Source of the DNA: Catenulispora acidiphila DSM 44928
GTDB taxonomy: Bacteria; Actinomycetota; Actinomycetes; Streptomycetales; Catenulisporaceae
DNA length: 64,000 nucleotides
Reading direction: 5' to 3'
NCBI RefSeq assembly: GCF_000024025.1
Contig: NC_013131.1
Coordinates: 8,722,229-8,786,228 of the forward strand
Shown here in pieces: positions 1 to 64,000 of the stretch (positions are counted from its first letter, which is position 1; the number at the start of each line of letters is the position of its first letter). Position numbers and translations under genes: made by a program. Under the pieces are notes generated by a model. The model was not told the origin of the DNA and ran no database searches. It saw only the letters and a list, made by a program, of their open reading frames with translations.

Positions 1-671
1 TCGCCGTCGATGTGGATGCCGTCGCGGCGGTCGCCGGAGATGTGGACGTCGCCGTGGGTGTCACCGGACAGGTGAGTGCCCCCTTGATGGTCTCCGGTGA
101 CGTTGACACTGCGGCCGCCCTGGGTGCCGATCGTGGAGCCGCCGCTCTGGTTTGTGCTGGTGGTTCCGGCCATGGAGGGCGGTTCAGGCTTCTGCTCGGT
201 GTTGTCGATGAGACCGGGGACGACTTCTTGGACGGCGGCGGCGATCTGCGGCAGCTGTGCTTCCGCCTCGCGGTGGTCGAAGCGGCGGTAGTTGAAGTTC
301 AGGAGGTCCTTGATGTCCGGCGGGAGGTCATTGGGGAGGCGGTCGGTCGTGCGCCCGACGAGGACGGGGATCACGTGAGTGCCGGCGTTCAGAGCCGCGA
401 CTATCTCACGCCGGACCCAGTCGTTCTCGTCATCGACGAGACGGTGGCCACGGGCATCCCGTTTGAGCCACTCCGAGCCGATGACAGCGAGCAGGACCCG
501 CGCCTTGCCGGCCTCGCGGATCAGCGCATCACCGAACGGCACTCCGTGTTTGAGCGAGCGGGACGCGTAGAAGACCTTGTCCGCGCCGAAACGGTGCGTC
601 AGATCAGCCTGGATGGCGAAGGCCGCGTCGTGGGCATCGTTGGTGCGGTAGTTGACGAAGATTTCGTGCAT
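1..671 (-). CDS. TIR-domain protein (partial, 3' end outside window)
   Basis: The reading frame is open from an ATG at 671 to the left edge, about 223 codons, with GGAAGGGA as ribosome site. The N-terminal ~150 residues look like a bacterial TIR domain: MHEIFVNYR, then VFYASRSLKHG, VLLAVIGSEWL, a DDENDWVRREI helix and VIPVLVG. TIR domains of this type act as NAD-consuming effectors or signalling modules in immunity; enzymatic activity here is inferred only. After residue ~170 comes a Gly/Ser/Asn-rich stretch and a roughly ten-residue repeat (THLSGD, VHISGD, IHIDG) that could form a beta-solenoid-like tail. It lies 72 bases downstream of the XRE gene on the same strand and may be co-transcribed with it. 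The C-terminal part is missing from the window. Confidence 0.8.
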   Translation of the reverse strand, partial: MHEIFVNYRTNDAHDAAFAIQADLTHRFGADKVFYASRSLKHGVPFGDALIREAGKARVLLAVIGSEWLKRDARGHRLVDDENDWVRREIVAALNAGTHVIPVLVGRTTDRLPNDLPPDIKDLLNFNYRRFDHREAEAQLPQIAAAVQEVVPGLIDNTEQKPEPPSMAGTTSTNQSGGSTIGTQGGRSVNVTGDHQGGTHLSGDTHGDVHISGDRRDGIHIDG

Positions 672-743
672 GGTCGCAGGTCCCTTCCAGAGCGGTGAAA
701 CGGGTAGCGCGACGCCGACAGCCGGGCTGGTTTCGCGGCGCGG

Positions 744-2117
744 CTAGAGCGAGGCGGTCAGGCGCGGGCTGAGGGCGCGGACCGCGGGGTCGGTGCTGTG
801 GCGGTTGAGGGTGCGGGACAGCCGACGGAGGTCGGTACGGATGGTCGCCGAGTCGGCGGCGTCAGCCGCGTCGAGGAGGCTGGCCGTCAGCGCCGTTGCG
901 CGTGGAAGGTCGCCTAGGGCCGCGTGCGCGAGGGCGAGACGCGTTCCGTAGCGAGCACGGTTACGGACGGCGTCCGGCTGCAAGGCAGAAACGGCAGGGT
1001 CCAGAAAATCCGCGGACTGCTCCCACCGGCCGAGGTCGAACAGGCACCAGCCGGTGGTAATCGCCAGCGGGTCGATCATGGTCGTCGAGCCGATGGTGAA
1101 CGCGCGGGTTGTGGCCGTGGCCGCGGTCGGCGAAAGCGAACCGGCTGTCGGGCGTGACGTGGAAGATCGCGATGGCACCGGGACCAGGGAGCCCAACTCA
1201 CGGGCACGGTCGAGAGCACGGAGGCACGCGGTGTAGTCGCCTTGGAGTGCGTGGCCCTGCGCGGCGCGACGTGCAGCCTGCTCACGGATCGTGGGTGACC
1301 AGCGCGAGTGCTCGGCGTCGCGAGCCGCCGCCACGGTCCCCGCACCGTCACCCCGGTACATCGCCACGAGAGCACGCCGGATGCCGGAGTAGGCGACGAG
1401 CGTGGTGTCGCCGGCGGCGTCGGCGAGGCGAGCAGCGAGCTCTGTCCACCACAGCGCGCCTGAGTCGCTTCCCGCTTCTTGAGCCATCCAGCCGGTGAAC
1501 TCCGCGTAGCGGGACGTCAGGCGGAGCAAGCGGTTCCTCGTGGCTGCGGACGCACGGGCGGCGAGGCCGCGCAATGTCTCAGTCTGTGCCACCAGTGTCG
1601 GCAGCACGACGGCGGGACTCGCAGTTTGGCCGAGCGTCCGCATCTGGCCGAAGAGGGTCTCGAAAGCGCGCGTGGCGTGCTCGTCATAGGACGCCGCCGA
1701 GCGCGGGGCGAGGCCGGTGCCGAGACCGACAGCGAGCACGGCGCCAGTGCCGGCCGCGAGGACGTCTCGGCGGGGCACGGCGGCGAACGAGTAGGCGTCG
1801 CCGTCGAAGCCCGAGCTCCAAGGTTGGTGGAGGTCGGGTTTGGCCGGGCTTCCGGACCTGGTAGGGACGTCGGTCTCTGTAGCAGAGCTCCTCGGAGCCG
1901 GCGTCTGGTCGGGCACTAACGCTGCGAGCGCTCCATCTGCCTTTAGGTATGCGTCGCACCGCCGTGCAAAGTCTGGGCGTGCCGGCATGCGGCCCGTCTC
2001 GATCTTGCTGAGATAGCCCTTGCTGTAGCGCAGGTAGGCAGCCATGGTGCCCAACGACAACCCGGCTGCTACGCGGCGGGCCCGCAGCTCGGTGCCAAAG
2101 CGTGACGAATCCCCCAT
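744..2117 (-). CDS. XRE-family helix-turn-helix regulator with C-terminal TPR-like region
   Basis: Residues ~5-60 form a Cro/C1-type helix-turn-helix (FGTELRARRVAAGLS, then YLRYSKGYLSKIETGR). The rest is Ala/Leu-rich and helical, like the tetratricopeptide-type tails of actinomycete XRE regulators. A short Ser/Thr/Pro-rich linker lies near residue 310, and the frame is intact on both sides of it. The ATG at 2117 was chosen because it has a GGGGAG ribosome site and opens directly onto the domain; the upstream extension of the open frame is noise. It is divergent from the E2-like gene and upstream of the TIR gene, so it could control both sides through the shared intergenic region. About 457 residues. 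Confidence 0.8.
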   Translation of the reverse strand: MGDSSRFGTELRARRVAAGLSLGTMAAYLRYSKGYLSKIETGRMPARPDFARRCDAYLKADGALAALVPDQTPAPRSSATETDVPTRSGSPAKPDLHQPWSSGFDGDAYSFAAVPRRDVLAAGTGAVLAVGLGTGLAPRSAASYDEHATRAFETLFGQMRTLGQTASPAVVLPTLVAQTETLRGLAARASAATRNRLLRLTSRYAEFTGWMAQEAGSDSGALWWTELAARLADAAGDTTLVAYSGIRRALVAMYRGDGAGTVAAARDAEHSRWSPTIREQAARRAAQGHALQGDYTACLRALDRARELGSLVPVPSRSSTSRPTAGSLSPTAATATTRAFTIGSTTMIDPLAITTGWCLFDLGRWEQSADFLDPAVSALQPDAVRNRARYGTRLALAHAALGDLPRATALTASLLDAADAADSATIRTDLRRLSRTLNRHSTDPAVRALSPRLTASL

Positions 2118-2136
2118 GTAGCCGCTCCCCTCGATA

Positions 2137-2157
2137 TAAGACCTCTTATTCGTCTTA
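2137..2157. promoter_or_regulatory. Inverted repeat, candidate operator between XRE and E2-like genes
   Basis: TAAGAC and GTCTTA are perfect 6-base arms separated by nine bases, in an AT-rich patch 20-40 bases upstream of the XRE start. This is a sensible place for autoregulation by the XRE protein. No clean -35/-10 pair could be assigned to the E2-like operon. Confidence 0.4.
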
Positions 2158-2268
2158 CCGGCACGGTGCAGACCGGACAAGGGGGACGGATGCTGTTTCC
2201 TGTTTCCTAACGGCGCGCGCCGATCTACCCTGAAAAACGCACAGAAGCGCCAGTGCGAGGGGTAAGCC

Positions 2269-2847
2269 ATGTCAGATGTCGAACGGACCGACCTGAACCG
2301 GCTGCGGGACATCATCCGCAGTGCGCAGCAGCAGGGTGATCAGTACCCGGTGGATCCGAAGGCGCGGATCACGGTCGGGTCCGAGGGTGAGATCTATACC
2401 GGGGTGGTGCCCACGGGGCGCCCTTTGAGCAAGGTGCAGCACGGGACTTTCGCCGCTCGGGTGCGCGGGCGCGAGGTCGAGGACTTGCAGTGGGCCGCCA
2501 AGCACATGCCGCGGAACACGCAGTTCATCGAGCACCGGGACGCGCGGGGGTGGTGTTACAGCTTCCTGTCGCAGATGGGGCGGCCGTACACGATGTTCGC
2601 GTACTTCGACGGGACGAGCTACCAGGTCAAGCTGGTCGAGCCACGGTTGGAGGGTCTGGTCGGCGCGCACGCGGGGCATCTGTATGCCAACGGGCGACTG
2701 TGCCTGAGCCAGGCCGGCGGCTCGGGGCAGCCGACGCTGGAGGAGGCGTACTCGAAGTCGGTGCTGTGGGCCACGGGCATGGATGTGGTGTTGGCGGGGT
2801 ATCCGTTCCCCTTCTCGACGAACAACGAGTTCGAGTACGGACTCTGA
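2269..2847 (+). CDS. Prokaryotic E2-like (ubiquitin-conjugating-type) protein
   Basis: The 192-residue protein carries the core pattern of a UBC fold: a strand/loop region followed by GHLYANGRLCL at residues 136-146. This aligns with the eukaryotic E2 signature (HPN...Y-A-D-G-x-I-C-L) and places Cys145 as the candidate thioester cysteine; the HPN Asn position is His137. The tail (SVLWATGMDVVLAGYPFPF, then NNEF) resembles the Trp- and Pro-containing end seen in bacterial E2-like proteins. It starts with a GAGGGG ribosome site and is the first gene of an operon with a JAB-E1 fusion 52 bases downstream. It would carry an activated protein or peptide from the E1. The E2 assignment is from motif reading, not a profile search. 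Confidence 0.75.
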   Translation: MSDVERTDLNRLRDIIRSAQQQGDQYPVDPKARITVGSEGEIYTGVVPTGRPLSKVQHGTFAARVRGREVEDLQWAAKHMPRNTQFIEHRDARGWCYSFLSQMGRPYTMFAYFDGTSYQVKLVEPRLEGLVGAHAGHLYANGRLCLSQAGGSGQPTLEEAYSKSVLWATGMDVVLAGYPFPFSTNNEFEYGL

Positions 2848-2899
2848 TACCGGTTCCCATCCCGATTCTCGTTCCCAGGCCCACGGTTCGGAGGAGTGC

Positions 2900-5020
2900 A
2901 TGCTGAACCCCGTCCGGGTGGCGGACTTCGTGCTGGACGCGATCGCCGCGCGCATCGGGGCGGTCGAGCCGGAGCAGGGCGGCGCACTGTTGGGGCTGCC
3001 AGGCCTGGACTACATCAGCGAGTTCATCCACGACGCCGACGCCGCAACCACCACCACGCGCTACCAGAACACGGACTGGCTGATCGCGGCGATCGGCGCA
3101 CGAGAGGCCGCCTCAGCGGCGCGGTTCAAGGGGATCGTGCACTCGCACCCGCGCGGAATGCCCGTGCCCTCGTCGCAGGATCAGGCTGAGTACGCGGAGT
3201 CGCTGCGGCTGAATCCGCAGCTGGCGCGGTACTTGGCGCCGATCGTGACGCACGACGTGGACACACCGCTGGCCGGGCATGAGGTGCGGTTGGGACCGGC
3301 GCGGATCTCCTTCTTCGGCGCGGAGCGTGCGGCGGACGGCTTCGCACTGACGCCGGTGCGGCCGGTGGTGGTGCCGCTGATGCGAATGCTGCGGCGTGCC
3401 GGGGTACGGCCGGAGGGCGACCCGGCGGCGATCGAGCTGGAGGGCACCACTCTGCTCGCCACGCAGGCACAGCTGCCGGGATTCGGCGCGGTGACCCTGC
3501 TGCTGGGCGCGGACTTCCCGGCGACGGCACCGATAGTGCTGCCGGAACAGAGCGACGGACCGCTGGCACTCAGGTGGGATCTCGGGCTGCCGACAATCGA
3601 GCGACTCGCCGGCGCGGTCCTGGCACTACGCCGCGGCCGCGCCAGGGAGCGCGAGGGGCGAGATGCGTCGCACCGAGACGACGCGGGCGCCGCGGCGGAA
3701 GTGAATCCGGCGGCTGCTGATGGAGGCGGGCGCGGCGCGGATAAAGATGAGCAGAGCGCGGAAGCATTCGGCGGCGCGGGAGCATTCGGCGGCGCAGAAA
3801 ATGTGAGCGGCACAAAGGGATCGGCTAGCGACGAGGCCGCGCGATCGGCGGGTACTGCTGAAGGTGATCGCGGCGCGGATGAAGATGAGCAGAGCGCGGG
3901 AGCATTCGGCGGCGCGCGATCAGTGGCCGGCGCAGAAAATGTGCGCGGCACAAAGGGATCGGCCAGCGGCGAGATCGCGCGATCGGCGGGTGCTGCTGAA
4001 GGCGGGCGCGGCTCGGATGGTGGGGCGAACGCGGGCGGCGTGGTGGGTTCTGAAGCCGGCGCGGGGGATGCGGGCGGGGCGCCTGGGGGTCGGCGTGATC
4101 CGGGGGCGGTTCTGTTTGCGCGTAGTGAGGGGATTTTGTCGCCGTCGCTGGCTGGGCGGAGTGTGCTGATTGTTGGGGCGGGGTCGGTGGGGTCTTATAT
4201 GGCTGAGGTGCTTGCTCGGAGTGGGGTGGGTGCTTTTGTGATTGTGGATCCTGATGTGGTTGAGGCTGTCAATGTGGGGCGGAGTGGTTTTCGGGTTGCG
4301 GATGTGGGGTTGGGGAAGGCTTGGGCTGCTGGGGAGGTGGTTTTGGCGGTCAATCCGAGGGCTCGGGTGGGGGTTTTCGGTGCTCGGCATGGGGATGTGG
4401 ATCTGGCTGCTTTGGTGGGTGGGGCTGATGTGGTGGTGGTTGCCACTGATGATCCGGAGGCTCAGGCTCGGGTTGGGCATTTTGCTTATTGGGCTGGGCG
4501 GCCGGCGGTTTTTCCTGGGCTTTATCAGGGTGCTCGGGGTGGTGAGGTGATCATTGCTGCCGGCGGGAGTGCTTGCTTCGCGTGTGCCACTGGTGGGGTG
4601 CGGGCTGATTTGCAGGAGACGGGGAGTGGGGAGGTTGCCGCGCGGACCGATTACGGGACCGGGCGGTTGATCGCCGAGCCGGGGTTGCTGGCTGATGTGC
4701 ATCAGGTGGCGGCGGTGGCGGCGAAGGTGACTCTCGGGTTGTTGCACGCGCCTGATGACGACGCCGCGGCGGCCCGCTTCGCGTACGGCATCCTCAAAGC
4801 CGGGACCACGTACGCCGTCTTCGGTCACGAGCCGGACTACTGGATCTTCGCCGACCTGATGCGGTCCGCGCCGGCGCAGTACGCGTATCAGTCGCTGTGG
4901 CTGTCGGTGGCGAGTCGGAGTGACTGCGCGGTGTGCGGCGAGCCCGAGGGACGTACCGATCCGTCCGCTTACCAGGAACCGGATATCGATCTCATCAGAG
5001 CACTGAAAGACTCGCGATGA
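2900..5020 (+). CDS. JAB (JAMM isopeptidase)-E1 (ThiF adenylyltransferase) fusion
   Basis: Three parts are visible in 706 residues. Residues 1-~170 are a JAB/MPN domain with the full JAMM set: Glu25 in PEQGGALLG, and HSHPRGMPVPSSQD supplying His81, His83, Ser91 and Asp94. Residues ~170-250 contain ADFPATAPIVL and a following Trp, reminiscent of an inactive UBC/RWD fold. After a repetitive linker, residues ~415-706 are an E1/ThiF Rossmann domain (LIVGAGSVG near 423-431, then VIVDPDVVEAVNVGR) with two CxxC pairs (Cys559/562 and Cys676/679), a likely zinc site. It should adenylate a carboxyl terminus and pass it to the E2-like protein, with the JAB part processing or removing it. The ATG at 2900 has a GGAGGAG site. 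The next gene overlaps by four bases. Confidence 0.82.
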   Translation: MLNPVRVADFVLDAIAARIGAVEPEQGGALLGLPGLDYISEFIHDADAATTTTRYQNTDWLIAAIGAREAASAARFKGIVHSHPRGMPVPSSQDQAEYAESLRLNPQLARYLAPIVTHDVDTPLAGHEVRLGPARISFFGAERAADGFALTPVRPVVVPLMRMLRRAGVRPEGDPAAIELEGTTLLATQAQLPGFGAVTLLLGADFPATAPIVLPEQSDGPLALRWDLGLPTIERLAGAVLALRRGRAREREGRDASHRDDAGAAAEVNPAAADGGGRGADKDEQSAEAFGGAGAFGGAENVSGTKGSASDEAARSAGTAEGDRGADEDEQSAGAFGGARSVAGAENVRGTKGSASGEIARSAGAAEGGRGSDGGANAGGVVGSEAGAGDAGGAPGGRRDPGAVLFARSEGILSPSLAGRSVLIVGAGSVGSYMAEVLARSGVGAFVIVDPDVVEAVNVGRSGFRVADVGLGKAWAAGEVVLAVNPRARVGVFGARHGDVDLAALVGGADVVVVATDDPEAQARVGHFAYWAGRPAVFPGLYQGARGGEVIIAAGGSACFACATGGVRADLQETGSGEVAARTDYGTGRLIAEPGLLADVHQVAAVAAKVTLGLLHAPDDDAAAARFAYGILKAGTTYAVFGHEPDYWIFADLMRSAPAQYAYQSLWLSVASRSDCAVCGEPEGRTDPSAYQEPDIDLIRALKDSR
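3728..4003 (+). repeat. 138-bp tandem repeat inside the JAB-E1 gene
   Basis: Two tandem copies with a 138-base (46-codon) period encode the linker between the JAB half and the E1 half. Both copies contain GADxDEQSA, AFGGA, AENVxGTKGSAS and ARSAGxAEG. The period is a multiple of three, so gain or loss of a unit keeps the frame. Confidence 0.85.
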
Positions 5021-5775
5021 GCGCGCTGTATCCCGCGCCCTCCCCCGCTGCGACGACTTGGCTCGCAACGCTCCGCACGACCCTCGCTAGCCTTGCCGAT
5101 CAAGTCCGTCACGCGCCGCCGATCGACGTGGAAACCCTTGCCGCGTATCTGGAATCCGAGTCGCCGGAGGCTGCCGAACTCGGTGACGCGGTGCTGGCGA
5201 CGCTGGAGGAGTTCGAGCCCGTTATCAGTGGTCTGACGATGTCGTTCGGGCTCGTGCCGTCGACGATGCTCATCGCGCTCGGGCGGGGCGAGGAGATCGG
5301 GGAGATCGATCCGGTGGTCGCTTCGGCGTTGGGCGAGGTCGGGGAAATCAGGCCTCTGACTTCGTCGGGGACCGTGACCATCGAGAAGGACGGGCGCGCG
5401 ACCACCCTCATCGCCGGGACGACTGTCGCCGCGCCGATCGGGCCGGTGCGCATCTCATGGCCCGATCGCGATGACGTCTGGCTGTGTGCCGTGCCGGCTG
5501 CCGCCAACCCGGTGGCTACTGCGCGAGCGGCCCTCGAACGAATACTTCCTCATGCCGGCGTGGGGCGGGCCCATCTCCGCACCGCCCCCGCAGGCAATCG
5601 CCGAGCCGCCCCCACAAGCACCCCCAGAACCGCCCCAGCGGCCCTCCACGCCGCCCTCCTGTCCATAGACCCCACCGCCGACCCCGACCTCGTCATGGCC
5701 CGCCTGGAGGGCTGGCGCGCGGCCCTGGAGCAACTCCACCGGGGCGCGGTGGCCGTCCACTGGGAGCAAGCCTGA
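5017..5775 (+). CDS. Unknown protein of the E2/JAB-E1 operon
   Basis: The 252-residue protein has no family I recognise. Its ATG overlaps the stop of the JAB-E1 gene (ATGA), so translation is probably coupled. The N-terminal ~130 residues are helical and acidic. A middle stretch (TVTIEKDG, then TTLIAGTTVAAPIGPVRISW) is strand-rich. The C-terminal third has a Pro/Thr/Ala linker and an amphipathic helical end. It does not end in Gly-Gly, so it is not an obvious ubiquitin-like substrate, though a cryptic beta-grasp in the middle cannot be excluded. The last third is unusually C-rich on the coding strand. Its position between the E1 and a membrane protein suggests a substrate, adaptor or effector. 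Confidence 0.75.
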   Translation: MSALYPAPSPAATTWLATLRTTLASLADQVRHAPPIDVETLAAYLESESPEAAELGDAVLATLEEFEPVISGLTMSFGLVPSTMLIALGRGEEIGEIDPVVASALGEVGEIRPLTSSGTVTIEKDGRATTLIAGTTVAAPIGPVRISWPDRDDVWLCAVPAAANPVATARAALERILPHAGVGRAHLRTAPAGNRRAAPTSTPRTAPAALHAALLSIDPTADPDLVMARLEGWRAALEQLHRGAVAVHWEQA

Positions 5776-5776
5776 G

Positions 5777-6433
5777 ATGGCGAACCACGACATCGACAAG
5801 ATCCGCACCGCCATCGCCCGCCAAGAAGGCCGCGTCCCCCGCGCCGTCATCCGCCCCGGACGCAGCCACCGCCCGCATCTGCGGCCCGCTCCGCACACGC
5901 GCGGCGAGTTCGCGCTCGCGCTGCTCTCGATCGTGCTGACGTTCCTGGCGCTGCTGTTCAGCATCACCGCCGGGCAGCTCGCCGCGTTCTGGATCGGGGA
6001 TCACGCACAGAGCGGCGGCAAGGCGTGGCCGGTGTTCCGGGCGTTGGGGTATCAGCCGTGGAAGCTCGGCGGCCTATCAGCAACGCGACGCGAAGCGTCT
6101 CCTCAACGGGCGGTGGTGGGAGACGGGTGGGCGTATCTGTACCACGCGATGGTGGTGGAGTTCCGGCTGCTGCCGTGGATCACGATCGTCGCGGTGCTGA
6201 CCGCCGCCGTGGCGCGGCCCTACCAGGCCGTGCTGGCGGCGTTCGTGGCGGGGATCGTGGAGAACAACTGGTGGCTGCACCTGCCGAGCTATGACTTCCC
6301 GCAGTGGTTCGCGGATCTGGTCGACAAGCAGCGGACGCTCCTGGAGCACCACGATCCCTGGCAGGCTTTCGGGATCCTGCTGGCGTCGGCTCTGGTGGCG
6401 ATGGCTTGGGCGGAGCGCACCCAAGCCACGTAA
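5777..6433 (+). CDS. Membrane protein of the E2/JAB-E1 operon
   Basis: The 218-residue protein starts one base after the preceding stop. A basic cytoplasmic N-terminus (~45 residues) is followed by hydrophobic segments around residues 47-75 (LALLSIVLTFLALLFSI), 128-160 (LPWITIVAVLTAAVA, then VLAAFVAGIV) and near the C-terminus (ILLASALVAMAWA). I recognise no family. As the last gene of an E2/E1/JAB operon it could be a membrane effector or the modified target. The stop is TAA at 6431. Confidence 0.7.
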   Translation: MANHDIDKIRTAIARQEGRVPRAVIRPGRSHRPHLRPAPHTRGEFALALLSIVLTFLALLFSITAGQLAAFWIGDHAQSGGKAWPVFRALGYQPWKLGGLSATRREASPQRAVVGDGWAYLYHAMVVEFRLLPWITIVAVLTAAVARPYQAVLAAFVAGIVENNWWLHLPSYDFPQWFADLVDKQRTLLEHHDPWQAFGILLASALVAMAWAERTQAT

Positions 6434-6556
6434 TCGGCCCTGTGATCGGTCTTGTAGTCGGCCCTGTAATCGGCCGCTCAGTCAGCCGCGGCGTTCCAGC
6501 GGCTCGTATTGCCGGCGCGTCCGGCTGGGTGTCCGGAGCGCGCCGTCACCCGTCCG
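6434..6556. repeat. Degenerate direct repeats and weak hairpin between convergent genes
   Basis: TCGGCCCTGT and variants recur (near 6435, 6459 and 6469) with a TGATCGG/TAATCGG companion. A small inverted repeat (AGCCGC...GCGGCT, about 6483-6504) may help terminate the E2-like operon and the oppositely oriented GH130 gene. Confidence 0.4.
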
Positions 6557-7519
6557 TCAGCCGTACTGGAGCAGGTAGTCCATGACCTCGTCCATCGAGG
6601 CCGTCGCCATGGCGATGCAGGAGTCGGCCGCGCCGTAGTACAGCCGCAGGTCGCCGGTCTCCTCGTCGTGGATCATCCCGGTGGGGAACACCACGTTCGG
6701 CACGTCGCCGTGGGTTTCGTAGTCGGTCGCGGGACCCAGCACCCACTGCGGGGAGCGGCGGATCACCTTGGCCGGGTTCTCGAGGTCGAACAGGACCAGC
6801 CCGGCGCGGTAGAGCGGGCCGGCGGCCATCTCCTTCACGCCGTGGTAGACGCCGAGCCAACCGTGTTCGGTCTCGATCGGCGCCGGGCCCAGGCCCATGC
6901 GGGCCGCGTCCCACCAGGCGCCTTCGCGGGCGGCCATGACGGGCTCGGGGCTGCTCCACTTGCGCAGGTCCTCGGAGCGGGACATCCAGACGTCGGCGCG
7001 GCCGTCGCGGGCCGAGACCGGGCGGTGGTACAGGCAGAACTCGCCGTTGACGCGCCGGGGCAGCAACGATGCGTTCTTGTCTTCCGGGGGCATGACCACG
7101 CCGAGCTTCTCCACCGACTGGAAGTCCTCGGTGGTCGCCAGGGCCACGCACGGGCCGGAGGGTCCGTAAGCGGTGTAGGAGATGACGTACGCCGACAGTT
7201 CGGGCACGAAGGTGATGCGGCAGTCCTCGACGCCCCACATGCTGGTGTGGTCGGCCGGGTCGTCGGCCAGCAGCGGCTTGGGATCCACCCGCCAGCCGTG
7301 CACCCCGTCGGGGGAGCGCGCGACGGTCAGGTGGGACAGGCCGCGGCGGTCCTCGACACGGCACAGGAGCACCGTCTCGCCGTCGTGGCTCGTGGTGGCG
7401 CCAGGGTTGAACACGGTATTGATCTGGTAGGGCCAGTCGTTGGCCGTCAGGATCGGATTGGCTGGGTCCCGGCGGAACAGTTCGCCGTGGGGGCTGGTGG
7501 TGCCGAGCGGGGTCGACAT
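6557..7519 (-). CDS. GH130-family glycosidase/phosphorylase
   Basis: The 320-residue five-bladed-propeller-type protein has GH130 hallmarks: NPILTANDWPY, then VFNPGA, LLCRVEDRRGLSHLTVARS, WGVEDCRITFV, WWDAARMGLGPAPI, and GWLGVYHGV. GH130 enzymes phosphorolyse or hydrolyse beta-mannosides (for example beta-1,2- or beta-1,4-linked mannose). Which of these applies cannot be read from sequence alone. The Asp in VEDCRITF is at the usual general-acid position. A nearby GT4 glycosyltransferase suggests the pair handles the same mannose-type glycan. The ATG at 7519 is preceded by GCGAGG. Confidence 0.85.
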   Translation of the reverse strand: MSTPLGTTSPHGELFRRDPANPILTANDWPYQINTVFNPGATTSHDGETVLLCRVEDRRGLSHLTVARSPDGVHGWRVDPKPLLADDPADHTSMWGVEDCRITFVPELSAYVISYTAYGPSGPCVALATTEDFQSVEKLGVVMPPEDKNASLLPRRVNGEFCLYHRPVSARDGRADVWMSRSEDLRKWSSPEPVMAAREGAWWDAARMGLGPAPIETEHGWLGVYHGVKEMAAGPLYRAGLVLFDLENPAKVIRRSPQWVLGPATDYETHGDVPNVVFPTGMIHDEETGDLRLYYGAADSCIAMATASMDEVMDYLLQYG

Positions 7520-7930
7520 CTTTTGCCTCGCAGGTGGTCTGGTTGCGAACAGGTTTCGATCTTCGCAAACGGCACAGTTCGCCGCTGGAAAGCACCGACT
7601 GTAGCGCCCGTGATCACACCCTGTCTGGACAACACGCTAACGCGGGCGCCGACAGGGACTTTCGATACAGGGGTCTCCCATCGCAGCTCCCGCCCTTTTC
7701 GCCACGACCCGCCACGCACACGGTATTGCGGGCCATGGCGGCGCCAGGGCCGATTGTGTGACGAAGGCCACAGCGCGGCGGTCGTGGGCCGGATCCGGTG
7801 CGGAGCAGCCGCGGGGCGCCTCTATGATTGCTCGGCCGTTGACGGATCACCCGCTGCTCACCTGCTTGCGAGGTCACGGACGGCAGCCACCACGACGCTG
7901 TCCGTCCACGCTTGGAAGAGGTGCGCGCTT
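7520..7930. other. Intergenic region between divergent GH130 and MHYT genes
   Basis: About 410 bases without a supported gene. It is less GC-rich than the flanks near 7530-7660 and should hold the GH130 promoter. No clear operator palindrome was seen. The long plus-strand open frame crossing it is antisense noise from the GH130 gene joined to the MHYT gene. Confidence 0.5.
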
Positions 7931-8740
7931 TTGCACGTCAATGGTTTCACCTACGGCCCGCTGACCCCTTTGCTGGCCTTCTTCATGTCGTTCCTCGGCT
8001 CGATGATCGGGCTGCAGAGCGCCTCGCGCGCCCGGGCGGCCGAGGGAGCGTCCCGGACGCGATGGCTGGCGATGGCCTCGGTGGCCCTGGGCGGCACAGC
8101 CATATGGGTCATGCAGTACATAGCGATCCTCGGCTTCACGGTACCGGGCGTGGAGATCCGCTTCGACCCGGTGCTGACCGTCGGGAGCCTGGTCGCGGCG
8201 ATCGCGGTGGTGGCCCTCGGCCTTACCGTGGTGGTGCGGCGCCAGGCCGACACCCGATCGCTGTGGCTGAGCGGACTCGTCATCGGCACGGGCATCGCCG
8301 GGGTGAACTGCCTGGGCCTGGTGGCCCTGCACATGGCTCCCGGGAAGCATTACACCGTATGGCTGATCGCCGCCTCGGAGGCGGTCGCCGTGGCCGGCTC
8401 CGCCGCCGCGCTCTGGTGCGCGCTGCGGGTGCGCGGGCTGGCTTCCACCGTCGGCGCCGCGGTCGTCCTGGGCGCGGCCGTCACCGGTGCGCACTACCTG
8501 GGCATCGCGGCGCTCCACCTCACCGGCCCGGCCGCGACCGATCCGTCGAGCCTCACCACCGCACCGGTCGCGCCGGCCGGGATGGCGGCTTCGGCGCTGT
8601 TGACGCCGCTGGTGCTCGGAATCAGCATCGTGACCACGGTCATGCTGCTGGTGGTGGCGATGGCGCCGACCGAGCGCGAGCTGCACGAGGAGCGCCGGGC
8701 CGTGGAGCTGGCCGCAGCACTGCGGGAGCGCAGCTACTGA
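7931..8740 (+). CDS. MHYT-type integral membrane sensor protein
   Basis: About 269 residues with seven hydrophobic helices and MHYT-like repeats in which the motif residues are partly degenerate: GFTYGPLTP, then MQYIAILGF, ALHMAPGKHYT and AHYLGIAALH. MHYT domains are proposed to bind copper and sense oxygen, CO or NO at the membrane. This one stands alone, with no GGDEF/EAL output, ending in a short charged tail (PTERELHEERR). I chose the TTG at 7931 because it sits nine bases after GGAAGAGG and opens exactly at the first helix, as in actinobacterial homologues. The large open frame upstream is not coding. The gene converges on the GT4 gene. Confidence 0.75.
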   Translation: MHVNGFTYGPLTPLLAFFMSFLGSMIGLQSASRARAAEGASRTRWLAMASVALGGTAIWVMQYIAILGFTVPGVEIRFDPVLTVGSLVAAIAVVALGLTVVVRRQADTRSLWLSGLVIGTGIAGVNCLGLVALHMAPGKHYTVWLIAASEAVAVAGSAAALWCALRVRGLASTVGAAVVLGAAVTGAHYLGIAALHLTGPAATDPSSLTTAPVAPAGMAASALLTPLVLGISIVTTVMLLVVAMAPTERELHEERRAVELAAALRERSY

Positions 8741-8779
8741 GCCGCGCCGGCGACCGCGGAGCGGTCCCCCACAACGGAT

Positions 8780-8828
8780 GCGACCCCGTACCACACGAGC
8801 GCTCTCGCGACGTGCGGCACGGGGTCGC
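8780..8828. terminator. Hairpin between convergent MHYT and GT4 genes
   Basis: GCGACCCCGT (8780-8789) and ACGGGGTCGC (8819-8828) are perfect 10-base arms, with a nested CGAG/CTCG stem in the loop. There is no U-run, as is usual for actinomycete terminators. It could serve both strands. Confidence 0.7.
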
Positions 8829-8885
8829 GCCGTGGAGGACGAGGCCGAATCTCCAAGCCACGCCTGGAGAAACGGCCTCACATAT

Positions 8886-11174
8886 CTACACCAGGTCAGC
8901 GGACCGCAGAGCCAGCAGCGCCTGGTAGTAGGCGAGCGTTGATTCAGCGCCCTGATTCGCGTTCGCGTCGGTCTCGCGCAGCCCGTCCCGGCCGCCGCCG
9001 CTGCTCGCGTCGTACAGCGGCAGACCGAGCCGGTTCGCCCCGAGGAACCAGCCGAAGGCCCGCCGGGCCCGGTCGGCGTAGAACTCCCGGCCGGTCACGC
9101 GCCAGGCCTCCACGCACGCCTCGACGACCGCGGCGGCGTCGATCGGCTGCTCGTCGCCCTCATAACGAGGTGGCAGCGCACCCTTGCGCCGCCACAGATT
9201 TCCGACCAGAGCCAGGTATCCCTCGGGCTCCTCCCCCGGATCGCTCTCCCCGAGCCCGACCTGCTCGAGATACCAGTCCAGGGCCCGCAGAGCGTCCTGG
9301 ACCATCCCGGCGTCCCCGGCCCGCTCGCCGCCGGCCAGCAGCGCCTGCGGCAGGCGGGCGTTGTCGTAGGTGAGCTCGGTCTCGAACCAGGGCCAGTCGT
9401 CGGTGGCGGTGGCGCGGAACGCCGCCTGCAGCCGCGCGACGCCGAGCGCCAACTCGGGAGTGGGCTCCGGAACGCGCACCAGTCCCAGGAGGGCGTAGGC
9501 GGTGGAGCGGACGGTCGTCAGCACCCGCAGCGACGGCCGGGCCGCGTCCAACAGCGCCGCGGCGCGCTCGCGGCACTTGTCCGGTACTGCGGCACCCGCG
9601 GCGACGTCGCCCAGCGACCACAGCAGCCGCCCGACGTGGTCCCCGCCATGCGGCTCGTCCAGCCAGACGCCGGTCGCGTCGCGCATGTTGCGGGACCCGA
9701 GGGCGGCCGCGTCGTAGCCGGCTTCCAGGAAGCCCAGGGAGGTGTCCAGCCAATCTTGCGGGTCGGCACCCTTCAGTTCGCGGACCGGGACGTCGCACAG
9801 GCCCGCCGCCACGATCGCCAGGCGGGCGACGTCGTCCACGCAGTAGCCGGACCCGAGGTCGGGTTTGGCGCGGTCGCTGAACTGCACGATCCCGCCGGAG
9901 TCGGTGATCCGGTTCAGGTGCGTGAGCTTCAGCTTCGGCACGTCCACCCGCGCCATGCCGGCGGCGTCGGTCGCCACGGCGTCGGGCACCGGGCGCGTCC
10001 GGCGGGCCGCGGTGGCCCGCGCGATCCCGGCGAAGCGGCGGGCCACCGCGGTCCAGTGCAATCCCGCGCCCTGGGTCCTGGCGGCTTCCCTGGCGCGCTC
10101 CAGGCGGTCCCGGTCAGACAGCAGGATGTGCAGCGCCGCGGCGTACGCCTCCGGGTCCTCCGGCGGCACGGTGATGCCGGCGCCGCCGGCGAGCATGTCC
10201 TCGGCGTAGAAGTACGACGTCGAGACCACCGGGCAGCCGGCGGCGACGGCGAAGGTGAGGGCTCCGGAGGAGATCTGCTCCCGGGAGCGGTAGGGGGTGC
10301 AGAAGATCTCGGTGCGGGCCAGGACCGCGGAGATCTCGGCGTCGGAGAGAAAGGTGTCGAGGAAGACCACGCGGTCCTCCAGCTTCGCGGACTTCACCGC
10401 GGCGACCAGTTTGTCGCGGTAGTTCTCGCCTTCCTGGCGCGCGACCTCCGGGTGCGTGGAGCCGGCGATGAGATAGGTCACATCCGGGTGCCGCGCGGCG
10501 ATCAGCCCCAGAGCCGCGATCGCGGTCTCCAGACCCTTGTTCGGCGACAGCAGCCCGAAGGTGGACAGCAGCCGCCGCCCGGCCAGCCGGTCCAGCGCGC
10601 GGGCCACTTCCGGGCGCACGTCCCCGCCGCTTCCCGGCGGCGGCGCCCCGTGCGGGACGTGGACGATGCGGTCCGGCGGGGCGATCCCGGTGTCGACCGC
10701 CAGCCGGCGCGCGGTTCCGGTGAACACGGTCACGGCCGCGGCGTCGCGGCACAGCCGGTACAGGGCGCCGGCCTGCGAAGGGCTCGGCTCGGACAGCACC
10801 GTGTGCAGTGTGACCAGATAGGGCACGCCGAGCCGGTGCAACTCGGCGGCGAAGTCGGTGATCCAGGCGCCGTCCGGGCCGCCGAAGATCCCGAACTCGT
10901 GCTGGATGACGACGGCGCCGACCCCGGAGGCGGCGACCCGCTGGGCCGCCTTGCGGTAGTCGGGGCGTTCGTCCTGGCGGATCACCGTCCGCACCGTTGC
11001 GGGGTAGGCCAGTCCGTCCCGGTCCAACGCGCAGATCTCCACGCGCACGTCCGGAGCAGCATCGTTGAGCGCGACGGCCAGGTCGCGCGAGTAGGTGGCG
11101 ATGCCGCACCGTCGCGGCGGATACGTGGAAAGGATCGCGAGTGTTATGCCGATGTTCGAGACAGTCCCTGCCAT
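8886..11174 (-). CDS. GT4-family glycosyltransferase with C-terminal helical glycan domain
   Basis: The 762-residue protein has two halves. Residues 1-~390 are a GT-B fold glycosyltransferase: LSTYPPRRCGIATYSRDL, VIQHEFGIFGG, LSTFGLLSPNKGLETAI, YLIAGSTHPEV, and the EX7E-like region EISAVLARTEIFCTPYRSREQISSGAL. Residues ~415-762 resemble an alpha/alpha-toroid glycan-processing domain (DVARLAIVAAGL, LEPH-type Trp/Asp-rich helices, WPWFETELTYDNARLPQALL, ending ESTLAYYQALLALR). The fusion suggests synthesis and trimming, or recognition, of one glycan. GH130, the next metabolic gene, is a natural partner. The ATG at 11174 has a GAGAGG site. Donor and acceptor sugars are unknown. Confidence 0.8.
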   Translation of the reverse strand: MAGTVSNIGITLAILSTYPPRRCGIATYSRDLAVALNDAAPDVRVEICALDRDGLAYPATVRTVIRQDERPDYRKAAQRVAASGVGAVVIQHEFGIFGGPDGAWITDFAAELHRLGVPYLVTLHTVLSEPSPSQAGALYRLCRDAAAVTVFTGTARRLAVDTGIAPPDRIVHVPHGAPPPGSGGDVRPEVARALDRLAGRRLLSTFGLLSPNKGLETAIAALGLIAARHPDVTYLIAGSTHPEVARQEGENYRDKLVAAVKSAKLEDRVVFLDTFLSDAEISAVLARTEIFCTPYRSREQISSGALTFAVAAGCPVVSTSYFYAEDMLAGGAGITVPPEDPEAYAAALHILLSDRDRLERAREAARTQGAGLHWTAVARRFAGIARATAARRTRPVPDAVATDAAGMARVDVPKLKLTHLNRITDSGGIVQFSDRAKPDLGSGYCVDDVARLAIVAAGLCDVPVRELKGADPQDWLDTSLGFLEAGYDAAALGSRNMRDATGVWLDEPHGGDHVGRLLWSLGDVAAGAAVPDKCRERAAALLDAARPSLRVLTTVRSTAYALLGLVRVPEPTPELALGVARLQAAFRATATDDWPWFETELTYDNARLPQALLAGGERAGDAGMVQDALRALDWYLEQVGLGESDPGEEPEGYLALVGNLWRRKGALPPRYEGDEQPIDAAAVVEACVEAWRVTGREFYADRARRAFGWFLGANRLGLPLYDASSGGGRDGLRETDANANQGAESTLAYYQALLALRSADLV

Positions 11175-11375
11175 GACCTCTCATACCTCTCTCCGCCGTC
11201 ACTAAATACGACGGAACCGGCAAGCCACTCTAACGTTACTCAGTGGGCTGAATCAATACTCTTAGACACATTGCCGGTCGCGCGCCGTTGAACAGGGCTG
11301 GATGCGCACCGCCTTTGGCAAGGCGCTGAACGAGCGGAAGAAGCCCGCCCGACCTGCGCCTGTGACGTGGGCCGC

Positions 11376-11407
11376 TTGACAAGCCCCCGGGAGGCTCGTG
11401 GTTTAAT
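11376..11407 (+). promoter_or_regulatory. Candidate promoter of the Cys-rich micro-ORF
   Basis: TTGACA at 11376-11381 and TTTAAT at 11402-11407 resemble housekeeping sigma elements, though the 20-base spacing is longer than ideal. TTTAAT ends six bases before the ATG at 11414, which predicts a leaderless transcript. Confidence 0.45.
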
Positions 11408-11413
11408 AGAGCC

Positions 11414-11512
11414 ATGAACGGCGCTTGCATCACGTGCTGCGCGACCTGCCATGGGACGAAAGCCCATATGGCCGGCCGCGTATGCCGCATGCGCCGAATG
11501 TGCGGCCGCTGA
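11414..11512 (+). CDS. Leaderless Cys-rich micro-ORF, possible leader peptide
   Basis: The 32-codon frame begins MNGACITCCATC and ends CRMRRMCGR, with six Cys in 32 residues. Its ATG lies six bases after a TTTAAT -10-like box, so it would be leaderless. Cys-rich leaderless upstream ORFs are known in mycobacteria as cysteine-sensing attenuation devices; whether this one is such a device is inference. The next good gene starts 337 bases further on. It could also be a free-standing metal-binding peptide, or not translated. Confidence 0.4.
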   Translation: MNGACITCCATCHGTKAHMAGRVCRMRRMCGR

Positions 11513-11848
11513 CGTCCGATAGCCCGCTGGTACGGAACGACGCGAGGGTTCGCCCCCGCTTCATCCGGAGGGCACCTTCCAGCCGCCGTAGTCCTGTAGA
11601 GGTAACTCTGATGACAGACCTCCCGAGGCCGAGCCTCCACCGCAGCCTCAGCCCTTCCGCACCAGTCCGCAGCACCCCGGATTACCGGTTGTGCCTGCTC
11701 ACGCACCGGGTCCCTCCCCGCGTTCATAAAACGTGCCGCCGAAGCCGAATGCGCCGGGGCGTACCAGCCAACGTTGTCTGCGTACGCCCTTGCCGGAGCG
11801 CCGACCCCCGATCCGTGAGCTTTGCGACCCCGCTGAGGAGCACCCCCG
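11513..11848. other. Intergenic region after the Cys-rich micro-ORF
   Basis: Roughly 335 bases with mixed codon signal in all frames. An ATG at 11611 with a GTAGAGG site opens a 93-codon frame overlapping the next gene, but its composition is not gene-like after the first ~20 codons. I treat the region as untranslated leader or spacer. Confidence 0.4.
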
Positions 11849-12472
11849 ATGGACCCCCGCCGCCTGGAGAAGATCTACGACGCCGTCCGTGACGAGCTGG
11901 CCGGCCTGGACCGTTTCGAGATCGAGCAGCGCGCCTGCGTGGCCCGCGCCCGCTGGCACGCCGCCTCGACAAGCCCCAACGCCAATCCTGAACAACGGGC
12001 CCTGGCCGGGGCCCGCGCCGCGGCCATCGGCCGGATCCTGATCCACCTGCGGCGCACCTGGACCGACGCCTACGACGCCGCCGACCACACGGCCCGCGCC
12101 CTGGCCGCCGAGCGCGTGGACCCCGAGGTCGCCGCGAGCGTCCGGGCCGCCGGCCACCCGGTCGGAGCCCGCGTGGAGATCGTCGGCGAGGAGCGCACCG
12201 GCATCGTGCAGCAGGTCCTGGTCTCGCGCGAAGAGGACGGCTACTACGCGCGGTGGTACGTGGTGCACGTCGCCGAGCTGCAGTTGTGCCGCGCCTACGG
12301 CTGCGACGAGCTGGAGACGCTGGAGCCGGAGCAGGCTGCGCTGCTGCCCGCCGCGCAGCACTCGGCGGTGTCGTTCGCGGCGCTGGCCGAGCGGGCCGAG
12401 CGCGCCGACCGCGGCGCCGTCACCGTGCGGCACGGACAGCGCAACGGCCGGCGGGTGCTGACCCCGGCGTAA
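11849..12472 (+). CDS. Conserved-looking protein of unknown function
   Basis: The 207-residue soluble protein is preceded by GAGGAG. The N-terminal half is helical (RRLEKIYDAVRDELAG, ALAGARAAAIGRILIHLRRTW). A small strand-rich unit (VGARVEIVGEERTGIVQQVLVS, then YYARWYVVHVAEL) in the middle looks like an SH3/KOW-type barrel. I do not recognise the family. A strong hairpin lies 57 bases downstream. It may be controlled by the Cys-rich micro-ORF upstream. Confidence 0.65.
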   Translation: MDPRRLEKIYDAVRDELAGLDRFEIEQRACVARARWHAASTSPNANPEQRALAGARAAAIGRILIHLRRTWTDAYDAADHTARALAAERVDPEVAASVRAAGHPVGARVEIVGEERTGIVQQVLVSREEDGYYARWYVVHVAELQLCRAYGCDELETLEPEQAALLPAAQHSAVSFAALAERAERADRGAVTVRHGQRNGRRVLTPA

Positions 12473-12528
12473 GGCCGGCGGGTCGGGGCGAGCGTGGGCC
12501 AGAGCGTGGGCCAGAGGTAGAGACAAGG

Positions 12529-12558
12529 CTGGATCCGGTGTGCAGACACCGGATCCAG
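12529..12558. terminator. Perfect 13-bp hairpin between convergent genes
   Basis: CTGGATCCGGTGT and ACACCGGATCCAG are perfect arms around a GCAG loop, located between two genes whose 3' ends face each other. It can act on both strands. A tandem AGCGTGGGCCAG repeat precedes it near 12490-12513. Confidence 0.8.
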
Positions 12559-12650
12559 TGATCTCGCCTGTCGGAATCGGTGGCGGGAATCCACTGAACG
12601 GAGCTTCTCCAGCCAGCGCTCGGCGATGGCTGACACAGGCCGCCGCGCCC

Positions 12651-14504
12651 TCACCGTTTGAAGAAGTCCCGCACGTTCACCAGCAGCAGCACCAGCGCCG
12701 CGAGCCCCATCGCGACCAGGAACCCGTCGCGGGCATGGCGCGCCGTCCACTCCAGCGCGCTGATCACCACGCCGGCGCCGACCAGGATCACCGCGAGGCT
12801 GACGGCGGTGGTCAGCAGGCGGCGGCGGGCCAGAGCCTCCAGCGCGGCGAAGATCACCAGGATCGCGAGCAGCGTCGGGATCTTCTCGCGGTCGTCGGGC
12901 AGCAGCAGAACCGTCGCCACGGCCAGGAACAGCAGCGGGACGCTGACCGCCGCCCAGATCTGCAGCAGGATGCCGTGGTGCTTGCGGTCGCCGGGGTCGT
13001 AGGGCTTGTGCGGCCGGGTGACGTGGGCCTGCGGGTCCTGGAGCGGCGGACCGCCGCTCTTGAGCACGTTCACATGGACCGCGCGTTCCTCGGCCATGGC
13101 CGTGCGCTCCCTGATCAGGCTCATCACCGACTGCTCGGCGACGCCGGCCTCGCCGAGGCGCTCGGCCGCGGTCTTGGCGGTCTGGAACTCCGTGGTCAGC
13201 GAGCGGACTTCGGCGAGCCGGTCCCGGGCTCCCTGTTGCAGCGCCACGGTCTGCTCGTCCGCCTCGGCGATGCGGACGTCGAGATCGGCGATGCGGTTCT
13301 CCAGGCTGTGCGCGAGGCCGGTGTCGTTCGGGGGCACCTTGTGCAGCCCGGCCCAGCCGAGGGGGTCGGCCCAGGAGAAGCGGACCATGCCGTCGCGCTC
13401 GTAGCGCGGTCCGGCCGGGGCGCGCTCGCCGCCGGCCCAGTCCCGGGTGTCCACGCCCCACAGGCCGCGGAAGCCGCGGACCCAGGGGGTGTCGTCGTCG
13501 ATGAGGACCGGCTGCCACTCACGGTCTTCGCCGGGCCCGACGCGGACGCCGTCGCCGCGGGCGTAGTCGATGAAGGGGATGCCGAAACCGTGGTCCTCGC
13601 TGCGGTCGCGGCGCAGCATCAGCTCCGCGCCGCGCTTCCACCAGCGGGTCGCGGTCCCGAGGAAGCGCGGGTTCACGGTGACGAGATAGTCGCCGGCGAG
13701 GAAGGCGCCGGAGTGCGAGCCGGCACCGGCGAACACCACGGGATGCGTGCCCCCGGCCACGGTCAGGTCCGGATCGTCCCAGCGGCGGCGGAGGTCGTCG
13801 CCGGTGTAGTCGTGGGAGGAGAAAGCGACCCAGCGCGGGGACACCGTGGGCGGTCCGTCGGGGATCGCGGGCGCGCCCTCCGCGAGGTAGACGGTCACCA
13901 TCTCCCAGTCGGCCTCGTGGTCGTTGACGCCGCCGAAGGTGGAGCGCCAGTCGTTGGCCGCGTAGAAGTACCAGTACTGCAGGATGACGTAGCCGCCCTC
14001 GCGCAGCACGCGGCCGTAGTACGGCGACGCGGACGCACCGCCGCCGCCGTGGTACTGCTCGGCGGCCTTGGTCATCACGCCGCCGGGCACCGTGCCGCGG
14101 ATGAGCAGGCTCAGCCGGAGCAGGACGTCGATGAGGCGCGCGACGAAGCCGACGGCCGCCAGCCGGCCGGTCCGGCGGATACCGGTGGGATGGGCTTTGC
14201 GCCACCTGCGGACCTCGCGGCCGCCCGCGGGTTTGAGGACGTAGCGCAGGAACAGAGGACGGCCGGGGTACTGCTCGGAGGCCGCCAGCAGGCTCTCCAG
14301 GTCGAGCTCCCCGGCCGGGACGACTTCGGCCTGCTTGTCGCCGTCGCGCCAGAGGCCGGCCGCGGCGATGTAGTGCTCGACGTCGGTCGGCAGGAAGTAC
14401 TCGCCCTTGGTGTAGGCCAGGATCGGCTCGTGCGCGCGGAGCAGGGCGAGGTCGTCCGAGGACGCCACGGGGTCGGCGGGATCAGTGGAATCGGCGGCAG
14501 TCAT
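12651..14504 (-). CDS. VPS62-like domain membrane protein
   Basis: About 617 residues. Residues ~172-330 match the VPS62/DUF946-like pattern: VILQYWYFYAANDW, then NDHEADWEMVTVYL, WVAFSSHDY, and HPVVFAGAGSHSGAF. Residues ~430-500 form a coiled coil (NRIADLDVRIAEADEQTVAL). The last ~110 residues have four hydrophobic helices, ending VNVRDFFKR. In eukaryotes VPS62 relates to vacuolar sorting; the bacterial role is unknown and may be cell-surface related. I start at the ATG at 14504, which has a TATCGT -10-like box eight bases upstream and may be leaderless. The open frame continues upstream only as a shadow of the SDR gene. Confidence 0.7.
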   Translation of the reverse strand: MTAADSTDPADPVASSDDLALLRAHEPILAYTKGEYFLPTDVEHYIAAAGLWRDGDKQAEVVPAGELDLESLLAASEQYPGRPLFLRYVLKPAGGREVRRWRKAHPTGIRRTGRLAAVGFVARLIDVLLRLSLLIRGTVPGGVMTKAAEQYHGGGGASASPYYGRVLREGGYVILQYWYFYAANDWRSTFGGVNDHEADWEMVTVYLAEGAPAIPDGPPTVSPRWVAFSSHDYTGDDLRRRWDDPDLTVAGGTHPVVFAGAGSHSGAFLAGDYLVTVNPRFLGTATRWWKRGAELMLRRDRSEDHGFGIPFIDYARGDGVRVGPGEDREWQPVLIDDDTPWVRGFRGLWGVDTRDWAGGERAPAGPRYERDGMVRFSWADPLGWAGLHKVPPNDTGLAHSLENRIADLDVRIAEADEQTVALQQGARDRLAEVRSLTTEFQTAKTAAERLGEAGVAEQSVMSLIRERTAMAEERAVHVNVLKSGGPPLQDPQAHVTRPHKPYDPGDRKHHGILLQIWAAVSVPLLFLAVATVLLLPDDREKIPTLLAILVIFAALEALARRRLLTTAVSLAVILVGAGVVISALEWTARHARDGFLVAMGLAALVLLLVNVRDFFKR

Positions 14505-14594
14505 CGATGCCGACGATAGGTCACCGCGATCAACGGCGCGCGCCAGGTCCGCGGGCGGTGATGCGGTCGGCGATGCGGTTAGTGACGCGTCTGG

Positions 14595-14712
14595 CGCGGG
14601 CTCAGTGCGGGCTCGGTGCGGGCTCAGTGCGGGCTCGGGCTCGGCTCGGGCTCGGCTCGGGCTCGGGCTCAGTGCAGGCTCGGGCTCGGCGCGGGCTCGG
14701 CTCGGACTCAGC
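14595..14712. repeat. GGGCTC-type short tandem repeats
   Basis: An array of 6-12 base units (GCGGGCTCAGT, GCTCGG and variants) fills the gap upstream of the VPS62-like gene and runs into the end of the SDR gene. Confidence 0.7.
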
Positions 14713-15427
14713 GCGTGGTGAAGGCGCCGCCGTTGACGTGGATCGTCTGGCCGGTGATCTGCCGGGCGCCGGGGGAGGCGAGGAAGAAGACCGTCTCGGC
14801 GATGTCGTGGGGCGCGCCGGCGCGCTTGGTGTGGGTCTCGGCGATGAGGGTCTGCTCGCGGGCGTCGGTCATGGCGCCTCGGAAGAACCCGGTGTCGGCG
14901 ATGTAGCCGGGCGAGACCACGTTGGCGGTGACGCCGCGCGGGCCGAGGTCGGCGGAGAGCATCGCGTACCAGGCGGTGAGGGCGGCTTTGGCGGCGCCGT
15001 AGGAGCCGCCTCGGCGTTCGGAGCCGATCGTGCCGATGGCGATGGCGGTGCCGCCGGGTGCGAGGACCGGCTTGAGGGCGGTGGTGGTGAGGACCGCGCT
15101 GAGCAGGTTCCCGTCCAGGTCGGCCTGCCATTCGGCGAGCACGGTCTCCAGTGCGCCGGCACCGGGTCGCGGTTGCGCGCTGCCGAGACCGCCGGCGGCG
15201 TTGACCAGGACGTCGAGGGTGTCGAAGCGGGCTGCGAGGGCTTCGACGGCCTGCGGGTCGGTGGCGTCGCAGACCACGCCGGCGGCGCCGATCTCCTGAG
15301 CGGTGGTCTCGACGAGCTGCGCGCGGCGGCCGGTGACGACGACGTCGGCGCCGTCGGCGACGAAGCGGGCGGCGACGGCGCGGCCGATGCCGCTGCTGCC
15401 GCCGGTGACGAGGACGGTGCGGGTCAT
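14708..15427 (-). CDS. Short-chain dehydrogenase/reductase
   Basis: The 239-residue classical SDR has TGGSSGIG at 8-15 for nucleotide binding, NAAGG near 76-80, catalytic Tyr143 and Lys147 in SYGAAKAAL, and the VNGG ending of the family. The Arg in VVTGRR suggests NADP preference. The substrate is unknown. It is divergent from a MarR gene with a palindromic operator between them, so it is probably repressed by that regulator. Confidence 0.88.
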   Translation of the reverse strand: MTRTVLVTGGSSGIGRAVAARFVADGADVVVTGRRAQLVETTAQEIGAAGVVCDATDPQAVEALAARFDTLDVLVNAAGGLGSAQPRPGAGALETVLAEWQADLDGNLLSAVLTTTALKPVLAPGGTAIAIGTIGSERRGGSYGAAKAALTAWYAMLSADLGPRGVTANVVSPGYIADTGFFRGAMTDAREQTLIAETHTKRAGAPHDIAETVFFLASPGARQITGQTIHVNGGAFTTR

Positions 15428-15440
15428 GAGTCCCTCCTGC

Positions 15441-15474
15441 TATGTTTAGAGCTAAACATTTAGACCTTAACATA
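15441..15474. promoter_or_regulatory. MarR-type palindromic operator
   Basis: ATGTTTAG and CTAAACAT are perfect 8-base arms around an AG centre (15442-15459). An outer TATGTT/AACATA pair spans 15441-15474. The site lies just upstream of the SDR start, between it and the MarR gene. Confidence 0.8.
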
Positions 15475-15530
15475 GCGACCATAGCGACCATAGCGACCAC
15501 AGCGCACACAGCGCACACAGCGCACACAGC
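15471..15530 (+). repeat. 9-bp minisatellite between operator and MarR gene
   Basis: Three copies of CATAGCGAC are followed by three copies of CACAGCGCA and a partial unit, all in a 9-base register. The array occupies the MarR 5' region and separates the operator from the start codon. Confidence 0.9.
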
Positions 15531-15556
15531 CGAACACAGCGCCGACAGGAGCCCGC

Positions 15557-16054
15557 GTGAGCACCACCGCCGCCGAGATCGCCGAGGCGTGGCGCCGCGA
15601 GCGCCCGGGCACCCCGGTCGACGCGATCGAGGTCTTCACCCCGATCGTGCGGCTGGCCAAGCTGCTCACCGACGACCGGACCCGCGTCCTGCGCGCCGCC
15701 GGGATCGACACGGCGACCTTGGACCTGCTGTCCGTGCTGCGCCGCTCCGGTCCGCCTTACACCCTCACCACGCGCGAACTCACCGAGCGGACGCTGGTGA
15801 CCGCCGGGGCGATCTCGCAGCGGGTCGCGCGCGCCGAGCAGGAAGGGCTGGTCACCAGGGCGCCCGATCGCTCAGGACACAAAGCGGTGGCCGTCTCGCT
15901 GACGGCAGCCGGACACGCGGTGATCGAGCGTTCCGTGGACGCGGTGCTCGGGCGCGACTCGGAGTTGGTCGCGGGTCTCACCGTCGAGGAGCGGGAGGTG
16001 GTGATCCCGCTCCTCGACAAGCTCGAGGGCTTCGTCAGGGCGCGCACCGCCTGA
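15557..16054 (+). CDS. MarR-family transcriptional regulator
   Basis: The 165-residue protein with a GTG start and GGAG site has a winged helix: LLSVLRRSGPPYTLTTREL, then VTAGAISQRVARAEQEGLVTRAPD, and KAVAVSLTAAGHAVIE. The long N-terminal part (VDAIEVFTPIVRLAKLLTDDR) is the dimer helix. It is divergent from the SDR gene and probably binds the 15442-15459 palindrome. Confidence 0.9.
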   Translation: MSTTAAEIAEAWRRERPGTPVDAIEVFTPIVRLAKLLTDDRTRVLRAAGIDTATLDLLSVLRRSGPPYTLTTRELTERTLVTAGAISQRVARAEQEGLVTRAPDRSGHKAVAVSLTAAGHAVIERSVDAVLGRDSELVAGLTVEEREVVIPLLDKLEGFVRARTA

Positions 16055-16095
16055 GCGGAGCCGAGCGAAGCTAGCCGAGCCCAGCCGTCAGCGCG

Positions 16096-17718
16096 TCACG
16101 ACCCAGCCGCCGAGACGCACAGGTTCGGGTCGGCGGCGTTCTCCCCGTCGGCACTGGACAGCGCCGCCGACGGCAGCGCGCTCGGCGCGCTCGAGGAGGA
16201 AGCCGCGCCCGGGTTGTACACGTCGCCGCTGGCGAAGTCCGAACCCACCCGCACCACGATCGGCGCGCTGCCGTCCCCGCCGGCCTGCACGGCGGACGCG
16301 GGCAGCTGGAGCGCGGTGGCTACCGCCTGCGCGGCGGCCTGGTGCGCGGGACTGCTGTAGAAGACCGTCGTGGTGTCGACGTCGCCGTTGTAGCTGACGC
16401 CGGAGGTGTTCTTGAAGCCGTCGGCTTGCAGGGTGGAGGCGAGCTGGCGCGAGCGGCCGTCGTTGGTCGTGCCGTTCTCGACGATGATCGGGTCGGTGAC
16501 GGCGCTCGGGCTCAGCGCGCTGGAGGTCGCCGTCGGGGTCGGGGACGGCGTGCCGGGCGTGGTGCCCGCACCCGTGGCGGCCACCGTGCTCGGGCCGGTG
16601 ACCGATTGGTCGTGCGCGAGCAGGGAGAAGATCTGGTCGTCCAGGTCGGTGTCCGGGGACACGCGGTTGTGGTCCGGCGCGTAGGGGACGGTCGGCATGG
16701 TCAGGAAGGTGATGTTCTGGGTCGGGACCTTCTTGAGCGTGTTCGCCAGGTCCAGCAGCTTCCCGACGCTGGCTATGTCGTCGTCCACGGTCAGCGACTT
16801 GGAGGCGATGTCCATCAGGTGCGTGGCCTGGAGCGGGTTGTCCAGGGTCGCCTGGTCCTTCATCTTGCGGATCAGGGCTGCCATGTACTGGTGCTGCGCC
16901 TGGGTGCGGTACAGGTCCGTGCCGTCGGCGAACCCTTCACGGGTGCGCAGGAAGGCCAGCGCCATGTCGCCCTGGACCGTCGAGGTGCCGGCCGGGAGGG
17001 TCAGGTGCGAGTCCGGGTCGTTGACCGCCTTGGTCACACAGACCGGGACGCCGCCGACGGCGTTGGTCAGCGCCACCACGCCGGCGAAGTCGACCATCAT
17101 GAAGTGGTCGATCTTGACGTGGGTGAACTCCTCGACGGTGTCCACCTGGCAGCCGGGACCGGCGGCGAGCGCGGAGTTGATCATGCCGATGCTCTGCGCC
17201 GCGTAGTGGTTGCCCTTGGCGTCCACGCACGCCGGGATCGGGATCATGGTGTCGCGCGGCAGCGACACCACGGTCGCGTTGCTGCGGTCGGCCGAGACGT
17301 GGACCAGCATCTCCACGTCGGAGCGGCCCGAGGGATCGGTGAAGCCGCCCAGGCTCGCGTCCTGGCCGGGCAGCCGGGCGTCGGTGCCGATGAGCAGGAT
17401 GTTGATCGGGACGTCGCCGTACGGATCCTTGGTCGGCTGCACGATCTCGCCGCTGCCCATCTGGTCCGGCGGGACCACCGCGCCGTGCAGCGGCGCGCCC
17501 TTGATGTTGTGGTCGATGCGGTAGTACCAGTAGCCGGCGTAGGCCACGGTCCCGCCTATGACCAGCACCAGCATCCCGGACAGGATCATCAGGGTGCGCT
17601 TGACGCGCCGCCGGGTCCTGCCGTCCTTGCCCCCGGCGGGCGCGACCGATGAGTGCTTCGGGATCCAGGCCGCGTCGGATGTCTCGTCGTCGGCTATGCC
17701 GGAAGTGTCGTCGCTCAT
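16096..17718 (-). CDS. LytR-CpsA-Psr (LCP) family protein with LytR_C domain
   Basis: About 540 residues. A cytoplasmic basic tail and one membrane helix (LMILSGMLVLVIGGTVAYA) precede the LCP catalytic domain (INILLIGTDAR, then GRSDVEMLVHV, VVSLPRDTMI, and AFLRTREGFADGTDLYR). A Thr/Pro linker leads to a LytR_C domain (IIVENGTTNDG, then STLQADGF). LCP enzymes transfer wall polymers from undecaprenyl-phosphate carriers to peptidoglycan outside the cell. The ATG at 17718 is preferred over the upstream GTG because GGGGAGCAGGA precedes it. The nearby undecaprenyl pyrophosphatase gene serves the same lipid carrier. Confidence 0.9.
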   Translation of the reverse strand: MSDDTSGIADDETSDAAWIPKHSSVAPAGGKDGRTRRRVKRTLMILSGMLVLVIGGTVAYAGYWYYRIDHNIKGAPLHGAVVPPDQMGSGEIVQPTKDPYGDVPINILLIGTDARLPGQDASLGGFTDPSGRSDVEMLVHVSADRSNATVVSLPRDTMIPIPACVDAKGNHYAAQSIGMINSALAAGPGCQVDTVEEFTHVKIDHFMMVDFAGVVALTNAVGGVPVCVTKAVNDPDSHLTLPAGTSTVQGDMALAFLRTREGFADGTDLYRTQAQHQYMAALIRKMKDQATLDNPLQATHLMDIASKSLTVDDDIASVGKLLDLANTLKKVPTQNITFLTMPTVPYAPDHNRVSPDTDLDDQIFSLLAHDQSVTGPSTVAATGAGTTPGTPSPTPTATSSALSPSAVTDPIIVENGTTNDGRSRQLASTLQADGFKNTSGVSYNGDVDTTTVFYSSPAHQAAAQAVATALQLPASAVQAGGDGSAPIVVRVGSDFASGDVYNPGAASSSSAPSALPSAALSSADGENAADPNLCVSAAGS

Positions 17719-17767
17719 CGGTCCTGCTCCCCTGTCCGGCTTGATCCCCACCCACTCTCGATGACGC

Positions 17768-20068
17768 TTAACCTCCGGCTGTGGTTCCGTCCTGTACCGA
17801 TACCGAGACTGTGACGAGCAATTGAGTGGCTCGGGTCGCAGTTACATAGTGCGTCCGCGGGCCCATCGGCGACTCCGAGGCGATCTTGTCCGGATCGACC
17901 AGCACCACCGCGTCGAACTCCAGCCCCTTGGACTCCAGGGACCCCAGGACCTGCACGCGGTCCGGCAGGTCGGCCACGTCGGGCACCGTGAACGCTCCGA
18001 GCCTGGTCATCGGCACGATCACGCCGACCGTGCCCTCGACCTCCCCGGCCAGCCGCCGGGCCGCCGCCCCGGCCGCAGCGGCCAGATCGGCCTCGTCGGC
18101 CACCACGAACTCCGGCGGCCGTCCGGTCGAACGGACGGCTCGCGGCAGCGGCGCGTCGGGCAGGAAGCGGTGCAGGAGTGTCGCGGCGTAGTCGGCGATC
18201 TCCACCGGGTTCCGGTAGTTGGTGGTCAGCTCGAACTGCCGGCGCTCGCGGGAGGTCCCCAGCGCCAGGTCCATCGAGCGCCGCGCCTCCTCCAGGTCCT
18301 CCCAGGAGCTCTGCGCCGCGTCGGCGACCACGGTCCAGGTCGCGTGCCGGCCGCGCCGGGCCAGCATCCGCCACTGCATCGGCGAGAGGTCCTGGGCCTC
18401 GTCGACGACGATGTGGCCGAACTCCTCGGGGTCGGGCTCGTCCTGGTAGACGCCGCGCTGCGCCGCGCGGTCGCCGAAGGTCGACAGCTCGCGGAAGCCG
18501 CCGGACTCCGGATCGGAGCCGTCGTCGGTCTCCTCGCCGGTCAGCAGGTTCACGCCGTCCACGACGTACGGGTTCGCCGCGGCGAGCGCGCGCGCCGTGC
18601 GCGGGCCCTCGCCGAGCAGCGAGTCCAGCTCGTCCAGCAGGGCCACGTCCGAGTACGACAGCCCGGCGCCGGGCTCGCCTTCCTGCCCGACCGCGCGCCA
18701 GGACTCGGCCAGCACCGCGGCGTCGCCCGCGCTGAGCACCCCGCGCGAGACCTCGGCCAGGTACGCCGGGTCGCCGAGCGAGCGCAGCACCTCCAGCGGG
18801 GTGCGCTGCGGCCACCAGGCGGTCACGAAGTCCGCGAACGGCCGCTCGGAGCGCAGCTCGGACAGGAAGGTGCGCCTGTCGTCCTCGAGCATGTCCGGGT
18901 ACTCGTCGTAGGGCGAGGCGTCGCCGGCGGCGCGCTTGGCGTCCTGGTAGGCGTTCCAGGCGGCGTCCTGCAGGGCGCGGATGACGTCGGCGCGCACCGC
19001 GTTCGGCCGCCGGCTGCCGCCGCGCAGCATCCGCTCGCGCAGGGCGACCAACTGCGGGGCGTCCAGGGAGAAGAACGTGCCCTGGTAGATCAGCCGCACG
19101 TCCTTCGGGGCGCCCCAGGGCGCGTCGTTCGCCGCCTTGCGCAGGATCCGCACCATGCGCGGGGAGCCCTTGAGCTTCGCGCGGACGGCGTCCTCGTGCC
19201 GGGTGGCCTCGGCGCCGTTCACCACGTCGCCCAGCGAGCGCAGCGCGGCGCCGCCCTCGCCGAGAGAGGGCAGCACCCGTTCGATGTAGTCGGTGAAGCG
19301 CCGGTTCGGCCCGACCACCAGCACGCCGCGGCTGCCGAAGCGGCGCCGGTGCTGGAACATCAGCCAGGCGACGCGGTGCAGCGCCACCGCGGTCTTGCCG
19401 GTGCCCGGACCGCCGGTCACCACCACGCTCACGTCGGCGGGCGAGCGGATCACCACGTCCTGCTCGCGCTGGATGGTCGCCACGATGTCGCGCATGTGGC
19501 CGGTGCGGGTGCGGGCCAGCGCGGCGATGAAGGCGCCGTCGCCGACCACCGGCATTCCGTCGGGGGCGGCGTCCGGGTCGAGCAGGTCGTCCTCGATGTC
19601 CAGGACCTTGTCCCCGCGGCAGTGCAGCACGCGGCGGCGCACGACGCCCTGGGGGTCCTCCGGGGCGGCCTGGTAGAACGCGGCGGCGGCCGGCGCGCGC
19701 CAGTCCACGACCAGCGGCTCCAGCTCCTCGGTGCGGACCCCGAGCCGGCCGATGCGGTAGGTCTCCAGCTCCTCGCCCGGGGTCTCGGGCCGCAGGTCCA
19801 GGCGGCCGAACACCAGTTCGTTGTAGGCGTTCTCCAGGGACCGCTCCCAGATGGCGGCCTCCATGACCTGCACGTCCCGGTCGACCAGCGCCGAGTAGGT
19901 CCCGCCCTGCGCCACCTTGTAGCTCTCGCGCACGCGCTTCGCGGCCTGCTCGCGCATCTGCGCCAGGCGGGCGTACGCGGCGTCCACCGCCTGCTGCTCG
20001 ACCGCGATCTCGCGTTCCTTGACGTGCGCCGAACCGTCCTGCTGAGGTGACACCCCGCGACCTCTCAT
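17768..20068 (-). CDS. HelD-type UvrD-like helicase (copy 1)
   Basis: The 766-residue SF1 ATPase has an N-terminal coiled coil (~15-60), GRLDL and VVDWRAPAAAAFYQA motifs, Walker A GGPGTGKT at 219-226, Walker B VVDEAQDLSPMQWRM, and the C-terminal SKGLEFDAVVLVDP and YVTATRATQ motifs. This is the order of HelD proteins, which bind RNA polymerase and release it from DNA. An ATG at 20068 and a GTG at 20053 are both possible; the GTG has AGAGG at good spacing. It is divergent from the membrane-protein gene at 20202. A second, distant paralogue lies near the right end of the window. Confidence 0.88.
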   Translation of the reverse strand: MRGRGVSPQQDGSAHVKEREIAVEQQAVDAAYARLAQMREQAAKRVRESYKVAQGGTYSALVDRDVQVMEAAIWERSLENAYNELVFGRLDLRPETPGEELETYRIGRLGVRTEELEPLVVDWRAPAAAAFYQAAPEDPQGVVRRRVLHCRGDKVLDIEDDLLDPDAAPDGMPVVGDGAFIAALARTRTGHMRDIVATIQREQDVVIRSPADVSVVVTGGPGTGKTAVALHRVAWLMFQHRRRFGSRGVLVVGPNRRFTDYIERVLPSLGEGGAALRSLGDVVNGAEATRHEDAVRAKLKGSPRMVRILRKAANDAPWGAPKDVRLIYQGTFFSLDAPQLVALRERMLRGGSRRPNAVRADVIRALQDAAWNAYQDAKRAAGDASPYDEYPDMLEDDRRTFLSELRSERPFADFVTAWWPQRTPLEVLRSLGDPAYLAEVSRGVLSAGDAAVLAESWRAVGQEGEPGAGLSYSDVALLDELDSLLGEGPRTARALAAANPYVVDGVNLLTGEETDDGSDPESGGFRELSTFGDRAAQRGVYQDEPDPEEFGHIVVDEAQDLSPMQWRMLARRGRHATWTVVADAAQSSWEDLEEARRSMDLALGTSRERRQFELTTNYRNPVEIADYAATLLHRFLPDAPLPRAVRSTGRPPEFVVADEADLAAAAGAAARRLAGEVEGTVGVIVPMTRLGAFTVPDVADLPDRVQVLGSLESKGLEFDAVVLVDPDKIASESPMGPRTHYVTATRATQLLVTVSVSVQDGTTAGG

Positions 20069-20201
20069 CGTCTACTGAACCAGCACAACCGCACGATCAT
20101 CCAAGACCGAGCCCACCCGGGCAAACGCCGTCCGCCGCCGAAGTGTTTGCATTCCGTTTGGAACAGCCGTCTCAGGGTCCTCACAGGCACCGTCCGGTCA
20201 T

Positions 20202-21752
20202 ATGTTCAGAACCGTGACGGGGACTCTCACTCAGGCGCCCAACCGCAGTACATCGCACCGGGCGACCACCAACGGAACCAGCTTCAGCGATCATCTCACC
20301 CACATCCCGCGCGCACCTCGCGGGACCACACCGAACATCCTGCGCGCGGCGACCGCCGCCGCCGGGGTGTTCGCCCTCATCGCGGCCGTGGCGCTCAGCG
20401 GCGCCGCTTCGGGGGCCCGAGCCCAGATCAGCACGGTGCGGGCCACGGACGCGCCGAGCGTGCGGGCCACCGACGACTTCCTGTTCCGGCTCCAGGACAT
20501 GGACGCGCAACTGGTCAACGCGCTGCTCGTGAACGGCGACACCGGAATGCGCGTGCCGCGCGGCGCCAGCGAGGCGCTGTTCGACACCGACCGCAAGGCC
20601 GCCGACGGGGACCTGGAGGCCGCGACGGCGGCGCTGTCCGGCGACCAGAGCGCGCTGGAGCAACTGCACACCGTGGCCGACGGCTTCGGCCAGTACCAGG
20701 AGCAGTCGGTCCGCACGCTCGCCGACGACGAGCGCGACGGCGGCACCGCCGCCGGCGGCGCGCCGCCCTCGGTGTTCGCCGACTACCTGATCGGGCACGC
20801 CCTGCTGTTCGGCGACAACGACGACAGCGGGCTGATGAAGTCCGCCACCGACCTGGAGGCCGCCAGCAAGAACGCCATCTCCGCCTCCGCCTCGTCGGCG
20901 AACGACTCGCTGAGCACCGTCCTCGCCGAGTTCGTGATCTTCGGCGCCCTGCTGGTCGGGGGACTCCTCGCGCTGCAGGCGATCCTGTTCCGCCGCTTCC
21001 ACCGGATGCTGAACCCGGCCCTGGCCGCGGCGACCGCGGTCGCCCTGATCCTCATGATCGCCGGCATCGCCGGTACGGCCGGCGCGGCGGAGGACTTCCA
21101 CACCGCCAAGTCCGACGCCTTCGACTCGGTGCTGGCGCTCAGCGAGGCCAACGCCACCAGCGCCGGGATCAACTCCGACGAGAGCCGCTGGCTGCTGGCG
21201 CAGAATTATCCCGAGCAGCTCAGCGAGTACGAGAACTCGTTCCTTAGGGGCGAGAACAAAATCGCCGACGTGCCGAACGGGAGCAGCGTCACCGACTACG
21301 CCGGGTCGCTGGACGGCCAGAAGCTCATCACAGACGTGAACGACGTCGACCAGACGAGCTTGACCCCGAACAGCAGCTTCGGCAAGGAGTTGGCCAACAT
21401 CACCTTCCCGGGCGAGGCCGACCAGGCGCTGGCCGCGTTTCGCGCCTACTGCGACTACATCAAGGACGACGCGAAGCTGCGCGCGATGCCGTCGGACCCG
21501 GCCGGAGGACTGAAGGCCGCGATCAACTTCGACACCAACGCCGATGCCCCCGGCTCCTCGGACCAGGCGTTCACCGCGTACAGCAAGGCGCTCGGGGACG
21601 TCATCGCCACCAACGAGGCGCACTTCGAGTCCTCGATGCCGGCCGCGGAGAACGGCATCGGGACCTGGACCTGGCTGCCCTACCTGTTCTCGCTGCTGCT
21701 GATCGGACTCACCGTGCTGGGGATGCGGCCTCGGCTTACCGAGTACCGCTGA
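20202..21752 (+). CDS. Integral membrane protein of unknown function
   Basis: The 516-residue protein has four predicted membrane helices: ~45-70 (AATAAAGVFALIAAVAL), ~235-258, ~263-287 (AAATAVALILMIAGIAG) and ~490-510 (LPYLFSLLLIGLTVLGM). Between them are two extracytoplasmic helical regions of similar type (residues 70-230 and 290-485). The duplicated helix-ectodomain-helix layout resembles sensor-type four-helix bundle ectodomains, but no output domain follows. The ATG at 20202 lacks a clear ribosome site. A strong hairpin follows the stop. Confidence 0.7.
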   Translation: MFRTVTGTLTQAPNRSTSHRATTNGTSFSDHLTHIPRAPRGTTPNILRAATAAAGVFALIAAVALSGAASGARAQISTVRATDAPSVRATDDFLFRLQDMDAQLVNALLVNGDTGMRVPRGASEALFDTDRKAADGDLEAATAALSGDQSALEQLHTVADGFGQYQEQSVRTLADDERDGGTAAGGAPPSVFADYLIGHALLFGDNDDSGLMKSATDLEAASKNAISASASSANDSLSTVLAEFVIFGALLVGGLLALQAILFRRFHRMLNPALAAATAVALILMIAGIAGTAGAAEDFHTAKSDAFDSVLALSEANATSAGINSDESRWLLAQNYPEQLSEYENSFLRGENKIADVPNGSSVTDYAGSLDGQKLITDVNDVDQTSLTPNSSFGKELANITFPGEADQALAAFRAYCDYIKDDAKLRAMPSDPAGGLKAAINFDTNADAPGSSDQAFTAYSKALGDVIATNEAHFESSMPAAENGIGTWTWLPYLFSLLLIGLTVLGMRPRLTEYR

Positions 21753-21793
21753 CCTCGTTCGGATCCACCCCTGGTGAGCTCTCGAAACACCTT

Positions 21794-21829
21794 CGGGCCG
21801 CCGCACCGCTTTCCGCGGGCGGCGGCCCG
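21794..21829. terminator. 11-bp stem hairpin between convergent genes
   Basis: CGGGCCGCCGC and GCGGCGGCCCG are perfect arms with a 14-base loop. It lies between the membrane-protein stop and the uppP stop. Confidence 0.75.
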
Positions 21830-21851
21830 TAGCGTTCTCGGCAGCGACCGC

Positions 21852-22775
21852 TCAGTGGTGCACCGAGAACCAGACCAGCGACACGATGCCGGCGATCACG
21901 CAGTAGACGCCGAACGGCTTCAGATCGCGGTTCTCGAAGTACTTGGTCAGGAAGCGCACCGAGATGTAGGCGGCGATCCCGGCCAGCACCGAGCCGGCGA
22001 CAGCCGGTCCGAGGATGCTGTGGTTCGCCGGCTTGGCCAGCTCGGGAGCCTTGTACACGCCGGCGGCGAGGATCACCGGGGTGGCCAGCAGGAAGGCGAA
22101 GCGCGCCGCGTCCTCGGTCTTCAGGCCGCGGGCGAGCCCGGCGACCATGGTGATGCCGGAGCGGCTGATGCCCGGCAGCAGCGCGAAGGCCTGCGCGCCG
22201 CCTATGCCCGCGGCGGACTTCCAGCCCAGCCGGGCCAGCCTGCGGTCGGCGGCGATCTCGGTGGACTCCCCGTGCGTGGCCGGCGTGGTGCCGTCGTCGG
22301 CGTGCCGGCCCTTGGAGGAGCTCTTGAGCATGGAGTCGGCGAGGAAGATGACGAAGCCGTTGATGAGCAGGAAGATCGCCGCCGGTATCGGCTTGCCCAG
22401 ATGCGTGCGCAGCTCCTTGTCCGCCACGATCCCGATCAGCCCGACCGGGATCGTGCCGACCACCAGCAGCCACGCCAGGCGCTGGTCGGCGGTCTCCACG
22501 CTGCGGTCCTTGACCGAGGTGAACAGGGCCCTGATGATGCGCACCCAGTCCCGCCAGAAGAACGCCACCAGCGCCAGCGCGGTCGCCACGTGCGCCAACA
22601 CCAGGAACGCCAGATACGGCGAGTCCTTGGCGGTCATGTCCAGATCGGCCTTCCAGCTTCCGCCGATGAAGGCCGGCAGGATTATCGAGTGGCCGAGGCT
22701 GGATATGGGGAACAGCTCGGTGACGCCTTGGACCAGCCCGATGGTGCAGGCTTCGAGATAGTTGAGGCCGGACAA
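21852..22775 (-). CDS. uppP: Undecaprenyl-diphosphatase (BacA/UppP type)
   Basis: About 307 residues with the two signature loops of the BacA/UppP family: ELFPISSLGHS near residue 20-30 and LLPGISRSGITMVAG in the second half, plus eight or so membrane helices. It recycles undecaprenyl pyrophosphate to the monophosphate for wall polymer synthesis. I place the start at a TTG (22775) giving LSGLNYLEAC, with AGGGG six bases upstream. This matches the usual N-terminus, and the longer frames add an unrelated Cys/Arg-rich stretch. It is about 4 kb from the LCP gene. Confidence 0.9.
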   Translation of the reverse strand: MSGLNYLEACTIGLVQGVTELFPISSLGHSIILPAFIGGSWKADLDMTAKDSPYLAFLVLAHVATALALVAFFWRDWVRIIRALFTSVKDRSVETADQRLAWLLVVGTIPVGLIGIVADKELRTHLGKPIPAAIFLLINGFVIFLADSMLKSSSKGRHADDGTTPATHGESTEIAADRRLARLGWKSAAGIGGAQAFALLPGISRSGITMVAGLARGLKTEDAARFAFLLATPVILAAGVYKAPELAKPANHSILGPAVAGSVLAGIAAYISVRFLTKYFENRDLKPFGVYCVIAGIVSLVWFSVHH

Positions 22776-23118
22776 CTCGTACCCCTGTCGGAAAATGGAT
22801 GCAGTCTGCCGGAGAATACGCGGGGCGTCCGGCAGCTCGGGGAAACAGACGGTGAACGTAGGGCAAAGCAGCAGCACACGAGCTCAGGCTGGAGTCCGCG
22901 GCGGTCGGCGGGCTCGGCCGGCGGCGGCGCGGACGCCCCGGCACAGCCTACGACACGTTGTAGCAGATGCGCCCGGATCAGTCCTCGCCGGTCTCGCCGA
23001 CGGGCTAGGTGTTTGTCCTAGGCGGTCGTCCTAGGCGGTCGTCCTAGGCGGTCGTCCTAGGCGGTCGTCCTAGGCGATTGCCCTAGGCGCTCGCCCTACG
23101 GAGTCCGCCGGGCATCGG
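22776..23118. other. Intergenic region upstream of uppP, with repeat array
   Basis: About 340 bases without a supported gene. It contains the uppP leader on the left and a 13-base tandem repeat array on the right, next to the 3' end of the unknown gene at 23119. Confidence 0.5.
23015..23092. repeat. 13-bp tandem repeat with CCTAGG core
   Basis: Six contiguous copies of GTCCTAGGCGGTC start at 23015, 23028, 23041, 23054, 23067 and 23080. The first four are identical and the last two diverge. Each unit carries the palindrome CCTAGG. A degenerate half-unit follows. There are no spacers. Confidence 0.95.
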
Positions 23119-23721
23119 CTACGAAGTCCGCCCGGTGTACCAGCTCTCGAGGTCGCCGGGCTGCACGTGCAGTGCGGCCGCCAGGCGTTCCCGGGAAACG
23201 GGTTCGGGCCCGGACACGGCCATGTTCATCACCGCCTGCAGCATCGCGTTCAGCACGCCACGGGCCTTCATCAGCGACTCCAGCGCGTTCTCGTACGCGC
23301 CCTGGTCCACCGCGCGGGTCACCATCGGCAGGCCGACGTTCACCAGGCCGTTGATGCGCCCGCGCAGATCGGCGTCGAGTTCGCCGGGGAACAGCGCGCG
23401 GCCGTCGGCGTAGACCTCGGCCAGCGCCAGGCCGGACTTGTCGCGGATCATCGCGCGCACGCTGAGGTACGCGCCGTACCGCAGCGCCGGGGCGTGCGCC
23501 TCCCCGTTGGGGGCGGTCACGTGCTCGGCGAAGTCCCGCAGGCGCGGGACCATCGCCAGCACGTAGTCCTTCAGGGCGTCCATCCCGTTCAGCGGAGCGG
23601 GATCGACAGCGTCCACCGCGGCGGTGGCCCACAGCGTCACACCGACCGCGGCCTCAGCGGCATCGGGATGCGCGGTGAGAACGTCATACTCCACCCGCTC
23701 CGGGCGGAACTGTCGCGCCAT
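23119..23721 (-). CDS. Unknown helical protein
   Basis: The 200-residue Ala-rich soluble protein has no motif I recognise. Segments such as LNGMDALKDYVLAMVPRLRD and ENALESLMKARGVLNAMLQAVMN suggest an all-helical fold. The frame shows good third-position GC bias, and the protein ends DLESWYTGRTS. The overlapping alternative frame (23096-23632) is Arg-rich shadow. It stands alone between a terminator cluster and the 13-base repeats. Confidence 0.65.
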   Translation of the reverse strand: MARQFRPERVEYDVLTAHPDAAEAAVGVTLWATAAVDAVDPAPLNGMDALKDYVLAMVPRLRDFAEHVTAPNGEAHAPALRYGAYLSVRAMIRDKSGLALAEVYADGRALFPGELDADLRGRINGLVNVGLPMVTRAVDQGAYENALESLMKARGVLNAMLQAVMNMAVSGPEPVSRERLAAALHVQPGDLESWYTGRTS

Positions 23722-23870
23722 GCCCCGGAGTCTGGTCGATCAAGGCGAACCCCCGGTGAACATCCGGCGAAGCACGGACGCCCGTGGGAGCAGCAGTAGA
23801 CGCGTGAGCTGGGGTTTGTCAGTGTGCGAACACCCGTGCACGGTCGCGTACGTGTCAACGCCGGCACGGA

Positions 23871-23901
23871 GTCGGCGGTGATCCACTGGATCGCCGCCGA
23901 C
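23871..23901. terminator. 14-bp stem hairpin
   Basis: GTCGGCGGTGATCC and GGATCGCCGCCGAC pair with one G-U, around a 3-base loop. It lies between two leftward genes, so it could be a terminator of the upstream gene or part of the leader of the downstream gene. Confidence 0.6.
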
Positions 23902-24050
23902 GCCCGGCCTTCATATCTCCGCAGGAGTTCTGTCCTCAGCCATGCCTCGTCGCCCCCTCAGGCTTGAGACTCATGTCCTGGCTCGAGACCCAGGCTAGAG
24001 CAGGTCACCGCCGATATGCCGAGGTGAAGAGCTCCGAATACCTCACAATG

Positions 24051-24088
24051 CGTTGTGACACGGAACCACTGTGATCCGCGTCACAACG
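24051..24088 (-). terminator. Terminator of the FAD oxidoreductase gene
   Basis: CGTTGTGACACGG and CCGCGTCACAACG pair almost perfectly around a 12-base loop, seven bases after the stop of the leftward gene at 24095. Confidence 0.7.
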
Positions 24089-24094
24089 CGTGCG

Positions 24095-25564
24095 TCAGCT
24101 CTCGACGACGTGCTGGGTGAACCGGTCCCGCGCCTCGGACCACATCTGCTGGTCCCACTGCCCGGTGCCCAGGGCGTCGGCGGCCTCGTAGCCCATCAGC
24201 AGCGCGTGGTGGGTGTTGTCCGGGGTGAACAGGCCCAGCCGGCCGAAGGTCGTGACGTGCGGCAGCGACTCGACCCAGCCCTCGAGGTCGGCCAGCGCCT
24301 CGCGGTAGCCCTTGTGGTAGATCGGGTACACCTGGCGCATCCGCTTGACCTGCACCCATTCCAGGTTCAGCTGCGGCAGCCCGAGGCGGCGCACCGTCTC
24401 CCGGATCAGGTTCGCGAGCTGGTCCTCGTCCGCGGCCCACAGGTCGTCCCCTATGTCGCAGGGGATCTCGAAGCACAGCACGGTGCGCTCGGTCGGGTCG
24501 TCCGGGGAGAAGCGGTGGTTCGCCGGCTCGGAGATGCGCGTCACCGGGGTGTCGCCGTCGGGGATGTAGTGCACGTCGCAACCGGTCCAGCGGCCGCCGG
24601 CGTGGACGGCGTAGACCAGCAGGATGGCGCGGAAGCGCAGCTTGCCGCTGGCCTCCACCGCCTCGTACGGCGCGCCCGGCGAGGTCAGGCGGGCCAGCAG
24701 CGGGACCGGGATGGTCGAGAAGACGTGTCCGGCCCGGATGTCCGTGCCGCCCTCGGCCCAGTGCTGCTCCCCCGACCAGCCGCCGCGTTCGGCGGCCGAG
24801 CCGTGGAACTCCGAGCGGGCCAGGCTGACGCTGACGCCCTCGGCGTCGACCGTGAGGTGCTCGGCGGCGGCGCCGAGGCGGATGCGCGCACCGGCCTCCA
24901 TCGCGGCGTCGGCGAGGGTTTCGCAGAGCTGGCCGAAGCCGCGGCGCGGGTAGAGGTAGGCCAGCGACTCGCTCGCGATCGAGTTGCGGACGCTGCGCAC
25001 CAGCGCGCCCCACATCGTCTGCGAGCCCGCCTTGCGCCGGGCCTGGTCGATGTCGATGTCGTCGCCGGTGACGCCCCACAGCTTGGCGGCGTAGGGCTCG
25101 TAGACCTGCTTGTACATGGTCGGCCCGAAGCCGGCGCGCATCAGCTCCGCGTAGGAGTCGGCGGCGGCGATCTGCTTCTTGCCGCGCCAGGTGGTGGCCA
25201 GCGCGTCGAAGGCGGCGCGGGCCATCGGCACGGTCGGCATGGCCTTGGCCAGCTCGCGCGGCTTGAACGGATAGGTGACCCAGCGGTCGCCGACCAGCAG
25301 CCGGCCGTTGCGATAGCGGGTCTGCAGGTCCGATCCCATCAGGGATCTGAGATCGGCCAGTATGTTCTCCGGCAGGTCCGGGTTCAGCCGGTGGCTGCCC
25401 AGATCCACCCGGAAGCCGGCGACGTCGAACGACGCGGCCATCCCGCCCACGGTCTCGGCCCGCTCCAGCACGTCCACGGACAAGCCGCGGCGCGCCGCGT
25501 ACCACGCCGCCGCCAGGCCCGCCGGGCCGGCGCCGAGCACGACGAGATCCGCCCTACCGGTCAT
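24095..25564 (-). CDS. FAD-dependent amine-oxidase/protoporphyrinogen-oxidase-like oxidoreductase
   Basis: The 489-residue flavoprotein begins with the dinucleotide-binding motif VVLGAGPAGLAAAWYAARRG and the FAD-contact GGMAASFDVAGFRVDLGSHR. It has the long substrate domain of the amine oxidase/UDP-galactopyranose-mutase-like superfamily (YEPYAAKLWG, FSTIPVPLLARL) and a C-terminal GLFTPDNTHHALLMGYEAA motif that resembles the FAD-capping end. The substrate is not apparent; a cell-wall sugar or isoprenoid is possible but unproven. It is monocistronic and has its own terminator. Confidence 0.75.
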   Translation of the reverse strand: MTGRADLVVLGAGPAGLAAAWYAARRGLSVDVLERAETVGGMAASFDVAGFRVDLGSHRLNPDLPENILADLRSLMGSDLQTRYRNGRLLVGDRWVTYPFKPRELAKAMPTVPMARAAFDALATTWRGKKQIAAADSYAELMRAGFGPTMYKQVYEPYAAKLWGVTGDDIDIDQARRKAGSQTMWGALVRSVRNSIASESLAYLYPRRGFGQLCETLADAAMEAGARIRLGAAAEHLTVDAEGVSVSLARSEFHGSAAERGGWSGEQHWAEGGTDIRAGHVFSTIPVPLLARLTSPGAPYEAVEASGKLRFRAILLVYAVHAGGRWTGCDVHYIPDGDTPVTRISEPANHRFSPDDPTERTVLCFEIPCDIGDDLWAADEDQLANLIRETVRRLGLPQLNLEWVQVKRMRQVYPIYHKGYREALADLEGWVESLPHVTTFGRLGLFTPDNTHHALLMGYEAADALGTGQWDQQMWSEARDRFTQHVVES

Positions 25565-25685
25565 CGTTGGTATCCATCAGAACGCCCACAGTAGTAGTCC
25601 CACCCCATTCCCGGAACGCGCCGCGCGATGCGCGTCTCGGGTCTCACCCGATAGGGGAGATCATGCCGTATCCACGCCTCGACTA

Positions 25686-26864
25686 TCACATCTCGTCGAT
25701 GCGCGGCAGGAGAACCTCAGTCGCGATGAGCCTGATCGCCACCGCCGCCGGGATCGCCACCAGCGCTCCGACGATACCGAACAGCGCCGCGCCGACCAGG
25801 ACGGCGAGAATCGTCACCATCGGGTGCACGTCCACCGTACGGCGATTCACCCTAGGGGCGATCAGGTAATCCTCGGCCAGGCGGGCGGCCACGTAGTAGG
25901 CGAGCGTGAAGATCGCCACTTTCAGCGAGACGGTCAGCGCCACCAGCGTCACCACCGCGCCGCCGATCGAGGAGCCGACCACCGGCACCAGCCCGAACAG
26001 CGCGACCACCAGGCCGAGCGCGGCGGGATAAGGGATCGACCAGGCCATGGCCCAGATCCAGGTGAAGAAGCCGGCGATGGAGGCGATGATCATCTGGCCG
26101 ATCACGTACTTGCCGACCTGCGCCAGGATGCGGTCGGTGAGCTCGGAGACCCGCGGGCGGCGGCGGACCGGCACCAGGTGGTAGGCGAAGTTCTTGATGC
26201 CCGGCATGTTCGCCACGAAGTAGAAGGTCAGCGCGATCCCGGCCAGGGTCCCGGTGAGCAGCGAGAACACCGCCTTGCCGGCGCCCAGGATGCCGTTGAG
26301 GTCCAGGGTCCCGGCCTTGTTGGAGTTGATCCAGGACTTGACCTTCTCGATGAGGTGGTACTTGTTCTCCAGCTTGCCCAGGTACGTGGACTTGTTGCGC
26401 AGGTCGTTCAGGTACCCGGGGATGGCGTTGATCAGGGAGTTGACCTCGCGGTCGATCGGCGGGAAGATCACCGCCACGAATCCGGCGAACAGCGCCAGCA
26501 CGCCCATCGCGACCACGAACACCGCCAGGCCGCGGCGCAGGCCGCGGTTCACCAGGCCGGTGACCATCGGGTCCAGCGCGGTCGCGAAGAACACCGCGAG
26601 CATCAGGACGGACAGCAGGCTGCCCAGCCCGGAGACCAGATGGACCAGGGCGTAGGCGGTGATGGCGCCGGCGGCGAGCCAGAAGGCGAAGGAGAACCAG
26701 CCGGCCGCGGGCATGGCGGACAGCGAGGGCGGATCGTCGGCGGCTCCGGCGCGGATGCCCGGATCCTTCGGCGCGGAGGCGCCCGGAACCCTGCGCTCGC
26801 CCGAGGGCTTCGGGGTGCGCCGCGAGGTCGCCTGGTCCGTACCTCCTCGCTGATTACCAGCCAT
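25686..26864 (-). CDS. AI-2E family transporter (PerM-like)
   Basis: The 392-residue membrane protein has seven or eight hydrophobic helices and the family pattern: PMVTGLVNRGLRRGLAVFVV, a middle soluble part with LENKYHLIEKV, then YVIGQMIIASIAGFFTWI, LGLVVALFGLVPVVGSSIGG, and DYLIAPRVNRRTVDVHPMV near the end. Such proteins export small molecules or ions; the AI-2 role is not general. The first 45 residues are a Pro/Arg-rich cytoplasmic tail. The ATG at 26864 is preceded by TAAGGT seven bases away, suggesting a leaderless mRNA. Confidence 0.87.
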   Translation of the reverse strand: MAGNQRGGTDQATSRRTPKPSGERRVPGASAPKDPGIRAGAADDPPSLSAMPAAGWFSFAFWLAAGAITAYALVHLVSGLGSLLSVLMLAVFFATALDPMVTGLVNRGLRRGLAVFVVAMGVLALFAGFVAVIFPPIDREVNSLINAIPGYLNDLRNKSTYLGKLENKYHLIEKVKSWINSNKAGTLDLNGILGAGKAVFSLLTGTLAGIALTFYFVANMPGIKNFAYHLVPVRRRPRVSELTDRILAQVGKYVIGQMIIASIAGFFTWIWAMAWSIPYPAALGLVVALFGLVPVVGSSIGGAVVTLVALTVSLKVAIFTLAYYVAARLAEDYLIAPRVNRRTVDVHPMVTILAVLVGAALFGIVGALVAIPAAVAIRLIATEVLLPRIDEM

Positions 26865-26962
26865 GCCGACGACCTTAGGGGACGCGGGTGGTCTACGGGT
26901 AACTCGTCGGCGACGGCGAAATCCCGTGTGGCGCGGGGCGGAGATTCAGAGCTTTCAGAGCC

Positions 26963-27295
26963 TCACAGATACAGACCGGTTTCGCCCTCGCCCTCGCCGA
27001 GCCGCTCGGCGGCCACCGCGTGGACGTCGCGTTCGCGGAGCAGGACGTAATCGGTGCCGCGCACCTCGACCTCCCCGCGGTCGGCGGGGTCGTAGAGCAC
27101 CCGGTCGCCGACCTGGAGCGTGCGCACGTTCGCGCCGATCGCCACGACTTCGGCCCAGGCCAGGCGGCTGCCGACGCGCGCGGTGGCGGGGATGAGGATG
27201 CCCCCGGACGAGCGCCGGTCCCCGGTCTCCGGGTCCTCACGGACCAGCACCCGGTCGTGCAGCATCCGGATCGGAAGCTTCTCTCCTGAACTCAC
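26963..27295 (-). CDS. GroES-family (Cpn10-like) protein
   Basis: The 110-residue protein has the Cpn10 order: HDRVLVREDPETGDRRSSGGILIP (mobile-loop region), AWAEVVAIGANVRTLQVGDRVLYDPA, and VRGTDYVLLRERDVHAV. It is a co-chaperonin-like protein that stands without groEL and is more acidic at the C-terminus (GEGEGE) than standard GroES, so it may be a divergent paralogue. I use a GTG at 27295 because TAACGT lies seven bases upstream, predicting a leaderless transcript. The internal ATG at 27265 lacks a ribosome site at proper spacing. Confidence 0.78.
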   Translation of the reverse strand: MSSGEKLPIRMLHDRVLVREDPETGDRRSSGGILIPATARVGSRLAWAEVVAIGANVRTLQVGDRVLYDPADRGEVEVRGTDYVLLRERDVHAVAAERLGEGEGETGLYL

Positions 27296-27379
27296 GCTTG
27301 TGACGTTATCGCACCAGCGCATGGCCGTCTGCGTGGGGAAGCCCGGGGAACGCGGGTGCCCTCCTCTAGCCTGGAGGGC

Positions 27380-27859
27380 GTGAGACTCAATCCCGGAGAC
27401 ACCGCCCCCGCATTCACCCTGACCGACGACCACGGCGCGGCCGTGAGCCTGGCCGACTTCGCCGGCCGCAAGGTGATCCTGTACGCGTACCCGGCTGCCA
27501 TGACCCCGGGGTGCACGAAGCAGGCCTGCGACTTCCGCGACAACATCGCCTCCTTCCAGAAGGAGGGCTTCGCCATCCTGGGCCTGTCCCCCGACAAGCC
27601 GGAGAAGCTGGCGAAGTTCCGCGAGCGCGACGCCCTGACCTTCCCGCTGCTGTCCGACCCGGACAAGGCGGTGCTCCAGGAGTACGGCGCCTTCGGCGAG
27701 AAGAAGCTGTACGGCAAGACGGTGGTCGGCGTCATCCGGTCCACGTTCGTGCTGGACGTGGACGCCAAGGGCGTCGCGAAGGTGGAGGTGGCGCAGTACG
27801 CCGTCAAGGCCACCGGACATGTCGCGAAGTTGCGGCGGGATCTGGGGCTGGACTCCTAA
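27380..27859 (+). CDS. bcp: Thioredoxin-dependent peroxiredoxin (Bcp/PrxQ type)
   Basis: The 159-residue peroxiredoxin has PGDTAPAFTLTDDHG, then the peroxidatic Cys45 in MTPGCTKQAC with the PrxQ resolving Cys50 five residues later, and STFVLD. It reduces hydroperoxides using thioredoxin. The GTG at 27380 gives the expected N-terminus. TAGCCT seven bases before it suggests leaderless translation, and a further in-frame GTG at 27356 is possible. Divergent from the GroES-like gene. Confidence 0.92.
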   Translation: MRLNPGDTAPAFTLTDDHGAAVSLADFAGRKVILYAYPAAMTPGCTKQACDFRDNIASFQKEGFAILGLSPDKPEKLAKFRERDALTFPLLSDPDKAVLQEYGAFGEKKLYGKTVVGVIRSTFVLDVDAKGVAKVEVAQYAVKATGHVAKLRRDLGLDS

Positions 27860-27913
27860 AGCCTGGACTCCTACAGCTTGGACTGCCGGCGCGGCTACGC
27901 GATAGCCTGAGGC

Positions 27914-27986
27914 GGGGCTGTACCCCAATGGTAGAGGGACAGGTTTTAGGTACCTGCAAGTGCGAGTTCGAGTCTCGTCAGCCCCA
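27914..27986 (+). tRNA. Class-I tRNA with UAG anticodon (Leu CUA by code; identity doubtful)
   Basis: A full cloverleaf can be drawn. The acceptor GGGGCTG/CAGCCCC has 7 pairs and discriminator A at 27986. A short D stem CCC/GGG has AATGGTAG in the loop. The anticodon stem CAGGT/ACCTG encloses loop TTTAGGT with anticodon TAG at 27947-27949. The variable region is five bases (CAAGT), and the T arm is GCGAG-TTCGAGT-CTCGT. CCA is not encoded. A UAG anticodon reads CUA (Leu), but bacterial tRNA-Leu is class II with a long variable arm, which is absent here. The amino acid charged is therefore uncertain. Confidence 0.85.
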
Positions 27987-28087
27987 TTTCAAAATCTTGT
28001 TCATGTCGGCCGCGCTCCGGCGGCCAGCCGCTAGGCTCCGTCACCGACTGAAGATCGCCGTGACCAAGCCTGGGGGACCGCCGGATC

Positions 28088-28963
28088 GTGAGCACACCGA
28101 CGAACGAGCCCAATCTGTTCGGGACGCCGGCTCCGCCTGGACAGGCGCCGCTGCCGGGGCAGTTCGGGGCGGCGGGTACGCCGGGCCAGGGCTATCCGGC
28201 GACGCCCGAGCAGAGTTTCCCCACGGAGACCGCGCCGGTGTACGGCGGCGGGCAGCCCGGTGCGGCATTCGCGCCGCCCGGCGGGATGCCGGGACCACAG
28301 TTCGCGCCGAACGGAGCACCGGCGGCAGCTGGAGCTCCCGCGTCGGCTCCGCACTACGCGCCGGGCGGGACGCCGGGTCTGGGTCCGCAGTTCGGACCGG
28401 GCGGGATGCCGGGTCTTCCGGGACCGGGACCGATGCCGCCGCCTCACGGCTACGGCTATCCGCCGCCGCGCCCGACGGTCACCAGCGCGGTCGCGATCGT
28501 CGCGCTGTGCCTGTTCTGGGTACCGCTGGTCGGGCTGGTGCTGAGCATCGTCGGGATGGTGAAGACCGCCCGGGGCAAGGCGCGCGGGCGCGGCGTGGCG
28601 ATCGCGGCACTGGTGTTGTCCATCCTGGTGACCGCCGGCGCCGGCCTCGTCGGCGCGGCGATCGCTTCGAAGCCCTCGGCGCTGGACGCGGGGTGCACGC
28701 GCGGGAAGACGGCCGTCCTCCAGCAGTCGAAGCTGATCGAGGCGGACTCCAAGAAGGGCGACACGGGCGCCGTGCAGTCCGATCTCAACACCCTCATCAA
28801 CGATCTGGCGAAGGCCGCCACCGAATCGAAGCGCAGCGATGTGCGCGCCACGGTGCAGGCCGTGCACGACGACTACGCCGCGATCGCCGCCGGCGACGGC
28901 GACCAGTCCAAACTGGCCACCGACCTGGACCAGATGGACCGCCTCTGCACCATCGGCAAGTAG
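28088..28963 (+). CDS. DUF4190-type membrane protein with Pro/Gly-rich N-terminus
   Basis: The 291-residue protein starts at a GTG (28088). Residues 1-~130 are Pro/Gly/Ala-rich and repetitive (PGGMPG, APGGTPG). Two adjacent helices (VAIVALCLFWVPLVGLVLSIVGM and GVAIAALVLSILVTAGAGLVGAAI) form the DUF4190 hairpin. A C-terminal extracytoplasmic helical domain has two Cys (DAGCTRGK and RLCTIGK) that could pair. The function is unknown; such proteins are common in actinomycetes. The gene starts about 100 bases after the tRNA and converges on rdgB with a 3-base gap. Confidence 0.78.
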   Translation: MSTPTNEPNLFGTPAPPGQAPLPGQFGAAGTPGQGYPATPEQSFPTETAPVYGGGQPGAAFAPPGGMPGPQFAPNGAPAAAGAPASAPHYAPGGTPGLGPQFGPGGMPGLPGPGPMPPPHGYGYPPPRPTVTSAVAIVALCLFWVPLVGLVLSIVGMVKTARGKARGRGVAIAALVLSILVTAGAGLVGAAIASKPSALDAGCTRGKTAVLQQSKLIEADSKKGDTGAVQSDLNTLINDLAKAATESKRSDVRATVQAVHDDYAAIAAGDGDQSKLATDLDQMDRLCTIGK

Positions 28964-28966
28964 CCG

Positions 28967-29584
28967 CTAGCCCTTCAGCAGCGGGACCAGCGCACGGAAC
29001 GCGCGGCTGCGGTGGCTGATCGCGTCCTTCTCCTCGGCGCTCAGCTCCGCGGTGGTGCGGGTCTCGCCCTCGGGCACGAAGACCGGGTCGTAGCCGAAGC
29101 CGCCCTCGCCGCGCGGGGCGCGGACGAGGCGGCCGGTGACGACGCCCTCGACCACGTGCTCGGCGCCGTCCGGCGTGACCAGGGCGGCGGCGCAGGTGAA
29201 GTTGGCGCCGAGGGATTCCTCCGGCACGTCGCCGACCTGGTCCAGGACCAGCTGCAGGTTCGCCACGTCGCGGCCGGGACCGGACGGCAGGTCGCCGAAG
29301 CGGCCGGACCAGCGCGCGGACAGGATGCCGGGCATGCCGTTCAGCGCGTCCACGCACAGCCCGGAGTCGTCGGCGACGGCGGGCAGCCCGGTGGCGGCGG
29401 CGACCGCGCGCGCCTTGATCAGCGCGTTCGCGGCGAAGGTCAGGCCGGTCTCGGGGATGTCCGGGAGCGCCGCGTAGAGCTCGGGCCCGGCGAGTTCGAC
29501 GTCGGTCAGGCCGGCGGCGAGCAGGATCCGCTGGAGCTCGGTGATCTTCTTGGCGTTGCGGGTGGCGAGGACGATCTGGCGCAT
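28967..29584 (-). CDS. rdgB: XTP/dITP pyrophosphatase (RdgB/HAM1)
   Basis: The 205-residue enzyme has VLATRNAKKITEL at the N-terminus, TFAANALIKARAVA, VADDSGLCVDALNG, and GFGYDPVFVP, all standard Ham1 motifs. It hydrolyses non-canonical purine nucleoside triphosphates to keep them out of DNA and RNA. The ATG at 29584 was chosen over the longer frame because the protein then starts MRQIVLATRN as in homologues. It lies in the conserved murI-MBL-rph-rdgB order with two additional genes inserted. Confidence 0.93.
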   Translation of the reverse strand: MRQIVLATRNAKKITELQRILLAAGLTDVELAGPELYAALPDIPETGLTFAANALIKARAVAAATGLPAVADDSGLCVDALNGMPGILSARWSGRFGDLPSGPGRDVANLQLVLDQVGDVPEESLGANFTCAAALVTPDGAEHVVEGVVTGRLVRAPRGEGGFGYDPVFVPEGETRTTAELSAEEKDAISHRSRAFRALVPLLKG

Positions 29585-29594
29585 GGGCGCCAGT

Positions 29595-29690
29595 CTAGGG
29601 CGCTCAGGGCTAGGACACTCAGAGCTATTAGGGGCACTCGGGGCTAGGGGCACTCAGGGCTAGGGCGCTCAGAGCTAGGGCGCTCAGGGC
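29595..29690. repeat. 15-16 bp tandem repeats between lipoprotein gene and rdgB
   Basis: CTAGGGCGCTCAGGG and variants (CTAGGACACTCAGAG, CTAGGGGCACTCAGGG) recur about six times. The last unit overlaps the lipoprotein stop codon. Confidence 0.85.
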
Positions 29691-30265
29691 CGCGAGCAGA
29701 CGTTGCCCATGATCTGGAAGTCGGTCCCCACCGGGCCCTTGTCCGGGGTCTGGCCCTGCTTGGCCTGGTCGAACATGGTCTGCATGTCGGCGGCCATCTT
29801 GGTCATCGCCTGGGCGGCCTCGGGCAGCTTGGTCTGCTGGGCGCCCGCGCGGATCTTCTGCTGGGCGCCGGGGATCGCGGCGACGCCCTGCACCTGGCCC
29901 TGCTCTTCGGCGGTCACGTAATCGCTGAAGCCGGCCAGCGCGGTCTTGCAGCCCTGGTCGGTCCACAGCTTGGTGAGCGTCTTGAACGACGAGGCGAGCG
30001 CGGAGGGGTCCTGCGAACCCGACCCGCCCGGCGTGGAACCGGTGGCCGGCGTGTTCGGCGTCGGGGAGTCGGTGCTCGCCGACGACGGCGCGCTGGAGCC
30101 GGTGGCCGAGCTGTTCGCTCCCGGGCTCGGCGAACCGCCGGTGGCCGGAGACGTCCCGCCGTCGGCACTCGCCCCGATCGTGCCCTGAGAAGCACACGCC
30201 GTCAGCGACATTGCGGTCAGTGCCAGCAGTCCCGGTATCACGCTCGCACGCAGCCGCACGTTCAT
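29684..30265 (-). CDS. Putative secreted lipoprotein
   Basis: The 193-residue protein has a lipoprotein signal peptide (MNVRLRASVIPGLLALTAMS then LTAC with the modified Cys at ~24). A Ser/Thr/Pro/Gly-rich stalk runs to residue ~80. A small helical domain with two Cys (DQGCKTAL and NVCSRP) follows, likely forming a disulfide. The function is unknown. An AGGGGGTGG site precedes the ATG at 30265. It is inserted between rph and rdgB. Confidence 0.8.
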   Translation of the reverse strand: MNVRLRASVIPGLLALTAMSLTACASQGTIGASADGGTSPATGGSPSPGANSSATGSSAPSSASTDSPTPNTPATGSTPGGSGSQDPSALASSFKTLTKLWTDQGCKTALAGFSDYVTAEEQGQVQGVAAIPGAQQKIRAGAQQTKLPEAAQAMTKMAADMQTMFDQAKQGQTPDKGPVGTDFQIMGNVCSRP

Positions 30266-30303
30266 GATCCACCCCCTGTGGAAAGCATCGCCTGGGAAAA
30301 GCA

Positions 30304-30337
30304 TTCGGAGCCCCCGCTTGGCGCAAAGGGCTCCGAA
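30304..30337 (-). terminator. rph terminator
   Basis: TTCGGAGCCC and GGGCTCCGAA form a perfect 10-base stem downstream of the leftward rph stop. It is followed in the transcript by a short T-rich run (TGCTTTTCC). Confidence 0.8.
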
Positions 30338-30361
30338 CAATATAGGAGGTGGGACCTGGCC

Positions 30362-31093
30362 TCAGCTCAGAAGCGCCTTGACCTGGTGCGAAGCCAGCTC
30401 GCGGCAGCCGGCGGCGGCCAGGTCGAGCAGCGCGTCCAGCTCGGCGCGGTCGAAGGGGGCGCCCTCGGCGGTGCCCTGGACCTCGACGAACTTGCCGTCG
30501 GCGGTGCACACGACGTTCATGTCGGTCTCGGCGCGGACGTCTTCCTCATAGCAGAGGTCGAGCATCGGCACGCCGTCGATGATGCCGACGCTGACCGCCG
30601 AGACCGAGCCGGCCAGCGGCTCGCGCGAGGCCTTGATCATCTTCTTGTCGCGCATCCACGTGACCGCGTCCTGCAGCGCCACGTAGGCGCCGGTGATGGC
30701 CGCGGTGCGGGTGCCGCCGTCGGCCTGCAGGACGTCGCAGTCCACGATGATGGTGTTCTCACCGAGGGCCTTGGTGTCCACCACGGCCCGCAGCGCGCGC
30801 CCGATGAGCCGGGAGATCTCCTGGGTGCGCCCGCCGACCTTGCCCTTGACGGACTCGCGGTCGCCGCGGGTGTTGGTGGCCCGGGGCAGCATCGCGTACT
30901 CGGCGGTGACCCAGCCCTTGCCGCTCCCCCGCAGCCAGCGCGGGACGCCTTCGGTGACGCTGGCGGTGCACAGCACCTTGGTCTGGCCGAACTCCACGAG
31001 GACGCTGCCCTCGGGATGGATCGACCACTTGCGGGTCAGGGTGACCGGACGGAGCTGGCCTACTTTGCGGCCGTCGACGCGTGCTGCTGACAT
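30362..31093 (-). CDS. rph: Ribonuclease PH
   Basis: The 243-residue phosphorolytic exoribonuclease trims tRNA 3' ends. It has [11 protein letters not shown] at the start, [14 protein letters not shown], the [31 protein letters not shown] substrate region, and [21 protein letters not shown]. The ATG at 31093 sits six bases after TAGGGT, predicting a leaderless mRNA. It is the central gene of the conserved cluster with murI, the MBL hydrolase and rdgB. Confidence 0.96.
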
Positions 31094-31202
31094 GTCTAGA
31101 CCCTAGCCCACCGGCGGGGGCCGGGCGGCCGGCGGTGCGGGGCGCGCGACCCCCTCGCCGGGCTCCGCCGCGGTCGCGCCGGGCCGGATCGGGCGCTCGG
31201 CG

Positions 31203-31694
31203 TCAGTCCAGCGGGACGTGCGCGAGCAGCCGCAGCGTCGGCAGGTCGGTGGCCTTGCGCAGCCGGGAGGCCAGGTCCCGGTGGAAGAACTCCTCGACCA
31301 GGTGCGGCACGGTCAGCACGATGATCTCCTCGGCGAGGTACTTGGCCGCGATCTCCTTCAGGCCCTCCACCGGCGGACCGGCGAGCAGTTCGCCGGAGGC
31401 CTGCCGGCCGGCCTTCTGGAAGGCCTCGACGGTCGCGGTCATCACCGCGCGGGCGGCGACCACGGCCTCGTTCAGCGGCTCGCCGTGCGAGTCCTCCTCG
31501 GCGCCCTTGAAGTTGCCCAGCGCCAGGTCGTCAAGGGTGGCCAGGACCTTGCCGTTCTCCTTGCCGACCGGCACCACCACGACGTAGCTCTCGGGGTCCA
31601 TGCCGTCCGCGACGTTGTCGGCGTGCAGGCCGACGACGTATTCGAGGTCGTGCTGATTGATCGTCTGCTCGACGACGAGCATGGTGGTCGGCAC
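31203..31694 (-). CDS. Unknown protein between rph and MBL gene
   Basis: The 163-residue soluble alpha/beta protein starts at a GTG (31694) with GGAGAGGA seven bases upstream. It has segments such as ESYVVVVPVGKENGKV, EAVVAARAVMTATVEAF and EEIIVLTVPHLVEEFFHRDLASRLRKAT. The LP/VP-rich strand-helix pattern recalls universal-stress-like folds, but no nucleotide loop is evident. Family not recognised with confidence. Confidence 0.65.
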   Translation of the reverse strand: MPTTMLVVEQTINQHDLEYVVGLHADNVADGMDPESYVVVVPVGKENGKVLATLDDLALGNFKGAEEDSHGEPLNEAVVAARAVMTATVEAFQKAGRQASGELLAGPPVEGLKEIAAKYLAEEIIVLTVPHLVEEFFHRDLASRLRKATDLPTLRLLAHVPLD

Positions 31695-31767
31695 TGTCGG
31701 GTCCTCTCCGGTGCTGCTGCACGGGAACGGCGGCGCCCCGCCGCTCCCTCATCTCCCCATCATGGTC

Positions 31768-32541
31768 TCAGATCTGGAACACCGCTCCTGGCGTGGCCAG
31801 GTTCACCGGTCCGTCGTAGGAGTTCTTGGCCGCGGCCAGGTTCAGCTCGGCGTCCGTCCACGGCGGGATGTGCGTCAGCACCAGGCGCCCGACGCCGCCG
31901 GCGGTCGCGCTCTCGCCGGCCTCGCGGCCGTTGAGGTGCAGACCCAGCAGGCCGTTGTCGCGCGGTTCCTGGAAGGAGGCCTCGGCCAGGAGTAAGTCGG
32001 CGCCCTTGGCCAGGTTGTCCAGCGCGGCGCAGGGTCCGGTGTCGCCGGAGTAGACCAGGGTGTGGCCGTCGGCCTCCAGGCGGATCGCGTAGGCCTCCAC
32101 GGGGTGGTCGACGCGCGTCACGCAGACGGTGAACGGTCCGATCTCGAAGGTGTTCCCGGTCGCGCCCTCCGGGGCGCCCTCCAGCACGTCGCGGAAGCTG
32201 AAGACGGACTCGCACTCGGCGTCGTCGGTGTCGTAGGCCTTGGCGATGCGCTCGCGGGTACCGGCCGGACCCCACACCGGCAGCAGCGGCAGCGGCTCGC
32301 CGCCGGGCCGGTATTTGCGCGCGACGTAGTACCCGCACATGTCGACGCAGTGGTCGGCGTGCAGGTGCGACAGGATCACCGCTTGCAGGTCGTAGACGTC
32401 GCCGTAGCGCTGGAGCTCGCCGAGCGCGCCGTTGCCGAAGTCGAGCAGGACCCGGTAGCCGCCGTGCTCGACCAGGTAGCTCGAGCACGGGTTGCCGGGG
32501 CTGCCGAAGGAGCCGGAGGAACCGATCACGGTGAGCTTCAT
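31768..32541 (-). CDS. MBL-fold metal-dependent hydrolase
   Basis: The 257-residue metallo-beta-lactamase-fold protein has the zinc motif SHLHADHC (HxHxDH), then [21 protein letters not shown], and LVLTHIPP. It resembles the Rv1339-type phosphodiesterase that neighbours murI and rph in mycobacteria, a family linked to cyclic-nucleotide breakdown. That role is inferred from position and motif. The ATG overlaps the murI stop by four bases, so translation is coupled. Confidence 0.88.
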
Positions 32542-33425
32542 GGGGACTCCGCAACTGTGGCGTATCGGGGGTCGGTGGCTTCTTGCGCGGCGGGCAGCTG
32601 TCCCTGGTGCACGTGGCCGATCTCGGGCCCGAGGAAGCGCTGCCCGATCTGCAGGAACTGGTCCGGGTCGCCGGTGGTGGTGAAGGTGTGCGCCGGCTCC
32701 GGGAGGTCGCCGGGGCGCATCAGCGCGTTCTCGGCCAGGACGCGGAAGACGTCCTTGGCGGTCTCCTCGGCGCTGTTGATCAGGATCACGTCCTCCCCCA
32801 TCACGTAGGAGATGACGCCGGTGAGCAGGGGGTAGTGCGTGCAGCCCAGGATCAGCGTGTCGACCCCGGCCGCCGCGACCGGGTCCAGGTACTCGCGCGC
32901 GACCTTCAGCAGCTCCTCGCCGGCGGTCTCCCCGGCCTCGACGAACTCCACGAAGCGCGGGCACTCCTGGGTCGTGAGCTGGATCTGCGGCGCCGCGGCG
33001 AAGGCGTCGACGTAGGCCATCGAGCGCCGGGTCGAGCGTGTGCTGATCACGCCGACGTGCTGGTTCCGGGTGGCGGCCACGGCCAGGCGCACGGCCGGCC
33101 GGATCACCTCCACCACCGGGATCTCGTAGCGCTCGCGGGCGTCGCGCAGCACCGCGCCGGAAGCCGAGTTGCACGCGATGACCAGCATCTTCACGCCGGA
33201 CTCGACGAGCTTGTCCATGCACTCCAGGGCGTACGCGCGCACCTGGGCGATCGGCCGCGGGCCGTAGGGCGCGCGGGCGGTGTCGCCGAAGTAGCTGACG
33301 GCCTCGTGCGGCAGCTGGTCCAGCAGCGCCCGGACGACGGTCAGCCCGCCGAAACCGGAGTCGAAGATGCCGATGGGCGCGTCCCGGGGTACCGGGTCGA
33401 TGTGCGGAGGCGGTGGTGCGGCCAT
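32538..33425 (-). CDS. murI: Glutamate racemase
   Basis: The 295-residue enzyme interconverts L- and D-glutamate for peptidoglycan. It has [17 protein letters not shown] and [10 protein letters not shown], and the two catalytic cysteines are Cys85 in IACNSAS and Cys195 in LGCTHYPLL. The Pro-rich first 15 residues are an extension. It is the upstream gene of the murI-MBL pair. Confidence 0.95.
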
Positions 33426-33519
33426 GAGGGAAAAGAGTACGGCTCCGCGCGCGGAGCGTCCGCGATCGGGCGGGTGGATGTGTCGACTGTCTCAGCCGTG
33501 GTTTTGCTCACGGTCCCCT

Positions 33520-33547
33520 TGACCTGCGACGGATCGGTTACAGGTCA
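33520..33547 (-). terminator. Short hairpin at the end of the leftward gene at 33545
   Basis: TGACCTG and CAGGTCA are perfect 7-base arms, the second overlapping the stop codon. It is a weak terminator candidate. Confidence 0.4.
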
Positions 33548-34471
33548 GGCGGCGACCGGCGGGCCGGCCCAGGCGAGCAGGGCGTCGCAGACGTCGATCA
33601 GCCGCCGGCGCAGCGGGGCGCCGCGGCGGGCGAACTCGGCCTGCAGGGCGGCGTACTCGGCGCGTCCCGCCGGGGTCTCGATCGCGATCGGCGCGTAGCC
33701 GAGCTCGGCGAGGTCGTAGGGACTGGCGCGCATATCCATCTCGCGGATCTCGGCAGCGAGCGCGAAGCAGTCCGCGATCAGCTCGGAGGGCACGAACGGG
33801 TCCAGCTTGTAGGCCCACTTGTAGAGGTCCATGCCGGCGTGCAGGCAGCCGGGCTGCTCGTTGGCGACCTGCGCGTCGCGGGTCGGGCGCAGGGTATTGC
33901 GCGGGACCGCGTCGGGAGTGAAGAAGCGGTAGGCGTCGTAGTGGGAGCAGCGGATGTTCTGGGTCTCGACGACCTCGTCGGTGCCTTCGGAGCCGAGGCG
34001 CAGCCGGCGCGCGGAGTGCCGCACCTGCTCGGGCTCGAGGCGGTAGACCATGGCCCACTCGTGCAGACCGAAGCAGGCCAGCCGCGGCTCCCGGCCGGCG
34101 GTGGCGGCGAGCAGCGCGCGGACGAACTCCACGGTGCGGCGGCGGGCGTCGGTGAACTCGGCGGGGTCGAGGGTGACGCCTTCGGGGGTCTCGAGGTACC
34201 CGCGCCAGGCCAGCCGCTCGCGGGCCGCGTCGCCGGCGAGGACCACGCCGACACCGGGATGCCAGCGCAGGAGCCGCGCGGGGCGGTGCGAGTAGTAGGT
34301 GAACAGGAAATCCATGACCGGGTGCGCCTCGTTGTCGGCCCGGCGGCGCAGGTGGGGCTCGGTCCAGGTGGCGACGCGGGCTTGGTGCGCGGCTTCGCGG
34401 GCCCGCCAGACGGGCTCGGGGAGGATGACGGATGCGGTCACGACATCCTGTTCGGCCTGGTCCACGCTCAC
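33545..34471 (-). CDS. Uncharacterised actinobacterial protein (often labelled 3-methyladenine DNA glycosylase)
   Basis: About 308 residues. Recognisable segments are HPVMDFLFTYYSHRPARLLRWHPG, FGLHEWAMVY, QNIRCSHYDAYRFFTPDA, and CLHAGMDLYKWAYKL. I know this family from actinomycete genomes, where it carries a glycosylase label that its motifs do not support (no helix-hairpin-helix is visible). The His/Tyr/Asp-rich conserved blocks suggest an enzyme. I start at a GTG (34471) because TACCGT lies six bases upstream, indicating a leaderless transcript; the longer frame has no support. Confidence 0.72.
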   Translation of the reverse strand: MSVDQAEQDVVTASVILPEPVWRAREAAHQARVATWTEPHLRRRADNEAHPVMDFLFTYYSHRPARLLRWHPGVGVVLAGDAARERLAWRGYLETPEGVTLDPAEFTDARRRTVEFVRALLAATAGREPRLACFGLHEWAMVYRLEPEQVRHSARRLRLGSEGTDEVVETQNIRCSHYDAYRFFTPDAVPRNTLRPTRDAQVANEQPGCLHAGMDLYKWAYKLDPFVPSELIADCFALAAEIREMDMRASPYDLAELGYAPIAIETPAGRAEYAALQAEFARRGAPLRRRLIDVCDALLAWAGPPVAA

Positions 34472-34586
34472 GCCTCGACGGTACCCGGTGGCCGGCGGGC
34501 GGCCGAATCGCGTTTCGCGCCGGTCTGACAAACGCCTGGGCTGAGCCGCGTTTCGCAGCTCAGCTCAGCCCAGGCGGGGTCGGGCG

Positions 34587-35777
34587 TTACGCGCCCGGGG
34601 TCGAGGTGCTCGACGGCGCCGAGGAGGAGGCGCTGCTCGAGGAGGTGGTGCTGCTGGAAGTGGTGCTGCTGGAAGTGGTGCTGTTGGTAGAGCTGCTGCT
34701 CGAGGTACCGGTCGGCGTCGGCGTGCCCGGAACACTCGGGGTGCTCGGCGTGCTCGGCGTGCTCGGCGTGCTCGGGCTGCTCGGCGTGCTCGGCGCGCTC
34801 GGGCTGCTCGGCGTGCTCGAACCGTCCGAGCTCGCCGGGCTGCTCGGCGTCGCGCGTCCGGCGTCCTGCGAGCCCTGCGCGGCCTCCTCCGACTTCACCA
34901 TCGCGACGAAGTCGGCGCTCTGGTTGTCGGGGATCGGCGTCACCGCGGCCTCGGTACCCCAGGCGCTGTAGTCGATCTCGCCGGTCATGTCGCCGGCCGG
35001 GGTGGTCTCGGTGAAGGTCATCGCCACCGGCTGGCCCTTGGCGTTCAGCCACAGGTCGTAGCCGAGCTTGGTCACCACGCCCTGGCCGAGCGCGTCGCCG
35101 ACCACGTCGGCGTCCTCCTGCGTCAGGCCGTTGTGGCCGGCGATGTTCGGATCGGTGGCGTCCGCGCCGTTCACGCTGCCCGCGTAGTGCATGGTCTGCA
35201 CGCCGCCGTGCTGCTCCGCGCCGACCACGTGCAGGTCCTTGGCGGCCGCGAGGACGGTCAGACCCTTGCTCGGCGAGGTGTTCTCCAGGACGTCGGTGCC
35301 GAAGGAGGCGGTGTTCGGGTCCTGAGCCATCGCCCGCAGGTCCATCTTCAGCCAGGGCTTGCCGTCCATCTGCGCGGCCATCTGCGGGATGGCGCCCATC
35401 TTCATGTACATCACGCCGTCGGCGTACTGGATCGGGATGGCCGGCGAGGACTGCGCGCCCCCGGTGCTCGGGCCGCCCGCGCCCTCGACCAGCGTGCCCT
35501 GGACCGTCGGGTGCTCGTCGAAGACCGCCGTCACGTCGGAGGTCTCCGAGGCGGTCGCGGTCGTCAGCACGGTGTGCACTTTCGCGCTGGGGTGCGCGTC
35601 GACGGCGCGGTCCGCGGCCTGGATCGCGGCCGGCGCGCTGAGCGCGGAGAGCTGCGCGAAGGACTGCGGCGTGCCGTCCGAGGCCTTCAGGGAGCAGCCG
35701 GTGAGCGACGACGCCGCCACGGCCGCCAGCACGGCGCCGGACCATATCTGCTTGCGGGGCATGAATTTCCCAACCAT
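34587..35777 (-). CDS. LppX/LprG-like lipoprotein with Ser/Thr/Pro tail
   Basis: The ~396-residue protein has a lipoprotein signal (GAVLAAVAASSLTGC, Cys at ~28). A mixed alpha/beta body of ~280 residues (KVHTVLTTATASETSDV, YADGVMYMKMGAIPQMA, WLKMDLRAMA, YDLWLNAKGQPVAMTFTET) fits the LppX/LprG lipid-carrier-like fold. The last ~85 residues are low-complexity Ser/Thr/Pro. ATGs at 35777 and 35762 are both possible; the second has a GGGA site. It is probably anchored outside the membrane. Confidence 0.78.
   Translation of the reverse strand: MVGKFMPRKQIWSGAVLAAVAASSLTGCSLKASDGTPQSFAQLSALSAPAAIQAADRAVDAHPSAKVHTVLTTATASETSDVTAVFDEHPTVQGTLVEGAGGPSTGGAQSSPAIPIQYADGVMYMKMGAIPQMAAQMDGKPWLKMDLRAMAQDPNTASFGTDVLENTSPSKGLTVLAAAKDLHVVGAEQHGGVQTMHYAGSVNGADATDPNIAGHNGLTQEDADVVGDALGQGVVTKLGYDLWLNAKGQPVAMTFTETTPAGDMTGEIDYSAWGTEAAVTPIPDNQSADFVAMVKSEEAAQGSQDAGRATPSSPASSDGSSTPSSPSAPSTPSSPSTPSTPSTPSTPSVPGTPTPTGTSSSSSTNSTTSSSTTSSSTTSSSSASSSAPSSTSTPGA
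34646..34830 (-). repeat. Coding repeats for the Ser/Thr/Pro tail
   Basis: Short in-frame repeats encode the lipoprotein tail. GTGCTGCTGGAA-type 15-base units lie around 34646-34690, and CTCGGCGTG-type 9-base units around 34735-34820. Confidence 0.8.
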
Positions 35778-35854
35778 TGATCACGAAAGCTGAAGAACGG
35801 ACGAATCCTAACGTCGCCGCACTTCAGGCTCATGATCGGGGGCGGGAACAAGAT

Positions 35855-35891
35855 CGGCGGCGGCGATGACCTTGTGTCATCGCCGCCGCCG
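35855..35891 (-). terminator. Strong terminator of the cysO-cysM operon
   Basis: CGGCGGCGGCGATGAC and GTCATCGCCGCCGCCG form a perfect 16-base stem with a 5-base loop, about 50 bases after the cysM stop. Confidence 0.85.
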
Positions 35892-35938
35892 TGGCCGCGC
35901 GCCGCAGCGCTGAGCCCAGAGTCAAGCCCAGCCCAGCG

Positions 35939-37193
<1,255 letters not shown>

Positions 37194-37316
37194 GGCCGGT
37201 CATCTCCTCGTGGGAAAAGGGCGGAACAGGCGGGCAAGGCGTATGGGAGGCCTCGCGGGAGAACGCGCGCAGCAGCGGTGGCGGCTCAACCGCGGGGAAC
37301 GGATGCGGTCGCGGGT

Positions 37317-37415
37317 TCAGGCGCCCCGGCGACACAGCGCGCTGGCCAGCCGGCCGAAGTCGACATGGCGGCGTGCGACGAGCAGCACCGTCGGATCCAT
37401 GCCGGGAGAACGCAT
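37317..37415 (-). CDS. Leaderless leader peptide upstream of cysO
   Basis: The 32-residue peptide contains LVARRHVDFGRLASALCRR, the pattern of the short actinomycete leader peptides found before sulfur and cysteine genes, with a Cys near the end. The ATG at 37415 is six bases after TATCAT, predicting a leaderless start. The cysO start lies 123 bases downstream, room enough for an attenuator. Cysteine-responsive control is inferred from the family. Confidence 0.8.
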   Translation of the reverse strand: MRSPGMDPTVLLVARRHVDFGRLASALCRRGA

Positions 37416-37493
37416 GACCCCATGATATTCATCCCGGCCAGCCGGTGGACCCCTGTTCCCGAGCCGTGAGATGTACCACGGCCGGAAAAGAGA

Positions 37494-37533
37494 CGGGCCC
37501 GCCGACACCTTGCGGAAAGGGTCGGCGGGCCCG
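37494..37533 (-). terminator. pgi terminator
   Basis: CGGGCCCGCCGAC and GTCGGCGGGCCCG form a perfect 13-base stem downstream of the leftward pgi stop. Confidence 0.85.
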
Positions 37534-37572
37534 GGACGGCGTCGCGCGCCGCGGCTCAGCTCGCGGCGGAGG

Positions 37573-39210
37573 TCAGTTCCCCGGCTCGCGGTCGGCGCGG
37601 TAGCGCTCGATCGCGGCGTTGGTCGAGGAGTCGTGCTCCGGCGCGGCGTCCGAGGACAGCTCCGGGACGATCTTCTTGGCCAGCACCTTGCCCAGCTCCA
37701 CGCCCCACTGGTCGAAGGAGTCGATGTCCCAGACCGCGCCCTGGACGAACACCTTGTGCTCGTACAGCGCGACCAGCTGGCCCAGGACCGAGGGGGTCAG
37801 GCGGCGGGCGGTGACCGTGGTGGTCGGGTGGTTGCCGCGGAAGATCCGGTGCGGGACCTGCGCGGCCGGCACGCCCTCGCCCTCGACCTGCTCGCGCGTC
37901 TTGCCGAAGGCCAGCGCCTCGGTCTGGGCGAAGAAGTTCGCCATCAGCGCGTCGTGCTGGCCGAAGGGGTCGGTGCCCTCGATCGGCCGGTCGAAGCCGA
38001 TGAAGTCGGCCGGGATCAGCAGCGTGCCCTGGTGGATCAGCTGGTAGTAGGCGTGCTGGCCGTTGGTGCCCGGGGTGCCCCAGACGACCGGGCCGGTCTG
38101 CCACTCCACCGGCTCGCCGTCGCGGCGCGTGGACTTGCCGTTGGACTCCATGTCCAGCTGCTGCAGATACGCGGTGAACTTGGACAGGTAGTGCGAGTAC
38201 GGCAGGACGGCGAGCGTCTGGGCGTCCCAGAAGTCGCGGTACCAGATCCCGATCAGGCCGAGCAGCAGCGGCAGGTTCTTCTCAGCCGGCGCGGTGCGGA
38301 AGTGCTCGTCCATCGTGTGGAAGCCCTGGAGCATCTCCTCGAAGCGCTCCGGGCCGATCGCGATCATCAGCGACAGGCCGATCGCCGAGTCGTAGGAGTA
38401 GCGGCCGCCGACCCAGTCCCAGAACCCGAACATGTTGGCCGTGTCGATGCCGAAGGCGGAGACGCCTTCGGCGTTGGTGGACACCGCGACGAAGTGCTTG
38501 GCGACCGCGGACTCGTCGCCGCCGAGGCCGGCCAGGAGCCACTTCTTGGCGGAGGTGGCGTTGGTGACGGTCTCGACCGTGGTGAAGGTCTTGGAGGAGA
38601 CGATGAACAGCGTCTCGGCCGGGTCCAGGTCGTGCGTGGCCTCGTACAGGTCGGCGCCGTCGACGTTGGAGACGAAGCGGAACTGCATGTCGCGCATGCT
38701 GTACGGCTTGAGCGCCTCGTAGGCCATCGCCGGGCCCAGGTCCGAGCCGCCGATGCCGATGTTGACGACCGTCTTGATGCGCTTGCCGGTGGCGCCGGTC
38801 CACTCCCCGCCGCGGACCCGGGCGGAGAACGCCGCCATCCGGTGGAGCACCTCGTGCACCTCGGGCACGACGTCGGCGCCGTCGACCTCGATGCGCTCGG
38901 TCTCCGGGGCGCGCAGGGCGACGTGCAGCACCGCGCGGTCCTCGGTGAGGTTGATCTTCTCGCCGCGGAACATCCAGTCCCGCAGCTCGAACACCCCGCG
39001 CTCGCGCGCCAAATCCAGCAGCAGGCGCAGGGTCTCGTCGGTGACCAGCTGCTTGGAGTAGTCCACCGACAGGTCCCCGGCCTGCGCGAAGTAGCGCTCG
39101 GCGCGGGCCGGGTCGGTCTTGAACAGCTCGCGCAGGTTCACCCGGTCGAACTCCGCGTGGTGCGTCTCCAGCGCCTTCCATTGCGGCAGATCGGTGAGCT
39201 TCTCGGTCAT
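37573..39210 (-). CDS. pgi: Glucose-6-phosphate isomerase
   Basis: The 545-residue glycolytic enzyme has [44 protein letters not shown], and the C-terminal PGI signature with [10 protein letters not shown]. The length is that of the bacterial long form. AGGAGG precedes the ATG. It stands alone with its own terminator. Confidence 0.97.
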
Positions 39211-39467
39211 CGGAGTCCTCCTAGCGACGTGCTGTCTCGGCGGGCAAAACCCTATCGCCGCCTCCCGCCGGAAGCTTGGGCAAGGAGGTGAACGGGCAGG
39301 GTCCGGCGACCGGCACGGCGCGCTGCTCCGCTACGACAGCACCCTGCGAGGGCTCAGCCGGCATCGGGCGGGGCAAGATCGCGCAGGTCGCGGTGCGCCC
39401 TGTGCCGAAACTGTGCACGCGCGGTGACGATCTCGGTGCTGGACCCTCTGATGCCTATGCTGAACCG

Positions 39468-40289
39468 GTGACCAGCATTCTCGTTGTCGAGGACGAACCG
39501 ACCCTCGCCGAGGCGATCGCCGCCCGGCTGCGTGCGGAGGGCTTCGCCACTCACCTGGCCGGGGACGGACCGGCCGCGGTGCGGACCGCTCAGGAGCACC
39601 TGCCGGATCTGATCGTGCTGGACGTCATGCTGCCCGGCTTCGACGGGCTGGAGGTCTGCCGCCGGATCCAGGCCGAGCGGGCCGTGCCGGTGCTGATGGT
39701 CACCGCGCGCGACGACGAGAGCGACCTGATCGAGGGTCTGCGCACCGGCGCCGACGACTACCTGACCAAGCCGTTCTCGATGCGCGAGCTGATCGCGCGG
39801 GTGCACGCGCTGCTGCGGCGGGTCGAGCGGGCCGCGGAGCTCGGCGCCGGCGGCGCCCCGGCCGAGAGCAACGTCGTGCCGATCGGGACCGGCTTCGGGC
39901 CCGGCACCGCCGCCGTGCGCGCGCCGCAGCCGCTACGGTTCATGGCCATCGGCACCAGCGCCGGCGCGCGCGTGCTGGAGATCGACTCGGCGCAGCGCCG
40001 GGTGCGGGTCGGCGCCGGGCGCTCGCAGGACGAGGCGCACCTGACTCCCACCGAGTTCGACCTGCTGGCCTGCCTGGCCGGGCAGCCGCGCACCGTGCTG
40101 ACCCGGGAGAAGCTGCTGGCCGAGGTCTGGGACTGGATGGACGCCTCCGGGACCCGCACCGTCGACAGCCACGTCAAGGCCGTCCGCCGCAAGATCGGCG
40201 CGGACTGGATCCGCACCGTGCACGGCGTGGGCTACGCGCTGGAGGCCGAGCCGCTCCTCGGCGACAGCCTGGAGGCGGCAGGCCGATGA
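39468..40289 (+). CDS. OmpR-family response regulator
   Basis: About 273 residues. A receiver domain has acidic residues VVEDE, phospho-acceptor Asp52 in VLDVMLPG, and DDYLTKPFS. A ~60-residue Gly/Ala/Pro-rich insertion precedes a winged helix (HLTPTEFDLLACLAGQPRTVLTREKLL, RTVDSHVKAVRRKIG). The GTG at 39468 lies six bases after TATGCT, so the mRNA is likely leaderless. It is coupled by a 4-base overlap to the histidine kinase. Confidence 0.93.
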   Translation: MTSILVVEDEPTLAEAIAARLRAEGFATHLAGDGPAAVRTAQEHLPDLIVLDVMLPGFDGLEVCRRIQAERAVPVLMVTARDDESDLIEGLRTGADDYLTKPFSMRELIARVHALLRRVERAAELGAGGAPAESNVVPIGTGFGPGTAAVRAPQPLRFMAIGTSAGARVLEIDSAQRRVRVGAGRSQDEAHLTPTEFDLLACLAGQPRTVLTREKLLAEVWDWMDASGTRTVDSHVKAVRRKIGADWIRTVHGVGYALEAEPLLGDSLEAAGR

Positions 40290-41455
40290 ACTCCCGCGTC
40301 TCGCTGCGCGTCGGCACGGTCGGCGCCCGGTCCCGCAAGGTCGGCGGGACCGTGATCGGCCGCGCCCGCGAGGTGCGGCCGCTGGACCGCTTCCACAGCA
40401 TCAAGGTCAAGCTCGGCGTGCTGGTCGTGGCCTCGGTGTCGGTGGTCGGGATCTTCACCGCGATCGGGGTCTCGGCCGGGATCCAGGCGCGGTACGTGGT
40501 CAGCGTGGCGGTCATCCTGTCGCTGGGCGTCACGCAGATCCTGGCGCACGGCATGACCAGCCCGCTGCGCTCCATGGCCGACGCCGTCGAGAGCATCGCG
40601 CGCGGCGACTACAGCCGGCGCGTCACCACCGCGACCTCCCGCGACGAGGTCGGACAGCTGGCCGCGGCGTTCAACCTGATGGCCGCCGACCTCGAGGCGG
40701 TCGACCGGCAGCGCAAAGAGCTGATCGCGAACGTCTCGCACGAGTTGCGGACGCCGATCTCGGCGCTGCGCGCGGTGCTGGAGAACGTCGTGGACGGCGT
40801 CACCGAGCCCGATCCGCCGACCATGCGGCTGGCGCTGGAGCAGGCCGAGCGGCTCGGCCGGCTGGTCAGCACGCTGCTGGACCTGTCCCGGATCGACGCC
40901 GGCGCGGTCGAGCTGGACCGGGAGGACGTGGCGCTGGAGGAGTTCCTGGGGACCGTGGCGCGCGAGGCCACGGTCTCGATGCTGACCCGGGACGGCGCCG
41001 GGCGGCGCCCCTACACCGTGGTCGACGTGGTCCCGCCGGCGCTGACCGTGCGCGCCGACCGCGAGCGCCTGCACCAGGTCGCGGCGAACCTGCTGGACAA
41101 CGCGGTGCGCCACTCCCCGCCCGGCGGCAAGGTCACGCTGCGCGCTCGGCGGCTGGAGGAGGGCGGCGTCCGCGTCGAGGTCTGCGACCAGGGTCCGGGC
41201 ATCCCGCCCGGCGAGCGGGTCCGGGTGTTCGACCGGTTCGACCGCGGCTCGCGGCAGGCCGCGGACGGCGGCACCGGGCTCGGACTGGCGATCGCGCGCT
41301 GGGTGGTGGATCTGCACGGCGGCCGGATCTCGGTCGCCGAGCCGGTCGTGCCGGCGCTCGCCCCGGGCGCCGCGGAGCCCGTCGCGGCCGCTGCCGGCCG
41401 CCCGGTGGCCCTCAGCGCGTCACCCGGCTGTGTCATCCGCGTCGATCTGCCGTAA
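40286..41455 (+). CDS. Sensor histidine kinase
   Basis: The 389-residue protein has two membrane helices close together (~43-65 and ~70-90), leaving almost no extracytoplasmic loop. A HAMP domain (MTSPLRSMADAVESIARGDYSRRV), a HisKA box with His152 in NVSHELRTP, and a HATPase with LLDNAVRHSPPGG and GTGLGLAIARWVVDLHGG follow. The short loop suggests sensing within the membrane or of the envelope state. It partners the preceding OmpR-type regulator. Confidence 0.93.
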   Translation: MNSRVSLRVGTVGARSRKVGGTVIGRAREVRPLDRFHSIKVKLGVLVVASVSVVGIFTAIGVSAGIQARYVVSVAVILSLGVTQILAHGMTSPLRSMADAVESIARGDYSRRVTTATSRDEVGQLAAAFNLMAADLEAVDRQRKELIANVSHELRTPISALRAVLENVVDGVTEPDPPTMRLALEQAERLGRLVSTLLDLSRIDAGAVELDREDVALEEFLGTVAREATVSMLTRDGAGRRPYTVVDVVPPALTVRADRERLHQVAANLLDNAVRHSPPGGKVTLRARRLEEGGVRVEVCDQGPGIPPGERVRVFDRFDRGSRQAADGGTGLGLAIARWVVDLHGGRISVAEPVVPALAPGAAEPVAAAAGRPVALSASPGCVIRVDLP

Positions 41456-41719
41456 CCGGTCCGCTGAGCACAACGCACTAATGTGCGGTCGAGGTGTGAA
41501 TCTGGTCACTCCTGACCAGCGCGCCGCAACCTCCTCCTAGTCAGATGGAGGGATTTTCCGCGCCCGCCGGTGTGATCAGTGCCTCGAACCCGGGGCGCGA
41601 CTGCAATAAAGCCGCTCACCGGCGTAGCCTGGATGACCGCTATACGTCTACGGCCGAGCCCCGGTCGTAGCCGCTGTGCACTCCTATACGCACCCACGCG
41701 GAAGAGGGCGGAAACCGCC
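41456..41719. other. Intergenic region upstream of kgd
   Basis: About 264 bases, presumably containing the kgd promoter. TATACG at 41641-41646 is the best -10-like box. No operator is clear. Confidence 0.35.
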
Positions 41720-44700
41720 GTGTCGCCACAGCCGTCGCAGCAGGCACCCACCGATCAGACTGCCGGTACGCCGGGCTCCACGCCGGGGCACACCCTGGCC
41801 GAGTTCGGCCCGAACGAGTGGCTGGTGGACGAGATCTACCAGCAGTTCCTGCGCGACCCGGAGAGCGTTGACCGCGCGTGGTGGGATTTCTTCAACGACT
41901 ACCAGCCCACGGACAGCTCTGCCGCCGCGCAGGCTCTTGCCCCCGTTGCGAAGGTTGATAACCCCGAAGTGACTGTGACCTCCGACACATCGGCCGCCCC
42001 CGCGCCCCCAGGCCGCCGCTCCCGCCGTACCGGCCGCCCCCGCGGCGGTCCCGGCGCCGGCCCAGCCGCCCGCGGCCGCCCCCGCGGCACCGGCGGCACC
42101 GTCAGCCCAGGCCGCCCCGGCAGCTCCGGCGGCGCCCGCCCCGGTGCAGGTCCCGCGCGACGCGGCGACCACCGCCGCCCCGGCTCCGGCCGGCGGCACC
42201 GCGGCCACCACCACGGCGGTCCTGAAGGGCCCGGCGGCCCGCGTGGTCGTCAACATGGAGGCCTCCCTGGAGGTCCCGACCGCGACCAGCGTGCGGGCCG
42301 TCCCGGCCAAGCTGCTGATCGACAACCGGATCGTCATCAACAACCACCTGAAGCGGGCCCGCGGCGGCAAGGTCTCCTTCACCCACATCATCGGCTACGC
42401 CCTGGCGCAGGCGCTCAAGGCGATGCCGGAGATGAACCGGTCCTTCGCCACCGAGAACGGCAAGCCCGCGGTGGTGACCCCGGCGCACGTCAACGTGGGT
42501 CTGGCCATCGACCAGGTGAAGCCGGACGGCACCCGGCAGCTGCTGGTGCCCTCCATCAAGGGCGCCGAGCTCATGGACTTCCGCGAGTTCTGGCAGGCCT
42601 ACGAGGACGTGGTCCGCCGCGCCCGGAACAACAAGCTGACCCCGGACGACTTCGCCGGCACCACGATCTCGCTGACCAACCCCGGCACCATCGGCACCGT
42701 GCACTCCGTGCCGCGCCTGATGAAGGGCCAGGGCACGATCCTGGGCGTCGGGGCGATGGAGTACCCGGCCGAGTACTCCGGCACCAGCGAGGAGACGCTG
42801 TCCCGGCTGGCGGTCAGCAAGGTCATGACCCTGACCTCGACGTACGACCACCGGATCATCCAGGGCGCGCAGTCCGGCGACTTCCTGCGGATCATCCACC
42901 AGCTGCTGCTGGGCGAGGACGGGTTCTACGACAAGCTCTTCGAGTCGCTGCGCATCCCGTACGAGCCGGTCCGCTGGATCCAGGACATCTCGGCCTCGCA
43001 CGAGGACGACATCAACAAGACCGCGCGCGTGCAGGAGCTCATCGAGTCCTACCGCACCCGCGGCCACCTGATGGCCGACACCGACCCGCTGGAGTACAAG
43101 CAGCGCCGGCACCCGGACCTGGACGTGGTCAGCCACGGCCTGACCCTGTGGGACCTGGAGCGGGAGTTCGCCACCGGCGGCTTCGGCGGCAAGAAGCTGA
43201 TGAAGCTGCGCGACGTGCTCGGCGTGCTGCGCGACTCCTACTGCCGCACCATCGGCATCGAGTACATGCACATCCAGTCCCCCGACGAGCGCAAGTGGAT
43301 CCAGAACCGGGTGGAGCACGGCTACGCCAAGCCCGACCGCACCGAGCAGCTGCGCATCCTGGAGCGCCTGAACGCCGCCGAGGCCTTCGAGACCTTCCTG
43401 CAGGTCAAGTTCATGGGCCAGAAGCGCTTCTCGCTGGAGGGCGGGGAGTCGGCGATCCCGCTGCTCGGCGAGATCCTGGCCGACGCCGCGCGCTCGGGCC
43501 TGGACGAGGTCGCCATCGGCATGGCGCACCGCGGCCGGCTCAACGTGCTGACGAACATCGTCGGCAAGGAGTACGCCGAGGTCTTCCGCGAGTTCGAGGG
43601 CAACCTGGACCCCAAGTCCATGCACGGCTCCGGCGACGTGAAGTACCACCTGGGCGCCTCGGGCAGCTTCACCGCGCTGGACGGCTCCTCCATCGCGGTG
43701 ACCCTGGCCGCGAACCCCTCGCACCTGGAGACCGTCGACCCGGTCCTGGAGGGCATCGTCCGCGCCAAGCAGGACATCATCGACAAGGCCTCGGCCGGGT
43801 TCACGGTGCTGCCGCTGCTGATCCACGGCGACGCCGCGTTCGCCGGGCAGGGCGTGGTCGCCGAGACGCTGAACCTCTCGCAACTGCGCGGCTACCGCAC
43901 CGGCGGCACCGTGCACCTGGTGATCAACAACCAGGTCGGCTTCACCACCTCGCCGACCTCCTCGCGCTCCTCGATCTACGCCACCGACGTGGCGCGCATG
44001 ATCGAGGCGCCGATCTTCCACGTGAACGGCGACGACCCCGAGGCCTGCGTCCGGGTCGCCAAGCTCGCGTTCGACTACCGCCAGGCGTTCAACAAGGACG
44101 TCGTCATCGACATGATCTGCTACCGCCGCCGCGGGCACAACGAGGGCGACGACCCGTCGATGACGCAGCCGCTGATGTACAACCTCATCGAGGCCAAGCG
44201 CAGCGTCCGCAAGCTGTACACCGAGGGCCTGATCGGCCGCGGCGACATCACCCTGGAAGAGGCCGAGGAGGCCCTGCGCAACTACCAGGGCCAGCTGGAG
44301 CGGGTCTTCGCCGAGACCAAGGAGGTGTCCAAGGCTCCGGTCTCGGCGACCTTCGCCGTCGACGTGCAGCCCTACCCGGCGCAGGTGGACACCGCGATCA
44401 GCGAGCAGACCGTCAAGGTCATCGCCGACTCCCAGGTCTCGCTGCCCGACGGCTTCACCCCGCACCCGAAGGTGCTGCAGCCGCTGCAGAAGCGGGCGCA
44501 GATGATCACCGACGACAAGATCGACTGGGGCATGGGCGAGACCCTGGCCTTCGGCTCGCTGCTGATGGAGGGCGTCCCGGTCCGGCTGGCCGGCCAGGAC
44601 TCCCGGCGCGGCACGTTCGTGCAGCGCCAGCACGTGCTGGTGGACCGGGAGAACGCCACCGAGTACACCCCGCTGTCGAACCTGACGCCGGACCAGGCCA

Positions 44701-45539
44701 AGTACACGGTCTACGACTCGCTGCTGAGCGAGTACGCGGCCCTGGGCTTCGAGTACGGCTACTCCGTGGCCCGCGCGAACGCCCTGGTGCTGTGGGAGGC
44801 GCAGTTCGGCGACTTCGTCAACGGCGCGCAGTCGGTCATCGACGAGTACATCTCCAGCGGCGAGCAGAAGTGGGGCCAGCAGTCCGGCGTCGTGCTGCTG
44901 CTGCCGCACGGCTACGAAGGCCAGGGCCCGGACCACTCCTCGGCCCGCCCGGAGCGCTTCCTGCAGATGTGCGCGCAGAACAACATGACCGTGGCGATCC
45001 CGTCGAACCCGGCGTCGTACTTCCACCTGCTGCGCTGGCAGGCGCACAACCCGGCGCACAAGCCGCTGGTGGTCTTCACGCCGAAGTCGATGCTGCGCCT
45101 GAAGGACGCGGTCTCGCCGGTCGCGGACTTCACCACCGGGCGCTTCGAGCCGGTCCTGCCGGACGTCACGGTCGACCCGGCCGGCGTGCGCCGGGTGCTG
45201 CTGGTCACCGGCAAGCTCTACTGGGAGCTGGCGGCCAAGCGCGCCAAGGCGGGCATCACCGACACCGCGATCCTGCGGGTGGAGCGGCTGCACCCGCTGC
45301 CGGCCGCCGAGATCGCCGCGGCGATCGCCGCCTACGGCCCGGACGTGGACCTGCGCTGGGTCCAGGAGGAGCCGGCCAACCAGGGCGTGTGGCCGTTCGT
45401 GGCGATGAACCTGCCGGCGGCGCTGGGCCGCGGCCTGACGGTGGTCTCCCGGGCCGCCGCCTCCTCCCCGGCGGTCGGCTCGGCCAAGCGCCACGCGGTG
45501 GAGCAGGGCCAGCTGGTCGAGGACGCTTTCACCGGCTGA
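41720..45539 (+). CDS. kgd: Multifunctional 2-oxoglutarate decarboxylase/dehydrogenase (Kgd), with apparent +1 frameshift
   Basis: The gene joins an N-terminal E1 segment ([19 protein letters not shown]), a Pro/Ala linker, a succinyltransferase domain ([16 protein letters not shown] with the His/Asp pair) and a thiamine-diphosphate E1 ([29 protein letters not shown]). It converts 2-oxoglutarate in the TCA cycle. The GTG at 41720 opens in one frame. The frame must change near 41997-42009, where two runs of five C lie in the linker: upstream codons sit at 41720+3n, downstream codons at 42144+3n. Removing one C restores a continuous Ala/Pro linker. A GTG at 42144 could restart the larger part. 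Sequencing error, real mutation or programmed shift are all possible. Confidence 0.9.
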
Positions 45540-45556
45540 GCCGGTAGCAGCCACCC

Positions 45557-45592
45557 GGGGTGGGATCCGCGCTCAGGCGTGGATCCCACCCC
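45557..45592 (+). terminator. kgd terminator
   Basis: GGGGTGGGATCC and GGATCCCACCCC form a perfect 12-base stem followed by TTCTGTAT, 18 bases after the kgd stop. Confidence 0.85.
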
Positions 45593-45637
45593 TTCTGTAT
45601 AGAAACTCAGAGCTCTTTCATAGGGAACGGAAGAACG

Positions 45638-45814
45638 ATGTACTTCACGGACCGGGGCATCGAGGAACTGGAGAAGCGCCGGGGGGAGGAGGAGGTGTCG
45701 CTGTCCTGGCTCGCCGAGCAGCTGCGCACCTTCACCGACCTGAACCCGGAGTTCGAGGCGGCGGTGGACCGCTTGGCCACCTGGCTCGCACGGCTGGACG
45801 ACGACGAGGACTGA
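45638..45814 (+). CDS. DUF6104-type small protein
   Basis: The 58-residue acidic protein (MYFTDRGIEELEKRRGEEE, then SWLAEQLRTF, ending ARLDDDED) matches the short protein found behind kgd in streptomycetes and relatives. The function is unknown. The ATG at 45638 is preceded by GGAACGGAAG. It lies past the kgd terminator, so it may have its own promoter. Confidence 0.8.
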   Translation: MYFTDRGIEELEKRRGEEEVSLSWLAEQLRTFTDLNPEFEAAVDRLATWLARLDDDED

Positions 45815-45907
45815 GCGGGAACAGGGCCGTCCCGGCCGTGCTCCGCGACGGTTTTGCGACACCGTTCCCCAGCTGGTAAGGGGCAGCCACTTGCCCTCGT
45901 CCGCAAC

Positions 45908-45945
45908 GCGATATATCGTCTTCTTCGGAAGACGCGATACATCGT
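45908..45945 (+). promoter_or_regulatory. Direct-repeat operator candidate before DUF4097-PadR genes
   Basis: GCGATATATCGT (45908-45919) and GCGATACATCGT (45934-45945) are near-identical and nearly palindromic, 26 bases apart. Between them lies a perfect CGTCTTC-TTCG-GAAGACG hairpin (45917-45934). It is a likely binding site of the PadR regulator encoded downstream. Confidence 0.6.
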
Positions 45946-45960
45946 GAAAGGGCCCAGGTG

Positions 45961-46842
45961 ATGACGAGACACGAACTGAGCGGGCCGGACCGGCTCGCCT
46001 TCGAGGGGATCCACCGGCTGAAAGTGGTCACCACCTCGGGCCGGGTCGACGTGGTCGGAGCCGGCGAGGACGGCGCGGCCGTGGTCGACGTGACCCGGGT
46101 CAAGGGCGAGGAGCCGCTGGTCGTCGCGGCCGAGGACGGCGAGCTGACGGTGCGGCACGGGGAGTTCCGGCCGAACGTGCTCGGCTGGCTGATGCACGGC
46201 CGCAAGATCGAGGCCGACATCTCCATCCAGGTGCCGCCGGACTGCCTGGTGGACGTCACGGTGGTCTCCGGGCCGCTGGTGGTGTCCAACCTGCACGAGC
46301 GCACCCGGGTCCAGGGCGTGTCCGGCGAGATCACGCTGGCCCAGCTGCACGGGCCCACCGACGTCAAGACGGTCTCCGGGGCGATCACCGCCGAGAGCGT
46401 GACCGACGACCTGAGCGCGCACACCGTCTCCGGGGCGATCACCGTGATCGCCCTCGGGACGCAGAACAAGATCAAGGCCGGGACCACCTCGGGCGCGATC
46501 ACCGTGGACCTGGAGGACGGCACCGACGCCCCGCGCCTGGAGCTGAACGTGGTCTCCGGGCAGGTCATCGTCCGCGCCCCGGAAGATGCGAACCTGGAGG
46601 TGGACATGTCCACGATGAGCGGCCGCACGGTCACCACCTTCGACGGTCTGGACTCCCAGCCGCTGTTCGGGAACAAGCAGATCCCCTTCACCAAGCCGCG
46701 GCAGCTGTCCGGACGTTTGGGTACCGGGCAGGGGAGGCTTAAGGCACGGGCGGTGTCCGGTGACATGACGCTGCTGAGAAGGGCCGTCGACCCCGAGCTC
46801 TCGGGCTCGGACGTGGACGGCGAAGATGGAGAGGATCGTTAG
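45961..46842 (+). CDS. DUF4097-family beta-strand repeat protein
   Basis: The ~293-residue protein is built of repeating strand turns with the family signature: LKVVTTSGRVDVVG, VTVVSGPLVV, VQGVSGEITLAQLHG, VKTVSGAITAES, AHTVSGAITVIAL, and KARAVSGDMTLL. It probably forms a beta-solenoid. Bacterial relatives often sit beside PadR or envelope-stress genes; the function is unknown. GTG 45958 and ATG 45961 are both possible. Its stop abuts the PadR start (TAG then ATG). Confidence 0.85.
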   Translation: MTRHELSGPDRLAFEGIHRLKVVTTSGRVDVVGAGEDGAAVVDVTRVKGEEPLVVAAEDGELTVRHGEFRPNVLGWLMHGRKIEADISIQVPPDCLVDVTVVSGPLVVSNLHERTRVQGVSGEITLAQLHGPTDVKTVSGAITAESVTDDLSAHTVSGAITVIALGTQNKIKAGTTSGAITVDLEDGTDAPRLELNVVSGQVIVRAPEDANLEVDMSTMSGRTVTTFDGLDSQPLFGNKQIPFTKPRQLSGRLGTGQGRLKARAVSGDMTLLRRAVDPELSGSDVDGEDGEDR

Positions 46843-47676
46843 ATGGCACCCGTCTTCGGACACGGACGGCTGCGGCTGTACCTGTTGAAGCTCCTTGCCG
46901 AGAGCCCCAAGCACGGGTACGAGATCATCCAGCAGCTCAAGGAGCGGTTCCAGGGCCTGTACGCGCCCAGCGCCGGCACGGTGTACCCCCGCCTGTCGCG
47001 CCTGGAGAGCGAGGGCCTGATCCGGCACGAGACCGACGAGCGCGGCCGCAAGGTGTACCACATCACCGACGCCGGCCGCACCGAACTCGCCGCCCGCGCC
47101 GACGACATGGACGCGCTGGAGACCGAGATCCGCGAATCGGTCAGCAGCCTCGCCGAGGAGATCCGCGACGAGGTCAAGGAATCCGCCCGCCACATCCAGG
47201 AGGAACTGCGCGCCGCCGCGGCCGAAGCCCGCACCGAGGCGCGCACGGAGTCCCGCACCGAGCCCCGCAGCGAGCCCAAGCGCGACCACGCCGGCCCCGC
47301 CCACCCCCCGGCGGACCGCTCGCAGTGGGGCAAGGACGAATGGCGCGAGTGGAAGCGAGCCCAGAACGACTGGAAGGAACAGTGGAAGGACCAGTGGGCC
47401 GCCCAATGGCGCGAACACTGGCAGGACGAAGCCACCCGCTGGCAGCGCTTCGCCCAGGACAGCGTCGACGACTGGACCGGCCGCCGCCCCCGCGACCGAG
47501 CCGACCGCGAACAACTCGACGAACTCCGAGCCACCTTCATGCACTTCCGCGACGAAGTCCGCACCATGGCCCGCGAACACCAGGCCGACATCCCGGTGAC
47601 CCAGGACCAACTGAACGCCGCCCGCGAAGTCCTCGAACGCGCCGCCCGCGAGCTGCGCGACATCTTCCGCGGCTGA
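46843..47676 (+). CDS. PadR-family transcriptional regulator with long C-terminal extension
   Basis: Residues 1-~90 form a PadR winged helix (LRLYLLKLLAESPKHGYEIIQQLKERF, then SAGTVYPRLSRLESEGLIRH, ERGRKVYHITDAGR). The rest, to 277, is highly charged helix with a Trp/Lys/Gln-rich patch (WKEQWKDQWAAQWREHW) and a coiled-coil end. This is longer than usual PadR proteins and may bind a partner. It is translated immediately after the DUF4097 gene and probably regulates both. Confidence 0.88.
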   Translation: MAPVFGHGRLRLYLLKLLAESPKHGYEIIQQLKERFQGLYAPSAGTVYPRLSRLESEGLIRHETDERGRKVYHITDAGRTELAARADDMDALETEIRESVSSLAEEIRDEVKESARHIQEELRAAAAEARTEARTESRTEPRSEPKRDHAGPAHPPADRSQWGKDEWREWKRAQNDWKEQWKDQWAAQWREHWQDEATRWQRFAQDSVDDWTGRRPRDRADREQLDELRATFMHFRDEVRTMAREHQADIPVTQDQLNAAREVLERAARELRDIFRG

Positions 47677-48115
47677 CGGTCCCGGGCCCGCGGGAAGGGG
47701 CGCCGCCGCGCCGGCCGCGCTGGGTGCGGCCGCGCGGGGCGGGCTGCGCTGACCCGCGGCTTCGGTTCGGGGGGCTGCGGGTTGGCGTGGGGGCGGGGCA
47801 GGTTGAGGGCTGAGTTCGGGCTCTGGCTCCGGGCTAGGCTCGAGCGCAGGCTTCGGCATGAGGTTGGGGCTCGGGCCCTGACTTCGGCAGGAGATCAGGG
47901 TTCGACTCGGGCTCCAGCTCCACACTCCAGGTTCTGGCTCCGGGCTCCGGCTTTGGGCCGGCAACCGGTTCGGGTACACGGGGCATGTTCTCCGGGCGGC
48001 AGCTCGGGTTGCGGAGGGGGCGGCGGCGCGTGCCGGGAGTGATCCTGGTGCGCGCCGTTTGCGTTCCGTGGGGGTCGGGGGGATGCGGCATCATGGCGGG
48101 TGGGAGGGAGCCATC
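47677..48115. other. Intergenic region upstream of the MoxR-vWA operon
   Basis: About 440 bases rich in degenerate GGCTC/GGGCTC units. A GGCCGC/GCGGCC hairpin near 47718-47738 may terminate the padR transcript. No consensus promoter was found for the operon that follows. Confidence 0.45.
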
Positions 48116-50863
48116 GTGGTCGCAGGATTGGTCGACGCTGTGCACTTCGCGGGGCGGGATGATGCGTGGGCGGTGCTGCGGGGCCTTGGGGAGGCGGGGG
48201 TCGCCGAGGGGATCGCGGGGGCTTCGCTGCCCTTGTGCGTGGCGGTGAGTGATTTCGTGCTCGAAGAGCCTTCTTCGGCGACGGCGGTGGCGTTGGCTCG
48301 GCGGGCTCTGGCCGATGAGACCGTGGCTGATCCGGACACCGTGCTGCGGGCGCTGATCCGGCTGGCGGATCCGGTGGTCGACGAGGCGCTGGTGCGGACC
48401 GAGGGCAAGCGGCCGCGGGCGTGGGTCCTGGCCGCGCTGGTCCGGGACCGGCGAGGCGCGGATGGCCGGCCGGTGATCGCCCCCGGCATCGAGCAGTTCC
48501 TGCGCGGACAGCTGGTGCGCGCCACACGGCGCCACGCGGGACGGGACAACCCGACACCGGCACGCGTCGAGGCCGAGATCACCAGAGCCGCATGCTACGC
48601 CGACGACGCCGACCTGGTCGCCACCGCGCTGCCGCTCGCCATGCGGTTCCAGCTGATGCCCCCGGTGATGCGGGGACTGCTGACGCTGCGCGACCACGGG
48701 CTCCTCAGCTCGCTGTGGGAGGGGTACGGCGGGCTGCGCGAAGTCGCCACCACGGTCATGGCCACGAGCGTGGGGCACTACGGCCCGTGGTGGGAGCCAG
48801 TGCTCGCCTTCGGCGATACCGGCGACGACGCGGCGCTTGTCAAGGCACCGCGCCGCCTCCGCACCGACAGGCTGCCGCCGGCGCACGACGCGGACTCCTG
48901 GACCAGGCCGAACATCGGATCGCAGCACTACGAGATGCCCTGGGACGCGGTGCTCGAGTACGCCGCGCTGGTCGGCAAGGGCGAGGAGGGCACGCAGGCC
49001 GGGCAGGCGACGTCGCGCGGTCTCGACGAGGCGGCGGCACGCGAGGACGTCCCGCAGGACGTGCGGGCCACGTTCGAGGAGCGGTACCCGCGCGCAGTGT
49101 TCTGGTCCGCGCGCCCCGACATCGAGACTCTGCGGCGCGCGCATGACTCCGCCGAGCGCTTGACCCCGGCGACGCGGCACTTCGCCACCCGCGAACTGCT
49201 GCGCCGCGGTCTGCTTCACGGCTCGCTGAGTGCGAAAGAGGCAGTGGCACACGCGGAGCCGGCGGCGGAACTCTTAGCGCTGGCGCTGCCGACCCCGCCC
49301 GGACTAGCGAAGTACTACACGGCGAAGGGCAAAAACAGCTTCGCGCCGCACTTCGTCCACATCCCGGCGGAGGCCGACGAGCGGTACCAGGCGGAGCTAC
49401 GCACGGCGGTCGCCGAGGCGATCGGAACGGACCCGGCACGCTGGCTCAAGGTACTGACCCGAGTCGCAGCATGGGAAGGAAGCCTCGCCACACTGCTCGA
49501 CGCTGTCGACGCCGGAGAGCCGCTGCCACAGCGACGCGGGTCGCGATGGCCGCGCGGGGTCGATCCGGCGGCCGTGCTGCTGGAGGTCGCGCCGGAGGGA
49601 TTGGTCGCGGCGCTGCAGGAGGCGGCGGGGCAGAGTGGCGCGAAACCATTTGCGGACAACGGAGGGCTTGGCGCCGACCCGGCGCAATCCTCCAGCCCTG
49701 AAAGCCGTGCCCTGACAGGCGTCCTCACCCGCATCCTCGACCGAGGTCCCGCACCTCGCTGGCTCCTGGACCTCGCGGTCGGCCCGCATGGAACCTTCGC
49801 CATGCGGCTGGCGGCGGCCCGCAATCCGGCGGCGACGGTCGGCACGCTCTGGCGGCTGGCCGACCGCGAGCCCGCCGAACCCGGCGTCCTGGCGGCGGTG
49901 TATCTGCATCCGCTGGCCTCGCTGGAGCTGCGGATCGCGGCGGTCGTGCGGTCCGAGACCGCCGGCGGCCTGTATCCGGGCTTGGTGCGGCGCCTGGTCA
50001 CCCGGTACGCCGAACCCGCGCTGCTCCAGCCGGCCCTCGAATCGCACGACCCCGAGCTGCTGCACTCCGTGCTGCGGCGCAGCAACCGCTCGCTGCAGAC
50101 CGACCGGCGCGTCGTCGGCTACGCCCACCTCGCCGCGGCCGCCGGTCCGGAACCGGTGTGGGCGCTGGAGTTGGAGCGCGCCGGCAGCCTGGAGCGCATG
50201 CACGAGGCGGTCCGCGCCTCGATGAGCTCCCACAATGACGAGCCCTTGCAGGCAGCCGCCGCCGGCATCGCACGCCCGGACCCCGAGCGGATCACCGAAC
50301 TCTGGGACGCCGGCTTCCAGCAGACACGTCCCGACACCGCCGACCGCGTCCGCAAGCATCTCGACGGCCGCCCCGAACGCTGGCTGCGGCTCGCCGAACC
50401 CGGGACCACGCTGCACGGCATGCTCGCCGAGCTCGAAGGTGGGGAGCCGCACGTGCCGCAGCCACGCCGGGACTCCGACACGCCCGCGCCGCCAATAGCC
50501 CCGCCGCCGACCACAGCCACCCCCACGCCGCGCGACCCCAAGCCGCGCCTCAGCCAGACCCCGAGCCTGCTGCCGCCCCTGCCCCGAAACAAATCCGAAC
50601 CCGAACCCGAATCCGGAGCCGGAGCCGGACTCGAACCGGCAGCCAGCGCTATTCCAGCTCCCGCACCGCACCACCCCACCACGCACCCCAAAGCAACAGC
50701 CGGCGCGACACCAACCCCCGCCCCGCAGAAACCCACCGCGCACCCCGAACCGACAGCCAGCGCGATATCAGCTCCCGCTCTGCACCACCCAGCCCCGCAC
50801 CACCCCACCGCGCACCCCGAACCGGCCTCCCCCGGCGAACCCCCGAAGCCGCCCGCCGCGTGA
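48116..50863 (+). CDS. Large helical-repeat-like protein of the MoxR-vWA operon
   Basis: About 915 residues, Ala/Leu/Arg-rich and probably an alpha-helical repeat scaffold (ADDADLVATALPLAMRFQL, LAVGPHGTFAMRLAAARNPAATVGTLWRLADREP). Near residue ~700 it has GPEPVWALELERAGSLERM and then HLDGRPERWLRL, segments that recur in the next gene. The last ~130 residues are low-complexity Pro/Ala/Thr/Glu. The GTG at 48116 has a GGGAGGGAG site. An in-frame TTA codon at 49274-49276 is a rare codon in such genomes and could bring tRNA-dependent (bldA-type) control. It overlaps the next gene by four bases. Family not recognised. Confidence 0.75.
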   Translation: MVAGLVDAVHFAGRDDAWAVLRGLGEAGVAEGIAGASLPLCVAVSDFVLEEPSSATAVALARRALADETVADPDTVLRALIRLADPVVDEALVRTEGKRPRAWVLAALVRDRRGADGRPVIAPGIEQFLRGQLVRATRRHAGRDNPTPARVEAEITRAACYADDADLVATALPLAMRFQLMPPVMRGLLTLRDHGLLSSLWEGYGGLREVATTVMATSVGHYGPWWEPVLAFGDTGDDAALVKAPRRLRTDRLPPAHDADSWTRPNIGSQHYEMPWDAVLEYAALVGKGEEGTQAGQATSRGLDEAAAREDVPQDVRATFEERYPRAVFWSARPDIETLRRAHDSAERLTPATRHFATRELLRRGLLHGSLSAKEAVAHAEPAAELLALALPTPPGLAKYYTAKGKNSFAPHFVHIPAEADERYQAELRTAVAEAIGTDPARWLKVLTRVAAWEGSLATLLDAVDAGEPLPQRRGSRWPRGVDPAAVLLEVAPEGLVAALQEAAGQSGAKPFADNGGLGADPAQSSSPESRALTGVLTRILDRGPAPRWLLDLAVGPHGTFAMRLAAARNPAATVGTLWRLADREPAEPGVLAAVYLHPLASLELRIAAVVRSETAGGLYPGLVRRLVTRYAEPALLQPALESHDPELLHSVLRRSNRSLQTDRRVVGYAHLAAAAGPEPVWALELERAGSLERMHEAVRASMSSHNDEPLQAAAAGIARPDPERITELWDAGFQQTRPDTADRVRKHLDGRPERWLRLAEPGTTLHGMLAELEGGEPHVPQPRRDSDTPAPPIAPPPTTATPTPRDPKPRLSQTPSLLPPLPRNKSEPEPESGAGAGLEPAASAIPAPAPHHPTTHPKATAGATPTPAPQKPTAHPEPTASAISAPALHHPAPHHPTAHPEPASPGEPPKPPAA

Positions 50864-52395
50864 ACGCCCCAGCCCTCATCCTGAACCTGCTCCACGCGGC
50901 GCGGCGCGAGGACGTCGCCCCGGTTCTGGCGCTGCTGTCCGATGCCGAACTGGCGGCGGGGCTGGCCTCCGAGCACTGCGATCCTCAGCTGCGCACCGTC
51001 GCGGTGGACCGCGAAGCCCTGTGCCACGCCTTGCTCGATCCGCGCGAGACCCCTGAGGACCTGCCCACCAAGGCCGGCGGGGTTCAGGGCATGGTGCGTC
51101 TCGCCGCTCGCGCCCCGTATCAGACCGTGCTGCCCGGGGGCATCACGCCCTATGGCCGTCCGCAGGCCGATCTGCGGCACCGCCTCGCCGCCGGGCTCAA
51201 CGCCGCCCTGGGTACCGATGCGTGGCGTTGGTACGGCGCCATGTGCCTGGTCGACGTGTGGTCGGGTTCCTTCGGCGCGCTGCTCGACGAGGTCGCTGGC
51301 TGGTCCACGGAGTCTCAGCTCCCCAAGAGCTCTATGCGCTTCCGTCTAAAGGGTCAGGTGTTCCTGCCCGGCGTGCTGCTCGCGATGGCTCCTCCGGCGG
51401 TCGTCGCGGCTGCGCTTCCCTACACCGCGGAGCGGTCCGTGGGGATGATCCAGGGCCTGCTCATACACGCGCCCTACCACCCCGCCTATCAGGACTACGC
51501 CTTCGGTCCGGACGGGTCCGACTACGCGCGCCAGTCACTGTGCCAGAGCGTCGGCACGCCGCTGGCGGTCGCCCACGAGTTGCTGGATCGCGAGCTGTTC
51601 CACCAGAACGTGGAGGCGGTCGCCTACGGGCACGACGATCTCGCTCTTCGCCTGCGCATCTATCGGGACCCGGACTCCGACACTCCATGGCAGACCAGCA
51701 GGCTGGACCATACGACGCCCGAGGAGTTCTACGCACTGCTGTCCGCTACAGAGACGGCCGAGGAGATCTTCGACCTGCTCAGCATCCTGCGCCGCGCCAT
51801 GGAGCGCACTCCCGCGATCGGGAAGCTGCGCATCTTCGCCTACAGCCGGCTCGCGCAGCTGGCCGGGCCGGAGCCGGTGTGGACTCTCGAGCTGGCATCC
51901 GCGGGCGGTGTGGAGCTGTTGGTCCATCCCGCGGTCCGCGCCTCCATGGCCGCCGGCGATATCGCGCCGATCGTCGCCGCCGCCGAGGCCGCCGCCGAGA
52001 ACGTGCCGGGTCCGCCGCCTCCGGCGCCGAATCAGGACTCGCTGACCGACTGGCCTTTGGAGGACGCGGTGCGCGGCGGTCTCGACGGACGCCCGGAGCG
52101 ATGGCAGACAATGCTCGAATCATATGACAAAGCAACCGAATCGCCCCTCGCCCTCGTGCAATGGGCAACAGGCCAATCAGTTCGACCGGCGGCCCGCGAC
52201 AGAGAAGACTTGACCCAGAGCACGAACCGGCCCGAGAACCAGCCTGAGAACCAGCTCGAGAAGCAGCCTGAGAACCAGCCCGCGAACCGACCCCCGCACC
52301 GCCCAACGAACCCCGCACCGCACCACCCAACGAACCACCCGACGCCCCCACCCCCGCCGCCCGCCCCGACCCCCGTGCAGGAGGACGCCGCATGA
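50860..52395 (+). CDS. Second helical-repeat-like protein, related to the preceding gene
   Basis: The 511-residue protein starts at a GTG overlapping the previous stop (GTGA). Its C-terminal part has GPEPVWTLELASAGGVELL, AVRASMAAGD and GLDGRPERWQTML, clearly related to matching segments in the upstream protein. The N-terminal half carries AWRWYGAMCLVDVWSGSFGALLDE and is specific to this gene. The tail is a Pro/Asn/Gln repeat (NQPENQ) of ~60 residues. It is likely a scaffold or substrate adaptor for the ATPase. Family not recognised. Confidence 0.75.
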   Translation: MNAPALILNLLHAARREDVAPVLALLSDAELAAGLASEHCDPQLRTVAVDREALCHALLDPRETPEDLPTKAGGVQGMVRLAARAPYQTVLPGGITPYGRPQADLRHRLAAGLNAALGTDAWRWYGAMCLVDVWSGSFGALLDEVAGWSTESQLPKSSMRFRLKGQVFLPGVLLAMAPPAVVAAALPYTAERSVGMIQGLLIHAPYHPAYQDYAFGPDGSDYARQSLCQSVGTPLAVAHELLDRELFHQNVEAVAYGHDDLALRLRIYRDPDSDTPWQTSRLDHTTPEEFYALLSATETAEEIFDLLSILRRAMERTPAIGKLRIFAYSRLAQLAGPEPVWTLELASAGGVELLVHPAVRASMAAGDIAPIVAAAEAAAENVPGPPPPAPNQDSLTDWPLEDAVRGGLDGRPERWQTMLESYDKATESPLALVQWATGQSVRPAARDREDLTQSTNRPENQPENQLEKQPENQPANRPPHRPTNPAPHHPTNHPTPPPPPPAPTPVQEDAA

Positions 52396-53813
52396 AGACC
52401 CACGAGTCGGACCGCCGCTCGCGGCGCCTCCCGGTCAGCGCCACCGACCGCAAGGCGCTGGCGGCGTGGCAGCCCGCCGAGCCGGAGACGATCGCCGAGG
52501 CCGTGCGGCTGAAGGAGGCGGCGCTCGTCGACTTCGGCATGGAGTCCTCGGCCATCGCCGGCTGGATCTACTCCAAGTGCGCGCACCAGGTGCCCACCAC
52601 CGCCATCGAGACCGCCGCGGTGATGGCCGCCGGCGACGGTACCTGCCTGCTGCTGTTCAACCCGGACTTCTTCGTCGAGCTGGGGCTGGACGGGGTGAAG
52701 TTCGTGCTCTTCCACGAGGCGCGGCACCTGATCCAGCGGCATCTGTTCACCGAGCCGGAGCTGCGCGAGGACCCGGTCTTCGACATCGCCATCGAGTGCA
52801 CCATCAACCACGTCGCACTGACCCGGCTGCGCCGCCAGAGCCTGCCGGTGGCCGGCGGCGAGCCGACCGGGGTGGACCCGCGCAAGGTCTTCGCCAGGTA
52901 CCACGCGGACCTCACCGCGCAGGGTCTGACCCCGTTCTCCTACGAGGAGTTCATCCACACCGACATGGGCTGCTACACCGAGCTGCGCCGGATGAAGCAC
53001 CCGCCGACGCCGCCGCCGATCTGCGTCCACGAGCTCCTGCAGGAGCTGCAGGACGAGCTGGCCGACGCCGAGACCATCGCCCGGATCGGCAACGAGGTGT
53101 TGGCGAACGTGCTGCTGGCCGGCAAGCGCGGGGTGCGCGAGGCGCGCTCGGAGCTGCTGGACCTCATCGCGCGCACCGAGGGCGCCACCGAGCGGCTGAG
53201 CAAGCTGTGGGGCGATCTGGGCGCCGGGATGATCCGCGGGCAGACCCAGCGGACCCGGCGGGTGGACTGGTGGCAGCGCTGGCTGGTGGACGTGCTGGCC
53301 TCCAAGCTCGCCGAGGGCGAGCGCCTGGTCTACCCGAAGAAGCGCGGGGCGGTGCTGGCCGCGCTCGGCGAGGATCCGACGCTGTCCCGGCGCGGCCCGG
53401 AGCGGCACCGGGTGGTGGCGATCGCGGTGGACGCCTCCGGGTCGATGCCGCCGCCGGTGGTGGACTGGATCGCCTCGCTGGTCGGGCAGCTCGACGGCGT
53501 CGAGGCGCACTGGCTGTCCTTCGACGCCGCGGTGGTGCCCTTCGCCCCGGGCGACCCGCTGGTCGGCGGCGGCGGGACCAGCTTCCAGGCGGTCGCCGAC
53601 TACCTGGAGGGCCGCGCGCCCTCGGCCCGGACCGGCGAGCCGTTCGAGGAGACGCTGGACGCCGTCATCATGGTCACCGACGGCATCGCCCCGCACATCA
53701 CGCCCGCCGAGCCGGACAAGTGGATCTGGCTGATCACCGAGCACGGCGACGACTGGCCCGAGAGCCACACGCCGCAGATGGCCTGTCACACCGTACGAAC
53801 GGGGGACCGTTGA
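52392..53813 (+). CDS. DUF2201-type metallopeptidase-like/vWA protein
   Basis: The 473-residue protein has a zinc-peptidase-like N-terminal domain with His108-Glu-x-x-His112 (LFHEARHLIQRH) and the following DIAIECTINHVAL, and a C-terminal vWA-like domain with a MIDAS motif DASGS at 347-351 and a later MVTDGIAP. Proteins of this family are usually paired with MoxR ATPases, which load or remodel them. Whether the peptidase is active is unknown. The ATG overlaps the upstream stop, and the next gene overlaps its stop. Confidence 0.85.
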   Translation: MKTHESDRRSRRLPVSATDRKALAAWQPAEPETIAEAVRLKEAALVDFGMESSAIAGWIYSKCAHQVPTTAIETAAVMAAGDGTCLLLFNPDFFVELGLDGVKFVLFHEARHLIQRHLFTEPELREDPVFDIAIECTINHVALTRLRRQSLPVAGGEPTGVDPRKVFARYHADLTAQGLTPFSYEEFIHTDMGCYTELRRMKHPPTPPPICVHELLQELQDELADAETIARIGNEVLANVLLAGKRGVREARSELLDLIARTEGATERLSKLWGDLGAGMIRGQTQRTRRVDWWQRWLVDVLASKLAEGERLVYPKKRGAVLAALGEDPTLSRRGPERHRVVAIAVDASGSMPPPVVDWIASLVGQLDGVEAHWLSFDAAVVPFAPGDPLVGGGGTSFQAVADYLEGRAPSARTGEPFEETLDAVIMVTDGIAPHITPAEPDKWIWLITEHGDDWPESHTPQMACHTVRTGDR

Positions 53814-55744
53814 GCGAGTACAGCACCGGCCAGACCGCCCTGCCGCCGGAGGAGGAGCACTTCGACACCGGCTTCGGCCAGGACGGCAGGCTGCCGCGCC
53901 AAGGCGGCGGCGGGGGCGCCGGGACCGCGCGCGCCGCCGCGGCCCGGCCCTCGGCCCTGGAGGCGTTCATCGACGCGATGATCGACCTGGGCCAGACCGG
54001 GCAGATCTTCGGCGAGCACGGCATCGGCAAGACCGCGACGTTCGCCGCGCACATCGCCCGCGCGTACGACGACACCGAGCTGGTCTACGTCCCGGCCGCG
54101 AACCTGGCGCCGGACGACCTGCTGGTGAACGCCCCGGTGCGGGACCCGCGCAGCGGCGAGCTGGTCCTGCGGCAGCTGGTGATGCGCCAGCTCAAGCCGG
54201 GGCGCAACTTCGTGCTCCTGATCGACGACTCGCTGCAGGCGGGTCCGGCGATCCAGTCGCAGCTGATGCAGATCGCCTGCAACTGGACCCTGGGCGAGCA
54301 CGACCTGCGGGCTCTGGGCTGCATCGGCGTCTTCTTGGCGGACAACGAGTCGCTCGCCGAGACCGCGGCGCGGCGCAGCGACTTCGCGATCCTGGACCGG
54401 ATGGTCACCATCAAGGTCACCGCGAACGACACCGCCTGGCGCGAGGCGCTGCGCCGTGCGTTCCCGCAGTTCGACCTGACCGCGGTCTTCCGTCTTTGGG
54501 CCGCTCAGCCCCCGGAGATCCGGCGGCTGCTGTCCCCGCGCACGCTGGAGCACATCCTGGCCAACGCCGCCGAGGGCTTTCCCCTCGTCTGGGGTCTGCC
54601 GCTGCTCAACGGCACGCGGCTGCGGCTGGCTCTGCCGGCCGCCGAGGGCACCCGGGCCAAGGAGGTGGACCGCACCGGGGAGATCCTGGACGCGATCGCC
54701 GCGGCGCTGAACGTCCCGAACCGGTCCGCCATCGCCGACCCGGTGCGGCGCCTGGTGCGCGCGGCGCTGAAGAACCGGTGGTGCGTGCTGGTCCAGGGTC
54801 CGCCCGGCTGCGGCAAGACCGAGGTCGTCAGGGCGCTGATCCAGGAGGTGCTGCGCCGCGACCCGCTGTACTTCTCGCTGCCGGTGACCAACGTCGAGGA
54901 CCTGTGCGCCCCGGTCCCCTCCCCCGACGGCACCCTGGACAACCTGCTGGCCGCCGGCTTCACCGGCGATGAGCCCAAGGCCGTGGTCTGGGACGAGTAC
55001 AACCGGCCCAAGGACAAGGCGGCGTTCGCCCGGCTGATGGAGATCACCCAGGAGTGGTCGGTGGCCGGCCGGCCGATCCGCGGGCTGCGGGCCCAGGTCG
55101 CGCTGCAGAACCCGCCCTACCACGTCGGCCGCAAGCTCTTGGTCGCGCGCAACAACATCGCCCAGGCCTCGCGCTTCACCGCCTCGCTGGACATCACCCC
55201 GGAGGACATCCCGGCGAACGAGTGGCTGATCGCCAAGTACGGCCCGGTCGCCGAGACCGTCCTGGAGTGGTGGAAGAACGACATCGACGACGAGGGCCGC
55301 GCCTGGATCACCAAGCGCACCCTGGAGCGCCTGATCCGGCTGCACGGCCGCGGCCTGCCGCTGCAGCAGGGCCTGGTCTACCTCGGCGACGGCGAGTACG
55401 CGCCGGTCCCGCTCGGCGGGCTGACCGCGCGCCTGGCCGGCTCCCAGCGCACCGGGCTGAAGGAGCTGGCCGCGGACGTCGACACCTGGGAGCGGCGGCT
55501 GGCGCTGGCCGTCTCCGGCGACGCCGAGGGCGACGACGCCTCCGACGTGGTCCACCAGGTCTTCGCCAACGCCGAGCTGTCCCAGCTGAAGAAGCAGCGC
55601 GACGTGGTGATCCGGCTCGCGACGCACCTGCCGCCCAAGCTCCGCGCCACCTATCTGGTCGGCGCCTCGGAGGACGCGCAGTCCTTCTGGGTCGGTGTCC
55701 TCGCGGCTTGCCGGGCCAGGCAGGGTTCGGCCAGGATTCTGTGA
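53810..55744 (+). CDS. MoxR-like ATPase with two AAA modules
   Basis: The 644-residue protein has Walker A motifs at 68-75 (GEHGIGKT) and 330-337 (GPPGCGKT), with Walker B-like LLIDDSLQ and VVWDEYNRP. The C-terminal helical part (VVHQVFANAELSQLKKQRDVVIRL) resembles the lid of MoxR proteins. Tandem modules in one chain are unusual for classical single-module MoxR. The start is a TTG at 53810 that overlaps the vWA stop (TTGA), preceded by GGGGGA. It should power conformational change of the vWA protein. A tRNA-like sequence begins three bases after the stop codon. Confidence 0.85.
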   Translation: MSEYSTGQTALPPEEEHFDTGFGQDGRLPRQGGGGGAGTARAAAARPSALEAFIDAMIDLGQTGQIFGEHGIGKTATFAAHIARAYDDTELVYVPAANLAPDDLLVNAPVRDPRSGELVLRQLVMRQLKPGRNFVLLIDDSLQAGPAIQSQLMQIACNWTLGEHDLRALGCIGVFLADNESLAETAARRSDFAILDRMVTIKVTANDTAWREALRRAFPQFDLTAVFRLWAAQPPEIRRLLSPRTLEHILANAAEGFPLVWGLPLLNGTRLRLALPAAEGTRAKEVDRTGEILDAIAAALNVPNRSAIADPVRRLVRAALKNRWCVLVQGPPGCGKTEVVRALIQEVLRRDPLYFSLPVTNVEDLCAPVPSPDGTLDNLLAAGFTGDEPKAVVWDEYNRPKDKAAFARLMEITQEWSVAGRPIRGLRAQVALQNPPYHVGRKLLVARNNIAQASRFTASLDITPEDIPANEWLIAKYGPVAETVLEWWKNDIDDEGRAWITKRTLERLIRLHGRGLPLQQGLVYLGDGEYAPVPLGGLTARLAGSQRTGLKELAADVDTWERRLALAVSGDAEGDDASDVVHQVFANAELSQLKKQRDVVIRLATHLPPKLRATYLVGASEDAQSFWVGVLAACRARQGSARIL

Positions 55745-55746
55745 AC

Positions 55747-55829
55747 GGTCCCGTAGCGCAGAGGCAGGCGCACCGCTCAGATCCACTCAAGCGACGCGGG
55801 GAACGCCGGTTCGAATCCGGCCGGGGCCA
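55747..55829 (+). ncRNA. tRNA-like RNA with swollen anticodon arm
   Basis: The acceptor GGTCCCG/CGGGGCC pairs over all 7 positions (one U-G) with discriminator A. The D arm GCGC/GCGC has an 8-base AGAGGCAG loop. The T arm is GCCGG-TTCGAAT-CCGGC with the TTCRA consensus. Between them a normal 5+7+5 anticodon arm cannot form: CCGC (55773-55776) pairs with GCGG (55796-55799) around 19 bases, or CGCT (55774-55777) with AGCG (55790-55793) around 12. The variable region would be GGAAC in the first model. CCA is not encoded. It sits exactly between the MoxR stop and the next ribosome site, so it is probably transcribed with the operon and cut out. It may not function in translation. Confidence 0.75.
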
Positions 55830-55844
55830 CCTGGGGAGGACCGC

Positions 55845-57209
55845 ATGGATCCGGAGGAGCTGAGCCGCGCGCTGTCGGCGCTGACCGCGCTGCCCGTCGA
55901 CGATCCGGTCCGGCTGCGGGTGGAGCGGGTCGCAGAGTCCTTCGTGCGCGACGGCCGCCGGCGGCGGCAGAAGGAGCAGCGGCTGCGGCGCCAGGCGGCG
56001 GACCGGGCGGTGCTGGCGGCCTCGGCGACCGGAGCCGCCGAGCGGCGCGAGGACGCGCCGTTGGAGGTGCCGGACGACGCGCACCGGGCAGACCCCGACG
56101 CGGACTCGGTCGGCACGCTGCTGCGCCCGCAGCGCTGCTACGTCTGCAAGCGGCACTACACCCGGGTCTCAGCGTTCTACCACCAGCTCTGTCCCTCCTG
56201 CGCCGCCGAGAACCTGGCGTGGCGCTCGGCCCGCACCCCGCTGGACGGCCGGCGCGCGCTGGTCACCGGCGGCCGCGTGAAGATCGGGTTCCACGTCGCG
56301 CTGATGCTGCTGCGCGACGGGGCGGCGGTGCGGGTGGCCACGCGGTTCCCGCACGACGCCATACGCCGCTTCCGGCAGGTCGAGGACAGCGCGAAGTGGC
56401 TCGACCGGCTGACCGTCACCGGCCTGGATCTGCGGGATCCGCGCCAGGTGATCGAACTCTGCGACGGGCTGCTGGCCGAGGGCGAGCCGCTGGACATCCT
56501 GATCAACAACGCCGCGCAGACCGTGCGGCGCCCCGAGTCCTCCTACGCGCCGTTGATCGCCGCCGAGCGGTCCGCGGCGGCGGAGCTCAGCGGTGGCGGC
56601 GGGCTGCGAGAGCTGGCGCCGATCGCCGGGTACCACGGCGCGGGCGCCGACGCGGTGCCGCACAGCGCCGAGCTGGCCGTGGCCGGCGGCGCCGTCGACG
56701 AGAACGGCCTGCTGCCCGACCCCTCGCCGCACAACTCGTGGTCGGCGGAAATCGGCGAGCTGGACGCGGTCGAGCTGCTGGAAGTGCACCTGGTGAACGC
56801 CGTCGCGCCCGCGCTTCTCGCCGACCGGCTGCTGCCGCTGATGACCGGCTCGCCGTCCGCCCGGCGCTACATCGTCAACGTCACGGCGGTCGAGGGGCGC
56901 TTCGAGGTGCGCAACAAGACCGCCGGGCATCCGCACACGAACATGGCCAAGGCAGCGCTCAACATGCTGACCCGCACCAGCGCCGAGGCACTGGCGCGCC
57001 GCGGCGTCTACCTGAGCAGCGTGGACACCGGCTGGATCACCGACGAGAAGCCGATGCCGCGCAAGGCCCGGCACGCCGAGTCCGGTTTCCGTACGCCGCT
57101 GGACATCGTCGACGGCGCGGCGCGGATCTACCACCCGATCGTCAGCGGCGAGCGGGGCGAGCCGTTGTTCGGCGTGTTCCTGAAGGACTATCGGGCGGTG
57201 GCGTGGTGA
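55845..57209 (+). CDS. Zinc-ribbon SDR-fold protein lacking the catalytic Tyr
   Basis: About 454 residues. The N-terminus is a helical basic segment (RDGRRRRQKEQRLRRQ), then a zinc ribbon CYVCKRHY...LCPSC (Cys98, 101, 116, 119). From residue ~135 comes an SDR Rossmann fold with TGGRVKIG and NNAAQ. At the expected YxxxK site the sequence is T365-N-M-A-K369, so the catalytic Tyr is replaced. The substrate-loop region 250-310 is enlarged. Such a protein may bind NAD(P) or RNA instead of acting as an ordinary dehydrogenase. The ATG at 55845 has GGGGAGGA directly after the tRNA-like RNA. Ten bases separate it from the next gene. Confidence 0.82.
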   Translation: MDPEELSRALSALTALPVDDPVRLRVERVAESFVRDGRRRRQKEQRLRRQAADRAVLAASATGAAERREDAPLEVPDDAHRADPDADSVGTLLRPQRCYVCKRHYTRVSAFYHQLCPSCAAENLAWRSARTPLDGRRALVTGGRVKIGFHVALMLLRDGAAVRVATRFPHDAIRRFRQVEDSAKWLDRLTVTGLDLRDPRQVIELCDGLLAEGEPLDILINNAAQTVRRPESSYAPLIAAERSAAAELSGGGGLRELAPIAGYHGAGADAVPHSAELAVAGGAVDENGLLPDPSPHNSWSAEIGELDAVELLEVHLVNAVAPALLADRLLPLMTGSPSARRYIVNVTAVEGRFEVRNKTAGHPHTNMAKAALNMLTRTSAEALARRGVYLSSVDTGWITDEKPMPRKARHAESGFRTPLDIVDGAARIYHPIVSGERGEPLFGVFLKDYRAVAW

Positions 57210-57219
57210 GCGGGTCGTC

Positions 57220-58377
57220 ATGGTGAGCGGCTTCGAGGCACGTCCCGCCGAGGAACTGGCGCCGGTCCTGGCCTGGCTGCGGCGCGGCGAGGCGGTGCGC
57301 GCCCGCACCGCGTTCCCGGCCGGCACCGCGCTGCCCGACGGCCGCCTGGACCTGTGCAAGCAGGACCTCGGTCCGCTCGGCGCCGCCGCGGTCGCCGACG
57401 CGCTGCCCGAGGGCGGCGGCCCGGTGAAGCACCTGCTGCTGGGGACCGACGGGCTCGGCGACGGCGGTGCGGCCGCGGTGGCGCCGAAGGCCGTCGCGGC
57501 CCGCGTCGAGACCCTCTACCTGGGCTGCAACAACATCGGCGGCGGCGGGGTCTGCGAGATCGCGAACCAGCTGATCGCCGCCCCCGGCGTGGTGAAGGCG
57601 CTGTGGCTCAAGCGCAACCCGGTCGGCGCGGACGGCGTGCGCGCGGTCGCCGAGACCGTGCGCGCCGGGACCGTCCTGCGCACCATCGACCTGACGCAGA
57701 CCGGGCTGGCCGCGCCGGACGTCGCGGTGCTGGTCGACGCGATGATCGCGGCCGGCGGCGGCGCCCGCGCGATCGAACGCCTCTACATCGGCGGCAACCG
57801 GCTCGGCGCCGACGGGGCGCGGGAACTGGCCCGGCTGCTGGCCGCCGGAGCCGTCGCAGAGCTCTACGTCTCGGCCGCGCGCCTCGGCGACCCCGGCGCG
57901 CAGGTGCTGGCGGCTGCATTGCGCAGCGCACCGCCCGGAGCACTGCGCCGGCTGTCGGTGGCCAGCAACGGCATCGGCCCGGCGGCACTCGCCGAGCTGG
58001 TCGCGGCCGCCGCCGCGGCGGGGGTCGAGCTGGTCGACGCCGGACGCGTGAAGGCCGCCGCCATCCTCGCCGCCGACGACAACCACCTCGACGAGCCCGG
58101 CGCCGCGACCATCGCCGCCGCCCTGGCCGCCGCTCCGCACCGCCTCGCCTTCCTCAACCTGCGCTACACCGACCTCGGCAGCCCCGGCGCGCTCCGCCTC
58201 CTCGAAGGCGCCCAGCGCGCCGCCACGCCGACCCGTTTCCTGCTCGGCGGCGGTATCGCCAAGCGGGTCAAGAAGGAACTCACCGCGCTCGCCGCCGAGA
58301 TCCCGGCGTCAGTGTTCGACGTCGCGCCGGACGTCCGGGCGATCCGCAGCGTCTACCGGACCGCGCCGCCCGCCTGA
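57220..58377 (+). CDS. Leucine-rich-repeat (RNase-inhibitor/RanGAP-like) protein
   Basis: The 385-residue protein has ~28-residue LRR units with Leu/Asn ladders: KHLLLGTDGLGDGGAAAVA, ETLYLGCNNIGGGGVCEIA, KALWLKRNPVGADGVRAVA, ERLYIGGNRLGADGARELA, RRLSVASNGIGPAALAELV, and AFLNLRYTDLGSPGALRLL. This is the horseshoe type used for protein binding. It lies ten bases downstream of the zinc-ribbon SDR gene and probably belongs to the same operon as a sensor or adaptor. Confidence 0.88.
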   Translation: MVSGFEARPAEELAPVLAWLRRGEAVRARTAFPAGTALPDGRLDLCKQDLGPLGAAAVADALPEGGGPVKHLLLGTDGLGDGGAAAVAPKAVAARVETLYLGCNNIGGGGVCEIANQLIAAPGVVKALWLKRNPVGADGVRAVAETVRAGTVLRTIDLTQTGLAAPDVAVLVDAMIAAGGGARAIERLYIGGNRLGADGARELARLLAAGAVAELYVSAARLGDPGAQVLAAALRSAPPGALRRLSVASNGIGPAALAELVAAAAAAGVELVDAGRVKAAAILAADDNHLDEPGAATIAAALAAAPHRLAFLNLRYTDLGSPGALRLLEGAQRAATPTRFLLGGGIAKRVKKELTALAAEIPASVFDVAPDVRAIRSVYRTAPPA

Positions 58378-58536
58378 CGCCGCGACCAGCCGACCCGGCC
58401 GGGCCACCCGACCCGACCCAGCCCGACGACCCGGCTGGACGCCGCAGTCTGACAACCCGACCGGCACCGGAACCGCCGCCGTGACGGCGCGCACAGCCAC
58501 CGGAACCGGCCGCTACCGGCGGTCTATGCTCGGCGC

Positions 58537-59478
58537 ATGTTCGCTGTGAGCGCCGTGCGCATCGACCCCAAGGACCCCCTGTCCGGCCTCGAGCTCGGGG
58601 AGCGCGACGAGCCCGCGCCCCGCGCGGGCTGGACCGCCGTCACGGTGAAGGCCGCGGCGCTCAACCACCACGACCTGTGGACCCTGCGCGGCGTCGGCAT
58701 CACCGAGGACAAGCTGCCGATGATCCTGGGCTGCGACGGCGCGGGCGTCGACGACGACGGGAACGAGGTGATCATCCACTCGGTGATCGACCCGCGCGAC
58801 GGCAAGCCGTCCATCCTCACCGAGGCCTACGACGGCACGTTCGCGCAGAAGGTGCTGGTCCCGAAGGCCAACCTGGTGCCCAAGCCCGCCGCACTGTCCT
58901 GGGAGCAGGCCGCGTGCCTGCCGACCGCCTGGCTCACCGCCTACCGCATGCTCTTCCGCAACTCCGGTCTGCGGCCCGGTGACACGGTGCTGATCCAGGG
59001 CGCCGGCGGCGGGGTGGCGACCGCGGCGATCGTGCTGGCGCGGGCCGCCGGCTTCCGGGTGTGGACCACGTCGCGCAGCGAGGAGAAGCGGGCGCGGGCC
59101 GTGGAGCTCGGAGCGCACGCCGCCTTCGCGTCTGGCGCCCGGCTGCCGGAGCGGGTCGACGCGGTGATGGAGACCGTCGGCGCCGCGACCTGGTCGCACT
59201 CGGTGAAGTCGCTGCGCCCCGAGGGCACGATCGTCATCTCCGGCGCGACCTCCGGCGCCATGCCGCCGGCCGAGCTGACCCGCATCTTCTTCCTGCAGCT
59301 GCGGATCGTCGGCTCCACCATGGGGTCGCTGGACGAGCTCAAGGCGCTGGCCCGGCTGTGCGAGGCGACCGACGTGCGGCCGGTCGTCGACTCGGTGCTG
59401 CCGCTGTCCGAGGCCCGGACCGGGTTCGCGCGGATGGAGCAGGGCGAGGCGTTCGGCAAGATCGTCTTCACGCTCTGA
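58537..59478 (+). CDS. Quinone-oxidoreductase-like MDR protein
   Basis: The 313-residue zinc-independent medium-chain dehydrogenase/reductase has a GroES-like N-terminus (ALNHHDLWTLRGVG, LGCDGAGVD), the nucleotide motif IQGAGGGVATAAIVLARAAG and the family end EQGEAFGKIVFTL. It probably reduces quinones or enones with NADPH. TATGCT six bases before the ATG indicates a leaderless transcript. It is not obviously linked to the upstream operon. Confidence 0.88.
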   Translation: MFAVSAVRIDPKDPLSGLELGERDEPAPRAGWTAVTVKAAALNHHDLWTLRGVGITEDKLPMILGCDGAGVDDDGNEVIIHSVIDPRDGKPSILTEAYDGTFAQKVLVPKANLVPKPAALSWEQAACLPTAWLTAYRMLFRNSGLRPGDTVLIQGAGGGVATAAIVLARAAGFRVWTTSRSEEKRARAVELGAHAAFASGARLPERVDAVMETVGAATWSHSVKSLRPEGTIVISGATSGAMPPAELTRIFFLQLRIVGSTMGSLDELKALARLCEATDVRPVVDSVLPLSEARTGFARMEQGEAFGKIVFTL

Positions 59479-59492
59479 CCGGACCCCGCCCG

Positions 59493-59536
59493 CTGCCACG
59501 GCGCTGAATCAGCCCTGCCACGGCTCTGAATCAGCC
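59493..59536. repeat. 22-bp tandem duplication at a convergent gene end
   Basis: CTGCCACGGCGCTGAATCAG and its copy (one mismatch) are repeated at 59493 and 59515. The second copy contains the stop codon of the leftward HelD copy 2. Confidence 0.9.
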
Positions 59537-61948
59537 TTCGACGTCGATGATCCCCAACCGCTGTGTCGCCCGGGTCAGCGCCACGTAGAGATCGTTCTCG
59601 CCGTGCTGGGCGGTGACGATCGCCGCCGGGTCGACGACCAGCACCGTGTCGAACTCCAGTCCCTTGGCCTGGCGCACCGGCAGCACGACGGTGCGCCGCT
59701 CCAGATCCGGGTCCGAGCCGTACCCCGCCTCGGGCAGCCGCGCCGACACCGCAGCCGCCACCTCGGCGAGGCGTTCGGCGGGCACCAGCACCGCCATCCG
59801 TCCGGTGTCCCCGGCGGCCAGCTCCGCGTCCTCGCGCAGCGCCAGCTCCGCGACCTTCTCAGCGAGCGAAGACGCCGGCACCGACACCCGCCAGGGCTCC
59901 TCGCCGCTGGAGCGCACCGAGCGCGGCGGCTTCAGCCCCGGGTCGATGCGCTCGAGCACCTCCGCGGCCAGGGCCATGATCTCCGAGGGCGTGCGGTAGT
60001 TCACCGTCAGCTCCGCCAGCCGCCACCGGTCCCCGACGTGCGGCGCGAGCGTCGTGTCCCAGGACGCCGCACCGGCCGGGTCGCCGGTCTGCGCCACGTC
60101 GCCGACCAGGGTCATCGACCGCGCCGGGCAGCGCCGCATCAGCAGCCGCCAGGCCATCGGCGAGAGCTCCTGCGCCTCGTCCACGATGACGTGCCCGAAG
60201 GTCCAGGTCCGGTCGGCCATCGCGCGCTCGGCGACGCTGCGGCCGTCCACCTCCTCGAACCGCTCGGCCAGCATCTCGGCCGAGACCAGGTCCACGGCGG
60301 TGACGATCTCCTCGCGCGGGTCCTCCAGGTCGATCGACCGGGAGCCCTCGGCCACCTCCAGCGCGCCCTGCGCGTAAGCGATCCGGGCCCGGCGCTCCGC
60401 CTCGGCGCGCGCCGCCGCCTCGGCGGTGTCGGAGTCGCCGAGCAGTTCCGCGGCCTCGTCCAGCAGCGGGATGTCGGCGGCCGACCAGCCGCCGGGGGTG
60501 CGGATCAGCAGGTCGATCTCAGCGTCCGTCAACAGCGGCGCGCCCTCGGCGCTGGCCTCGCCGACCTCGCCAACCGCCCCGACCTCGTCCACGGCCTCGC
60601 GCAGCAGTTCCGGCGTCGCGAACAGCTCGGCCAGCATCCGCTGCGGGGTCAGCTGCGGCCACAGCCAGTCCAGCGCCTCCTGCACGCTCGGCTCGTCGAC
60701 CAGCGACGCCGCGACCTGGTCACGGTCGGCCCGGCCCAGGAACACGCCGTCGGCCATCTCGGCGGGGTCCTCGCCGAGCTCCTCGGCGATCAGGTTCACC
60801 ATCGCCAGCGTCTCCTGGCGGTGCGGGTCGTCGTTGAGCCGGTCCACGACCTGCCCGGCCAGGGTGTCGATGATGTGCTCGGCGAACGCCTTGCGCCCCA
60901 GGTTGGGCAGCCGGCTCGCCTTGCGCCCCAGCTCGCGGGCGGCCTCGCAGGTCTCCCGGTCCAGCCGGTACTTCACGCCCTCGTAGACCACTTCCAGCAC
61001 GTCCTCGGGCACGCGCTGCCGGGCCCGCACCGCACCGGCGATCAGCTCGGCCATCGCCGCCCGGCCCTTGATCTCGGCGACCTCCGGCGCGTCGGCGCGC
61101 GAGGCCCGCACTCCCGGGAACATCTCCCCGACCGTGGACAGCACCGCACTGGTCTCCCCCAGCGCCGGTAGCACATGCGAGACGTAGCGCAGGAAGGTCG
61201 GGTTCGGCCCGACGATCAGCACGCCGCGCTTGGCCAGCCGCTCGCGGTAGGTGTAGAGCAGGTAGGCCGCGCGGTGCAGCGCCACGGCGGTCTTGCCGGT
61301 CCCGGGACCACCCTGCACGACCAGGACGCCGCGCAGCTCCGACCGGATCGCGTGGTCCTGTTCGGCCTGGATGGTCTCCACGACGTCGCGCATGCGGCCG
61401 GTGCGCCCGGCGGTCAGCGCCGCCAGCAGCGCGCCCTCGCCGACCAGCCCGGAGGCGTCTCCGTCGGCCGCGACGTCCAGGTCGAGCACGTCGTCGTCGA
61501 TCCCCACGACGGTCCGGAACCGGGTGCGGATGCTGCGCCGCCGCCGCACGCCCTGCGGCGCCGCGGAGGTCGCCACGTAGAAGGGCCGCGCCGCCGGGGC
61601 ACGCCAGTCCAGCAGCAAGGGGTCGAAGTCGCCGTTCTCGTCGAGGATGCCGATCCGCCCGACGTAGCGGCGTTCGCCCTCGGCGAGGTCCAGGCGGCCG
61701 AAGCAGAGCCCTTCCTCGGCCGCGTCCAGCTGGGCGAGCCGGCCGGCGCCGCCGGCGGCCAGGCCGTCGCGCTCGGTGCGGGCCTGCTGGGTCCCCCCGG
61801 AGGCCTGCAGCACGCCGGACAGCTGACCTGCGGCGTGGGCGCGCAACGTGTCGAGCCGGGTGTACAGGAGGTCGAGGTACCGCTGTTCGTGGAGGATTTC
61901 TTCCGTGCCCCTTGACAAAACGCCTCCCGATGCCTCAGAATCAAGCAC
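59531..61948 (-). CDS. HelD-type UvrD-like helicase (copy 2)
   Basis: The 805-residue SF1 ATPase shares the HelD order of copy 1: N-terminal coiled coil, CFGRLDL, LLLDWRAPAARPFYVATS, Walker A GGPGTGKT at 213-220, VIVDEAQELSPMAWRLLMRR, and C-terminal AKGLEFDTVLVVDPAAIV with YVALTRATQRL. HelD proteins act on RNA polymerase and some give rifamycin tolerance; that role here is unproven. The GTG at 61948 and a TTG at 61918 are both possible. The TTG has GGGAGG close upstream. It follows the MFS gene on the same strand, and an inverted repeat lies just upstream. Confidence 0.9.
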   Translation of the reverse strand: MLDSEASGGVLSRGTEEILHEQRYLDLLYTRLDTLRAHAAGQLSGVLQASGGTQQARTERDGLAAGGAGRLAQLDAAEEGLCFGRLDLAEGERRYVGRIGILDENGDFDPLLLDWRAPAARPFYVATSAAPQGVRRRRSIRTRFRTVVGIDDDVLDLDVAADGDASGLVGEGALLAALTAGRTGRMRDVVETIQAEQDHAIRSELRGVLVVQGGPGTGKTAVALHRAAYLLYTYRERLAKRGVLIVGPNPTFLRYVSHVLPALGETSAVLSTVGEMFPGVRASRADAPEVAEIKGRAAMAELIAGAVRARQRVPEDVLEVVYEGVKYRLDRETCEAARELGRKASRLPNLGRKAFAEHIIDTLAGQVVDRLNDDPHRQETLAMVNLIAEELGEDPAEMADGVFLGRADRDQVAASLVDEPSVQEALDWLWPQLTPQRMLAELFATPELLREAVDEVGAVGEVGEASAEGAPLLTDAEIDLLIRTPGGWSAADIPLLDEAAELLGDSDTAEAAARAEAERRARIAYAQGALEVAEGSRSIDLEDPREEIVTAVDLVSAEMLAERFEEVDGRSVAERAMADRTWTFGHVIVDEAQELSPMAWRLLMRRCPARSMTLVGDVAQTGDPAGAASWDTTLAPHVGDRWRLAELTVNYRTPSEIMALAAEVLERIDPGLKPPRSVRSSGEEPWRVSVPASSLAEKVAELALREDAELAAGDTGRMAVLVPAERLAEVAAAVSARLPEAGYGSDPDLERRTVVLPVRQAKGLEFDTVLVVDPAAIVTAQHGENDLYVALTRATQRLGIIDVEG

Positions 61949-61950
61949 GT

Positions 61951-61964
61951 ACCAGTTTTCTGGT
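61951..61964. promoter_or_regulatory. Inverted repeat upstream of HelD copy 2
   Basis: ACCAG-TTTT-CTGGT is a perfect 5-base-arm palindrome immediately upstream of the GTG at 61948. It could be an operator or part of the 5' leader if the TTG start is used. Confidence 0.35.
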
Positions 61965-62070
61965 TATGCGGGTGTGCCCGAAAACTCTACGATAGCAGAT
62001 GCCATCGCAGAGCCTTCGGGCTCGTTTTGTTTTCCGGGGGCGCCTGCGGTACTTCCGCGCCGCGTGCCGA

Positions 62071-63534
62071 TCAGCCGGTCGTGACCACCAGGTCCCCCTC
62101 CACGTCGGCCAGCGCCTCGGCCTCCGCCTCGCTGTGCACGTTCCGGGTCCGCAGCGCGATCACCGCGGCGCACGCGACCGCGATCGCGCAGGCGGTCAGC
62201 GCCCACGACAGTCCGGAGGTGAACGCCGCGGTGGGCTGCACGCCCTTCTTCACCTCGCTGGTCACCCGCGCCGTGGAGACCGCGGAGAAGATCGCGAGTC
62301 CGAGCGCGCCGCCGACCTGCTGCGAGGCGTTCAGCAGCGCCGCGGCCAAGCCCGCCTGGTGGTGCGGGACGCCGGCGTTGGCGGCCGTGGTGATCGCCAC
62401 GAACAGGAACCCGAGACCGATCGCCATGATCACCATGCCGGGCAGCAGCCCGCTGACGTAGGAACCGTGGACCTTCAGCTGCGCCAGCAGGTAGATGCCG
62501 ACCGCGGCGATCGCCGATCCTGTCACCACCACCGGCCGGGTACCGACCTTGCCGACCAGCTTCGGCGCCGCTCCCGCCCCGATCCCGACACCGATCGTGA
62601 TCGGCAGGTAGGCCAGACCCGTGCGGATCGGCGACCAGCCCTCGACGTTCTGCATGTACAGGGTGAGGAAGAAGAACATGGAGATGAAGCCGGCGACTCC
62701 GACCAGCTGCGTGACGTCCGCGGCGACCAGACCGCGGATCCGGAAGACCGACAGCGGCAGCAGCGGGTTGCGGGTGAGGCGCTCGTTGACGACGAACCCG
62801 ACCAGCAGCAGCCCGGCGCCGGCCAGCTCCACCACCGTCCGCACCGAACCCCAGCCCTGGTCGGGCGCCTTCACCAGACCGAACACCAGCAGGAGCATCC
62901 CGGTGGTGACCAGGAACGCGCCGACCAGATCCAGACCCTTCAGCGCGACCTTCTTGCCGTCGGGCTCGAACATCCGGAACGCGGCGACCAGGATCACCAC
63001 GCAGAACGGCGGGTTCACGAACATCACCGAGCGCCACCCGGGACCGTCGGTGAGCAGCCCTCCGGCCAGCACGCCGACCGCCGAGGCGAGCCCGGCCACC
63101 GCACCCCACGCACCGAGCGCCTTGGTTCGGTCCGCCCCCTCCTTGAAGGTGGTGGTGAGCAACGACAGCGCGGCGGGCATCATCAAGGCGGCGCCGACAC
63201 CCTGCACCAGCCGCGCGCCGACCAGCAGACCTGCGCTGTTGGCGAAACCGCCGGCCAGCGAGGCCACACCGAACAGCATGGTCCCGGCGACCAGGATCCG
63301 GCGCCGGCCGAACAGGTCGGCGGCACGTCCGCCGAGCAGCATGAAGCCGCCGTAGGTGAGCAGATAGCCGCTCGGCACCCACTGCAGGCCCTGCGTGCTG
63401 AAGTGCAGATCCTGGCGGATCGACGGCAGTGCCACGTTCACGATCGAGGCGTCCACCAGATCCAGGAACGCGACACCGCACAACAGCAGCAGAATGAGCT
63501 TGCCCCTGCCGGTTGATAGGAAGGATGCAGACAC
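62071..63534 (-). CDS. DHA2-family MFS drug exporter
   Basis: The 487-residue transporter has about 14 helices. The DHA2/EmrB-type pattern is visible: FLDLVDASIVNVALPSIRQDL in helix 1, YLLTYGGFMLLGGRAADLFGRRR (motif A), LVQGVGAALMMPAALSLL, and the antiporter motif C region GLASAVGVLAGGLLTDGPGWR. It probably exports drugs or toxic metabolites using the proton gradient. The GTG at 63534 follows GGAGGGGG. A divergent MarR gene is probably its repressor. Confidence 0.9.
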   Translation of the reverse strand: MSASFLSTGRGKLILLLLCGVAFLDLVDASIVNVALPSIRQDLHFSTQGLQWVPSGYLLTYGGFMLLGGRAADLFGRRRILVAGTMLFGVASLAGGFANSAGLLVGARLVQGVGAALMMPAALSLLTTTFKEGADRTKALGAWGAVAGLASAVGVLAGGLLTDGPGWRSVMFVNPPFCVVILVAAFRMFEPDGKKVALKGLDLVGAFLVTTGMLLLVFGLVKAPDQGWGSVRTVVELAGAGLLLVGFVVNERLTRNPLLPLSVFRIRGLVAADVTQLVGVAGFISMFFFLTLYMQNVEGWSPIRTGLAYLPITIGVGIGAGAAPKLVGKVGTRPVVVTGSAIAAVGIYLLAQLKVHGSYVSGLLPGMVIMAIGLGFLFVAITTAANAGVPHHQAGLAAALLNASQQVGGALGLAIFSAVSTARVTSEVKKGVQPTAAFTSGLSWALTACAIAVACAAVIALRTRNVHSEAEAEALADVEGDLVVTTG

Positions 63535-63549
63535 GGGAGACCCCCTCCG

Positions 63550-63575
63550 GTACGCTTACTTTGAATTCCGTACGT
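63550..63575. promoter_or_regulatory. MarR operator candidate between exporter and regulator
   Basis: GGTACG and CGTACG flank an AT-rich CTTACTTTGAATTC core. TGAATTCCGTA recurs as TGAGTTCCGTA at the start of the MarR gene. The region is short (58 bases) and must serve both promoters. Confidence 0.5.
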
Positions 63576-63592
63576 TACGAAGAAGGTATCAT

Positions 63593-64000
63593 ATGAGTTC
63601 CGTATCACCTACTGATGCCGCGGCCACCCGGGAACGCCGGCGCACCATGAACCAGATCACGGACACCTTCCGCGAGATGTCCGTGGTGATGACGGTGCTC
63701 AACCTGCGGGCCGGCGAGCAGGTGGGGCTGCGGGACGTGGAGATGAAGGCGCTGGACGTGCTGATGCGCGACGGCGCCATGAGCGCCAAGGCGCTCGGCC
63801 AGCGCCTGGGCATGCACCCGGCGACCATGACCGGGATCCTGGACAAGCTGGAGAAGTCCGGCTGGGTCGTGCGCGAGCGCAGCCCGGAGGACCGGCGCGT
63901 GGTGCTGATCCAGCCGGTGCGCGAGCGGGTCGGGGAGGTCGTGCGGCTGTTCGCCGGGATGAACGGCACCGCGATCGAGCTGCTGGACCGCTATGACACC
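63593..64000 (+). CDS. MarR-family regulator (partial, 3' end outside window)
   Basis: The frame is open from an ATG at 63593 (GAAGAAGG site) to the right edge, 136 codons. The winged helix is complete: VEMKALDVLMRDGAMSAKALGQRLGMHPATMTGILDKLEKSGWVVRERSPEDRR, followed by the strand VVLIQPV. The DxRR wing motif is typical of MarR. It is divergent from the MFS exporter and likely controls it in response to a ligand. Confidence 0.88.
   Translation, partial: MSSVSPTDAAATRERRRTMNQITDTFREMSVVMTVLNLRAGEQVGLRDVEMKALDVLMRDGAMSAKALGQRLGMHPATMTGILDKLEKSGWVVRERSPEDRRVVLIQPVRERVGEVVRLFAGMNGTAIELLDRYDT

Follow-up and report, generated by a model that had tools for sequence, protein, structure and literature searches.

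What role does a tRNA-like RNA play inside an operon that encodes a MoxR ATPase and a vWA protein? In the window analysed here, 64,000 nucleotides of the Catenulispora acidiphila DSM 44928 chromosome, the ORF calls give the gene order H1-H2-vWA-MoxR-RNA-SDR-LRR, all on the + strand. H1 (48083..50863) is a large all-helical protein whose family is not assigned; the ATG at 48083 (MRHHGGWEGA, as in relatives) is a likelier start than 48116, and a longer form could begin at a TTG at 48059. H2 (50860..52395) is a shorter H1 paralogue, helical by prediction. The vWA protein (52392..53813) combines a DUF2201-type metallopeptidase-like N-terminus (HExxH) with a complete MIDAS, and the MoxR-like protein (53810..55744) has two P-loop (AAA) domains. 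The 4-base overlaps said to join these four genes are present at 50860-50863, 52392-52395 and 53810-53813, the last with a TTG start. The RNA lies directly behind MoxR, as had been proposed: the MoxR stop codon (55742-55744) and 2 nt are followed by the candidate tRNA mimic (55747..55829), after which CC comes next. The ATG of the zinc-ribbon SDR (55845..57209), in which TxxxK replaces YxxxK, is 15 nt past the end of the RNA, and the predicted 10 nt separate the SDR from the LRR (LRR_6) protein (57220..58377), which among the proteins is the best marker of the RNA family.

The RNA at 55747-55829 was matched as a tRNA by Rfam (45.6 bits, E = 1.7e-6 over the whole window) and scored 74.6 bits under our family model R1. 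ARAGORN missed it because the anticodon arm is enlarged; in the minimum-energy fold this arm has an irregular stem and a 14-nt loop. The RNA is no accident of the C. acidiphila genome, and was present in 10/10 Catenulispora genomes. The tRNA look-alike RNAs in Actinobacteria are one family, not recognised before, with a constant body and exchangeable anticodon arms. Family RNAs showed the cloverleaf and the conserved D and T loops of canonical tRNAs, and the cloverleaf fitted 79 diverse members: 92.4% of pairs could form, and double changes numbered 260, compared to 74 in shuffles. The D- and T-arms were near-invariant across the family and anticodons varied freely: between species, RNAs at matching array positions differed at 37-40% of anticodon sites and at 0-2% of T-loop sites, and the family contained 48 distinct anticodon loops. 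In 112/125 RNAs the anticodon arm was regular (5 bp, 7-nt loop) and had U33; the arm was broken or enlarged in members of a second architecture (described below) and in the window RNA. An acceptor of 8 bp with a bulge suited most vWA-linked RNAs better than one of 7 bp. Arms of the Trp, Glu, Asp and Ala types were identical or almost identical to host tRNA arms. General copying of host anticodon arms was rejected (7 matches against 4.5 expected, p = 0.12, all distinct loops and 54 host tRNAs), and close copying, clear only for some types, is retained for these four alone.

The anticodon was not in agreement with the identity elements of the body. Up to six anticodons were found on a single acceptor stem, and the discriminator agreed with the amino acid of the anticodon in 30/89 RNAs. 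G3:U70 was missing in 16/19 Ala-type RNAs and U73 in 19/20 Gly/Cys-type RNAs, and Ser-type RNAs were without the long variable arm. Since the anticodons vary on a constant body and the identity elements are unlinked from them, the family RNAs are, as judged from their sequences, tRNA mimics rather than ordinary tRNAs.

We surveyed gene neighbourhoods, as the original prediction had suggested. Homologous operons carried the RNA at 47/80 MoxR loci and in 10/10 Catenulispora genomes, and SDR and LRR genes stayed linked in relatives, though their order was often rearranged. Neither of the two outcomes that the original prediction had named as refuting it was therefore seen. Relatives in Streptomyces, Kitasatospora and Pseudonocardiaceae had 1-5 such RNAs per locus, in tandem arrays immediately 5' of the SDR, with one further RNA divergent from the vWA gene. 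In Catenulispora genomes, tandem RNAs at a second locus had a shorter H1 paralogue 5' of them. A second RNA-bearing architecture had the order RNA–[SDR]–LRR–ankyrin protein–MoxR–DUF2201/vWA, so that RNA, LRR, MoxR and DUF2201/vWA are retained in both divergent architectures. The LRR family was found in 18/395 genomes, and in 16/18 the RNA was directly upstream of LRR or SDR-LRR (LRR against RNA, 16/2/8/369; Fisher 9e-21). In a sister group of MoxR-vWA loci the RNA, the SDR and the LRR were all three missing, as would be expected if they form one module. Where the SDR occurred without adjacent LRR and MoxR-vWA genes, RNAs were absent (L215-L219) or decayed (L220 and L221, the latter on a short contig). 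The association within MoxR loci goes back to few independent events, the tree showing 4 changes (p of about 0.25 by sign test). A Fisher test on MoxR loci taken at face value was dropped, as it amounts to about four events on the tree, and the argument is therefore carried by the pair of architectures, by the LRR survey and by the RNAs that have decayed. The idea that the SDR is the RNA's partner was rejected: many genomes have this SDR family on its own, with no RNA, and so the LRR/MoxR/vWA part follows the RNA better. Family RNAs were also solitary on Streptomyces chromosomes and linear plasmids, and the gene downstream of such orphans was not consistent. No LRR gene was found on plasmids, and the sole match to the family RNA in phages was a phage tRNA-Arg at 76%.

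A TANNNT promoter-like box was present at a fixed position upstream of 40/41 arrays (shuffled mean 1.5), and also at the divergent (vWA-linked) and second-architecture RNAs. The vWA-linked RNA is on the opposite strand and reads away from vWA, and the distance from array to SDR start is about 30 nt.

The vWA protein, which also contains HExxH, had an invariant MIDAS (D347xS349xS351, T396 and D430) in 10 diverse homologues, and the vWA and MoxR genes were adjacent in nearly all loci. MoxR is a MoxR-type AAA ATPase (AAA_5, E = 2.5e-8 by Pfam) with the P-loops GEHGIGKT and GPPGCGKT and Walker B DD/DE; AAA_5 was also found in the MoxR of the second architecture. Aligning the vWA protein to PDB sequences gave no match. 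The SDR has zinc knuckles of two CxxC (C98/C101 and C116/C119) and T365-xxx-K369 where YxxxK is expected. The altered active site had thus been seen correctly, but it is not specific to this system, being found also in SDR genes far from such operons (L219, L226). H1 had no Pfam, NCBIfam or PADLOC match, H2 likewise had none in Pfam, and the predicted structure of H2 (pLDDT 67.9) had no significant fold match. Profile comparison failed to support homology of H1/H2 to CL3, the Streptomyces counterpart, for which a well-predicted structure (pLDDT 94) also gave no fold match. No recognised RNA-binding domain was found among the system proteins. PADLOC reported no defence family over the operon parts beyond matches of MoxR to generic ATPase P-loops, and hence no match to a described anti-phage system.

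One member of the family has been published. In Chen et al. (PMC9262613), tRNA-Asp-AUC of Streptomyces sp. SPC6 is presented in 2022 as a new, expressed tRNA, a stable small RNA with 48,557 reads, the same level as tRNA-Asp-GUC, which raises antibiotic yields and is restricted to 32 streptomycetes. The context of the mutagenesis primer given there, GTCGCGCCCACGC-A-TCAAGCTGGAGGACGTCG, is within one base of the L144 and L129 RNAs, which identifies tRNA-Asp-AUC as a family member. RNAs of the L144/L129 type are followed by LRR, an ankyrin-type protein, MoxR and DUF2201/vWA; the published cluster reads LRR / PE-PGRS / MoxR / hypothetical (PMC9262613). The portions consulted say nothing of a wider RNA family, an SDR module, the first architecture or anticodons uncoupled from identity.

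We suggest that the RNAs are putative decoy or sensor tRNAs in a surveillance system built on MoxR–vWA and powered by ATP, a reading that we find plausible but short of probable. It is a more tentative thought that this is an immune or stress system, with a diversifying decoy-tRNA array as sensor and damage to the bait turning on an AAA-driven vWA/metallopeptidase effector. The RNA-sensing or tRNA-protecting role originally proposed for the locus is likewise presumptive. In the chain of protein binding, bait function, trigger and effector step that we infer, RNAs with a canonical tRNA elbow and a swappable anticodon arm would be made from their own promoters or, here, be processed out of the operon transcript. 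One of the system proteins (the LRR protein, the SDR, or helical H1/H2 or their counterpart) would bind the constant body, and the variable anticodon arm would be bait for anticodon nucleases or for phage- or toxin-encoded tRNA-binding factors. If the bait were cut or captured, the complex would be released or change shape, which would allow the MoxR motor to push the vWA/metallopeptidase protein onto its target. This decoy reading is favoured by the covarying family, the LRR linkage, the two architectures, the decay of RNAs without LRR and MoxR-vWA, the promoter-like boxes, the variable arm on a constant body with identity uncoupled, the expression of the published relative, and the host-like Trp-, Glu-, Asp- and Ala-type arms. 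Against it stand host-arm copying not above chance over all loops, the claim by Chen et al. (PMC9262613) that one member helps to decode GAU, the solitary RNAs, the few independent events, and the lack of an RNA-binding domain or a PADLOC family.

Chen et al. (2022; PMC9262613) read their RNA as an accessory tRNA that is charged, decodes particular codons and boosts translation of certain genes. GAU-rich eGFP was translated better in S. coelicolor expressing this second-architecture RNA, for which help in GAU decoding is claimed, and stable expression together with a regular arm and U33 in 112/125 members agrees with such a role. We consider it unlikely, because anticodons are uncoupled from discriminator, G3:U70 and variable arm, up to six share an acceptor stem, most vWA-linked RNAs have the 8-bp bulged acceptor, and the arm is broken or enlarged in second-architecture members and the window RNA; the LRR/MoxR/vWA linkage, and decay without it, would also be left unexplained. 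A constant body with variable loops would also suit an RNP, in which the tRNA-like body is the scaffold and the loop pairs with or tethers RNAs that MoxR-vWA remodels or degrades; by analogy, the combination of a vWA protein, large helical proteins and a tRNA-like RNA recalls the components of the Rsr-Y RNA system. This is doubtful, given that TROVE is absent by Pfam, H2 and its counterpart have no fold match, and many of the RNAs have a plain anticodon loop of 7 nt that conserves U33, which would make a poor guide.

The position of the window RNA between MoxR and SDR, where it would share one transcript, and of arrays about 30 nt ahead of the SDR start, would fit a cis-acting element, either an RNase P/Z processing site or a leader setting downstream SDR/LRR expression. 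However, the vWA-linked RNA, on the other strand, has its own promoter-like box, punctuation needs no tandem copies with diversified anticodon arms, and orphan RNAs lack a consistent downstream gene, all of which makes this improbable. Least credible is hitch-hiking, in which the tRNA-like genes are integration-site remnants of a mobile element bearing the proteins. The RNA-LRR-MoxR cluster is called an integrative-element relic by Chen et al. (PMC9262613), and family members do occur on linear plasmids. Yet relics of integration are expected to be partial and drifting, and the RNAs are full-length and tandem, with compensatory changes and promoter-like boxes across several actinobacterial families, so that we regard this as very improbable.

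If the decoy reading is true, RNAs annotated as tRNAs, or overlooked, would belong to a protein machine as its RNA component, and the published antibiotic-yield 'new tRNA' (PMC9262613) would need re-reading. In multicellular actinobacteria the MoxR–vWA systems, abundant but little understood, would gain a defined ligand, and the question of their trigger would become directly testable through the anticodon arms.

The combination was originally called undescribed, and our searches of the literature likewise found no description of such a system, except that a single family member has appeared in print under the name of a new tRNA (PMC9262613), and we found no counterpart of the RNA–protein assembly. 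The protein halves are variants of an already known type. NorQ/NorD, RavA/ViaA, CbbQ/CbbO and the MoxR-vWA conflict systems (PMC7159879) likewise have an AAA MoxR beside a MIDAS vWA protein. Unlike those pairs, the present system has dedicated RNA genes, a vWA protein that bears a DUF2201 metallopeptidase-like domain, a MoxR with two P-loop domains, and LRR, SDR and helical proteins; the conflict-systems paper (PMC7159879) mentions no RNA component, and 'tRNA' appears in it once, in a reference title. No known third component or effector domain of a VMAP-type conflict system was found by Pfam or PADLOC in the operon's other proteins. In Ro60/Rsr-Y RNA (YrlA) systems and the RtcBA RNA-repair operon, a vWA-containing protein is genetically tied to a tRNA-like RNA. 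The present locus similarly has a tRNA-like RNA gene beside a vWA-containing protein gene, but it differs in lacking TROVE, in having many RNAs per locus whose anticodon arms have diversified, and in its AAA motor. A Ro60-like system was rejected, since H1/H2 are without TROVE by Pfam and H2 and CL3 without a fold match. Phage tRNAs with changed anticodon loops escape host tRNases (PMC10264068), and there, as here, the anticodon arms of tRNA-like genes seem moulded by anticodon nucleases; unlike those phage tRNAs, the RNAs described here are host-encoded, use one body for all anticodons and are linked to MoxR-vWA.

Successive genes of the window operon, encoding the helical proteins H1 and H2, the vWA protein and the MoxR-like ATPase, share 4-base overlaps, as the original prediction had stated. 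H1 and H2 are paralogues (H2 being the shorter), and a database search with either returned no match. The HExxH motif (H108, E109, H112) and the complete MIDAS (D347, S349, S351, T396, D430) of the vWA protein were invariant in ten diverse homologues, and MoxR contains two P-loops. An 83-nt tRNA-like RNA (55747-55829) begins two bases past the MoxR stop codon. It was scored as a tRNA by Rfam (45.6 bits; E = 1.7e-6 over the whole window) and was not detected by ARAGORN, because its anticodon arm is enlarged, with an irregular stem and a 14-nt loop. Downstream of the RNA follow the SDR gene (ATG at 55845) and the LRR gene (57220). In the SDR the zinc ribbon has two knuckles and T365-xxx-K369 stands where YxxxK is expected; both features were also seen in SDRs outside such operons. 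Adjoining the operon in this 10.5-Mb genome is a large ATPase/helicase-like gene (59531-61948, minus strand) that appears to resemble HelD and is kept in Catenulispora relatives; a DUF4097 and PadR regulator gene pair upstream (45958-47676) is conserved only among Catenulispora relatives.

Searching the DNA of 60 relatives recovered the RNA at full length and 93-100% identity in 10/10 Catenulispora genomes, compared with about 76-88% protein identity for the adjoining SDR; although the RNA was the sole query, weaker matches in other genera adjoined SDR or vWA genes. In a neighbourhood survey of species genomes, 47 of the 80 MoxR loci had the RNA. As a rule, one copy diverges from the vWA gene, and at least two tandem copies closely precede the SDR gene. 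RNAs of different loci are one conserved family: when 79 diverse copies were aligned by structure, 92.4% of cloverleaf pairs were formed, and compensatory double changes occupied 260 cells, against 74 in shuffles. Family members scored about 68-92 bits under R1, the covariance model of the family. Since canonical tRNAs reached 63 bits in the Catenulispora acidiphila genome and 65-68 in some others, a match of 63-68 bits counted as a member only if it had the D-loop of the family or stood beside the expected genes. Many Streptomyces have a gene for a WhiB-type regulator immediately 5' of the RNA array (L036:13870-14157; protein cluster 16, 15 loci). RNA-less MoxR-vWA loci encode, immediately 3' of MoxR, a different large unannotated protein of about 630-670 aa (protein cluster 39; L092:11875-13893, L110:11767-14271).

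Architecture 1 joins vWA–MoxR to SDR, LRR and a helical protein, which is H1/H2 in the window and the unrelated, well-folded CL3 in other genera. Tracing RNA matches from 395 genomes of the class revealed architecture 2, RNA(s)–[SDR]–LRR–helical/ankyrin protein–MoxR–DUF2201 metallopeptidase/vWA. In a third context, the second Catenulispora locus (L111-L116; G000:C1:1756600-1756840 in the window's genome), an H1 paralogue is followed directly by 2-4 tandem RNAs, and MoxR/vWA genes are absent from the vicinity; L114 and L115 each include one RNA whose anticodon is UCA. Orphan RNAs also exist. Those with a CCA anticodon on Streptomyces chromosomes (L117, L118, L119, L121, L128, L130, L131) have the D-loop AGAGGTCGACGC or a close variant, a promoter-like box each and no consistent neighbour. 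Others lie on Streptomyces linear plasmids (L266, L267 and L268: NZ_CP102516.1, NZ_CP108839.1, NZ_CP108444.1; 55-72 bits), two of them at distances of about 5 and 10 kb from the end of the plasmid. No feature stands under these matches in the gene table of the plasmids, which does not include RNA genes.

Among MoxR loci, RNA and SDR co-occurred (46/1/5/28, Fisher 2e-15); this co-occurrence amounts to four changes on the tree, and independent pairs cannot reach significance. The case for association therefore rests on architecture 2, the LRR survey, decayed copies and promoter-like boxes. The LRR family is rare (18/395 genomes), and the RNA lay directly upstream of LRR or SDR–LRR in 16 of the 18; of the remaining genomes, G036 has an array about 9 kb off and G381 a weak copy of 47.9 bits. 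Counting RNA matches of at least 68.5 bits, the table for LRR and RNA across the 395 genomes was 16/2/8/369 (Fisher 9e-21). No RNA was found within about 10 kb of SDR loci without LRR, vWA and MoxR (L215-L219). Decayed copies lie beside SDR at L220:9422-9571 and L221:4160-4252 (a 5.9-kb contig), LRR and MoxR-vWA being absent from the stretches examined. Of 41 SDR-linked arrays, 40 had a promoter-like TANNNT box at a fixed place 5' of their first RNA (shuffles: mean 1.5, maximum 6). Spacers were mostly 6-16 nt long, and the arrays usually lie about 30 nt ahead of the SDR start. This box also precedes vWA-linked, architecture-2 and orphan RNAs. At the Catenulispora main operon the box site reads CAGGAT and falls within the MoxR gene, suggesting that this RNA is probably processed out of the operon transcript. 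In our view the RNA is very likely a functional component of the MoxR–vWA system; a search of one open-access collection found no paper describing the family as such.

Family RNAs could instead be accessory tRNAs, charged and decoding particular codons. Chen et al. (2022; PMC9262613) describe tRNA-Asp-AUC of a desert Streptomyces, and the mutagenesis primer given there agrees with the architecture-2 RNAs L144 and L129 to within one base. Its expression at the level of tRNA-Asp-GUC (48,557 reads), which proves expression for a relative, and the improved translation of GAU are the best support for this reading. The same source lists LRR, PE-PGRS, MoxR and a hypothetical gene downstream in 32 genomes, and reads the cluster as an integrative-element relic. 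A regular anticodon arm was present in 125 of 131 distinct RNAs, with U33 in 112 and 18 anticodons in all. The anticodons are, however, uncoupled: up to six occur on one and the same acceptor stem, and at equal array position 37-40% of anticodon sites differed between species, against 0-2% in the T-loop. The discriminator base suits the anticodon's amino acid in 30/89; G3:U70 is missing from 16/19 Ala types and U73 from 19/20 Gly and Cys types, and the variable loops of Ser types are short. For most vWA-linked RNAs a bulged 8-bp acceptor is a better fit than one of 7 bp; those of Pseudonocardiaceae fit after a one-base register shift read from the sequences. Some arms are identical to the arms of tRNA-Trp, -Glu and -Asp in the host, but general copying of host arms was not found (7/48 distinct loops, p = 0.12). 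The family RNAs are thus tRNA mimics rather than ordinary tRNAs.

Of the agents that act on the anticodon arm, anticodon nucleases are best known, and the anticodon loops of phage tRNAs seem to have been shaped by them (PMC10264068). That the elbow of these mimics is constant while the anticodon arm is interchangeable suggests that a host factor binds the body and that something else is meant to meet the arm. They might therefore act as decoy or sensor tRNAs, with an ATP-driven vWA/metallopeptidase effector acting downstream of them, a mechanism that we put forward tentatively, as somewhat less probable than even. The existence of the RNAs, their linkage to the protein genes and the uncoupling of their anticodons are shown here, and binding, trigger and effector are inferred.
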